From Myxococcales bacterium (GTDB taxonomy: Bacteria; Myxococcota_A; Polyangia; Haliangiales; Haliangiaceae), in contig JAEUJX010000631.1 of assembly GCA_016794545.1 (NCBI GenBank), positions 1-33,543 of the forward strand: a DNA stretch of 33,543 nucleotides, read 5' to 3'. Both the position numbers and the translations under genes were made by a program. Of the stretch, positions 1 to 33,543 are shown one piece after another. The first letter of the stretch is position 1. Every line of letters begins with the position of its first letter. The notes under the pieces are model-generated. The model saw only the letters and a program-made list of their open reading frames with translations, was not told the DNA's origin and searched no databases.

Positions 1-704
1 CCGGTGATGAAGCTCGCGTCGTCCGACGCGAGGAAGACGGCCGCGGCTCCGATGTCCTCGGGCTGTCCGATGCGCCCGAGCGGGATGGTGTTCACCACAC
101 CCTCGCCGAGGGCTGCCACGAGGCGGTTGCCCATGTCGCTCGCCACCATCCCGGGCGCGATGCAGTTCACCCGCTTGCGCTCGGGGGCAAGCTCCTTCGC
201 GAGCACCTTCACCAGCGCGTTCGCGCCGGCCTTGGCGACGTAGTACGGCGCGCCGTACGGGGCGCAGAGGTCGGCACCGATCGACGACACGACGATCACG
301 TTGCCGCGGTCCCGCAGCCGCGGGACGGCGGCCTTGCAGGTGTGGAAGACGCCGTTCAGATCGACGCCCAGCACCTTGTTCCAGTAGTCCGGAGCGGTGT
401 CCACGAGCGATGCCGTACGCGATGCGACACCGGAGTTGGCGACCACGGCGTCGAAGCCCCCGAAGTCCCTTCCGGCGGCCTCGAACATCGTCTCGACGGC
501 CGGCCAGTCGGCGACGTCGGCCTGGTAGACCTCGGCGCGGCGGCCGAGCGCCTTCACCTGCTCCGCCGTCTCGCGGGCCGCGGCCTCGTCGCGCCGGTAA
601 TTGATCGCCACGTCGGCGCCCTCGCGCGCGAAGGCGAGCACGATTCCGCGCCCGATCCCGCGCGACCCCCCGGTCACGATGGCGGTCTTTCCTGCGAGCT
701 TCAT
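1..704 (-). CDS. SDR-family NAD(P)-dependent oxidoreductase, C-terminus cut by window edge
   Basis: This is a short-chain dehydrogenase/reductase, most like FabG-type 3-oxoacyl-ACP reductases or glucose 1-dehydrogenases; the substrate cannot be told from sequence. Reading leftward from ATG at 704-702, 234 codons are visible. The Rossmann glycine motif TGGSRGIG is at residues 11-18, the catalytic serine region VVSSIG is near 138-143, and the YxxxK catalytic pair is Y154/K158. The PG motif of the late Rossmann region follows (IAPGMV, 182-187). The usual NNAG is altered to ANSG (89-92). Family length is about 245-255 residues, so only some 10-20 C-terminal residues are missing. The gene is divergent from the AAA+ gene, sharing a 75-base gap. 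No clear Shine-Dalgarno precedes the ATG. Confidence 0.93.
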   Translation of the reverse strand, partial: MKLAGKTAIVTGGSRGIGRGIVLAFAREGADVAINYRRDEAAARETAEQVKALGRRAEVYQADVADWPAVETMFEAAGRDFGGFDAVVANSGVASRTASLVDTAPDYWNKVLGVDLNGVFHTCKAAVPRLRDRGNVIVVSSIGADLCAPYGAPYYVAKAGANALVKVLAKELAPERKRVNCIAPGMVASDMGNRLVAALGEGVVNTIPLGRIGQPEDIGAAAVFLASDDASFIT

Positions 705-766
705 CCGGCGGGTATGCCATGGGGCTTTCGAGGGGGAAAGCTCAAGGCACGCGTGCGTGGGGACGA

Positions 767-772
767 TAGACC
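767..772 (+). promoter_or_regulatory. -10-like hexamer TAGACC close to the AAA+ start
   Basis: TAGACC lies 7 bases before the ATG at 780. It fits the recurring start-proximal hexamer seen at several genes in this window. No convincing -35 element is visible. If it is used, the transcript would start at or next to the ATG (leaderless). Confidence 0.28.
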
Positions 773-779
773 GGCTGTG

Positions 780-1910
780 ATGGATGCGGCGGCAGGCGAG
801 AGCGAGCGACGCTACCGGACGACGCGGTCGCGGCGCGTGGTGCGACCCAGGCCCAACGCGGCAGCGCGTTCGGAGCGGCTCGAGCCGTCGATGCTGGGGG
901 ACGACGTGGAGGCGTTCCGTGCCGGACTCGGCGCGCGCGTGATCGGCCAGCAGCCCGCGATCGACGCCGTGACCGAGGCGTACCAGATCTTCCGCGCCGG
1001 GCTGTCGAGCCCCGACCGTCCGCTGGGCTCGTTCCTGTTCCTCGGTCCGACGGGGACCGGCAAGACGAACCTGGTCGAGGCGATGGCCGACGTCTGTTTC
1101 GAGGATCGTCGCGCGATGCTCAAGATCGACTGCGCCGAGTTCAGCCACAGCCACGAGATCGCGCGCCTGGTCGGTTCACCGCCGGGCTACCTGGGACACC
1201 AGGAGACGAATCCGTACCTCTCGAGCAGCAACGTGCTGCGCTACCAGACCGCCGACTGCCCGTTCACGCTGCTGCTGTTCGACGAGATCGAGAAGGCGAA
1301 CGACGCTCACTGGCAGCTGCTGCTCGGCGTGCTCGACAAGGCACGGCTGACGCTCGGCACCAACAAGGAAGTCGACCTGTCGAGCTGCTTCATCTTCCTG
1401 ACGAGCAACATCGGCAGCCGCTCGGTCAGCGAGATCCTGGCTCCGCCGCTGGGCTTCGCCACGGGCGGCGGCGAGCCGGACGCGCGCGTCCACCAGCGCA
1501 TCGAGGACGCAGTCCTCTGGCGGGCGCGGCGGACGTTCTCGCCGGAGTTCCTGAATCGGCTCGACCACCAGATCGTCTTCCATCGGCTCGACGCGGGGCA
1601 ACTCGAGCAGATCCTCGACATCGAGCTCGCGAAGATCGAGCAGCGGCTGGCGCGTCGCGGCGAGCCGATCCGCTTCACGTACACGACGCGCACCCGGCAG
1701 CGACTGCTCGCCGAGGGAACCGACCCGGAGCACGGCGCTCGACCGCTGAAGCGCGTTCTCGAGCGGCGCATCGTCTTCCCGCTGGCGCGCCTGATCGCGT
1801 CGCGTCAGCTGACCGGCGGCGAGAGCGTGACGATCGACTGGCGCGAGCAGGCGGCCGAGGCCGAGTTCAACCTGACCGCCAGCCGGCACATGATCGCCCG
1901 CGCCGGCTGA
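780..1910 (+). CDS. Single-ring Clp/Hsp100-type AAA+ ATPase
   Basis: This 376-residue protein corresponds to the second AAA+ module (D2) of ClpA/ClpB/ClpC, preceded by about 45 basic, probably disordered residues; it has no Clp N-domain and no first AAA+ ring. Visible motifs are Walker A GPTGTGKT (89-96), an aromatic pore loop GSPPGYLGH (132-140, Y137), Walker B LLLFDE (164-169), sensor-1 asparagine N210, arginine-finger region SPEFLNR (254-260), and sensor-2 GARPLKR (319-325), followed by the ClpB-D2-small type C-terminal domain. An LGF tripeptide (224-226) sits where ClpA and ClpC carry their ClpP-docking [IVL]-G-[FL] loop. The open frame extends upstream to 342, but that part is antisense to the SDR gene; ATG 780 is the first sensible start. 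Likely role: ATP-driven protein unfolding or remodelling. Confidence 0.88.
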   Translation: MDAAAGESERRYRTTRSRRVVRPRPNAAARSERLEPSMLGDDVEAFRAGLGARVIGQQPAIDAVTEAYQIFRAGLSSPDRPLGSFLFLGPTGTGKTNLVEAMADVCFEDRRAMLKIDCAEFSHSHEIARLVGSPPGYLGHQETNPYLSSSNVLRYQTADCPFTLLLFDEIEKANDAHWQLLLGVLDKARLTLGTNKEVDLSSCFIFLTSNIGSRSVSEILAPPLGFATGGGEPDARVHQRIEDAVLWRARRTFSPEFLNRLDHQIVFHRLDAGQLEQILDIELAKIEQRLARRGEPIRFTYTTRTRQRLLAEGTDPEHGARPLKRVLERRIVFPLARLIASRQLTGGESVTIDWREQAAEAEFNLTASRHMIARAG

Positions 1911-1922
1911 TTCGCGGCGCAG

Positions 1923-1949
1923 CGCCGGGCCGTCGAGCGACGGCCGGCG
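1923..1949. terminator. GC-rich hairpin between convergent genes
   Basis: An inverted repeat (arms 1923-1934 and 1939-1949, GAGC loop, one bulged G) fills the 40-base gap between the AAA+ stop and the atpC stop. The stem of about 11 bp could terminate both convergent transcripts. There is no T-tract on either side, so intrinsic termination is plausible but not proven. Confidence 0.5.
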
Positions 1950-1950
1950 T

Positions 1951-2370
1951 TCAGTGTGCCGCGGCGCCCGTGCGTCCGGCGCGAGCGCCGACCGCCTGAC
2001 GGTTCGACGCGCGGACGAGCGCCGCCTGCAGATCGGCGCTCTCGGGCGCGTCGGCTGCGGTACGCGCGAGAGCGTGCTTGAGGCGCTCCTCCGCCTGCCG
2101 CGCCCGCGCGACGTCGATCTCCGCCGCGAACTCGGCCGTATCGGCGAGCACGGTCACGAGGTCGTCGAGGACCTCGAGGATGCCGCCGCTGACCGCGACG
2201 TAGTGGTCCGCGCCCTTCGTCCGGTAGCGGAGCTCGCCGGTGCCGAGCGCCGTGAGGAAGTTCACGTGCTCCGGCAGGACGCCGAACTGGCCGAGGACGC
2301 CGGGCGCGTAGACCTCCTCGATGTCGGTGTCGAGGAGCTGCCTCTCGGGCGTGACGAGCAGAAGTCGCAT
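1951..2370 (-). CDS. atpC: ATP synthase F1 epsilon subunit
   Basis: Epsilon subunit (139 residues) of the F1 central stalk, which couples rotation and regulates ATP hydrolysis. The N-terminal beta-sandwich is recognisable from LLLVTPERQLLD, then GQFGVLPEHVNFLTALGTGELRY and the VSGGILEV stretch (about residues 3-70). The C-terminal helical hairpin (about 85-125) is Ala/Arg-rich. Length is normal for the family. It is the last gene of the operon, 19 bases after atpD. The leader between them has no good Shine-Dalgarno. Confidence 0.97.
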   Translation of the reverse strand: MRLLLVTPERQLLDTDIEEVYAPGVLGQFGVLPEHVNFLTALGTGELRYRTKGADHYVAVSGGILEVLDDLVTVLADTAEFAAEIDVARARQAEERLKHALARTAADAPESADLQAALVRASNRQAVGARAGRTGAAAH

Positions 2371-2389
2371 GGGTTGGGAGTCCCCGACG

Positions 2390-6292
<3,903 letters not shown>

Positions 6293-6305
6293 GGTCGTTC
6301 CTTAC

Positions 6306-6833
6306 CTACTTGGTGAGCTCGTCGCGGAGGTTGCGGAGCTGAGTGCGGAGGGAGCCGTCGTAGACCCGGTCACCGACCTTGGCGACCACGCCGCCGAGGA
6401 GCTCCGGGTCGTGCTTGGTGGTGACCGCGACCTTCTTGCCCGAGAGCTTCTCGAGCGCGGCCGTGATCTGGGAGAGCTGCGAGGGGTCGAGCGGCTTGGC
6501 CGAGGTGACCTCGGCGGTGACGCGCCCGCCCTTGGCCTCGATCATCGCGTCCAGCTCGCGCGAGATCGCCGGGAGTGCACCGAGCCGCTCGCCGTCGAGC
6601 AGCAGGTACACGAGGTTCTTGGTCAGGCCGTGCGCGGCGATCCGCTGGAGCAGCCCGTCGAGGACCTTGCGGCGATCGCCACGGCGGATCGCGGGGTTGG
6701 TGAGCGCGGTCTGCAGCTCGGCCGAGGTCTTCATGGCCGCGGCGAGCGCGCGAAGATCGCTGCCGATCTTCTCGGTGTTGCCGAGCTCGATGATCGCCTT
6801 CGCGTAACGGCGGGCGAGGCTACCGGACGCCAT
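6306..6833 (-). CDS. atpH: ATP synthase F1 delta subunit (peripheral-stalk connector)
   Basis: Delta (OSCP-like) subunit, 175 residues, linking the b/b' stalk to the top of the alpha-beta hexamer. The start MASGSLARRYAKAI is the family signature (ARRYAKAL-like). The C-terminal domain contains AEVTSAKPL and the diagnostic DPELLGGVVAKVGDRVYDGS. The ATG at 6833 overlaps the atpF stop as TGATG, and CAGGAG eight bases upstream is a plausible ribosome binding site. The open frame runs further upstream in antisense-like composition, but only this part is the gene. Confidence 0.97.
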   Translation of the reverse strand: MASGSLARRYAKAIIELGNTEKIGSDLRALAAAMKTSAELQTALTNPAIRRGDRRKVLDGLLQRIAAHGLTKNLVYLLLDGERLGALPAISRELDAMIEAKGGRVTAEVTSAKPLDPSQLSQITAALEKLSGKKVAVTTKHDPELLGGVVAKVGDRVYDGSLRTQLRNLRDELTK

Positions 6834-7678
6834 CAGGCACGCTCCTGGACGCTGGAGATGAAGTTCCCGACCAGCTTGGCCTGATCGGCCGGCTGCATCT
6901 TCTCGCGCAACAGCTTCTCGGTCGCGGCGGCCGCGGCGGCGGTGACCTCGCGGGTCAGCTGCGCGCGCGCCAGCTCGATCTCGGCGGCGATCCGCGTCTC
7001 GGCGTCGCGCTTCATCTGCGCGGCCTGCCGCTCGGCGGCCTCGAGGATGCGCGCCTTCTCGGCCTCGGCATCCTTCTGCATGCCGTCGACCATCGACTTG
7101 ATCTGGCTGTCCGCGTCCTTCAGCTTGCCCTCGAACTCGGCGAGCTTGTCCGCGGCCTGCTGGCGCAGCTTCGCGGCCTCGTCGAGCGCGGTCTTGATCT
7201 GATCGTGGCGATCGGCGGCGAGCTTGCCGACGACCGGCCCGCCCTTCCACACGAGGATCCCGAGGAGCAGGAGGAAGTTCAGCACCATGAAGACGAACGG
7301 AGGAGACATCGGCTCCTCCTCGGCCTTCTTGCCCGGGTGGTGCGAATCCATCACGACCTGACCGGTCGCCGGATCGACCATCTTGCCGTCGCCGAGCGGG
7401 CCGCCGTAGACGTCCTTGCCGCGGTAGCTGAACCCGAAGAAGTTGAACTGGTGCGTGGGATCGTGGTGACCCGCGTGCGCGTTCGCGTCCTTCGGCAGCT
7501 CCTGCGAGACGCCCGGCACATCCTTGTTGCCGGTGGGCTCGGGCGGACCCTCGTCGGAGGGCGGCGCGAAGCCGTGGTCCGGACGGGCGCTGCCGGAGCC
7601 TGCCTGCTCGGCGGGCTGCGCGTGGGCGACGCCGCCCGCGAGGAGCGCGGCGATGATGAGGTACTTCTTCAGCATCAT
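6833..7678 (-). CDS. atpF: ATP synthase F0 b subunit with signal peptide and long periplasmic extension
   Basis: Peripheral-stalk b subunit, 281 residues against the usual 155-190. Residues 1-20 look like a cleavable signal peptide ending AHA. Then comes a segment of about 105 residues rich in Pro, Gly, Asp and His (for example NAHAGHHDPTHQ). The single membrane helix is about 127-145 (PPFVFMVLNFLLLLGILVWK), followed by the long Ala/Glu/Lys coiled coil typical of b. The extra N-terminal part would lie in the periplasm. A strong Shine-Dalgarno GGGAGG lies 8 bases before the ATGATG start, directly after the b' stop. The family assignment is firm; the function of the extension is unknown. Confidence 0.93.
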   Translation of the reverse strand: MMLKKYLIIAALLAGGVAHAQPAEQAGSGSARPDHGFAPPSDEGPPEPTGNKDVPGVSQELPKDANAHAGHHDPTHQFNFFGFSYRGKDVYGGPLGDGKMVDPATGQVVMDSHHPGKKAEEEPMSPPFVFMVLNFLLLLGILVWKGGPVVGKLAADRHDQIKTALDEAAKLRQQAADKLAEFEGKLKDADSQIKSMVDGMQKDAEAEKARILEAAERQAAQMKRDAETRIAAEIELARAQLTREVTAAAAAATEKLLREKMQPADQAKLVGNFISSVQERA

Positions 7679-8149
7679 CTAGGCGACCTCCCGGCCGAGC
7701 AGCTTCGACGCGATCGTCTTCGCGAGCGCATCGGCCTGCGGCATGAGCTGGCTGCGCGCGGCGTTCGTCTCGGCGCGCATCTTCTCCTGCGCCTCGTCGA
7801 TCGCCTTCTGCGCCGACGCGCGGGCCTTGTCGGTGACGTCCTTCTCGTGTGCGGCGGCGGCCGCGCGGACCTTGCGGCCCTCCTCGTTCGCGCGGTCGCG
7901 TGCGACGGCGAGCGACTTCTCGAACTCGGCGAGCTTCGCGTCGGCGGTCGCGGTCATCCGCTCGGCCTCGGCGCGGGCGCCCTCGATGCCGGCCTTGCGT
8001 CGCTCGCGCAGCGCCAGGTACGGCTTGAACAGCAGCTTGTTCGCGATCACGTAGACCAGCAGGAACAGCGCGAACTGGACGACCGCCGTGAGATCGAGAT
8101 CGATCAGCGGCTGTCCTGACGCAATGGTTACGAGCGGCGTCTGGTCCAT
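7679..8149 (-). CDS. atpF': ATP synthase F0 b' subunit
   Basis: Second b-type subunit (156 residues), forming a b/b' heterodimer stalk as in cyanobacteria, alphaproteobacteria and many deltaproteobacteria. The N-terminal membrane helix is about residues 20-42 (LTAVVQFALFLLVYVIANKL), followed by PYLALRERRKAGIEGA, a conserved b' segment, and a coiled coil to the C-terminus. It has no signal peptide, unlike the neighbouring b. It is the first gene of the operon, about 42 bases downstream of the predicted transcription start; the Shine-Dalgarno is weak (AAGAGA). Confidence 0.93.
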   Translation of the reverse strand: MDQTPLVTIASGQPLIDLDLTAVVQFALFLLVYVIANKLLFKPYLALRERRKAGIEGARAEAERMTATADAKLAEFEKSLAVARDRANEEGRKVRAAAAAHEKDVTDKARASAQKAIDEAQEKMRAETNAARSQLMPQADALAKTIASKLLGREVA

Positions 8150-8197
8150 TGTTTCTCTTGCGCAACCTGGCGAGAATCCAGGGGGTTGGGCGCGGGT

Positions 8198-8226
8198 CTT
8201 ATAGTCGCCACCCGCGCGGGTGTCAA
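8198..8226 (-). promoter_or_regulatory. Near-consensus sigma-70 promoter of the ATP synthase operon
   Basis: On the minus strand a perfect -35 TTGACA (8226-8221) is followed by exactly 17 bases and a -10 TATAAG (8203-8198, 5 of 6 consensus bases). Transcription should start near 8191, giving a leader of about 42 bases before the b' ATG. This is the only near-consensus housekeeping promoter I can see in the window. It lies about 70 bases from the divergent kinase start. Confidence 0.85.
8209..8222. promoter_or_regulatory. Perfect 14-bp palindrome inside the atp promoter spacer (candidate operator)
   Basis: CACCCGCGCGGGTG at 8209-8222 is its own reverse complement. It occupies most of the spacer and touches the -35 box of the ATP synthase promoter. 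A protein bound here would directly control RNA polymerase access. In a GC-rich genome a chance palindrome is possible, but the position is suggestive. Confidence 0.45.
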
Positions 8227-8282
8227 CGGTGGGATGCTCGTGGATTCTCGACGGTGCTGCGACAATGCGCCGCTCCGGCGGC

Positions 8283-8288
8283 TACACT
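8283..8288 (+). promoter_or_regulatory. -10-like TACACT before the hybrid kinase
   Basis: TACACT lies 8 bases before the ATG at 8297. A GCGACA (8259-8264, 4 of 6 matches to the -35 consensus) sits 18 bases upstream. Use of this site would give a leaderless or nearly leaderless transcript, consistent with the absence of a Shine-Dalgarno. Confidence 0.4.
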
Positions 8289-8296
8289 CCGGCGCG

Positions 8297-10204
8297 ATGT
8301 CCAAGGGTGCTCCGGTCGACGACTTCGACACGCAGTCCCTGTGGTGTGCCATGGAGACGGCGGCCGAGCTCACCCAGCTCGGGGTGTACGTCGCCCGGAT
8401 CGATACGACTCCCCCGCAGATCGTCTACGCAAGTCCGCGCGCCGCACAGCTCATCGGCCGGACGGCCGCCGAGCTGATCGGAGGAGTTCCGTGGTCGATC
8501 CTCCGGGAGTCCGACTGGCCCTCAGTCCAGGCGGCGATCGCCCGCCCTGCCGGTGCCCCGCCGCTCGCGTTTCACGTCACGATCGCCCGGCCCGATGGCA
8601 AGGAGATCCCGATCGAGCTCGCGGCCACCCGGATCGTCACGCCGCGCGGCACCTACGTGTTCGGCTACTTCCGCGACGTCTCGATCGAGCGCGAGGCGGT
8701 GCGAGCCCTCCGCGCCTCCGAGGCCCGGTTCCGCTTCCTGGTCGAGGCCGCTCCGGATGGCGTGGTGATCCTGGTCCGCGGGACGATCGTGTTCATGAAC
8801 CCGCGGGCGGCCGCGCTGCTCGGCGCGGAGAGCCCGGCGGTCGCGATCGGCAAGCCGGTCGTCGCCTACCTCCCCCCCGAGGATGCACAGCGCGCGATGG
8901 ACCGCATCGCGGAGATGTTCCGCACCGGCGGGGAGATGCCGCCGACCGAGTACCGCACGCTCGCGAACCCCGATCGCGCGATCGAGATCAAGAGCGTGCG
9001 CTGCGACTGGGAGGGCCAGCCCGGCGTGCTCGCGTTCGCCCGCGACGTCACCGAGCGCAACGCGATCCAGCGCCGCCTCGTCGACGCCGACCGGCTCGCC
9101 GCGATGGGCACGCTCGCGGCCGGCGTCGCGCACGAGATCAACAACCCGCTGACCTACGCCCTGCTCGGCACGCAGCGGATCGAGGCCCTCGTCGCGGATC
9201 CGCGGCTGCCGCCCGAGATCGTCGGGACGATCCGCGACCGGCTCGCCGAGATCCAGCACGGCATCACGCGCGTCGCCTCGATCACCTCGGGGCTGCGCTC
9301 GTTCGCGCGCCCCGACGACACCTCGCTCGGCCCCGTCGATCTCTCGGCCACCCTCGACCAGGCGCTTCGCATGGTCGACAACGACCTGCGCCACAAGGCC
9401 GAGCTCGTCCGCCACGTCCAGCACGTGCCTCCCGTGCTCGGCAACTCGTCGCGCCTCGAACAGGTGTTCGTCAACATCCTGCTCAACGCGATCCAGTCCC
9501 TCCCCACCGACGGCAGTCACACCATCACCGTCGCGCTCGCGCCGCGCGGTGATGACAGGGTCACGCTCTCGATCACCGACACCGGCCGCGGCATTCCCGA
9601 CGAGATCCGCAGCAAGATCTTCGATCCGTTCTTCACGACGCGCCGGATCGGCGAGGGCATGGGGCTCGGCCTTTCCGTGTGCAAGACGATCGTCGAGGGC
9701 TTCGGCGGTGCGATCGAGGTCGCATCGCGGCCCGGCGCCGGCACCACGATGACCGTCGTGCTCGTCGCCAGCCGCGCCGTCACCGCCTCCGCCACCTCCG
9801 CCGCGTCCGGTCCGCGCCCTCCGGCCGCGAGCGGCGTGCGGCGCAAGATCCTGATCATCGACGACGAGCGCCTCGTCCGCGACGCGCTCACCCGCCTGCT
9901 CCAGGCCGACCACGAGGTGGTCTCGACCTCGAGCGGCGAGGCCGGTCTCGCCGCGCTCGACGCGGGCGGCTTCGACGTCATCATCTGCGACGTGATGATG
10001 CCCAACATGAACGGCCGCGAGGTCCACCGCCGCGTCGCGGCGAGCCACCCCGGCCTCGAGCGCCGCCTGGTCTTCATCTCGGGCGGCACGTTCGCGCCCG
10101 AGCTCGACGAGTTCCTCGCGACCACGCCGAACCGCTGCCTCGCCAAGCCGTTCAAGCTCGACGACGTGTTCGCGGCGATCGAGGCGACCTGCGCCGACGC
10201 GTAG
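8297..10204 (+). CDS. Soluble hybrid histidine kinase: PAS-PAS-HisKA-HATPase-receiver
   Basis: A 635-residue hybrid sensor kinase without any membrane segment, so the signal is probably cytoplasmic. Domains: first PAS about 15-135, second PAS about 140-260 (starts near SEARFRFLVEAAPDGVV), dimerisation/phosphoacceptor helix with VAHEINNPL (H279), HATPase about 375-500 (N-box VNILLNAIQ, G1 DTGRGIP, G2 GMGLGLSV), an Ala/Pro linker, and a C-terminal receiver about 516-635 with acidic pair IIDDE, phosphoacceptor D565 (ICDVMMPNMNG) and KPF. The AHEINNP form of the H-box is of the NtrB-like/HisKA_4 class common in myxobacteria. An in-frame extension to 8186 exists, but ATG 8297 is better because it follows a promoter-like element and the extension would overlap the atp promoter. 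The bactofilin follows after 18 bases. Confidence 0.94.
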   Translation: MSKGAPVDDFDTQSLWCAMETAAELTQLGVYVARIDTTPPQIVYASPRAAQLIGRTAAELIGGVPWSILRESDWPSVQAAIARPAGAPPLAFHVTIARPDGKEIPIELAATRIVTPRGTYVFGYFRDVSIEREAVRALRASEARFRFLVEAAPDGVVILVRGTIVFMNPRAAALLGAESPAVAIGKPVVAYLPPEDAQRAMDRIAEMFRTGGEMPPTEYRTLANPDRAIEIKSVRCDWEGQPGVLAFARDVTERNAIQRRLVDADRLAAMGTLAAGVAHEINNPLTYALLGTQRIEALVADPRLPPEIVGTIRDRLAEIQHGITRVASITSGLRSFARPDDTSLGPVDLSATLDQALRMVDNDLRHKAELVRHVQHVPPVLGNSSRLEQVFVNILLNAIQSLPTDGSHTITVALAPRGDDRVTLSITDTGRGIPDEIRSKIFDPFFTTRRIGEGMGLGLSVCKTIVEGFGGAIEVASRPGAGTTMTVVLVASRAVTASATSAASGPRPPAASGVRRKILIIDDERLVRDALTRLLQADHEVVSTSSGEAGLAALDAGGFDVIICDVMMPNMNGREVHRRVAASHPGLERRLVFISGGTFAPELDEFLATTPNRCLAKPFKLDDVFAAIEATCADA

Positions 10205-10207
10205 TGA

Positions 10208-10213
10208 TAGGCT
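10208..10213 (+). promoter_or_regulatory. -10-like TAGGCT before the bactofilin
   Basis: TAGGCT lies 9 bases before the bactofilin ATG at 10223 and just after the kinase stop. It resembles the start-proximal hexamers of other genes here. No clear -35 is visible because that region would fall in the kinase coding end. Confidence 0.28.
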
Positions 10214-10222
10214 GGCCGCCTG

Positions 10223-10627
10223 ATGGTGGCAGCCAAGCAAGCTCCGATGGGTGAGATCACGACGCTCCTGGGCCCCGGCGCGCAGTTCGAGGGCAAGCTG
10301 ACGTTCGACGGCACGGTCCGCATCGACGGCCGGTTCAAGGGCGAGGTGTTCTCCGACGACACGCTCGTGATCGGCGAGGGCGCGGTGGTCGAGGCCGAGA
10401 TCGAGATCGGCGACGTCATCATCCAGGGCGTCGTCGTCGGCAACATCAAGGCGAAGCGCTCGATCGAGATCCACGCGCCCGGCCGCGTGAAGGGCGACCT
10501 CCACACGCCGTCGCTCCAGATCGCGAAGGGCGTGATCTTCGAGGGCCGCTCGTTCATGGAGGCCGCGGCCGGCGGGCTCAAGCCGCCCGCCCCTGCGAAG
10601 CCGGCACAGCCGACGCCCGTCAAGTAG
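10223..10627 (+). CDS. Bactofilin (polymer-forming cytoskeletal protein)
   Basis: Bactofilin of 134 residues. The central right-handed beta-helix (about 12-105) shows the typical six-residue periodicity of hydrophobic and Gly residues, with GAQFEGKLTFDGTVRIDGRF and GDVIIQGVVVGNIKAK matching the family core. The tails are short, and the C-terminus is Pro/Ala/Lys-rich (KPPAPAKPAQPTPVK). Bactofilins self-assemble without nucleotide into filaments at the cytoplasmic membrane and act in cell shape, chromosome positioning or stalk and motility functions. It lies 18 bases after the hybrid kinase, so co-expression is possible. The stop TAG is directly adjacent to the stop of the convergent gene, with no spacer. 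Confidence 0.93.
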   Translation: MVAAKQAPMGEITTLLGPGAQFEGKLTFDGTVRIDGRFKGEVFSDDTLVIGEGAVVEAEIEIGDVIIQGVVVGNIKAKRSIEIHAPGRVKGDLHTPSLQIAKGVIFEGRSFMEAAAGGLKPPAPAKPAQPTPVK

Positions 10628-11329
10628 TCACTCGACGTCGACGACGACGTTGTCGCTGTGGACCTTCCACGTCGCCGACGGTCCGCGGAGGAACACGATG
10701 CCGGCGGTCGCCCGCGGGTTGCCGGCGGAGCTGCCGAGCAGAGCGGTGTCGAGGACCAGGACGCCGTTCTCGCGGACCTTCATGTGCGGGGTCGCGCGCA
10801 GATCCATATCGAGCTCGATGCGATGCCGCTGCCCGACGGAGAGTGGAGCGCCCGCGATCGGGTAGACGTCGAACACGGAGTCGCGGAACTCCTCGACGTA
10901 CGAGCCGGAGGCCGCGTAGACGTACTCGATCCCGTGCCGCTGCGCGCCCGAGAACCGGACCTGGGCGATGACGGCGTCGCCCTGCCCGAGCTGCTCGAGG
11001 CGGACGTCGACGGAGAGCGTGACGCGGACGCCCGGCGTGCTGAACTGATGAAGGAGGAAGCTCTCGCCGATGTCGGTCGCGGTCGCGAGCGGATCGATGG
11101 TCGACACGAGCTCTCCGTTCTCCACGACGTAGCGGCCGTTCATCGTGCCGCCGGCGACCCAGTTCCCCGTGAGGCCGTCGTCGAAGTCGATGCAGACATC
11201 GGCGTCCGCGTGCTGACAGAACGTCAGCGCGGCATCCGGCGTCGAGGGCGCGGCATCGATCGGTGCGTGCGCCGCCTCGAAGCCGAGCCGGCCGCAGCCG
11301 GCGAGCACCAGCGCTCCGAGGAGCCTCAC
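10628..11329 (-). CDS. Lipoprotein with probable LamG-like beta-sandwich domain
   Basis: A 233-residue predicted lipoprotein, starting with GTG at 11329. The very short signal peptide MRLLGALVLAGC has a lipobox LAGC with C12 as lipidated residue. After an Ala/Pro linker (PIDAAPSTPDAA), the body begins with CIDFDDGLTGNW and continues as a beta-rich domain with ...VRVTLSVDVRLEQL... and ...HMKVRENGVLVLD..., which resembles concanavalin/LamG-type jelly rolls (inference by pattern). It probably binds a carbohydrate or serves a structural surface role. It lies 14 bases downstream of the preceding lipoprotein gene, so the two are likely co-transcribed. Confidence 0.75.
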   Translation of the reverse strand: MRLLGALVLAGCGRLGFEAAHAPIDAAPSTPDAALTFCQHADADVCIDFDDGLTGNWVAGGTMNGRYVVENGELVSTIDPLATATDIGESFLLHQFSTPGVRVTLSVDVRLEQLGQGDAVIAQVRFSGAQRHGIEYVYAASGSYVEEFRDSVFDVYPIAGAPLSVGQRHRIELDMDLRATPHMKVRENGVLVLDTALLGSSAGNPRATAGIVFLRGPSATWKVHSDNVVVDVE

Positions 11330-11343
11330 GACCGGTCGAGCGA

Positions 11344-12864
11344 TCAGAGGATCGGCGGCTGCACGCAGCTCGCGATGTCGAAGAACATGAATGCGAGCGC
11401 CTTCTCCTGCGGCGTCAGCGGCATCGCCGAGCAGCTCTGCGGGAACGGGTTGTTCGACACCGAGTCGGCGGACACGTGCATGTCGGAGAACACGACCTTG
11501 CCGCAGCGATCGCCGGCCGGTGCCTCGTTCGGCGTCGTGAACTGGAAGATCTGCGGGAACTCCGTCCCTTGCTGGTCGAGGTAGACCCAGCGCTCGGCCT
11601 TGGCGGCGTCCACCGAGCTCGCGGTGAGACGCGGCTGGGTCACGGGGATCTCACCGCGCGTCGTCGAGCCCATCACGTTCAGCATCCACGTCGCGAACGA
11701 CGCGCCCTTGGGGTTGCTCACCTCGTCGATCGTGTCGATCGCGTTGTTGAGGTTGGTGTTGGCCTCCCACTGCGCGATCGAGTTCCACACCGGCGGCGTC
11801 TGGCCCATGCCGCCGGCCTCTCCGTTGAAGTCGCCGCCGATCCAGATGTTGTGCCAGTGCGAGGCGAACACGCGCCCGCCGAGGTCGGCGTACGCCTTCA
11901 TCGCGTTCAGCGAGGTCTGCGGCTTGGTCCGCGGAGCTTGCTCGCCCTCGCACGACAGGATCACGATGTCGTACGCCTTCAGGTTGTTGACGTCGTCCCA
12001 GAACGGCGTCGCCGACGGGATCATGCCCTGCCCTCCCGCGAAGCCGGACTGGAACGCGCTGCGGCCGTTGCCGGCGTAGAGGTGGATCTTCGCCGCGTCG
12101 CCCATCTTGCCGATCTCGGAGTCCTCGATGCCGAGCTTGCGCGGGAGGCACTCGAGCGCGTCGGCGCCGCCGGTCGTGATCGCGATGCTCGGCATCGAGC
12201 CCTCGGTCTTGTTCTTCGGCAGGCGCGTCTCGGTCGCGGGCAGCGCGGTGTCCATGCACTCGCCGACCATCGGGATCGTGATCGTGCGGCGCCACTTGCC
12301 GCTCTGGATGATGAGCGGGACGTTCGCGCCCGACGGCACGTCGGTCAGCACGAAGCGGCCGGCCTCGTCGGTCTGGATGTGCGCGACCGGGTAGCCGGGC
12401 AGCGTGTCGCCGCAGCGATCGCAGATCGCACCGTCGGGCGGAGGAGCGACCGGCGTGTTCGGGATGTACACGTTGATGCCGAACAGGGGCAGCGTGCCGT
12501 TCGGCGCGTAGACCACGCCGCTGATGCTGGTCGGCGGCATGCCCTTCTTGTCGCACTGGACGATCTTGCACTCGAGGCCGACGCACTCGTCGTTGCCGAC
12601 GCACTGGCCGTCGGGCGTGCAGCGGTAGCCATCGCCGCACTCGCCGCCGCTCTGCGTGCAGAGAGCGTCGCACCTGCCGTCCTCGGTGCAGTGGTAGCCG
12701 CCGGGGCACGTGGTCGGCGCCCCCGGCGTGGGATCGCACATCGTCATGCACGCCGCCGGCGGCGGCACGACGTTGTCGCAGACGCTCTTGCCTCCCGGCC
12801 CACTTCCTCCACAGCCGATGACGGCGAACGACAGGATCGCGAATGCCAGGCGAGGGTCCCGCAT
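11344..12864 (-). CDS. Lipoprotein with Cys-rich N-region, carboxypeptidase-regulatory-like domain and ThuA/GATase-like C-part (paralogue A)
   Basis: A 506-residue lipoprotein (lipobox VIGC, C18). After a Gly/Ser linker there is a Cys-rich stretch (about 29-100) with CPGGYHCTEDGRCDALC and GDGYRCTPDGQC modules. A carboxypeptidase-D-regulatory-like/CnaB-type beta domain follows at about 110-200 (SISGVVYAPNG, DEAGRFVLTDVPSG, SGKWRRTITIP). The C-terminal half contains IHLYAGNG, AYDIVILSCEGEQ, GGRVFASHWHNIWIGG, VVFSDMHVS and LAFMFFDIASCV; the layout suggests a ThuA/class-I-glutamine-amidotransferase-like fold (inference). I recognise the family as a recurrent myxobacterial surface lipoprotein of unknown function. 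It is about 90 bases from paralogue B. Confidence 0.85.
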   Translation of the reverse strand: MRDPRLAFAILSFAVIGCGGSGPGGKSVCDNVVPPPAACMTMCDPTPGAPTTCPGGYHCTEDGRCDALCTQSGGECGDGYRCTPDGQCVGNDECVGLECKIVQCDKKGMPPTSISGVVYAPNGTLPLFGINVYIPNTPVAPPPDGAICDRCGDTLPGYPVAHIQTDEAGRFVLTDVPSGANVPLIIQSGKWRRTITIPMVGECMDTALPATETRLPKNKTEGSMPSIAITTGGADALECLPRKLGIEDSEIGKMGDAAKIHLYAGNGRSAFQSGFAGGQGMIPSATPFWDDVNNLKAYDIVILSCEGEQAPRTKPQTSLNAMKAYADLGGRVFASHWHNIWIGGDFNGEAGGMGQTPPVWNSIAQWEANTNLNNAIDTIDEVSNPKGASFATWMLNVMGSTTRGEIPVTQPRLTASSVDAAKAERWVYLDQQGTEFPQIFQFTTPNEAPAGDRCGKVVFSDMHVSADSVSNNPFPQSCSAMPLTPQEKALAFMFFDIASCVQPPIL

Positions 12865-12871
12865 GGTGTCG

Positions 12872-12877
12872 ATTGTA
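12872..12877 (-). promoter_or_regulatory. -10-like TACAAT before lipoprotein paralogue A
   Basis: On the minus strand TACAAT (5 of 6 matches to TATAAT) lies 7 bases before the ATG at 12864. There is no Shine-Dalgarno between the hexamer and the ATG. No good -35 is seen. Confidence 0.42.
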
Positions 12878-12923
12878 CGCCGGGCCCGTTCGATCTAGCG
12901 ACAATCTGACCTGACCGAGCCTC

Positions 12924-12949
12924 GCACACGTGACGGGCGCTACGTGCGC
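12924..12949 (-). terminator. Possible hairpin after lipoprotein paralogue B
   Basis: Minus-strand RNA from 12949 to 12924 can form an 8-bp stem (one G-U pair) with a 10-base loop, starting 4 bases after the paralogue B stop. No U-tract follows. It could separate the two paralogous lipoprotein transcripts. Confidence 0.3.
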
Positions 12950-12953
12950 GGCC

Positions 12954-14318
12954 TTACTGGATCTGGCCGACGCAGCTCGCGATGTCGAAGAAGATGAAGG
13001 CCAGGGCCTTCTCCTGGGGCGTGAGCGGCGCCGCCGAGCAGCCCAGGGGGAACGCGCGGGTCGCCCCCGCCGAGGACAGCGAGCCCGACGACACGTGCAT
13101 GTCGGAGAACACGACCTTGCCGCAGCGCTGGTCGGGCGGGAGCTCGTTCGGCGTCGTGAACTCGAGGTCCTGCACGCTGACGTGGTTGTTCGACAGCGCG
13201 GGCTCGAGATAGACGCGGCGGTCGGACTTCGTCGGATCGGCCATCGGCAGCGTGTAGCGCGCGCCCGTGATCGGCAGCTGCCCGAGCACCGTCGAGCCCA
13301 TCACGTTCATCATCCACTTCGCGAACGACACGCCCTTCGTGACGGTCTGGTCGATGCTCGCGATCGTGTTCTCCTGATCCTGCGGCGCGGCGTAGTTCCA
13401 CGTGCCGATCGCCTGCCAGTCGGGGAGGCCGTGCGAGAGGTTCCCGTTCTCGCCGCCGATCCAGATGTTGTGCCAGTGCGACATGAACACGCGCCCGCCG
13501 AGCCCGGCGTAGTCGTGGACCGCCTGCATCGCGGTCTGCGGCTTGGTCGCCGGCCGCTGGCTGCCCTCGCACGAGAACATCACGATGTCGTAGGGCATGA
13601 GGTGCGCGGTGGTGTCCCAGACGGTGGTCGCCACCGGGAACACCGCGCCACCGAGCGCCGGCGCGTAGCGATCCGTGCCGTTGCCCGCGTACAGGTGCAC
13701 GCGGCCGGTGCCCGTCGGGTTCGTGAACTCCGTGCCCTCGATGCCGAGCTTGTACGGCAAGCACTCGAGCGCATCGGCGCTGCCCGTGGTGATCGCGATC
13801 CGCGGGATGTCGCCCTCGGTCTGGTTCTTCGGCAGCCGCGTCGTCGTCGGATCGAGCGGGAGGTCCTGACACGCGGCGACGTTCGGCACCGTGAGCTGGC
13901 GCCGCCATTTTCCGACCTGGATCACGAGGGGCACGTTCGCCGTGGCCGGAACGTTCGGCAGGACGAACTGCCCCTTCTCGTCGGTGACGGTCTGGGTGTA
14001 CGCGCCGCCGGGCAGGCCGTTCGCGCAGCGATCGCAGATCGCACCGTCGGGCAGCGGGCCCGGATCCGCGATCGGCACGTAGACGTTGACCCCGTAGAGC
14101 GGCAGCGAGCCGTTCGGCGCGTTGACGGTCCCCGACAGCGTCGTCGGCGGCAGGCCCTTGTTCGCGCAGTCGACGATGTGACAGCCGAGGCCGACGCACG
14201 CGTCGAGCTCGAAGCCGGCGTCCCCCTCGAGGTCGTCGCTCTGCGGCTCGTGTCGCTTGCACGCGCCCGCACCGATCACGAGGGCGCACGCGGCAGCGAC
14301 GGACAGCAGTCGGCCCAT
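12954..14318 (-). CDS. Lipoprotein with carboxypeptidase-regulatory-like domain (paralogue B)
   Basis: A 454-residue lipoprotein, paralogous to its downstream neighbour. Signal MGRLLSVAAACALVIGAGAC has lipobox GAGAC (C20). It lacks most of the Cys-rich modules of paralogue A and goes quickly into CVGLGCHIVDCANKGLPPTT, then the regulatory-like domain (LSGTVNAPNG, DEKGQFVLPNVP, VGKWRRQLTVP). The C-part shows VHLYAGNG, YDIVMFSCEGSQ, GGRVFMSHWHNIWIGG, VVFSDMHVS and LAFIFFDIASCV, aligning block for block with paralogue A. Start ATG 14318 is supported by the signal peptide and a TAGACT hexamer 7 bases upstream. An open frame extends further into the kinase gene, but that part is a shadow. Confidence 0.85.
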   Translation of the reverse strand: MGRLLSVAAACALVIGAGACKRHEPQSDDLEGDAGFELDACVGLGCHIVDCANKGLPPTTLSGTVNAPNGSLPLYGVNVYVPIADPGPLPDGAICDRCANGLPGGAYTQTVTDEKGQFVLPNVPATANVPLVIQVGKWRRQLTVPNVAACQDLPLDPTTTRLPKNQTEGDIPRIAITTGSADALECLPYKLGIEGTEFTNPTGTGRVHLYAGNGTDRYAPALGGAVFPVATTVWDTTAHLMPYDIVMFSCEGSQRPATKPQTAMQAVHDYAGLGGRVFMSHWHNIWIGGENGNLSHGLPDWQAIGTWNYAAPQDQENTIASIDQTVTKGVSFAKWMMNVMGSTVLGQLPITGARYTLPMADPTKSDRRVYLEPALSNNHVSVQDLEFTTPNELPPDQRCGKVVFSDMHVSSGSLSSAGATRAFPLGCSAAPLTPQEKALAFIFFDIASCVGQIQ

Positions 14319-14325
14319 GATCGGA

Positions 14326-14331
14326 AGTCTA
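14326..14331 (-). promoter_or_regulatory. -10-like TAGACT before lipoprotein paralogue B
   Basis: On the minus strand TAGACT lies 7 bases before the ATG at 14318, within the 35-base gap after the Ser/Thr kinase stop. It is the same arrangement as for paralogue A. Confidence 0.38.
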
Positions 14332-14353
14332 TCAAGGTCCGCGGAGGACGGAA

Positions 14354-17300
14354 TCAACGTTTCATCTTCGCGTCGATCGCGAGCTCGCCGTTCGCGGGCC
14401 ACTCGAGATCCTGAACGTACGGCTGGTAGTCCTTGAGCCGCAGCTCGATCTTCCGGGCGGAGTCCATGTCCACGTCGCTGATCGTCTTGGGCGCGCGGCC
14501 GCGCGGCTCGCCGTTGATGTAGATCTCGGCGCCGTCGGGCGTGCTGATGATGCGCAGCTTGCCGGTGATCGGCTTCAGCAGCGCCATCACCGCGATCTCG
14601 CCGCCGGTCTTCGGCACGTCGACCTCGGCGTCGATGTACGGCTTGTGGCGCGCGAGCTCCACCTTCACCTCGTGACGCGAGCCGACCGGCACGCCCTCGA
14701 CGGTGACCGGGGTCTTCTCCGTGAGCTTCGTCCCATCCCACGTGACCTGCGCACCGGCCGGCACCGAGTCGATGCGCACCTTGCCGGTCTCCGGCGCCGT
14801 CTCCCGCGAGGTCCGGATGATGAGGAACGTCACGCCCGCCGCGACGGAGAGCGCGAGGATCGCCGCGATGATGTAGGTGAACATCCGGCGCCGCGCCGCG
14901 CCGAGCTTGTACTGCGACGGCAGCTCGTCGACCTCGAACAGCCGCATCTGCCCGGTCAGCGTCATCGCCTTCTGACCGGGCTGGAACTGATAGAGCGCGC
15001 CGGGGGTCACGTGTGGCTGCGGACCCGGCGGCTGCTGCGGATAGCCCGGCTGCTGCGGATAGCCCTGCGGCGAGGAGCCCGGCTGCTGCGGATAGCCTTG
15101 CTGCTGCGGATAGCCCTGCGGCGAGTAGCCCGGCTGCTGCGGATAGCCCTGCGGCGAGTAGCCCGGCTGCTGCGGGTAGCCCGGCTGCTGCGGATAGCCA
15201 GGCTGCTGCGGATAGCCCGGCTGCTGCGGATAGCCAGGCTGGCCGTAGCCGGGCATCACCGTCGCCATGGCCATCGGCAAGCCGGAGGCGTCGGTCGCGT
15301 AGGGCGACTGCTGGCCCGGCGTCGCGTACGGGAACTGCTGCGGCGGAGCGGGCATCGGGGCCGGCTGCGCGTGCTGCGGCATCTGCATCGGCGGCGGCGG
15401 CGTCGGCGGAGGCGGCTGCGGCTGCGGCTGCGGCTGCGACGCCATGGCCGGTGCCGGCTGCGGCTGCGGAGCGCGTGGGACCGGCATCGGCTCGTTCGAC
15501 TGCTTGTTGACGATCTGCTGCAGCACGTTCGGTTGCTGCACCACCGGCACGCCACCCTGGGGCGTGCGCTGGCTCTTGCGAGGCTTGCGCAGCTCGCTGA
15601 CCGCGGGAGCGTGGATCTTCGCCGCGAGCGCCGCGGGCGGCGGCTGGTGCTTCTTCCCGACGACCTTGGGCCTGTCCTGCCGGAAGTCGCGAGCGACCGT
15701 CGGTCCTTCCTCGTCGCCGCGCACCGCCGCATGTCCGTCGAGCGTCGGCGCGTCCTCGTCCTCTTCGTCCTCGTCCTCGCCCTCGTCCTCGACACCGGTG
15801 TCGAGGGTGTCCTCGCCGGGCGGGCGCGGGATATCGCTGACGAGCGTGGCGTCGACCGGCTCGTCGCCGTCCATCATGAACCCGCCGCCCGGCGCGCCCA
15901 TGCCGCTCGGCGCGGTGATCATCGTGCGCTCGCCGATGTTCTCGAGCTCGTCACCGCCGGCGTCGGTCTCGGTCGCGTCCCACGCGCTCGCGCTGACCTT
16001 CTTGCCCGAAGGCATGAGCAGGCCGCTCAGGTCGTCGGTGCCACCGGGGGCCGCGAAGTCGAGCTGCCGCGTCTCCTCGTTCGGGTTCTTGCGCGGCTGC
16101 GGCATCGCTTTCGCCGGCAGCGGCTTCGCGGGGGTCGGCTGCACCACGCGCGGGATCGGCATCGCCGGCGTCGGCTGCTTGCCCGCCGGCCCCGGTGCGG
16201 GTCCGCTCGGCCGGCCGATCGACGACAGCTTCGCGCCGCCCTGCCCCGGCGGCGGCCGCACCTGACCCGCGACGATCGGCGGCGGCTCGGTGTCGGCGTG
16301 AGCGCGCGTCGAGTTCGCCGGGGCGCCGCGCGGCGCGAGCTTCGCGCCGGGCTTCTTCGGCTCCGGGCGCGTGAGCTCCTCCGGCTCGCCGGGCTTCTTC
16401 AGCTCCGACGGGCGGAAGATCACCGAGTTCTCGTCGTGCAGCTCGCGCCCGTCGTGCACGAGGTCGTTGGTGTCGAGCGTGAACGTCGCGTTCGCGCCCT
16501 CGTGGATCTCGATGCTCGGGAAGTCCGCCTGCGGAGGCACGGCCTCGGGCTCGCCGACGATCTTCTTGACCATCTGGCTGACCTTCGCGGCGGTGAACAC
16601 CGGCGAGTACGTGTGGAGGAACCGCTCGAGGTCCGCCGCGAGATCGCCCGCGCTCTGATAGCGCTCGCCGGGCAGCCGCTGCAGCGCGTGCATCACGATC
16701 TTCTCGAGCTGCGGCGGGATGCCCTTGCGCAGCGTGCTCGGCGGCTTGATGTCCGCCTTGCGCGCCATGTCGAGGAGCTTGTGCAGATCCTCCTCGAGGT
16801 AGAGCATCTGCCCGACGATCATCTCGTACAGCACGATGCCCGCCGAGAAGATGTCGCTGCGGTAGTCGATCTGATCGCCCCAGGCCTGCTCGGGGCTCAT
16901 GTAGTAGTACTTGCCCTTGATCACGCCGACCGCGGTCTGGCGCGCCTTCATCGTCGCCTTCGCGATGCCGAAGTCGACGAGCTTCACCTCTCCCGAGTAG
17001 GAGACGAGCACGTTCTGCGGCGAGACATCGCGGTGCACGATCCCGAGCGGGCGCCCGGTGTGGTCCTTCTTCCGGTGCGCGTGATCGAGCGCGCTCGCGA
17101 TCTCCTTGCCGATGAACGCGCACACGTCGAGCGGCATCTCGTGATCGATCTCGGAGCCGCGGCGCAGGATCTTGTAGAGGTCCGCGCCGTCGACGTACTC
17201 CATCGTGATGTAGTACGTGTCGCCGACGCGGCCGAGGTCGAACGTCTGGGCGATGTTGCCGTGCGTGAGCTGCACGGCGATCTTCGCCTCGTCGACCAGC

Positions 17301-17467
17301 ATCTGGATGAACTGGTCGTCCTCCGCGAAGTTCGGATGGATCATCTTCAGGGCGACATACTTCTCGAACCCGGCGATCCCCTTCGTCTTCGCGAGGTGGA
17401 TCTCGGCCATGCCGCCGACGGCGATCTGCTTGACGAGGCGATACGGCCCGAACTGCCGTTCAGCCAT
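14354..17467 (-). CDS. Transmembrane Ser/Thr protein kinase with repeat linker and two PEGA domains
   Basis: A 1,037-residue Hanks-type kinase. The catalytic domain is about residues 7-275: glycine loop [15 protein letters not shown]-binding lysine K41, catalytic loop HRDVSPQN (D147), DFG 165-167, activation segment ending MSPEQ (190-194). The HRDVSPQN form is common in myxobacterial kinases. A very long Pro/acidic, low-complexity linker (about 300-850) includes a Gln/Pro/Met-rich part and a GYPQQP repeat. One membrane helix is at about 863-883, so the kinase faces the cytoplasm. The C-terminal part (about 890-1035) contains two PEGA repeats ([26 protein letters not shown]) placed in the periplasm. 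Start ATG 17467 has GGAG 4 bases upstream and overlaps the preceding gene by 8 bases. Probable role: envelope-signal-dependent phosphorylation. Confidence 0.96.
15030..15246 (-). repeat. In-gene tandem repeat encoding PGYPQQ-type units
   Basis: About a dozen imperfect 15-21 base units, dominated by an 18-base core that encodes GYPQQP or [11 protein letters not shown], lie in the kinase linker just before the membrane-proximal segment. Neighbouring copies are almost identical, so unit number may vary between strains. Such Pro/Gln/Gly/Tyr repeats are intrinsically disordered. Confidence 0.85.
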
Positions 17468-18491
17468 CGTGCTCCATCTCCGGCTCGTCCACGTCCACCA
17501 CCTGATCGAACGTGTCGGGCTGCCGCCCGTGCGCTGTCTCTGGAGTCGGACCGTGCTTCAGCATGTCGGCACCACCGGGGTGCACGAACACGCCGACGAG
17601 CCGGAGAGGGCTCTTCGCACCACGATCGAACGTGCACACGACCTCGGTCGCGATCCCGTACGCGACGTTGACCACGTACGACGCCGCGGCATTCGCGACG
17701 AGGTACAGACCGAGACCCGCACCATAGGTCTTCCGATCGATCTGATTGGGCGAGTTGATGCACTTCTCGATGTACGCGAGGATCGTGTTCTTCGCGAGGC
17801 GGCCAAACCGATCGCGCACCGCCACCGCGAAGCCGTCGTCGGTCGCCGCATACCGGATGGACACCGGGCGCGGCGAGCCCATCGCGACGCGATCGTGCGG
17901 ATCGACGTTCGCGAAGATCGGCTGCCCGCTCGCATCCACCGGCGCGTCGTACAGCGCGTTCATCAGCAGCTCCTCGCACACGGCGCCGATCGCGGTGCGG
18001 ACCTGGCGCCGCATCTTCGACTGCTCGGCGAACTCGAGCACGGTGTCGATCGCGCGCCCGCGGCCCTCGAAGTCGCGGATCCGCGCGTAGTGCACGGGGG
18101 TGCCCGGGGGCAGGTACTTCTCGATGCCGAAGATGTCTCCGGTCAGGAGCTTCTGCGCCGTGACGAACACGCCGTTGTCGAGCTCGTCGCCCACGATCAC
18201 GTGGTTCACGCGATCATCGTGGAGGTACGCCGTCAGATCCGACAGCGTCGCCTTCGGCGTCACGACCGAGACGTGCGCGCGCTCGCGCAGCTTCGGCACC
18301 AGCTGGTTCAGCGCCTTGACGTTTCCGTCGCTGGCGGAAAAGAACACATAGCGATGCGGGATGACGTCGCCCGCAATGGCCTCGACACTTCGTACAGCAT
18401 CCACCTCGGCTCCCGCCTTCTCGAGCGTGGAGACGATCCGTCGGAGCTGGTCGAGGTCACTTGAGATCGCGAGGACGCGCCGTTTCGACAA
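17460..18491 (-). CDS. Degenerate receiver fused to GHKL (RsbW/histidine-kinase-like) ATPase
   Basis: A 343-residue cytoplasmic protein. Residues about 1-115 look like a receiver fold ([33 protein letters not shown]), but the expected phosphoacceptor Asp position reads YVFFSASDG, so phosphorylation is doubtful. The second half is a GHKL ATPase without a phosphoacceptor-histidine domain: N-box [13 protein letters not shown]1-like VRDRFGRL, G2 [12 protein letters not shown]. This resembles anti-sigma/serine kinases or stand-alone ATPase output domains. Start: TTG at 18491 is chosen because GAGG lies 6 bases upstream; a further in-frame TTG at 18527 would add 12 residues. It overlaps the kinase gene by 8 bases, implying translational coupling and a shared pathway. 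A TATGAT at 18512-18507 may be the -10. Confidence 0.8.
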
Positions 18492-18557
18492 AGGTAACCT
18501 CGGCGCATCATACCGTATTGGCTGCAATCGCCGATGTAGGTGTGGCGTGCGATCGCG

Positions 18558-20939
18558 TCAGTACTGGTACATCGCGCTGACGTAAGCCCGGAACCCTTCG
18601 TAGGGACTCGCCAGGTACTCCAGGTGCGGCTCGTAGTCGTAGTTCACGTCGGGCTGGTAGAAGTGCCCGACCAGCGCGTTGTAGACCGTCGCCCGGATCG
18701 CGAGCTTCTTCGTGGGCTGGAACAGCAGGCCCGCCGAGAGCTCGGCGACCGGGGGTAGGCGGTCCATGACCAGGTCGGTGGCGTTGACCTGGACGTCCGA
18801 GGGGATGCTCGGCCGGCCCATGTCGTCGTAGCGGTTATCTCGGTACTCGACGATACGGTTCGGGTCCTCGGCCGCGCCCTGGACGCGGAGCGTGGTCGTC
18901 CCGATCAGCTTGTTCGAGATGAGGTTGAACACCGCGGTGAGCGAGAACCAGTGCTCCGGCAGGCTGCGGTACATGCCCTTGTCGCCGGTCGCCACCTTCA
19001 AGTAGGTATAGCCGAGCTCCAGGCGATGGCCGCCCTGGACGAAGAGCTTGCCGAGGAACTCGCCCGAGGCGATCCGCCGCTCCGGCGTGTTGACGTACTC
19101 GCCGGAGAAGATCTGGATCAGGTTCGTGAGGCGCGTGTAGCTGGCGTCGACGCGGAACGCGAGCTCGCGGATCCGGCGCTCGCCCTTGAAGATACGGGCG
19201 TTGATCTCGAGCTGCGTCGAGTCGGAGGTCTCGACCTTGAGGTTCGGGTCGCCGGCGATGTTGACCGCTTCACCGTTGGTGACCGTGTTGTTGAACACCG
19301 GCGGACGGAACCCCTGGGCGAAGTTGAGCTTCGCGTGCCAGTTCTTGACGAAGTTCCACACCACCGTACCGGCGATCGTGGTGTTCACCGGGTACGAGAT
19401 CTTGCCGAGCGCGTCGGGCGCGACCTGGAGACGACCACCGAGGTCGAAGATCAGCTTCTTGTTCGGCCGGTACTGCGGGTTCGCGTAGAGACCGAGCACG
19501 GTGCGGTCGGCCGGGAAGCCGAACGTCAGCGGGCAGTCCTTGACCGGGACCAGCTTCATCTGGGCCGAGTCGTAGAACCGCGGGCACGGCAGCGGGAGGC
19601 GCGTGAGGTCGTACGGCGTGAACAGGTTCGACTCGGTGCCGTCGCCCTGCCGCGACTGGGTCACGTTGTCGATCTTGAACTCGTTGAACGCCTCGGCGCC
19701 GTACAGCAGCCGGATCTTGTTCGAGAGCTCGACGTCGCCGTCGAGCGAGGCGCCGACGCGGTAGGCCGTCAGATCGACGCCGAACGACAGGCCGCCTTCG
19801 AGGAGGCCGACCGACGGCCCGAGGATCTGCAGCGGCGAGAAGCCGCGCTCGAACTCCTGGGCGTAGGCGCGCGCCGTGATGCCCGCCTTGCCGCGCGCGA
19901 ACCGCTTGCGGTACTCGGCGACCAGGTAACGGTCGAACGTGTCCTGGCGGTTCTTGCGCGACAGGTAGCGCGGGTCGGAGCACGAGGTGTCCGTGCTGCC
20001 CATCGGGCAGCGCTCGTCCTCGCCCGGGAAGTGCTCGCGGTTCGGGTGGCCGGAGAGCGCGGCCGGGTTGTAGCGGCGCCCGAACGGGTACGACGCGCGG
20101 AGCTGGAGGTCGCCGTAGGTGACCTTGCCGTTCAGGCTCACCAGCATCGACCGCGGCTGGTCCGTGGTGACCAGCGGGCCGTAGACGTTCGGCGAGTTCG
20201 GCTGCGGCAGCGCGAGGTGGAACTGCAGCGTCGGGAACTGCTGCGCCGCGCCGTCGTAGGTCTCGAAGCTCGCGTGACCGAACGCCTTGAGCTTGCCGCC
20301 GAGCATGCCGGTCTTGCCGGCCATCACGTAGGCCTTCGCCATCAGCCGGTCGCCACGGCCGTCGCCGAGCGTGCCGCCGACCTCGATGCCGTCGACGTCC
20401 TCGGCGTCCTTCGTGATGACGTTGAGAATACCGAGCAGCGAGTTCGAGCCCCACAGCACGCCGCCGGGACCGGTGATCATCTCGACGCGCTTGATCAGCT
20501 CCATCGGCTGGACGCGCGACGTCGTCGACGTGTTGACGAACGGATCGAACAGCGACACGCCGTCGTGGAGGAACTGGACGGCTTGCACCTGCCCGCGCAC
20601 CAGCGGGACCGGGAACACGTTGTACGCGAGGCTCGACGGCATCCAGCCCGGCACGTTCGCGTACAGCTCGGTGATGGTCTGGAACTGGCGGTCGCGGATC
20701 TCGTCGGCCGTGACGACCGTGACGATCGCGGGCGCCTCCTGCACCGTGGTGACGCCCTTCGCGGCGCTCTGCACGATGTTCGCGAGGTCGAGGTCGTCGC
20801 TGTCCTCGGCGGTCGTGGCGTCACCCTGCTCGAGCACCAGCGTCGGCACCTCGACGTCGGTGATCACGGTGGCGTCCTGCGCGCTGGCGGTCGCGCTCGC
20901 CAGGAGGATCGCGGAGAAGACCAGACGGTTCGTCCTCAC
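18558..20939 (-). CDS. TonB-dependent outer-membrane receptor
   Basis: A 793-residue TonB-dependent receptor. A signal peptide (1-20, ending ASA) is followed by a TonB-box-like DATVITDV and a plug domain (about 55-175) with APAIVTVVTADEI, GVSLFDPF and the diagnostic VEMITGPGGVLWGSNSLLGILNVIT. The remaining about 600 residues form the 22-strand barrel (GFRPPVFNN, ARIFKGERRI, and so on), and the chain ends with aromatic residues FRAYVSAMYQY as expected for Bam-dependent insertion. The GTG start at 20939 overlaps the OmpA-like stop as GTGA and has GGGAGG 6 bases upstream. The ligand is unknown. No TonB/ExbBD genes are in the window, so energy coupling must come from elsewhere. Last gene of the outer-membrane cluster. 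Confidence 0.95.
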   Translation of the reverse strand: MRTNRLVFSAILLASATASAQDATVITDVEVPTLVLEQGDATTAEDSDDLDLANIVQSAAKGVTTVQEAPAIVTVVTADEIRDRQFQTITELYANVPGWMPSSLAYNVFPVPLVRGQVQAVQFLHDGVSLFDPFVNTSTTSRVQPMELIKRVEMITGPGGVLWGSNSLLGILNVITKDAEDVDGIEVGGTLGDGRGDRLMAKAYVMAGKTGMLGGKLKAFGHASFETYDGAAQQFPTLQFHLALPQPNSPNVYGPLVTTDQPRSMLVSLNGKVTYGDLQLRASYPFGRRYNPAALSGHPNREHFPGEDERCPMGSTDTSCSDPRYLSRKNRQDTFDRYLVAEYRKRFARGKAGITARAYAQEFERGFSPLQILGPSVGLLEGGLSFGVDLTAYRVGASLDGDVELSNKIRLLYGAEAFNEFKIDNVTQSRQGDGTESNLFTPYDLTRLPLPCPRFYDSAQMKLVPVKDCPLTFGFPADRTVLGLYANPQYRPNKKLIFDLGGRLQVAPDALGKISYPVNTTIAGTVVWNFVKNWHAKLNFAQGFRPPVFNNTVTNGEAVNIAGDPNLKVETSDSTQLEINARIFKGERRIRELAFRVDASYTRLTNLIQIFSGEYVNTPERRIASGEFLGKLFVQGGHRLELGYTYLKVATGDKGMYRSLPEHWFSLTAVFNLISNKLIGTTTLRVQGAAEDPNRIVEYRDNRYDDMGRPSIPSDVQVNATDLVMDRLPPVAELSAGLLFQPTKKLAIRATVYNALVGHFYQPDVNYDYEPHLEYLASPYEGFRAYVSAMYQY

Positions 20940-22891
20940 GGGTTGCCTCCCTGCTGCGCCTTGATGAAGTCGACACGCTCGTTCTGCCCGTCGGTCGCGC
21001 CGGCCGAGCCGAGCGGACGATCCGACCCGAGGCCGACGGCCTGGAGCTGGCCCGCCGGGACGCCCTGCGAGGCGAGGTAGTCGACGATCGCCCTGGCGCG
21101 CGCCTGCGTGGTCGTCTTGTCCTTCGCCTTCTGTGCCCGCACCGCGGCCGCGCCGGTGGCCTTCGTCCCGAGCGGGACGTGGACCTCGATGCGGATGTTG
21201 AGCTTGCGGTTCTTCAGGATCGTCGCGACCTGGTTCAGCAGCGTCTTCGCGGCCGGGGTGAGGTTGGCCGTGCCTCGCGTGAACGAGACCTGACCGCCCT
21301 TGAGATCGATCCGGTCCGCGCGCTCCTCGGGGCCGGTCGTGCCGCGGACATCCGGGCAGCCGTCGTCATCGTCGACGCCGTTGACCGTCTCCGCATCGTT
21401 GGGGCACTTGTCGCGCGCGTCCTCGAAGCCGTCGCCGTCGTTGTCCTGGTCGAGGCAGCCGTCCTCGTCCTCGAACCCGTCCTTGTCCTCGGCCTGGTCG
21501 GGGCACTTGTCGGCGGTGTCGGGGATGGCGTCGTTGTCGTTGTCATCCTCGCGGCAGCCGTCCCCGTCCTTGAACCCGTCCTTGTCCTCGGGCTCGTTCG
21601 GGCACTGGTCGTCGGCGTCGCCGATGCCGTCACCGTCGTTGTCGATGTCGGGGCAGCCGTCCTCGTCCTGGAACCCGTCCTTGTCCTCGCTGTCGTCGGC
21701 GCAGCCGTCGACCGAGTCGGGGATGCCGTCGCCGTCCTTGTCGTTGCGGCCCGGGGCCGCGGCACCCGCGGGCTGTGGGGCCCACGTGATGCCGGTCGTG
21801 AACCGGAAGTCATCGCCGCGCGCACCGATGAGACCGGTGCCGATCATGAGGTTCGCGGTGACGTCCGCGGACAGGCGCAGCATCATGCCGAGCGTGAGCA
21901 GCGTCGTCAGATCGCCCGCCTTCGCATCGCCGAAGTAGTCGGCGTCGGTCAGGGTCTTGCAGCGCTGGCCGTTGTAGCGGACGCACGAGCCGTACGTCGC
22001 GCCCTCGGGCAGCGGCAGGAACACGGTGGCCTCGAGCGCCGCCTGGGTGCGGGGCGTCAGCTCGTAGACCGCGCCGGCACCGACGACGAGCTCGCTGCCG
22101 ATGTCGAGGTACGCCTTCGCGTCGTCCGGCGACTGGCTCGGATCGACGGTGTCGTAACCCTCGAGGACCGTGCGCTTGCGGATGCGGGCGCCGACGTTGG
22201 CCACCACGCGCGTGGCCGTGATCCGGTCCTTGCGCCAGTCGAAGGCGACCTTCGGCTCGAACACGAGCCCGCGGTCGCCGAGCAGCATCTCGTCCTCGCC
22301 GAACGGCAGGAACACGGAGCCGACCGCGGTCAGCGCCATCTGCTTGTTCGACCACAGCATGTACTTCGCGCCGACGCGCGCATCGAGCGGGCCGGCGAGC
22401 CCGTCGCCGAGGTAGCTCGCCTCGTCGTTCGGGTTGGCCGACGGGTCGATGTTCGACAGCGGGCGCAGCGCGATCAGGCCGCTCGACGGCGTGGTGACCA
22501 TGCCGTTGTAGTAGCGGCCGCGCTCGCCGTAGCCGACGCCCGTCTTGGTGCGGTACGCGGCGACGTTGAAGCCGACGGCGAACTTCTCCGTGAGCGACAT
22601 GCCGAACGACAGATCGACCGTCATCAGGTAGTCGAGCATCTTGTCGCTCGAGACGTCCCCGGCGGCCGCGCCGATGCCAGGCACCGCGAGATCGAGCGGC
22701 GACTGCGCGTACCCGAGGAAGACCTTGAACGACAGGTCGCGCTTCGGCATGAGCCGCGCGCCCTCGAGGGAGAAGATGCCGGTGTTGTCGTACGACAGCC
22801 GGAACAGCTCGCTGTCGACGCCCGCGGTTGGATCGGCCGAAGCCGTGGCGACGCTGCCCACCAGCAGCGCCGAGATGATCGTTGTTCTCAC
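20936..22891 (-). CDS. OmpA-like outer-membrane protein with TSP3 calcium-type repeats
   Basis: A 651-residue protein. The N-terminal part after the signal peptide (MRTTIISALLVGSVATASA) is a beta-rich barrel-like domain of about 350 residues. It is followed by four thrombospondin-type-3-like units rich in Asp (DKDGDGIPD, DNDGDGIGD, and so on, each ending in Cys-Pro or similar), and a C-terminal OmpA-like domain (about 560-648: FTRGTANLTPAAKTLL, QARARAIVDYLASQGV, VGLGSDRPL). The Asp of the usual HTD motif that binds peptidoglycan is replaced by VPLG, while the Arg of the second motif remains. The GTG at 22891 overlaps the upstream stop (GTGA); a GTG at 22900 is also in frame but would spoil the match of the signal peptide. 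Confidence 0.9.
   Translation of the reverse strand: MRTTIISALLVGSVATASADPTAGVDSELFRLSYDNTGIFSLEGARLMPKRDLSFKVFLGYAQSPLDLAVPGIGAAAGDVSSDKMLDYLMTVDLSFGMSLTEKFAVGFNVAAYRTKTGVGYGERGRYYNGMVTTPSSGLIALRPLSNIDPSANPNDEASYLGDGLAGPLDARVGAKYMLWSNKQMALTAVGSVFLPFGEDEMLLGDRGLVFEPKVAFDWRKDRITATRVVANVGARIRKRTVLEGYDTVDPSQSPDDAKAYLDIGSELVVGAGAVYELTPRTQAALEATVFLPLPEGATYGSCVRYNGQRCKTLTDADYFGDAKAGDLTTLLTLGMMLRLSADVTANLMIGTGLIGARGDDFRFTTGITWAPQPAGAAAPGRNDKDGDGIPDSVDGCADDSEDKDGFQDEDGCPDIDNDGDGIGDADDQCPNEPEDKDGFKDGDGCREDDNDNDAIPDTADKCPDQAEDKDGFEDEDGCLDQDNDGDGFEDARDKCPNDAETVNGVDDDDGCPDVRGTTGPEERADRIDLKGGQVSFTRGTANLTPAAKTLLNQVATILKNRKLNIRIEVHVPLGTKATGAAAVRAQKAKDKTTTQARARAIVDYLASQGVPAGQLQAVGLGSDRPLGSAGATDGQNERVDFIKAQQGGNP
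21350..21745 (-). repeat. Four TSP3-type Asp-rich repeats
   Basis: Four successive units of about 32-33 codons encode the pattern D-x-D-x-D-G-x-x-D-x-x-D-x-C followed by EDKDGFxDxDGC. These are predicted calcium-binding stalk repeats between the barrel and the OmpA-like domain. DNA copies are clearly similar. Confidence 0.8.
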
Positions 22892-23994
22892 AGGGGACAC
22901 GTCTGGCCGATGGCGTTACCGGGTCGGAACAGCTGGACGAACACGATGTTCGGGATCGACGCACCCGCGTGCGCTTCCCAGATGCACTCGGCCGGGATCT
23001 GGCCGGAGCCGGCGTACGCCGGACCCTCGGAGACCGCGGCGTTCGTGATGATCGCGGTGCCGTTCGCGCCGGTGACCGACGCGCCCGCCATGATCGTGCG
23101 GCGCGCGGTCTCCGCCGGCGCGAAGTAGTAGTCGTTCGCGGTGTTCGGCTGGCCGCCCTTCGTCGCGGTCACGCCCGCCTGGTTCTCGAGGCCCTCGTGG
23201 CGCGCGCGGAAGATGTTCACGTAGTAGCCGCCGGAGATCGGCGGGCCACCCGACGACGTCCACATGTCCGTCGTCGACTTCTTCGCGATCCACGCCTCGA
23301 AGTCCTTCGTGGCCATCGAGATCTGCTTCGGGATCGCGACGCCGACGGTGTTCGTGACACCGGCCGGTCCGCGGTTTCCGGTGGTGAAGTCGTCGATGCC
23401 GAGACCGACGAACGGGCCCGCCGGGGGCGTGATATCGGTCACGCGGTAGCGGCCGCAGTCATCCAGGTACACGTCGCCGACCGCGAGGGGCACCGCCGTC
23501 ATCGGGTTCGTGCCGAACTGGATCGCGTCGTACGCCGTGATGCTGAGTGCACACGGGCCGTCGGTTGCGCCACCGGGCGTGCACTTCGCGCCGCTCGGGG
23601 CGGGCGTCATCTGCGCGTACTTCTCGTTGTCCTCGAGGTTGTAGAGCTGGCCGCAGATCGTCTGCTTACCAGCCGACGGCGCCGGGCAGGGGAGCGGAGA
23701 GGCGCAGCCACCGCCGCCCGTGCCGATGCAGGTCGTCACGCCGGTCGCGGGATCGACGTCGACCTCGGTCGTCGTCGGGTCGCACTCCGTGGGCGGGAAC
23801 ATCGGGACGCACTTGTCGCCCTGGAGCACCGTGAACGGTCCGCACATCGCGTTCGAGAACATGCCGTTCGACGGCTTGCACATGCCGTCGGCCTCGACGG
23901 TGCCTTCCGCGCACTCGAGCTCCTTGCATCCCGTGAGGGCAAGGCCGAGCGACGCGGCGAACAAACTGCTGATCGTGATCCATCGCGTGTTCAT
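22888..23994 (-). CDS. Predicted secreted lipoprotein, function unknown
   Basis: A 368-residue lipoprotein, lipobox LTGC (C23). The first 110 residues are Cys-rich (CKELECAEGTVEADGMC, GPFTVLQGDKCVP) and similar in style to EGF/Dickkopf-like modules of myxobacterial surface proteins. The body contains beta-rich parts (VGDVYLDDCGRYRVTDITPPAGPF, probably a small regulatory-like beta domain) and a C-terminal globular part. The start ATG at 23994 has AGGAG 6 bases upstream. It lies 9 bases from the preceding lipoprotein gene and its stop overlaps the OmpA-like start. I do not recognise a named family. Context suggests a part of the same envelope complex. Confidence 0.8.
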   Translation of the reverse strand: MNTRWITISSLFAASLGLALTGCKELECAEGTVEADGMCKPSNGMFSNAMCGPFTVLQGDKCVPMFPPTECDPTTTEVDVDPATGVTTCIGTGGGGCASPLPCPAPSAGKQTICGQLYNLEDNEKYAQMTPAPSGAKCTPGGATDGPCALSITAYDAIQFGTNPMTAVPLAVGDVYLDDCGRYRVTDITPPAGPFVGLGIDDFTTGNRGPAGVTNTVGVAIPKQISMATKDFEAWIAKKSTTDMWTSSGGPPISGGYYVNIFRARHEGLENQAGVTATKGGQPNTANDYYFAPAETARRTIMAGASVTGANGTAIITNAAVSEGPAYAGSGQIPAECIWEAHAGASIPNIVFVQLFRPGNAIGQTCPL

Positions 23995-24003
23995 GGCGCG
24001 CTC

Positions 24004-24954
24004 CTAGAAGTCGAGATCGTCTTCACCGAGGTCCTCGAAGATCGCGAGGCTGGCGGTGATGTTGGGGTTGCTGAGGCTGGTCATCCGGACCTTCGTCACC
24101 CCGCGCGTCGGCTTGCTCGGAGTGCCGTAGAGGAACAGCGTGCCCGGGTCGGCCCCATCGTCGCTGCGGTGGTAGATCGCGAACGCGTCCATCGACGACA
24201 GCGCCTCCTCGACGTAGAAGCCCGCGCCCCCGATCGGCGCGAAGTTGAGCGGGTTCATCCCGAGCACCATCCCGAAGGTCGTGCCGGCGAGCGGCGCCGT
24301 GAGGGACCGGTCGGTGCCCTCCCACAGGTTCGGGTCGGAGTCCCACGTGCGCTGGCACAGCTCGAGGCGCTTCGCGTTCGACGCGTCGTCGGTGCACATC
24401 GGCGGCGGGATCAGATCTCCGCCGCCGCCGCAGCCGGTGGCGAGCGCCGGGTACTTCGTCGACGAGGCCGAGACGAGCGCCTTCACGCCGGTGTCCCCGC
24501 CGAGCAGCTGGATGTTGATCTCGCGCTGCGCCGCGGTCGCGGCATCGACCTTGTCGTTCTCCGACGCGCCTGCCGGAGGGTTGCGGTAGTCGGCGATCCC
24601 GGTCTCCTGGGCGAGCCGCTCGGCGTAGAACGCCGCGTGGACCCCCGGGAAGCGGTGCCGCGGATCCGCGTCGATGAAGCACGGCGAGCTCACGTCGACG
24701 ACCTTGTGGATCTCGAACGACTGAAGCGCGAACAGCGCCTCGTTGTTCTCGATCCGCTGGATGCCGTACAGCGTGAAGCGGGTGTTGTTTGGCAGCTCGC
24801 CCGTCCCCGGCGTCACCCCGGCCGAAACCTGGAACGGGGTCGCCGGAGACATGTCGATCTGCACGTTGGAGCCGCGGAATCCCTCGACGCAGCCCGTTGC
24901 CGCGATGGAACCGACACACAGCCCGATCAAACGAAGCGCTGGCCTATGACGCAC
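24004..24954 (-). CDS. Predicted lipoprotein, function unknown
   Basis: A 316-residue lipoprotein, starting with GTG at 24954, supported by AGGGGG 9 bases upstream. The signal sequence RHRPALRLIGLCVGSIAATGC ends in lipobox ATGC. The mature protein starts VEGFRGSNVQIDMSPATPFQ and is mixed alpha/beta, with four or five further Cys residues. I do not recognise the family. It lies between the FadL-like gene (50-base gap, possible internal promoter) and the other lipoprotein (9-base gap). A shadow frame extends far upstream. Confidence 0.78.
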   Translation of the reverse strand: MRHRPALRLIGLCVGSIAATGCVEGFRGSNVQIDMSPATPFQVSAGVTPGTGELPNNTRFTLYGIQRIENNEALFALQSFEIHKVVDVSSPCFIDADPRHRFPGVHAAFYAERLAQETGIADYRNPPAGASENDKVDAATAAQREINIQLLGGDTGVKALVSASSTKYPALATGCGGGGDLIPPPMCTDDASNAKRLELCQRTWDSDPNLWEGTDRSLTAPLAGTTFGMVLGMNPLNFAPIGGAGFYVEEALSSMDAFAIYHRSDDGADPGTLFLYGTPSKPTRGVTKVRMTSLSNPNITASLAIFEDLGEDDLDF

Positions 24955-24977
24955 GCGGTGCGACCCCCTGGACGAGA

Positions 24978-24983
24978 ATGATA
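24978..24983 (-). promoter_or_regulatory. Possible internal promoter -10 (TATCAT)
   Basis: TATCAT on the minus strand lies in the 50-base gap after the FadL-like gene. It would give a leader of about 18 bases containing AGGGGG before the GTG at 24954. The -35 region is poor. It could give the last four genes of the cluster a promoter of their own. Confidence 0.35.
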
Positions 24984-25004
24984 GGCCGCCCTTGCTCCCG
25001 AAGT

Positions 25005-26225
25005 CTAGAAGACGCGGGCGACTGACGCCTCGATCGTGACCAGAGTGCCTCGATAGTCCCCCGGCGCCTTGTTGCGCTCGTAGTCGGGGGTCGTGGGCGT
25101 GTTCTGCTTCACGGTGTGGGTGCGCGGGATGATGTAGTCCACCGCCGCATCGATGCGCCACTTGCCGCCGATCCGGAAGCTCCCACCCGCCGCCAGCCCG
25201 ATCTTGTTCGAATCGACGTACTGCCGCTCCTTGGAGCGGTCGATCACGGCCTCGGTGTCGTAATAGCCGCCCGCGCGCACGGCGACGGCCTTGCTGACCG
25301 CATATTCTGCGCCGAGGCGGACCGTCCAGCTGTCGCGCCAGTCCTCGCGATAGATCTGATCGGGGTTGCCCGAGCCGGGGAGCTTCACGACCAGCGCCTT
25401 CACCGTCGACCACTGCACCCAGTCGAGCTGGGTGGCGAGCCGGAGCTCCGGCGTCGCCTGGAGGCCGACACCGAGCGCCGCCGACTGCGGCCACTGTTGC
25501 TCGTGCTCGACGGAGACCCGCTCGAGGCCGCTCGCGCCGTCGACGGTGCCGCTCCCCGTGGTGGTGAGGTTCATCGGTGCGCGCCACACGACGCCGACCT
25601 TGACCTTGCTCGTGGGGCGGAAGTGGAGCGACCACAGATGGGAGACGCCGATGCCGCTCGCCGAAAGGTCCGAGTCGTACGGCATGCGCGTCCCCTGGAC
25701 CGCGAACAGGCCGATCCCGAACCGGAACGACGCCCCGATGCTGAACTTGTCGGACAGCCGGAGCCCGGTCCCGACCTGCGCCTCGATCACCGCGTCCTGC
25801 GTGGAGTCGAGCGCCGGCATGTTGGTCTTCGGGTAGCTGACCTGCCCGCCGTACGTATTCCAGACACCGCCGCCGAGCGTGAACCACGACGGGCGGTCGT
25901 TGTACGTGAACCGCCCGACGCCGCCGAGCGCGGGCACCGGGGCGAACACGGTCGCCTCCTGGGGCGCGCCGCGGGTCCCGTCATCGGCCACCGGCGTATA
26001 GGAGCGCGGGCCGACGACGACCTCGGCGCCCACTTGAACCTGCGGATCGATCTCCGTCATCGCGGCGGGGTTGAACCACACGGCCGTCGCGTCATCGACG
26101 AACGCGACCCAGGCGCCGCCCATGCCGACGCCGCGCGCCGACATCTGGTTGGGACGCCCGAGACCGCCCGCGTGTGCGGTGGCCGAGAGCAGAAGGGTCG
26201 CGAGCACTGCGCGCTTGTTCATCAT
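25005..26225 (-). CDS. FadL/OmpP1/TodX-family outer-membrane channel
   Basis: A 406-residue FadL-type channel for hydrophobic molecules. Signal peptide MMNKRAVLATLLLSATAHA, then the family hallmark: an N-terminal hatch with ARGVGMGGAWVAFVDDATAV and WFNPAAMTEI, a textbook NPA motif. The rest shows alternating beta strands (SIGASFRFGIGL, VKVGVVWRAPM, AVAVRAGGYYDTEAV), ends in aromatic F (VARVF), and includes the PRTHTVKQNT loop. The ATG at 26225 overlaps the stop of the small lipoprotein gene (TGATG). The substrate is not identifiable; family members carry long-chain fatty acids or aromatic hydrocarbons. Confidence 0.92.
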   Translation of the reverse strand: MMNKRAVLATLLLSATAHAGGLGRPNQMSARGVGMGGAWVAFVDDATAVWFNPAAMTEIDPQVQVGAEVVVGPRSYTPVADDGTRGAPQEATVFAPVPALGGVGRFTYNDRPSWFTLGGGVWNTYGGQVSYPKTNMPALDSTQDAVIEAQVGTGLRLSDKFSIGASFRFGIGLFAVQGTRMPYDSDLSASGIGVSHLWSLHFRPTSKVKVGVVWRAPMNLTTTGSGTVDGASGLERVSVEHEQQWPQSAALGVGLQATPELRLATQLDWVQWSTVKALVVKLPGSGNPDQIYREDWRDSWTVRLGAEYAVSKAVAVRAGGYYDTEAVIDRSKERQYVDSNKIGLAAGGSFRIGGKWRIDAAVDYIIPRTHTVKQNTPTTPDYERNKAPGDYRGTLVTIEASVARVF

Positions 26226-26398
26226 CACGGCCCCGCATCCGGCTTGGGCACGCAGACCTTCTCGTCGAGGTTGCACTGCTCCACGTTCGTGAAGCAGTCG
26301 AGGTCGGACTCGCACACGTTCTCGGGCGGGTCATCGCCGAGCAGCGTGCACGCCGCGAACATGGTCCCGACCGCGAGGACAATCGCCAGGAGCTTCAC
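26225..26398 (-). CDS. Small Cys-containing lipoprotein (57 residues)
   Basis: A small gene squeezed between its neighbours. The GTG at 26398 overlaps the stop of the PEGA protein (GTGA) and its own stop overlaps the FadL-like start (TGATG). The protein begins MKLLAIVLAVGTMFAAC (lipobox FAAC, C17) followed by LLGDDPPENVCESDLDC and a short tail with four more Cys in all (C29, C35, C42, C49). The overlaps, a proper lipobox and GAGG 9 bases upstream make it convincing despite its size. A GTG three bases earlier (26401) is an alternative start. Function unknown. Confidence 0.72.
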   Translation of the reverse strand: MKLLAIVLAVGTMFAACTLLGDDPPENVCESDLDCFTNVEQCNLDEKVCVPKPDAGP

Positions 26399-27585
26399 CA
26401 CGAGACACCTCGCACGAGCATGGCGCCCCCGGAGACGGGTGCGACCGCGTAGGGCGGTGGAACGTCGGAGCGCTCTTTGCCACCGAGATAGAAGAACACG
26501 CCGGCGACGCCGAGCGTGACGAGGCCGACGCCCATCGAGACGCTGGAGATCGTGGACCACTTCTTCGCGTCGTCGCGCGCCTTGTCGAAGTCCGCGCGCG
26601 TGTACTGGCCGGCCGGTGGGCGCGACATCTCGAGGCGCGTGATCTCGCGCGCCTCGGCGGCGTAGTCGTTCGACTTGAGCGCGGCGTAGAACCCGAACGC
26701 GGTGACCGCGAGCCCGCCGCCGAGGAACCCGATCGCCATCGCCTCCTTCTTCTCGCGCGCGGCGGTCTCGACGAACGTCGGGTTCAGCTCGGTCTTCTGG
26801 GCGACGTTGATGCGCACGCGGCGCCGGAACGGATCGTGGCCGGGCTTCGTGATCTCGACGACCCGCGTGCCGGACTCGAGCTCGAGCACGCCGCCCTGCA
26901 CCGTCATCACCTTGCCGTCGATGGTGACCTCCGTGTAGCCGGACGGGAGGACCAGCTTGCCGACCTTCGCGAGCGGCTTCGCGTCGCCGAGCCCGGTGTT
27001 GACCTGCGCGTTCGGATCGGTCTCGAGGTCGAGCTTCACGTCGGTGACGATGCCGGGCAGCGCGTTGACCTGGACCTTCGCCGGCTTGTAGCCGGCCTTC
27101 TCGAGGTCGACCTCGTGCATGCCGGCCGTGATCGGCCGCGGCGCGAGCGGGGTGCCACCGTAGTTGAGCCCGTCGACCTTCACGGTCGCGCCGATCGCGT
27201 TGGTCGTCACCGCGAGCGCGCCCGAGTCGCCGAGCTCCTCGCGGTACGGCGCGCGGCCGTCGGAGGCGCGGCACTCGTCGTGGATCTTGCGCGTGTCGCC
27301 GATCTCGGCCGAGCGCGGGTTCAGCTCGATCGCGGCGCGCGCGGCGTCGATGCAGTCCTGCCAGCGCTGCTGCGCCTGCGCGACGGCGGCGAGGAAGCGA
27401 TTGGGGCCCGGCAGCTTCGGGTCCATCTTCTTCGCCTTCTCGAGGTGCACACGCGCCTCGTCGAACTTGCCGAGGCGGAAGGCATCGACGCCGTCCTGGA
27501 ACGTCTTGGTCAGCTCGGGCGACGGCTGGGCATGTGCCGCCGCCGTCAGAGCGACCACCACCACTAGAGAGCGCAAGGGTCTCAC
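26395..27585 (-). CDS. Periplasmic TPR and PEGA-domain protein with C-terminal membrane segments
   Basis: A 396-residue protein beginning with a signal peptide (VRPLRSLVVVVALTAAAHA). TPR-like helices at about 25-95 (FQDGVDAFRLGKFDEARVHLEKA, WQDCIDAARAAIELNP). One PEGA-like domain is at about 120-190 (ATVKVDGLNYGGTPL, HEVDLEKAGYKPA), and a second at about 205-265 (VTIDGKVMTVQGG, RVVEITKPGHDPFRRRV). Two membrane helices near the C-terminus (about 280-300 and 340-365) are followed by a short tail. GTG at 27585 is chosen as it lies 7 bases after a -10-like TATCGT; GTG 27588 is also possible. First gene of the outer-membrane cluster. PEGA domains also occur in the kinase upstream. Confidence 0.87.
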   Translation of the reverse strand: MRPLRSLVVVVALTAAAHAQPSPELTKTFQDGVDAFRLGKFDEARVHLEKAKKMDPKLPGPNRFLAAVAQAQQRWQDCIDAARAAIELNPRSAEIGDTRKIHDECRASDGRAPYREELGDSGALAVTTNAIGATVKVDGLNYGGTPLAPRPITAGMHEVDLEKAGYKPAKVQVNALPGIVTDVKLDLETDPNAQVNTGLGDAKPLAKVGKLVLPSGYTEVTIDGKVMTVQGGVLELESGTRVVEITKPGHDPFRRRVRINVAQKTELNPTFVETAAREKKEAMAIGFLGGGLAVTAFGFYAALKSNDYAAEAREITRLEMSRPPAGQYTRADFDKARDDAKKWSTISSVSMGVGLVTLGVAGVFFYLGGKERSDVPPPYAVAPVSGGAMLVRGVSW

Positions 27586-27592
27586 CACGCTA

Positions 27593-27598
27593 ACGATA
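27593..27598 (-). promoter_or_regulatory. -10-like TATCGT of the outer-membrane cluster
   Basis: TATCGT lies 7 bases before the GTG at 27585, the same spacing as other start-proximal hexamers in the window. No Shine-Dalgarno precedes the GTG. Confidence 0.33.
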
Positions 27599-27604
27599 TC
27601 CCGA

Positions 27605-27614
27605 CCTGCGCAGG
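27605..27614. promoter_or_regulatory. 10-bp palindrome CCTGCGCAGG between divergent operons
   Basis: Perfect inverted repeat located 7-16 bases upstream of the predicted -10 of the outer-membrane cluster, in the divergent gap with the membrane-protein/two-component operon. Candidate regulator site; chance is possible at this length. Confidence 0.28.
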
Positions 27615-27699
27615 ATCTCCATGAACGGTGCGCGCGACCTCCACATCCGCTGCGCGGGGCATCCGTGTCCGCGTGGTTGAACGGTCCAGGAGGCTCACC

Positions 27700-28215
27700 A
27701 TGTCGATCCATGTCCCGCCGGCGGCCAGCCCGGCACTCTCGCTCTCGCTCGCCGCGGCCGGGCCGCTGGCGATCGGCGGCATCCTCGCCGCCGCCGGGGG
27801 CACGCCGACCCCGCTCGTCGCGGTGCCCGCGGTGGTGTTCGGCGTCGTCGCCGCGACCGCACCGGCACTGTACATCGCGTCCGCGGCGGCGGGGACCGCG
27901 CCCTCGCTCGGCGCGGTGATCCGCGCGTTCGGCACGGCGCTCGGCGCGTTCGGGATCGCGCTCGCCGGGCTGCTCCTGCCGGCCGCGTTCCTCGCCCTGT
28001 CGGCGCGCTCGCCGGGCACGACCGTGTGGGTGGCCACCGCGGCCCTCGGCGGGGCGGGCGTGCTCGCGCTGCGGCGCCTCGCGAGAGAGCTCGCGGGCCG
28101 GCTGAAGGGCCCGCCCGCGTTCGCGGCGAGCTGTGTCTACGTGATCTGGTGCGCGGCGACGCTCGGGATCGCCGGGCGGCTGTGGGTCGATCTGGCGCGG
28201 GAGGTCGCATGGTGA
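27700..28215 (+). CDS. Polytopic membrane protein, function unknown (first of three)
   Basis: A 171-residue, Ala/Gly/Leu-rich protein with about five membrane helices (near 15-38, 40-62, 83-108, 114-130, 145-165). A very strong Shine-Dalgarno AGGAGG (27688-27693), 6 bases before the ATG, defines the start; an in-frame ATG at 27628 has no such signal. No named family is recognised. Its stop overlaps the next gene by 7 bases, so the two are translationally coupled. Confidence 0.78.
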   Translation: MSIHVPPAASPALSLSLAAAGPLAIGGILAAAGGTPTPLVAVPAVVFGVVAATAPALYIASAAAGTAPSLGAVIRAFGTALGAFGIALAGLLLPAAFLALSARSPGTTVWVATAALGGAGVLALRRLARELAGRLKGPPAFAASCVYVIWCAATLGIAGRLWVDLAREVAW

Positions 28216-28964
28216 CCTCGGCGCTCCCCGCCCCGGCCGCCCCGGCCGCCCCGGCCGCGCCACCCGCGGGCGCGTTCGGCGACATCGACCAGCTGCTGCG
28301 CGACCGCGACGGCCTGCTCGCGCGCGTCGCCTCGGGCGTGGACCTCGCCTCGCTGACGCGGGTGATGGTCGCGACGATCGCGGCGTGCATGGCGATCGTC
28401 GGCGCGGCGATCGGCAGCTACCGCGGCGGCGTGCAGATCGCCTACGGGGCGGTGAAGCTGCCGCTCGTCCTGCTCGGGACCGCCGCGCTGTCGGCGCCCG
28501 CGCTCACCGCGCTCGGCGCGGCGCTCGGCCGGCGCGTGCGGCTCGGCGCGGACCTCGCGCTCGTGATCGCCGCGCTCGCGTTCGGCGCGCTGCTGCTCGC
28601 CGCGTGCACGCCGCTGATCCTCCTCGGGCGATCGCTGTCGCTCGGCTATCACGACATGGTGCTCGGCCTCGTCGTCGCATTCGCGATCGCGGGGCTCGCG
28701 AGCCTGCGGATGATCGTGCGCGCGCTGTCGCGCGAGTCCGGCCCCGGCCGCGGCAGCGCGATCGTCGGCCTGTGCGTGGTGTTCGCGCTGGTCGGCGGTC
28801 AGCTGTCGTGGGCGCTGCGCCCGTACCTCGTGCGCCCGCGCACGCCGGAGGTGCCGTTCGTGCGCGAGGTCGGTGACACGCTGTTCGACGCGCTCGCCGG
28901 CTCCCTGCGCTCGGTGCGCGGCATCTACACGCGAGACAGCGCGCCGCTGCCGGAGGACCGCTGA
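28209..28964 (+). CDS. Five-helix membrane protein, function unknown (second of three)
   Basis: A 251-residue protein. An Ala/Pro linker (LPAPAAPAAPAAPPA) is followed by five predicted membrane helices at about 48-68, 80-106, 112-138, 148-172 and 182-206. Between the first and second is the stretch SYRGGVQIAYGAVKLPLVLL, reminiscent from memory of an uncharacterised membrane family found in Planctomycetes, Cyanobacteria and myxobacteria (low certainty). The C-terminal tail of about 45 residues (PRTPEVPFVREVGDTL) is outside the membrane. Either ATG 28209 (GGAGG 4 bases upstream) or GTG 28212 (7 bases) may start it. Confidence 0.75.
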   Translation: MVTSALPAPAAPAAPAAPPAGAFGDIDQLLRDRDGLLARVASGVDLASLTRVMVATIAACMAIVGAAIGSYRGGVQIAYGAVKLPLVLLGTAALSAPALTALGAALGRRVRLGADLALVIAALAFGALLLAACTPLILLGRSLSLGYHDMVLGLVVAFAIAGLASLRMIVRALSRESGPGRGSAIVGLCVVFALVGGQLSWALRPYLVRPRTPEVPFVREVGDTLFDALAGSLRSVRGIYTRDSAPLPEDR

Positions 28965-29620
28965 TGTCGATCGGGGTGCTCGGCCTCCTCTATGTCGCGA
29001 TCGGCCTCGCGATCACCGCCGGCGCCGCGCTCGCGCGCCGCCCACTCGGCGCGGGCGATGCGGTGTTCCTGGTGACGCTGTGGCCGGTCGCCGCGCCGCT
29101 CGTGCTCGGCGGCCAGCGCACCGAGGACGATCCGGTGACGGCGGAGCTGGTCAGCGCGCTCGCGCGCGCGCAGGCGTCGCCGCTCGCGCAGGTGTTGCCC
29201 GACACCGAGACCGCGCGCGTCCTCGCGTCGCGGCTGCGCGAGGCGGCGGCGCACCTCGCGGATCTCGACGCCGTGCTCGCGCGGCCCGACTTCGACGAGG
29301 CGAGCGCCGCGCGGCGCGCGACCGAGCTCCGCGCGCGCGGGGCGACCGGTGCGGCCGCGACCGCCGAGCTCCGCGTCCGCACGCTCGGCCAGCTGCGCTC
29401 GCTCCGCGTGCGCTATCGCGCGGAGCTCGACGAGGTGCGCGAGCTGATCGCGCAGCTCGTCACGCAGGCCGAGCTCGTGCGCCTCCAGCCGGCGATCGCC
29501 CAGACCTCCGGAGAGCTCGTGCGGGAGCTGGTCACCCGCGTCGAGGGGCTGGGTGAGCTGTTCGCCTACCAGGCCTCGCTGGAGCGGGCGGAATACGCGG
29601 CCCCGGTGGGCCGTTCCTGA
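28964..29620 (+). CDS. Membrane-anchored coiled-coil protein, function unknown (third of three)
   Basis: A 218-residue protein. Two membrane helices near the N-terminus (about 4-24 and 31-50) are followed by a long, charged helical region (about 60-210) rich in Ala, Arg, Glu and Leu that is likely coiled coil. It has GGAGG 7 bases before the ATG, which overlaps the preceding stop (TGATG). The topology suggests a cytoplasmic helical domain that could contact the response regulator or kinase encoded next, 5 bases downstream. No named family recognised. Confidence 0.72.
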   Translation: MSIGVLGLLYVAIGLAITAGAALARRPLGAGDAVFLVTLWPVAAPLVLGGQRTEDDPVTAELVSALARAQASPLAQVLPDTETARVLASRLREAAAHLADLDAVLARPDFDEASAARRATELRARGATGAAATAELRVRTLGQLRSLRVRYRAELDEVRELIAQLVTQAELVRLQPAIAQTSGELVRELVTRVEGLGELFAYQASLERAEYAAPVGRS

Positions 29621-29625
29621 GCGGC

Positions 29626-30309
29626 ATGGCGTCGGTCCTGATCGTCGATGACGATGCCCACATCCGCGAGGTCGCGCGGTTCGCGCTCGCGAAGGCGGGA
29701 CACGCCGTCGAGCTCGCGGCCGACGGCGCGCACGCGTACGAGCGGGTGCTCCGCGGCGGCGTCGACCTGCTCGTGCTCGACATCCTGATGCCCGAGCTCG
29801 ACGGCCTCGCGCTGTGCCGGCGGCTGCGCGCGCACGGCCGCACGCCGATCGTGTTCCTGTCGTCGCGCACCGAGGAGGCCGACCGCGTGCTCGGCCTCGA
29901 CCTCGGCGCGGACGACTACGTGACCAAGCCGTTCTCGCCGCGCGAGCTGGTCGCGCGCGTCGCGGCGGTGCTCCGGCGCACCCACGATGCGGCCGAGGTC
30001 ACCGCGCCGCGGCCGGTGCTCGCGATCGGCGAGGTCGAGATCGATCGCGACCGCCACGAGGTGCGCGTCGCCGGCGCCCCGCTGACGGTGACCGCGACGG
30101 AGCTCCGCCTGCTCGCGACGCTCGCGCAGCACCGCGGCCGCGTGCTGTCGCGCGGCCAGCTGATCGCCACCGTGTACGGGGGCGACCACCACCTCAGCGA
30201 GCGCACGATCGACACGCACGTGCGGAACCTGCGCGCGAAGCTCGCCGGGGCCGGGGGCGGAGAGCTCGTGATCGAGACGGTCCATGGCGTCGGCTATCGC
30301 TGCGGTTAG
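29626..30309 (+). CDS. OmpR/PhoB-type response regulator
   Basis: A 227-residue response regulator. The receiver (1-120) has acidic residues VDDD (7-10), phosphoacceptor D52 (LVLDILMPELDG), SS (79-80) and K101 (KPFSPRELVARV). The winged-helix DNA-binding domain (about 130-225) has the typical VTATELRLLATLAQHRGRVLSRGQL and RTIDTHVRNLRAKL, GVGYR end. It overlaps the following kinase gene by 26 bases. It probably regulates its own locus or neighbouring surface genes. The sequence upstream of the start lacks a strong Shine-Dalgarno. Confidence 0.97.
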   Translation: MASVLIVDDDAHIREVARFALAKAGHAVELAADGAHAYERVLRGGVDLLVLDILMPELDGLALCRRLRAHGRTPIVFLSSRTEEADRVLGLDLGADDYVTKPFSPRELVARVAAVLRRTHDAAEVTAPRPVLAIGEVEIDRDRHEVRVAGAPLTVTATELRLLATLAQHRGRVLSRGQLIATVYGGDHHLSERTIDTHVRNLRAKLAGAGGGELVIETVHGVGYRCG

Positions 30310-31738
30310 GCGCGGTCTCGCGCACCTCGCGCGGATCCGCTACCGCCTGCTCCTGATCAACCTGATCGCGTGCGCGGTGCCGCTCGTCGGCATCTCGTTC
30401 GCGCGCATGCACGAGGAGCAGCTGCTCGCCGCGCTCGAGGCCGACATGATCCACCAGGCCCAGCTCGTGCGCGCGTTCGGCGTGGCCGCCCCGGAGTCCG
30501 CGCTGGTCACGGCGGCCCGGGACACGCGCACGCGGATCCGGATCCTCGACCCGCGCGGCAGCGTGCGCGCCGACTCGCACCGCGGTGGGCCTCCCGAGGG
30601 CGCCGAGCGCCCCGTGCCGAGGTTCCTCGACGACGACTCGCCGACGCACGACGCGGAGGTGCCGCGACCGGTCGACCTCGCGTCCCGCAGCGAGGTGAAG
30701 GCCGCGCTCGCCGGCCGCTACGGCTCGGCGACGCGGCTGTGGGACAACCAGGACCGCGTCTATCTGTTCTCCGCGCTGCCGATCCTCGACGCGGCGGGCG
30801 CGGTCTCGGGCGTCGTCTACGTCACGCGCTCGACGCACGACGTGAAGCTGCAGCTCTACCGGCTGCGCACCTGGCTGGTGCGCGTGCTCGTGGTCGCGTG
30901 CGTCACGACCGCACTGCTCACGCTCCTGCTCGCGACCACGATCGCGCGTCCGCTCGGCCGCCTGACCCGGCGCGCGCAGCGGATCGCGGCGCGCCAGCCG
31001 GTCGAGACCACGGACGCGCTGACCAGGCGCTCCGACGAGATCGGCCAGCTCGCGCGCGCCGTCGACGCGATGACCGACGAGCTCGAGCGCCGTGCCCGCG
31101 ACGCGCGCACACTCGCCGCCGACATCTCGCACGAATTCAAGACGCCGCTCACCGGGATCCGCGGCGCGGCCGAGCTGCTGCGCGACGGCGCGGCCGACGA
31201 TCCGGCCGCGCGCGAGCAGTTCCTCGCGATGATCGTCGAGGACACGGCGCGGCTCGATCGTCTGGTGTCCCGGCTGCTCGAGCTCGCGCGCGTCGAGGAC
31301 GATCGCGGCGCGGCGCTGCCGGTCGAGGTCGGCGAGCTCGCGCGCGCGTGTGCCGCACGCCCGTGGCCGGTGGCGGTCGTGGTCGCGTGCACCGGCGACA
31401 CGGTCATCGCGGGGCGCGGGGCCGCCCTCGCCTCGGCGATCGATAACCTCGTCGCGAACGCGACGCAGTTCGCGGAGCCCGACACCGCGGTGCACGTCGT
31501 CGTCGAGGGGGTCGCCGGCGGCGTGCGCGTGATCGTGGCGAACCACGGTCCGGCGCTGTCACCGGCGGCGCGCGCCAAGGTGTGGGACCGGTTCTACTCG
31601 ACGCGCGTCGCCTCGGGCGGCAGCGGTCTCGGTCTGGCGATCGTACGGTCCGTCGCGATCGCGCACGGTGGCTCGGTCGGCGTCGACTGCGCAGATGGCA
31701 TCACCGCGTTCTGGTTCGAGGCGCGATCCGCGCGGTAA
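30284..31738 (+). CDS. Membrane sensor histidine kinase, partner of the adjacent regulator
   Basis: A 484-residue classical sensor kinase. TM1 is about 20-40 (YRLLLINLIACAVPLVGISFA), a periplasmic sensor region about 45-195 (HEEQLLAALEADMIHQAQLV, VYLFSALPILDAAGAV), TM2 about 200-225, HAMP (IARPLGRLTRRAQRIA), then the H-box DISHEFKTPLTGIRGA (H283), N-box-like IDNLVANATQFA, and G2 GGSGLGLAIVRSVA. It resembles ChvG/CreC-type kinases in having a stimulus-sensing region after TM1. The G1 motif is weak (VANHGPALSP in place of DxGxG), so ATP binding may be less canonical. The ATG overlaps the regulator stop region. Confidence 0.94.
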   Translation: MASAIAAVRRGLAHLARIRYRLLLINLIACAVPLVGISFARMHEEQLLAALEADMIHQAQLVRAFGVAAPESALVTAARDTRTRIRILDPRGSVRADSHRGGPPEGAERPVPRFLDDDSPTHDAEVPRPVDLASRSEVKAALAGRYGSATRLWDNQDRVYLFSALPILDAAGAVSGVVYVTRSTHDVKLQLYRLRTWLVRVLVVACVTTALLTLLLATTIARPLGRLTRRAQRIAARQPVETTDALTRRSDEIGQLARAVDAMTDELERRARDARTLAADISHEFKTPLTGIRGAAELLRDGAADDPAAREQFLAMIVEDTARLDRLVSRLLELARVEDDRGAALPVEVGELARACAARPWPVAVVVACTGDTVIAGRGAALASAIDNLVANATQFAEPDTAVHVVVEGVAGGVRVIVANHGPALSPAARAKVWDRFYSTRVASGGSGLGLAIVRSVAIAHGGSVGVDCADGITAFWFEARSAR

Positions 31739-31741
31739 GCT
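31736..31741 (+). promoter_or_regulatory. -10-like TAAGCT before the Cys/Gly-rich lipoprotein
   Basis: TAAGCT begins at the kinase stop codon (TAA) and lies 7 bases before the ATG at 31749. It fits the start-proximal hexamer series of this window. No Shine-Dalgarno is present. Confidence 0.3.
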
Positions 31742-31748
31742 GCCGCGC

Positions 31749-32741
31749 ATGTCGATCCAGCGGGGTGTCCTGGTATCCGTGGCTTTCTGTCTTGGTCTGC
31801 TCGCGCTCGCGGGCTGCCCCCCACAGCCACCGGGCGGTGGGCGAGGCGGTGGTGGCGGCGGCGCCGGCATCAACCCGGGCGCCTGCGGGACGATCGACAC
31901 GAACCCGGTCGGCCGCAAGCTGCACGCGTTCCTCGTCGCGTCGGCCGAGCTCGACCGCGCGTCGATCGAGCTCGAGGGGACCGTGCACCGCGCGTGCGGG
32001 AAGATGGCGACCATCCTCGGCATCCCCGCGACGGGAGACACGAAGGACCTGTGCAACCGCACCGCGATCGCGCTGCGCGACAACCTCCAGGTCTCGGTGA
32101 AGACCGAGTCGCGCCTCGTCACGCGCACCGTCCCGCCGGTCTGCACGACGGACATCAGCTTCACCGCGGGCCTCGTCGCCGAGTGCGAGGCGCGCGCGTC
32201 GGCCGACATCGACGTGCGCTGCACCGGTCGCTGCTCCGGAACCTGCAACGGCACGTGCAGCGGCACGATGTCGGGTGGCCAGTGCGACGGCACCTGCCAG
32301 GGCCGCTGCTCGGGCAGCTGCAACGGCTACGCCGACGTGCAGGCGTCCGCCGAGTGCAAGGCGTCCGCCGAGGTCCGCGCGAACCTCAAGACCACGTGCA
32401 CCGAGCCGAAGGTCGAGGTCGTGCGCGAGAACGTCACCGTCGTCGACACCACCCAGTTCGATCGCGCGATCCAGGCGATCAACGAGGGCCTGCCCACGCT
32501 GATGGTCGCGACCGCGAAGCTCGAGCTCGCGGGCAAGGCGCTCGTCAACTGGGTCGCGACCGGCGCGTCGCTGCTCAGGTCCTCGGGCGAGCTCGTCGCG
32601 CAGCTCGGCGAGAAGGGCGTGTGCGTCGGCGGCCAGCTCGCGGCGGTGGTCGCGGCCTCGGCGAACATCCAGGCGCGCTTCTCGGTCTCGATCGAGGTCT
32701 CGGCACAGGTCTCCGCCTCCGCCGGCGCCGGCGGCCGCTAG
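31749..32741 (+). CDS. Lipoprotein with short Cys/Gly (CxGxC) repeat segment
   Basis: A 330-residue lipoprotein, lipobox LAGC (C23), followed by a Pro/Gly linker. A conserved-looking domain at about 45-150 carries scattered Cys (GACGTIDTNPVGRKLHAFL, RACGKMATILG). A repetitive region (about 155-195) encodes CTGRCSGTCNGTCSG, CDGTCQGRCSGSCNG and similar. A C-terminal alpha-helical part (about 225-325) follows, with IQAINEGLPTLMVATAKLELAG and an Ala/Ser-rich end. This CxGxC-type family is recalled as frequent in myxobacterial genomes but without known function. The in-frame start at 31668 is rejected since it is inside the kinase gene. It follows the kinase by 10 bases. Confidence 0.78.
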   Translation: MSIQRGVLVSVAFCLGLLALAGCPPQPPGGGRGGGGGGAGINPGACGTIDTNPVGRKLHAFLVASAELDRASIELEGTVHRACGKMATILGIPATGDTKDLCNRTAIALRDNLQVSVKTESRLVTRTVPPVCTTDISFTAGLVAECEARASADIDVRCTGRCSGTCNGTCSGTMSGGQCDGTCQGRCSGSCNGYADVQASAECKASAEVRANLKTTCTEPKVEVVRENVTVVDTTQFDRAIQAINEGLPTLMVATAKLELAGKALVNWVATGASLLRSSGELVAQLGEKGVCVGGQLAAVVAASANIQARFSVSIEVSAQVSASAGAGGR

Positions 32742-32761
32742 TTTTGGCTTGAACGATCCTC

Positions 32762-32781
32762 CGCGCGTGTTAGGACGCGCG
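32762..32781. other. GC-rich inverted repeat between the two Cys-rich lipoprotein genes
   Basis: CGCGCGT and ACGCGCG arms (7 bp) around a GTTAGG loop lie 21 bases after the first stop and end 4 bases before the next ATG. It could act as a weak terminator, or it overlaps a promoter, because the loop contains the start of TAGGAC. Confidence 0.3.
32771..32776 (+). promoter_or_regulatory. -10-like TAGGAC with TTGAAC upstream
   Basis: TAGGAC lies 9 bases before the ATG at 32786. A TTGAAC (32749-32754, 5 of 6 matches to TTGACA) lies 16 bases upstream of it, so this site has a plausible -35. Suggests independent expression of the repeat protein. Confidence 0.4.
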
Positions 32782-32785
32782 CGCG

Positions 32786-33543
32786 ATGGAAAAGCTCCTC
32801 CTGGCGTTCGTGTTGGTGTGCGCCGCCGCGTGCGGCGGTGACGACGGAGACGGCGGAGCCTGCGCGATCGGCGCGCTCGGCTGCGCCTGCACCGCGGGCG
32901 GCGGCTGCGATCAGGGCCTCACCTGCAACACGGCCATGGGCCGCTGCGAGGTCACGGGCGGCTGCGCCTGCGACTCCTCGTCGACCTGCCAGGCGTCGTG
33001 CGCCTGCGATCCGGACTGCGGCGGCGGCGGGTGCTCGTGCGACACGTCGAGCGGCTGCGAGACCGGCTGCGCCTGCGATCCCGACTGCGGCGGCGGTGGT
33101 GGCGGGATGAACCGCACGATCTGCACGACCGGCAACGCGACCTCGTGCACCGACACCCAGGAGTCGTGGACCGGCGGCCAGTGCTGCGTGATGGGCGTCT
33201 CGGCGTGTGTCGCGGGCAACGCGACCTCGTGCACCGACACCAAGGAGCACTGGACCGGCGGGCAGTGCTGCGTCGAGGATGCCGGCGTGTGCACGTCGGG
33301 CAACGCGACCTCGTGCACCGACACCAAGGAGCACTGGACCGGCGGCGAGTGCTGCGTCGAGGCCGTCGCCGTCTGCGTCGCCGGCAACGCGACGTCCTGC
33401 ACCGACACCAAGGAGCACTGGACCGGCGGCGAGTGCTGCGTCGAGGGCGTCTCCCAGTGCGCCGCGGGCAACGCGACCTCGTGCACCGACACCAAGGAGC
33501 ACTGGACCGGCGGCGAGTGCTGCGTCGAGGCCGTGCAGCACTG
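32786..33543 (+). CDS. Cys-rich lipoprotein with tandem 28-residue repeats, C-terminus cut by window edge
   Basis: At least 252 residues are visible. Signal sequence MEKLLLAFVLVCAAAC (lipidated C16) is followed by an acidic Gly linker (GGDDGDGG). A Cys-rich region (about 26-106) includes two copies of a CACDPDCGGGG motif. From residue 113 a strict 28-residue module repeats five times up to the edge, each of the form C-x7-C-x11-CC-x6 with core GNATSCTDTKEHWTGG. Four Cys per module suggest disulfides in an extracellular, rigid rod-like protein. No named family is recognised. The protein may continue for several more repeats beyond the window. The long open frame on the opposite strand is a shadow. 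Confidence 0.85.
   Translation, partial: MEKLLLAFVLVCAAACGGDDGDGGACAIGALGCACTAGGGCDQGLTCNTAMGRCEVTGGCACDSSSTCQASCACDPDCGGGGCSCDTSSGCETGCACDPDCGGGGGGMNRTICTTGNATSCTDTQESWTGGQCCVMGVSACVAGNATSCTDTKEHWTGGQCCVEDAGVCTSGNATSCTDTKEHWTGGECCVEAVAVCVAGNATSCTDTKEHWTGGECCVEGVSQCAAGNATSCTDTKEHWTGGECCVEAVQH
33122..33541 (+). repeat. Five tandem 84-bp repeats (28 codons each)
   Basis: Units start at 33122, 33206, 33290, 33374 and 33458. Within each, a core of about 60 bases is almost identical at DNA level, including silent positions; the last ~18 bases encoding the linker to the next Cys vary. This indicates recent unit duplication or conversion. The array reaches the window edge, so its true copy number is unknown. 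Confidence 0.93.

Follow-up and report, generated by a model that had tools for sequence, protein, structure and literature searches.

The window, by which we mean the whole stretch of 33,543 nucleotides analysed here, carries an ATP synthase operon whose promoter holds a perfect palindrome in its spacer. This raises the question of whether the operon is under dedicated control and, if so, which sequence would carry that control. Downstream of the promoter, the genes follow the order b′, b, delta, alpha, gamma, beta, epsilon:

7679 to 8149, minus strand: ATP synthase b/b′-type subunit, first gene of the operon (atpF′; PF00430, E 2.6e-15)
6833 to 7678, minus strand: ATP synthase b subunit, long N-terminal extension (PF00430, residues 128-257 of 281)
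6306 to 6830, minus strand: ATP synthase delta subunit (PF00213, E 2.5e-46)
4751 to 6292, minus strand: ATP synthase alpha subunit (PF00006 and PF00306)
3838 to 4746, minus strand: ATP synthase gamma subunit (PF00231)
2390 to 3838, minus strand: ATP synthase beta subunit (PF00006 and PF02874)
1951 to 2370, minus strand: ATP synthase epsilon subunit (PF02823)

In the second b-type subunit (6833-7678, minus strand), about 127 residues stand ahead of the ATP-synt_B domain.

The promoter reads TTGACACCCGCGCGGGTGGCGACTATAAG on the minus strand (8226 to 8198) and consists of a −35 TTGACA, a 17-bp spacer and a −10 TATAAG. A search of 56 genomes located the b′ gene in 51, and 30 loci, including the window's own, were compared. 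The promoter features are as follows:

8221 to 8226, minus strand: −35 hexamer TTGACA; all 30 loci, as anchored, have TTGAC here
8198 to 8203, minus strand: −10 hexamer TATAAG, found in 24 of 30 loci
8209 to 8222, no strand assigned: 14-bp perfect palindrome CACCCGCGCGGGTG, judged coincidental

The earlier note had described this arrangement, with a palindrome touching the −35, and had assigned it to the ATP synthase operon; both statements were confirmed. Where TATAAG is present, the spacer before it measures 17 bp in 15 loci and 18 bp in 9. Hexamers near TTGACA and TATAAT, separated by 16-18 bp and conserved over the family, are those of a sigma-70-type promoter, and since 24 of the 30 related loci have TATAAG in the corresponding position, we take this promoter to be real, conserved and of the ordinary housekeeping (sigma-70-like) type. 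It resembles such promoters in its TTGACA-17-TATAAG layout, its correct placement before the operon and its family-wide conservation; it differs in the conserved element that abuts it upstream, and otherwise in nothing that matters. In the 5′ leader of atpF′ (8150-8190, minus strand), genus members share a conserved GGATT(C/A)TCGATAGGTTGCC-like sequence, of which the family retains an altered form; CAGGATTC of this leader is also present at the start of atpZ, in the second ATP synthase operon.

The element directly upstream of the −35 is bipartite, and sequence comparison makes it well supported as a conserved site. Its layout is GGCG-N3-TGTCGCAG, about 19 bp, then GCATC, with the following halves in the window:

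8257 to 8273, minus strand: upstream half, GCGGCGCATTGTCGCAG, the sole exact match of this 17-mer in the genome and conserved in the family
8227 to 8237, minus strand: promoter-proximal half, GCATCCCACCG, abutting the −35; GCATC begins 26 bp after GTCGCA begins

The sequence shared by the family at the edge of the −35 is GCATCCCACSG. In 22 of the 30 promoters GTCGCA occurs no more than 60 bp ahead of the −35, and its distance to GCATC, counted with variants allowed at the first and last base of GCATC, is 25-27 bp in 21 of those 22 and 37 bp in the genus member G011. Across 14 genus genomes, mean pairwise identity is 0.98 for TTGACA and 0.63 for the 12 bp abutting the −35, and amounts to 0.27-0.29, the background level, at 55-160 bp upstream of the −35; G009 and G011 were left out of the identity figures, as their promoters differ in −10 spacing or in element spacing. 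The element is missing or degenerate in genus members G005, G009 and G010, and TGTCGCA was present in none of 20 order- or class-level loci (420 bp upstream of b′). A profile built from 12 of the 22 atpF′ elements with GTCGCA, the window genome being held out, recovered the window element at E 1.7e-11. Neither half is enriched before TTGAC in the window genome as a whole: GTCGCA-N30..33-TTGAC gave 5 sites against 15 for the reversed control, and GCATC-N5..7-TTGAC 19 against 14.

The same element recurs at a second ATP synthase operon. The 8.49-Mb window genome was searched with the atpF′ 17-mer alone, before the other atp operon was inspected, yielding one exact site and six with two mismatches. 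One of the latter, C272:8366, falls 850 bp ahead of the atpB match and inside the codons of an AtpZ-type gene (PF09527) that is followed by an AtpI-type gene (PF03899) and then by atpB. At up to three mismatches the 17-mer had 96 sites, against 132 for the reversed control; thus, the motif alone is not enriched. Among 30 family genomes the bipartite pattern gave 40 matches, with 16 at atpF′, 11 at atpZ and 13 elsewhere, against 8 for the reversed pattern. The window genome holds exactly two matches, one at the atpF′ promoter and the other in the first atpZ codons. Six genus genomes, including the window's, have exactly the two atp matches and no other, and both atp sites are matched in 10 of 16. 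Both the pattern and the codon window considered below were picked after the sequences had been seen. A wider regulon was rejected, the 13 non-atp matches standing against 8 in the control across the 30 genomes, and no further member is claimed.

The atpZ promoter, TTGACG-17-TACCAG, has a near-leaderless ATG, and the element falls in codons ~9-23. About 5 nt separate the predicted atpZ start from the conserved ATG (L099, G000:C272, ~588-690), so the atpZ message is probably leaderless. Of the 15 listed atpZ loci with TGTCGCA, 12 have 27 bp from GTCGCA to GCATC and G002 has 36 bp; no GCATC was found near the atpZ TGTCGCA in G009 and G020. The two spacing outliers, 37 bp at atpF′ of G011 and 36 bp at atpZ of G002, are about one helical turn off the 25-27 bp seen elsewhere and, though two cases only, they are easier to reconcile with a protein bound on one helix face than with a fixed-spacer promoter. 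G011 has neither the element nor its peptide in the atpZ coding region (L100, G011:C32, ~420-480 in gene orientation). Upstream of the G011 atpZ promoter, we observed TGCGACAATCCGGCGC, the element core in reverse, and GCATCCGACCG beside the −35; the element may have moved in this genome.

The atpZ copy lies in coding sequence, and it could reflect a conserved N-terminal peptide, [E/D][M/L]SQDS...H, and nothing else, its likeness to the atpF′ element being chance and the latter private to atpF′. The peptide is indeed conserved as well as the DNA, and translation-related bias is possible in N-terminal codons. We therefore considered codon choice in 15 genus atpZ genes, with the rest of the same gene as control; G011, which is without the peptide, and genomes outside the genus were left out. 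Among columns with a conserved residue, 6 of 7 inside the element use a single codon, compared with 1 of 44 outside it (Fisher p 2.7e-6, uncorrected for kinship). The fixed codons are GGC (13/13), TCG (14/14), CAG (14/14), GAT (12/12), CAT (14/14) and GTG (11/11). Constraint thus acts at the nucleotide level inside the atpZ codons at the element. Three observations speak against a peptide alone. The AT-ending GAT and CAT are fixed despite a GC content of 70%, whereas other parts of the gene vary in the codons of their conserved residues; the residue before His varies, yet its codon ends in G and so yields GCATC in all 11 atpZ alignment rows; and the two-part spacing is the same at atpZ and atpF′.

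The reciprocal profile searches are weak, which speaks for the peptide. With a cut-off of E≤1, the atpF′ profile reached the atpZ site, among 69 matches outside atpF′, in 7 of 16 genus genomes, with a best E of 0.051. The atpZ profile was built from 11 elements with the window genome held out, G002, G009 and G010 excluded for spacing or degeneration, and G011 (no atpZ element) and G020 (outside the genus) also outside it; it found atpZ in 15 of 16 genus genomes (2.5e-11 in the held-out window genome) and atpF′ in 2 of 16. This modest cross-recovery implies that the resemblance between the two loci is confined to a short core, and a skeptic could rate it weak. On balance, we regard the peptide as an unlikely explanation for the whole of the atpZ copy.

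The element could also be a promoter in itself, with TGTCGCAG as the −35 and GCATC as the −10 of an alternative sigma factor, giving a second start at both atp operons and, at atpZ, a leaderless short form from a conserved GTG or ATG 8 bp after GCATC. That start codon keeps this explanation alive: GCATC-N8-RTG is retained in atpZ, with V (GTG) in 11 of 13 aligned sequences and ATG in G004 and G014. However, the ~20 bp between the boxes would be long for known bacterial promoters, and the 36-37 bp spacing of the two outliers is ill-suited to a fixed-spacer promoter. We hold such a second promoter to be decidedly improbable.

The earlier note had read the palindrome as a possible operator. A repressor dimer bound there would block RNA polymerase, possibly as a trait specific to this species, and the placement is apt: repressor operators can sit between −35 and −10, and the window dyad lies in the spacer and overlaps the −35. 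The dyad begins with the final two bases of the −35 and takes up 12 of the 17 bp of spacer, leaving GCGAC before the −10. The exact 14-mer has 3 copies in the 8.49-Mb genome against none for the reversed control pattern, and a partial CACC..GGTG symmetry occupies the same spacer in G002, G012 and G014. However, the dyad differs from an operator in lacking both conservation and excess over chance. It was present in 1 of the 30 promoters compared; among the other 29, perfect palindromes in that stretch reach 8 bp at most. Across 13 genus relatives, the true centre gave 33 complementary pairs out of 91, no better than the range of 13-33 obtained when the centre was shifted to twelve other positions. 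The spacer is moderately conserved (mean pairwise identity 0.52 in 14 genus genomes), and in G012 and G014 all 17 of its bases are identical; some constraint on the spacer exists, but not on the dyad.

The frequency of such palindromes likewise follows composition. The 70% GC window has 15 perfect palindromes 14 bp or longer, where Markov models of order 1, 2 and 3 predict 10.0, 9.25 and 12.5. Nor does the palindrome recur at promoters: both other copies in the genome are inside long open frames, the C752 copy being 7 bp from a TTGAC. The 16 genus genomes have 8 copies in total and 11 have none; of the 5 copies in genomes other than the window's, none is on the contig carrying that genome's b′ gene. 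Lack of conservation and a frequency close to that expected from composition are the two outcomes that the earlier note had named as refuting its proposal. The palindrome was accordingly rejected as a conserved operator, and a genuine operator, possibly one confined to this species, is very unlikely; we read it as a composition-driven coincidence in one GC-rich genome, and it serves as a caution that, at 70% GC, a perfect palindrome of 14 bp is nothing unusual. A MerR-type promoter, which likewise has a dyad in its spacer, was rejected as well, since the window dyad is not conserved and its 17-bp spacer is too short compared with the 19-20 bp of that class.

Least credible of all is that the atpF′ element acts as RNA or is the source of a small RNA pairing with atpZ mRNA: the two loci share sense identity over ~16 positions, but the sequence upstream of the atpF′ element is at background identity and so offers no conserved promoter, and the variable N3 is mismatched within a genome (CAT, CCT or CTT at atpF′, AAA or ATT at atpZ), so that small-RNA pairing was rejected for want of covariation in the variable bases.

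We favour shared control of both atp operons through the bipartite element, by a candidate DNA-binding protein, with the palindrome a coincidence; this is, in our judgement, the probable reading, though by no means a secure one. We infer that the element is bound by protein, that one protein binds both copies, and that it coordinates the two operons. The predicted protein would read the element in an activator's position at atpF′ (about −83 to −36) and near the beginning of atpZ-atpI-atpB (about +30 to +75), and would thereby keep F1-plus-b expression in step with that of the membrane-sector genes. An activator would be expected upstream, as at atpF′, and not downstream, as at atpZ; a site upstream of one promoter and downstream of the other is an unusual arrangement and counts against a single activator. 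If the atpF′ operon is under sequence-specific control at all, the bipartite element is a likelier route for it than the palindrome. The dedicated regulator that the earlier note had suggested gains support from an element recurring at a second atp operon, and none from the palindrome through which it was supposed to act.

Where ATP synthase operons are split, the F1 and Fo parts must be made in the right ratio, and to our knowledge few dedicated regulators of this ratio have been described in split-operon bacteria. We tentatively raise the possibility that this deltaproteobacterial family has a regulator dedicated to ATP synthase that sets the ratio of F1 to membrane-sector expression through a site whose exact matches in the window genome are confined to the two split atp operons, one of them lying within atpZ codons. 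The occurrence of the exact pattern at these two operons and nowhere else in the window genome would make F1/Fo co-control directly testable. At the level of titles and the first lines of abstracts, the literature searches turned up no description of such an atp site. The nearest case at that level is Corynebacterium glutamicum, in which SigmaH is reported to control the atp operon (PMC3917460). The two cases are alike in the specific control of ATP synthase genes; they differ in that C. glutamicum employs a sigma factor at a single operon, whereas the window genome has a bipartite candidate site at two split operons.

A sensor gene is encoded divergently next to the promoter:

8297 to 10204, plus strand: divergent PAS hybrid histidine kinase (Pfam HATPase_c, Response_reg, PAS)

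The earlier note had proposed that this kinase could take part in atp control. Among the loci searched, some with less than 1.5 kb upstream, only those of the window genome and G013 have this kinase or a relative of it next to atp, and it was dropped as a regulatory partner for that reason. Directly after it lies a bactofilin gene (10223-10627, plus strand). Farther along the window, a 20-bp perfect palindrome, CCTCGACACCGGTGTCGAGG, longer than the promoter's, occupies 15787-15806 in coding sequence, inside a large Ser/Thr kinase-PEGA open frame.

What the first reader, a model, noticed from the sequence alone, without database searches (positions are those of the whole stretch)
32786..33543. 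Surface lipoprotein made of nearly identical 28-residue, four-cysteine modules
Seen: five successive 84-bp units with the strict spacing C-x7-C-x11-CC-x6 and near-identical DNA, preceded by two CACDPDCGGGG motifs and a lipobox. Silent sites are conserved too, so the array is young. Inferred: an exported, disulfide-stabilised rod or adhesin whose length may change by slippage. Such modules could be a previously undescribed repeat family; I cannot match them to a named domain.
Basis: partly seen in the sequence, partly recalled or inferred. Interest (0 to 1): 0.66.

Follow-up and report, generated by a model that had tools for sequence, protein, structure and literature searches.

The report
Uncatalogued four-cysteine surface lipoprotein repeat
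A bacterium makes a probably surface-anchored protein built from near-identical 28-residue cysteine-locked beads; relatives carry the same kind of bead array, and within each array one short stretch of every bead is kept the same while it differs from species to species, which suggests that the beads act together.

Summary
ORF 32786-33541 starts with a lipoprotein signal, then a small Cys-rich head, two CACDPDCGGGG stretches and five C-x7-C-x11-CC-x6 units of 84 bp. The contig ends inside the array, so five is a minimum. It is not an assembly artefact. A complete orthologue in a second species, behind the same response regulator, kinase and lipoprotein genes, has seven units and stops one residue after the last CC. 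Similar arrays (3-8 units) occur in about 20 of 318 genomes of the class, including single-contig genomes. No unit reaches any Pfam, NCBIfam or PDB threshold. A three-unit model (pLDDT 81) shows a beta-hairpin per unit, with no PDB fold match. 'Young array' is only partly right: this array has few silent differences, but others are silently diverged. The new point is that residues 5-8 and 10-11 of each unit are uniform within an array (92% identical) yet differ between arrays (22%). Silent divergence there equals that of freely varying positions (0.40 versus 0.41), while replacement divergence is seven-fold lower. Selection therefore keeps the units alike. Most likely it is an outer-membrane disulfide-bonded bead chain presenting one repeated loop for multivalent or unit-to-unit contact. 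The function is inferred.

The parts
32786..32833 (+). signal peptide with lipobox; lipidated Cys16, +2 Gly, +7 Asp
   Evidence: translation; orthologue L003 has LGAC at the same place; 19 of 22 family members have a lipobox pattern
32861..32950 (+). N-terminal Cys-rich head (CAIGALGCACTAGGGCDQGLTCNTAMGRCE)
   Evidence: N-terminal part about 71% identical to the orthologue
32963..33109 (+). two Cys-rich CxCDPDC stretches with Gly linkers
   Evidence: long arrays of similar stretches in L004-L007
33110..33543 (+). array of at least five 84-bp units C-x7-C-x11-CC-x6, cut by the contig end
33122..33205 (+). unit 1 (CTTGNATSCTDTQESWTGGQCCVMGVSA); positional orthologue of unit 1 in L003 (90% DNA identity)
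33206..33289 (+). unit 2
33290..33373 (+). unit 3
33374..33457 (+). unit 4
33458..33541 (+). unit 5; the following TG (33542-33543) fits Cys1 of a sixth unit
31749..32741 (+). upstream lipoprotein with CxGxCxGxC stretch; syntenic neighbour in L003 but unlinked from the array in G007
30284..31738 (+). sensor histidine kinase (HAMP, HisKA, HATPase_c), conserved neighbour in L003 (83%)
29626..30309 (+). response regulator (Response_reg, Trans_reg_C), conserved neighbour in L003 (84%)

Best explanation
The gene encodes an outer-membrane lipoprotein whose C-terminal part is a chain of small disulfide-locked beads. Each 28-residue bead has a loop (residues 5-8, between Cys1 and Cys2) and a WTG beta-hairpin ending in CC; in complete relatives the chain ends in a divergent cap bead and the protein stops within 1-4 residues. 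The same loop is repeated in every bead of one protein and differs between species. I propose that the chain presents this loop many times, either to a repeated partner (a glycan, a surface, or the same protein on a neighbour) or to the next bead, so all beads of one chain must match. Shown: anatomy, family, variable copy number, and array-specific uniformity kept at protein level. Predicted: lipidation and hairpin fold. Inferred: outer-membrane location (from M. xanthus rules), disulfides, multivalent or homotypic contact.
For: Anatomy. Complete seven-unit orthologue L003 with conserved response regulator-kinase-lipoprotein context. About 20 of 318 genomes of the class carry arrays, three of them single-contig genomes of one genus. 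All 20 complete arrays end 1-4 residues after the last CC. Lipobox pattern in 19 of 22; +2 is not Lys and +7 is not Ala in the window protein, which by M. xanthus rules fits outer-membrane rather than inner-membrane or matrix sorting (PMC3222651). Residues 5-8 and 10-11: 92% identical within, 22% between arrays; other variable positions 40% and 21%. Positions chosen on one set of arrays hold on the other (10 of 10, 6 of 6). Motif pS 0.397 and pN 0.053 against 0.412 and 0.371 at other variable positions; between related arrays motif pN is 0.16-0.46. G566 units 1 and 2 encode the same TANYCYG with nearly all codons different. Three-unit model pLDDT 80.6, pTM 0.63.
Against: No functional data and no partner gene: outside the G000-G005 pair the gene neighbourhoods differ. 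The five-unit model is poor (pLDDT 55), so how beads are arranged is unknown. In the window array itself silent sites are also unusually alike, so recent duplication or conversion contributes here. The motif positions were first picked from the same data (cross-validated).
Confidence: 0.5

Rival explanations
1. Pure spacer or stalk: the chain only gives length on the surface, and loop uniformity reflects bead-to-bead packing with no external ligand.
For: Cys-rich tandem repeats are proposed as a rigid stalk in TraA (PMC3325183); heads differ between lineages while the array stays C-terminal.
Against: The array is at the free C-terminal end and the head is next to the lipid anchor, so it would be a stalk with nothing on its tip; the loop changes between close relatives.
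Confidence: 0.25
2. Neutral concerted evolution: slippage or gene conversion copies units over each other and uniformity has no functional meaning.
For: In the window, G005, G002, G397, G567, G568 and G430 arrays silent identity exceeds codon-usage expectation; copy number varies; nearest neighbour of internal units is in the same array in 77% against about 4% for shuffled labels.
Against: Uniformity is concentrated at six positions while linker and other positions vary, and silent divergence is the same at both. Conversion would homogenise all positions alike.
Confidence: 0.12
3. Matrix-building or repetitive-surface-binding protein (mineral, ice, cell-wall polymer), where aligned Thr/Ser/Asn loops form a flat regular face.
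For: Loops are mostly T, S, N, G, A, Y; weak sub-threshold matches to the grass antifreeze beta roll in four arrays (13.2, 15.5, 11.8, 15.9 bits; cut-off 30); di-Cys repeats of similar length in coral galaxins (PMC2726143).
Against: All matches are far below cut-off and probably compositional; some arrays have other loops (YSFD, KEIP, TEAS); Galaxin_repeat best score 14.3 against cut-off 28.
Confidence: 0.1
4. Assembly artefact of a repeat-prone contig end.
For: The contig ends inside the array, as does that of G002.
Against: Complete arrays in independent assemblies including single-contig genomes.
Confidence: 0.01

Closest known systems
TraA Cys-rich tandem repeats (TIGR04201) of myxobacteria
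   Same: Exported, cysteine-rich tandem repeats in Myxococcota surface proteins, proposed as a stalk (PMC3325183)
   Different: No TIGR04201 hit; no PA14 domain; N-terminal lipid anchor, and the protein ends right after the last CC with no C-terminal sorting tag
Galaxin_repeat (PF24748)
   Same: About 30-residue secreted tandem repeats with di-cysteine motifs and relaxed sequence apart from Cys arrangement
   Different: Best family member scores 14.3 bits against cut-off 28, the window protein none
Myxococcota CxCDPDC and CxxGLxC Cys-rich stretches
   Same: Present in the head of the window protein and, as arrays, in L004-L007
   Different: Different spacing; no CC; no WTG
iRhom homology domain of inactive rhomboids
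   Same: Short stretch with TG-x2-CC-x6-C-x7-C spacing
   Different: E-value 5.3 in the PDB search and 7.9% hhalign probability: chance level; no tandem array

Membership tests
Bacterial lipoprotein | N-terminal signal peptide ending in a lipobox Cys | tested here: met
   Pattern and hydropathy only: AAAC in the window, LGAC in L003, 19 of 22 family members. No dedicated signal-peptide predictor available
TraA Cys-rich repeat TIGR04201 | Match to the NCBIfam model | tested here: not met
TraA Cys-rich repeat TIGR04201 | PA14 domain and C-terminal sorting motif in the same protein | tested here: not met
   No PA14 in Pfam scans; proteins stop 1-4 residues after the last CC
Galaxin_repeat PF24748 | Score above 28 bits | tested here: not met
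   No hit for window protein, 12.1-14.3 bits for the G007 member
Grass antifreeze beta roll PF21300 | Score above 30 bits | tested here: not met
   11.8-15.9 bits in four arrays
Any solved fold | Foldseek match to the three-unit model | tested here: not met
   0 matches at E<=10 in the PDB; viral library only chance matches; small modules are hard for this method
New module family C-x7-C-x11-CC (WTG) | C-x2-G-x4-C-x(5,7)-W-T-G-x2-CC in tandem at the protein C-terminus | tested here: met
New module family C-x7-C-x11-CC (WTG) | Disulfide pairing of the four cysteines | not testable with these tools
   needs the purified protein

The most novel reading that the evidence does not exclude
A class-wide family of surface lipoproteins in which every bead of a chain carries the same species-specific recognition loop, so the chain acts as a multivalent identity tag or homotypic adhesin whose specificity changes in all beads together.
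Probability: 0.2. Interest if true: 0.75.

Novelty: new variant of a known kind. Interest (0 to 1): 0.48.

Why it matters
It defines an uncatalogued extracellular repeat family in Myxococcota, and it separates two usually confounded causes of repeat uniformity: at six positions the units are kept alike by selection on the protein although silent sites have drifted. That makes a direct prediction (the loop acts the same way in every unit) that can be tested with one purified protein.

Tried and rejected
Pfam, NCBIfam, PDB sequence, PDB fold and viral fold searches: no match above threshold. Galaxin, antifreeze beta roll and iRhom resemblances: below cut-off or chance. Plasmid, phage and viral-contig searches with the window or L003 array: nothing. 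The C238 DNA match in the same genome is an unrelated gene. Two marginal genome hits (G293, G577) have no real unit. A shared operon: rejected, since the conserved upstream lipoprotein is widespread and unlinked from the array in G007. Rusticalin-type repeats (PMC6339383, PMC7379824): considered from the abstracts only, no sequence test. The five-unit structure model was discarded for low confidence.

Full report
1. What is there. The window is the complete contig C751 (33,543 bases) of an 8.5 Mb, 780-contig genome. The relatives found carry titles such as Deltaproteobacteria, Polyangia or Myxococcota MAGs, so the organism is inferred to belong to Myxococcota. ORF 32786-33541 runs off the end. 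It has a signal sequence with lipobox Cys16, a Cys-rich head, two CACDPDCGGGG stretches and five 84-bp units with strict C-x7-C-x11-CC-x6 spacing. The array is the strongest tandem repeat of the window (score 587). The final bases TG fit Cys1 of a sixth unit.

2. Not an artefact, and not only a young array. A complete orthologue, L003:7061-7972 (73% identical), has seven units, stops one residue after the last CC, and lies behind the same response regulator, histidine kinase and lipoprotein genes (84%, 83% and 69% identical). Unit 1 is a positional orthologue (90% DNA identity; QESW and VMGVS kept). Four-fold sites within the L003 array are 67.8% identical, like the flanking genes between the species (57-70%); within the window array they are 80%, and silent identity is above codon-usage expectation. 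So the window array has been duplicated or homogenised more recently, but the family is old.

3. The family. Profiles of paired units found arrays in six genomes of the same genus and in 21 of 318 genomes of the class at E<=0.001, of which one (G577) is not a real unit. They include three single-contig genomes of one genus with 4, 6 and 6 units. Complete arrays have 3 to 8 units. All 20 end 1-4 residues after the last CC. A lipobox pattern was found in 19 of 22. Heads differ between lineages. Gene surroundings differ too: beside an ORF that looks like ribosomal protein S2 in G002 (identified by eye), and with flanks that do not align in G567 and G568 although the genes are 86% identical. The gene therefore acts alone or with partners encoded elsewhere.

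4. Array-specific uniformity. Over 93 units with a 22-residue core in 21 arrays, the nearest neighbour of an internal unit is in its own array in 77% (shuffled labels: mean 4%, maximum 12%); cap units behave differently (18%) and often resemble caps of other arrays. Residues 5-8 and 10-11 are 92% identical within and 22% between arrays, other variable positions 40% and 21%. Positions chosen on one set of arrays hold in the other (10 of 10 and 6 of 6 arrays). Motif codons have drifted silently as much as the others (pS 0.397 and 0.412), but replacements are seven-fold fewer (pN 0.053 and 0.371); motif pN is below variable pN in all 16 arrays. Between related arrays motif pN is 0.16-0.46. In G566, units 1 and 2 encode the same TANYCYG with nearly all codons different. 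Uniformity is therefore maintained on the protein, not only by recent DNA copying. Caveats: the positions were first picked from these data, pairs within an array are not independent, and arrays are few.

5. Structure and location. Five units modelled poorly (pLDDT 55); three units with eight aligned registers gave pLDDT 80.6 and pTM 0.63: in the first two units a strand around Cys1 and a short helical turn in the loop, and in all three a hairpin around HWT-GG-xCC. No PDB fold matches. Disulfide pairing and bead packing are unknown. By M. xanthus sorting rules (PMC3222651: +2 Lys inner membrane, +7 Ala matrix) the mature start CGGDDGD points to the outer membrane; whether it faces outwards is inferred.

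6. Mechanism. Most likely a disulfide-locked bead chain on the cell surface that presents one loop many times, for a multivalent ligand or bead-to-bead contact (0.5 together with anatomy). A bare stalk, neutral homogenisation and a mineral or ice face are the rivals.

7. Known relatives. No curated model is met: TIGR04201, Galaxin_repeat, the antifreeze beta roll and all PDB sequences fail their thresholds. Tandem Cys-rich repeats as surface stalks are a known kind (PMC3325183), so this is a new variant of a known kind. Eukaryote proteins and other phyla could not be searched with a profile here, so novelty is limited to the libraries used.

Noticed in passing
window 31749-32741: Lipoprotein with a CxGxCxGxC stretch and no Pfam match, homologues in 33 of 59 sampled genomes of the class; sub-threshold match (14.2 of 20 bits) to TIGR04114 Cys-rich repeat.
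   Followed up: partly
window 11344-12864 and 12954-14741, minus strand: Two adjacent Cys-containing ORFs, 54% identical over 419 residues: a tandem gene duplication, no Pfam match above threshold for the first.
   Followed up: no
L007:2594-3298: Protein made almost wholly of CxCDxSxxCxxxCxCDxDC repeats (57 Cys in 235 residues), a second Cys-rich array related to the head of the window protein, without a Pfam match above threshold.
   Followed up: no
L048 (G009:C354:4794-5207): A Galaxin_repeat match above the curated cut-off (35.8 bits against 28) in a genome of the same genus.
   Followed up: no
L091:3304-4881, L086, L087: Some arrays alternate two unit types, a higher-order period of 56 residues, suggesting duplication by pairs of units.
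   Followed up: partly
window 33110-33541 against L003:7385-7816: Four-fold sites of the array are more alike between the two species (86%, n=44) than those of the flanking genes (57-70%); small sample, unexplained.
   Followed up: no
window 21389-21742: 99-bp tandem repeat, 3.6 copies.
   Followed up: no
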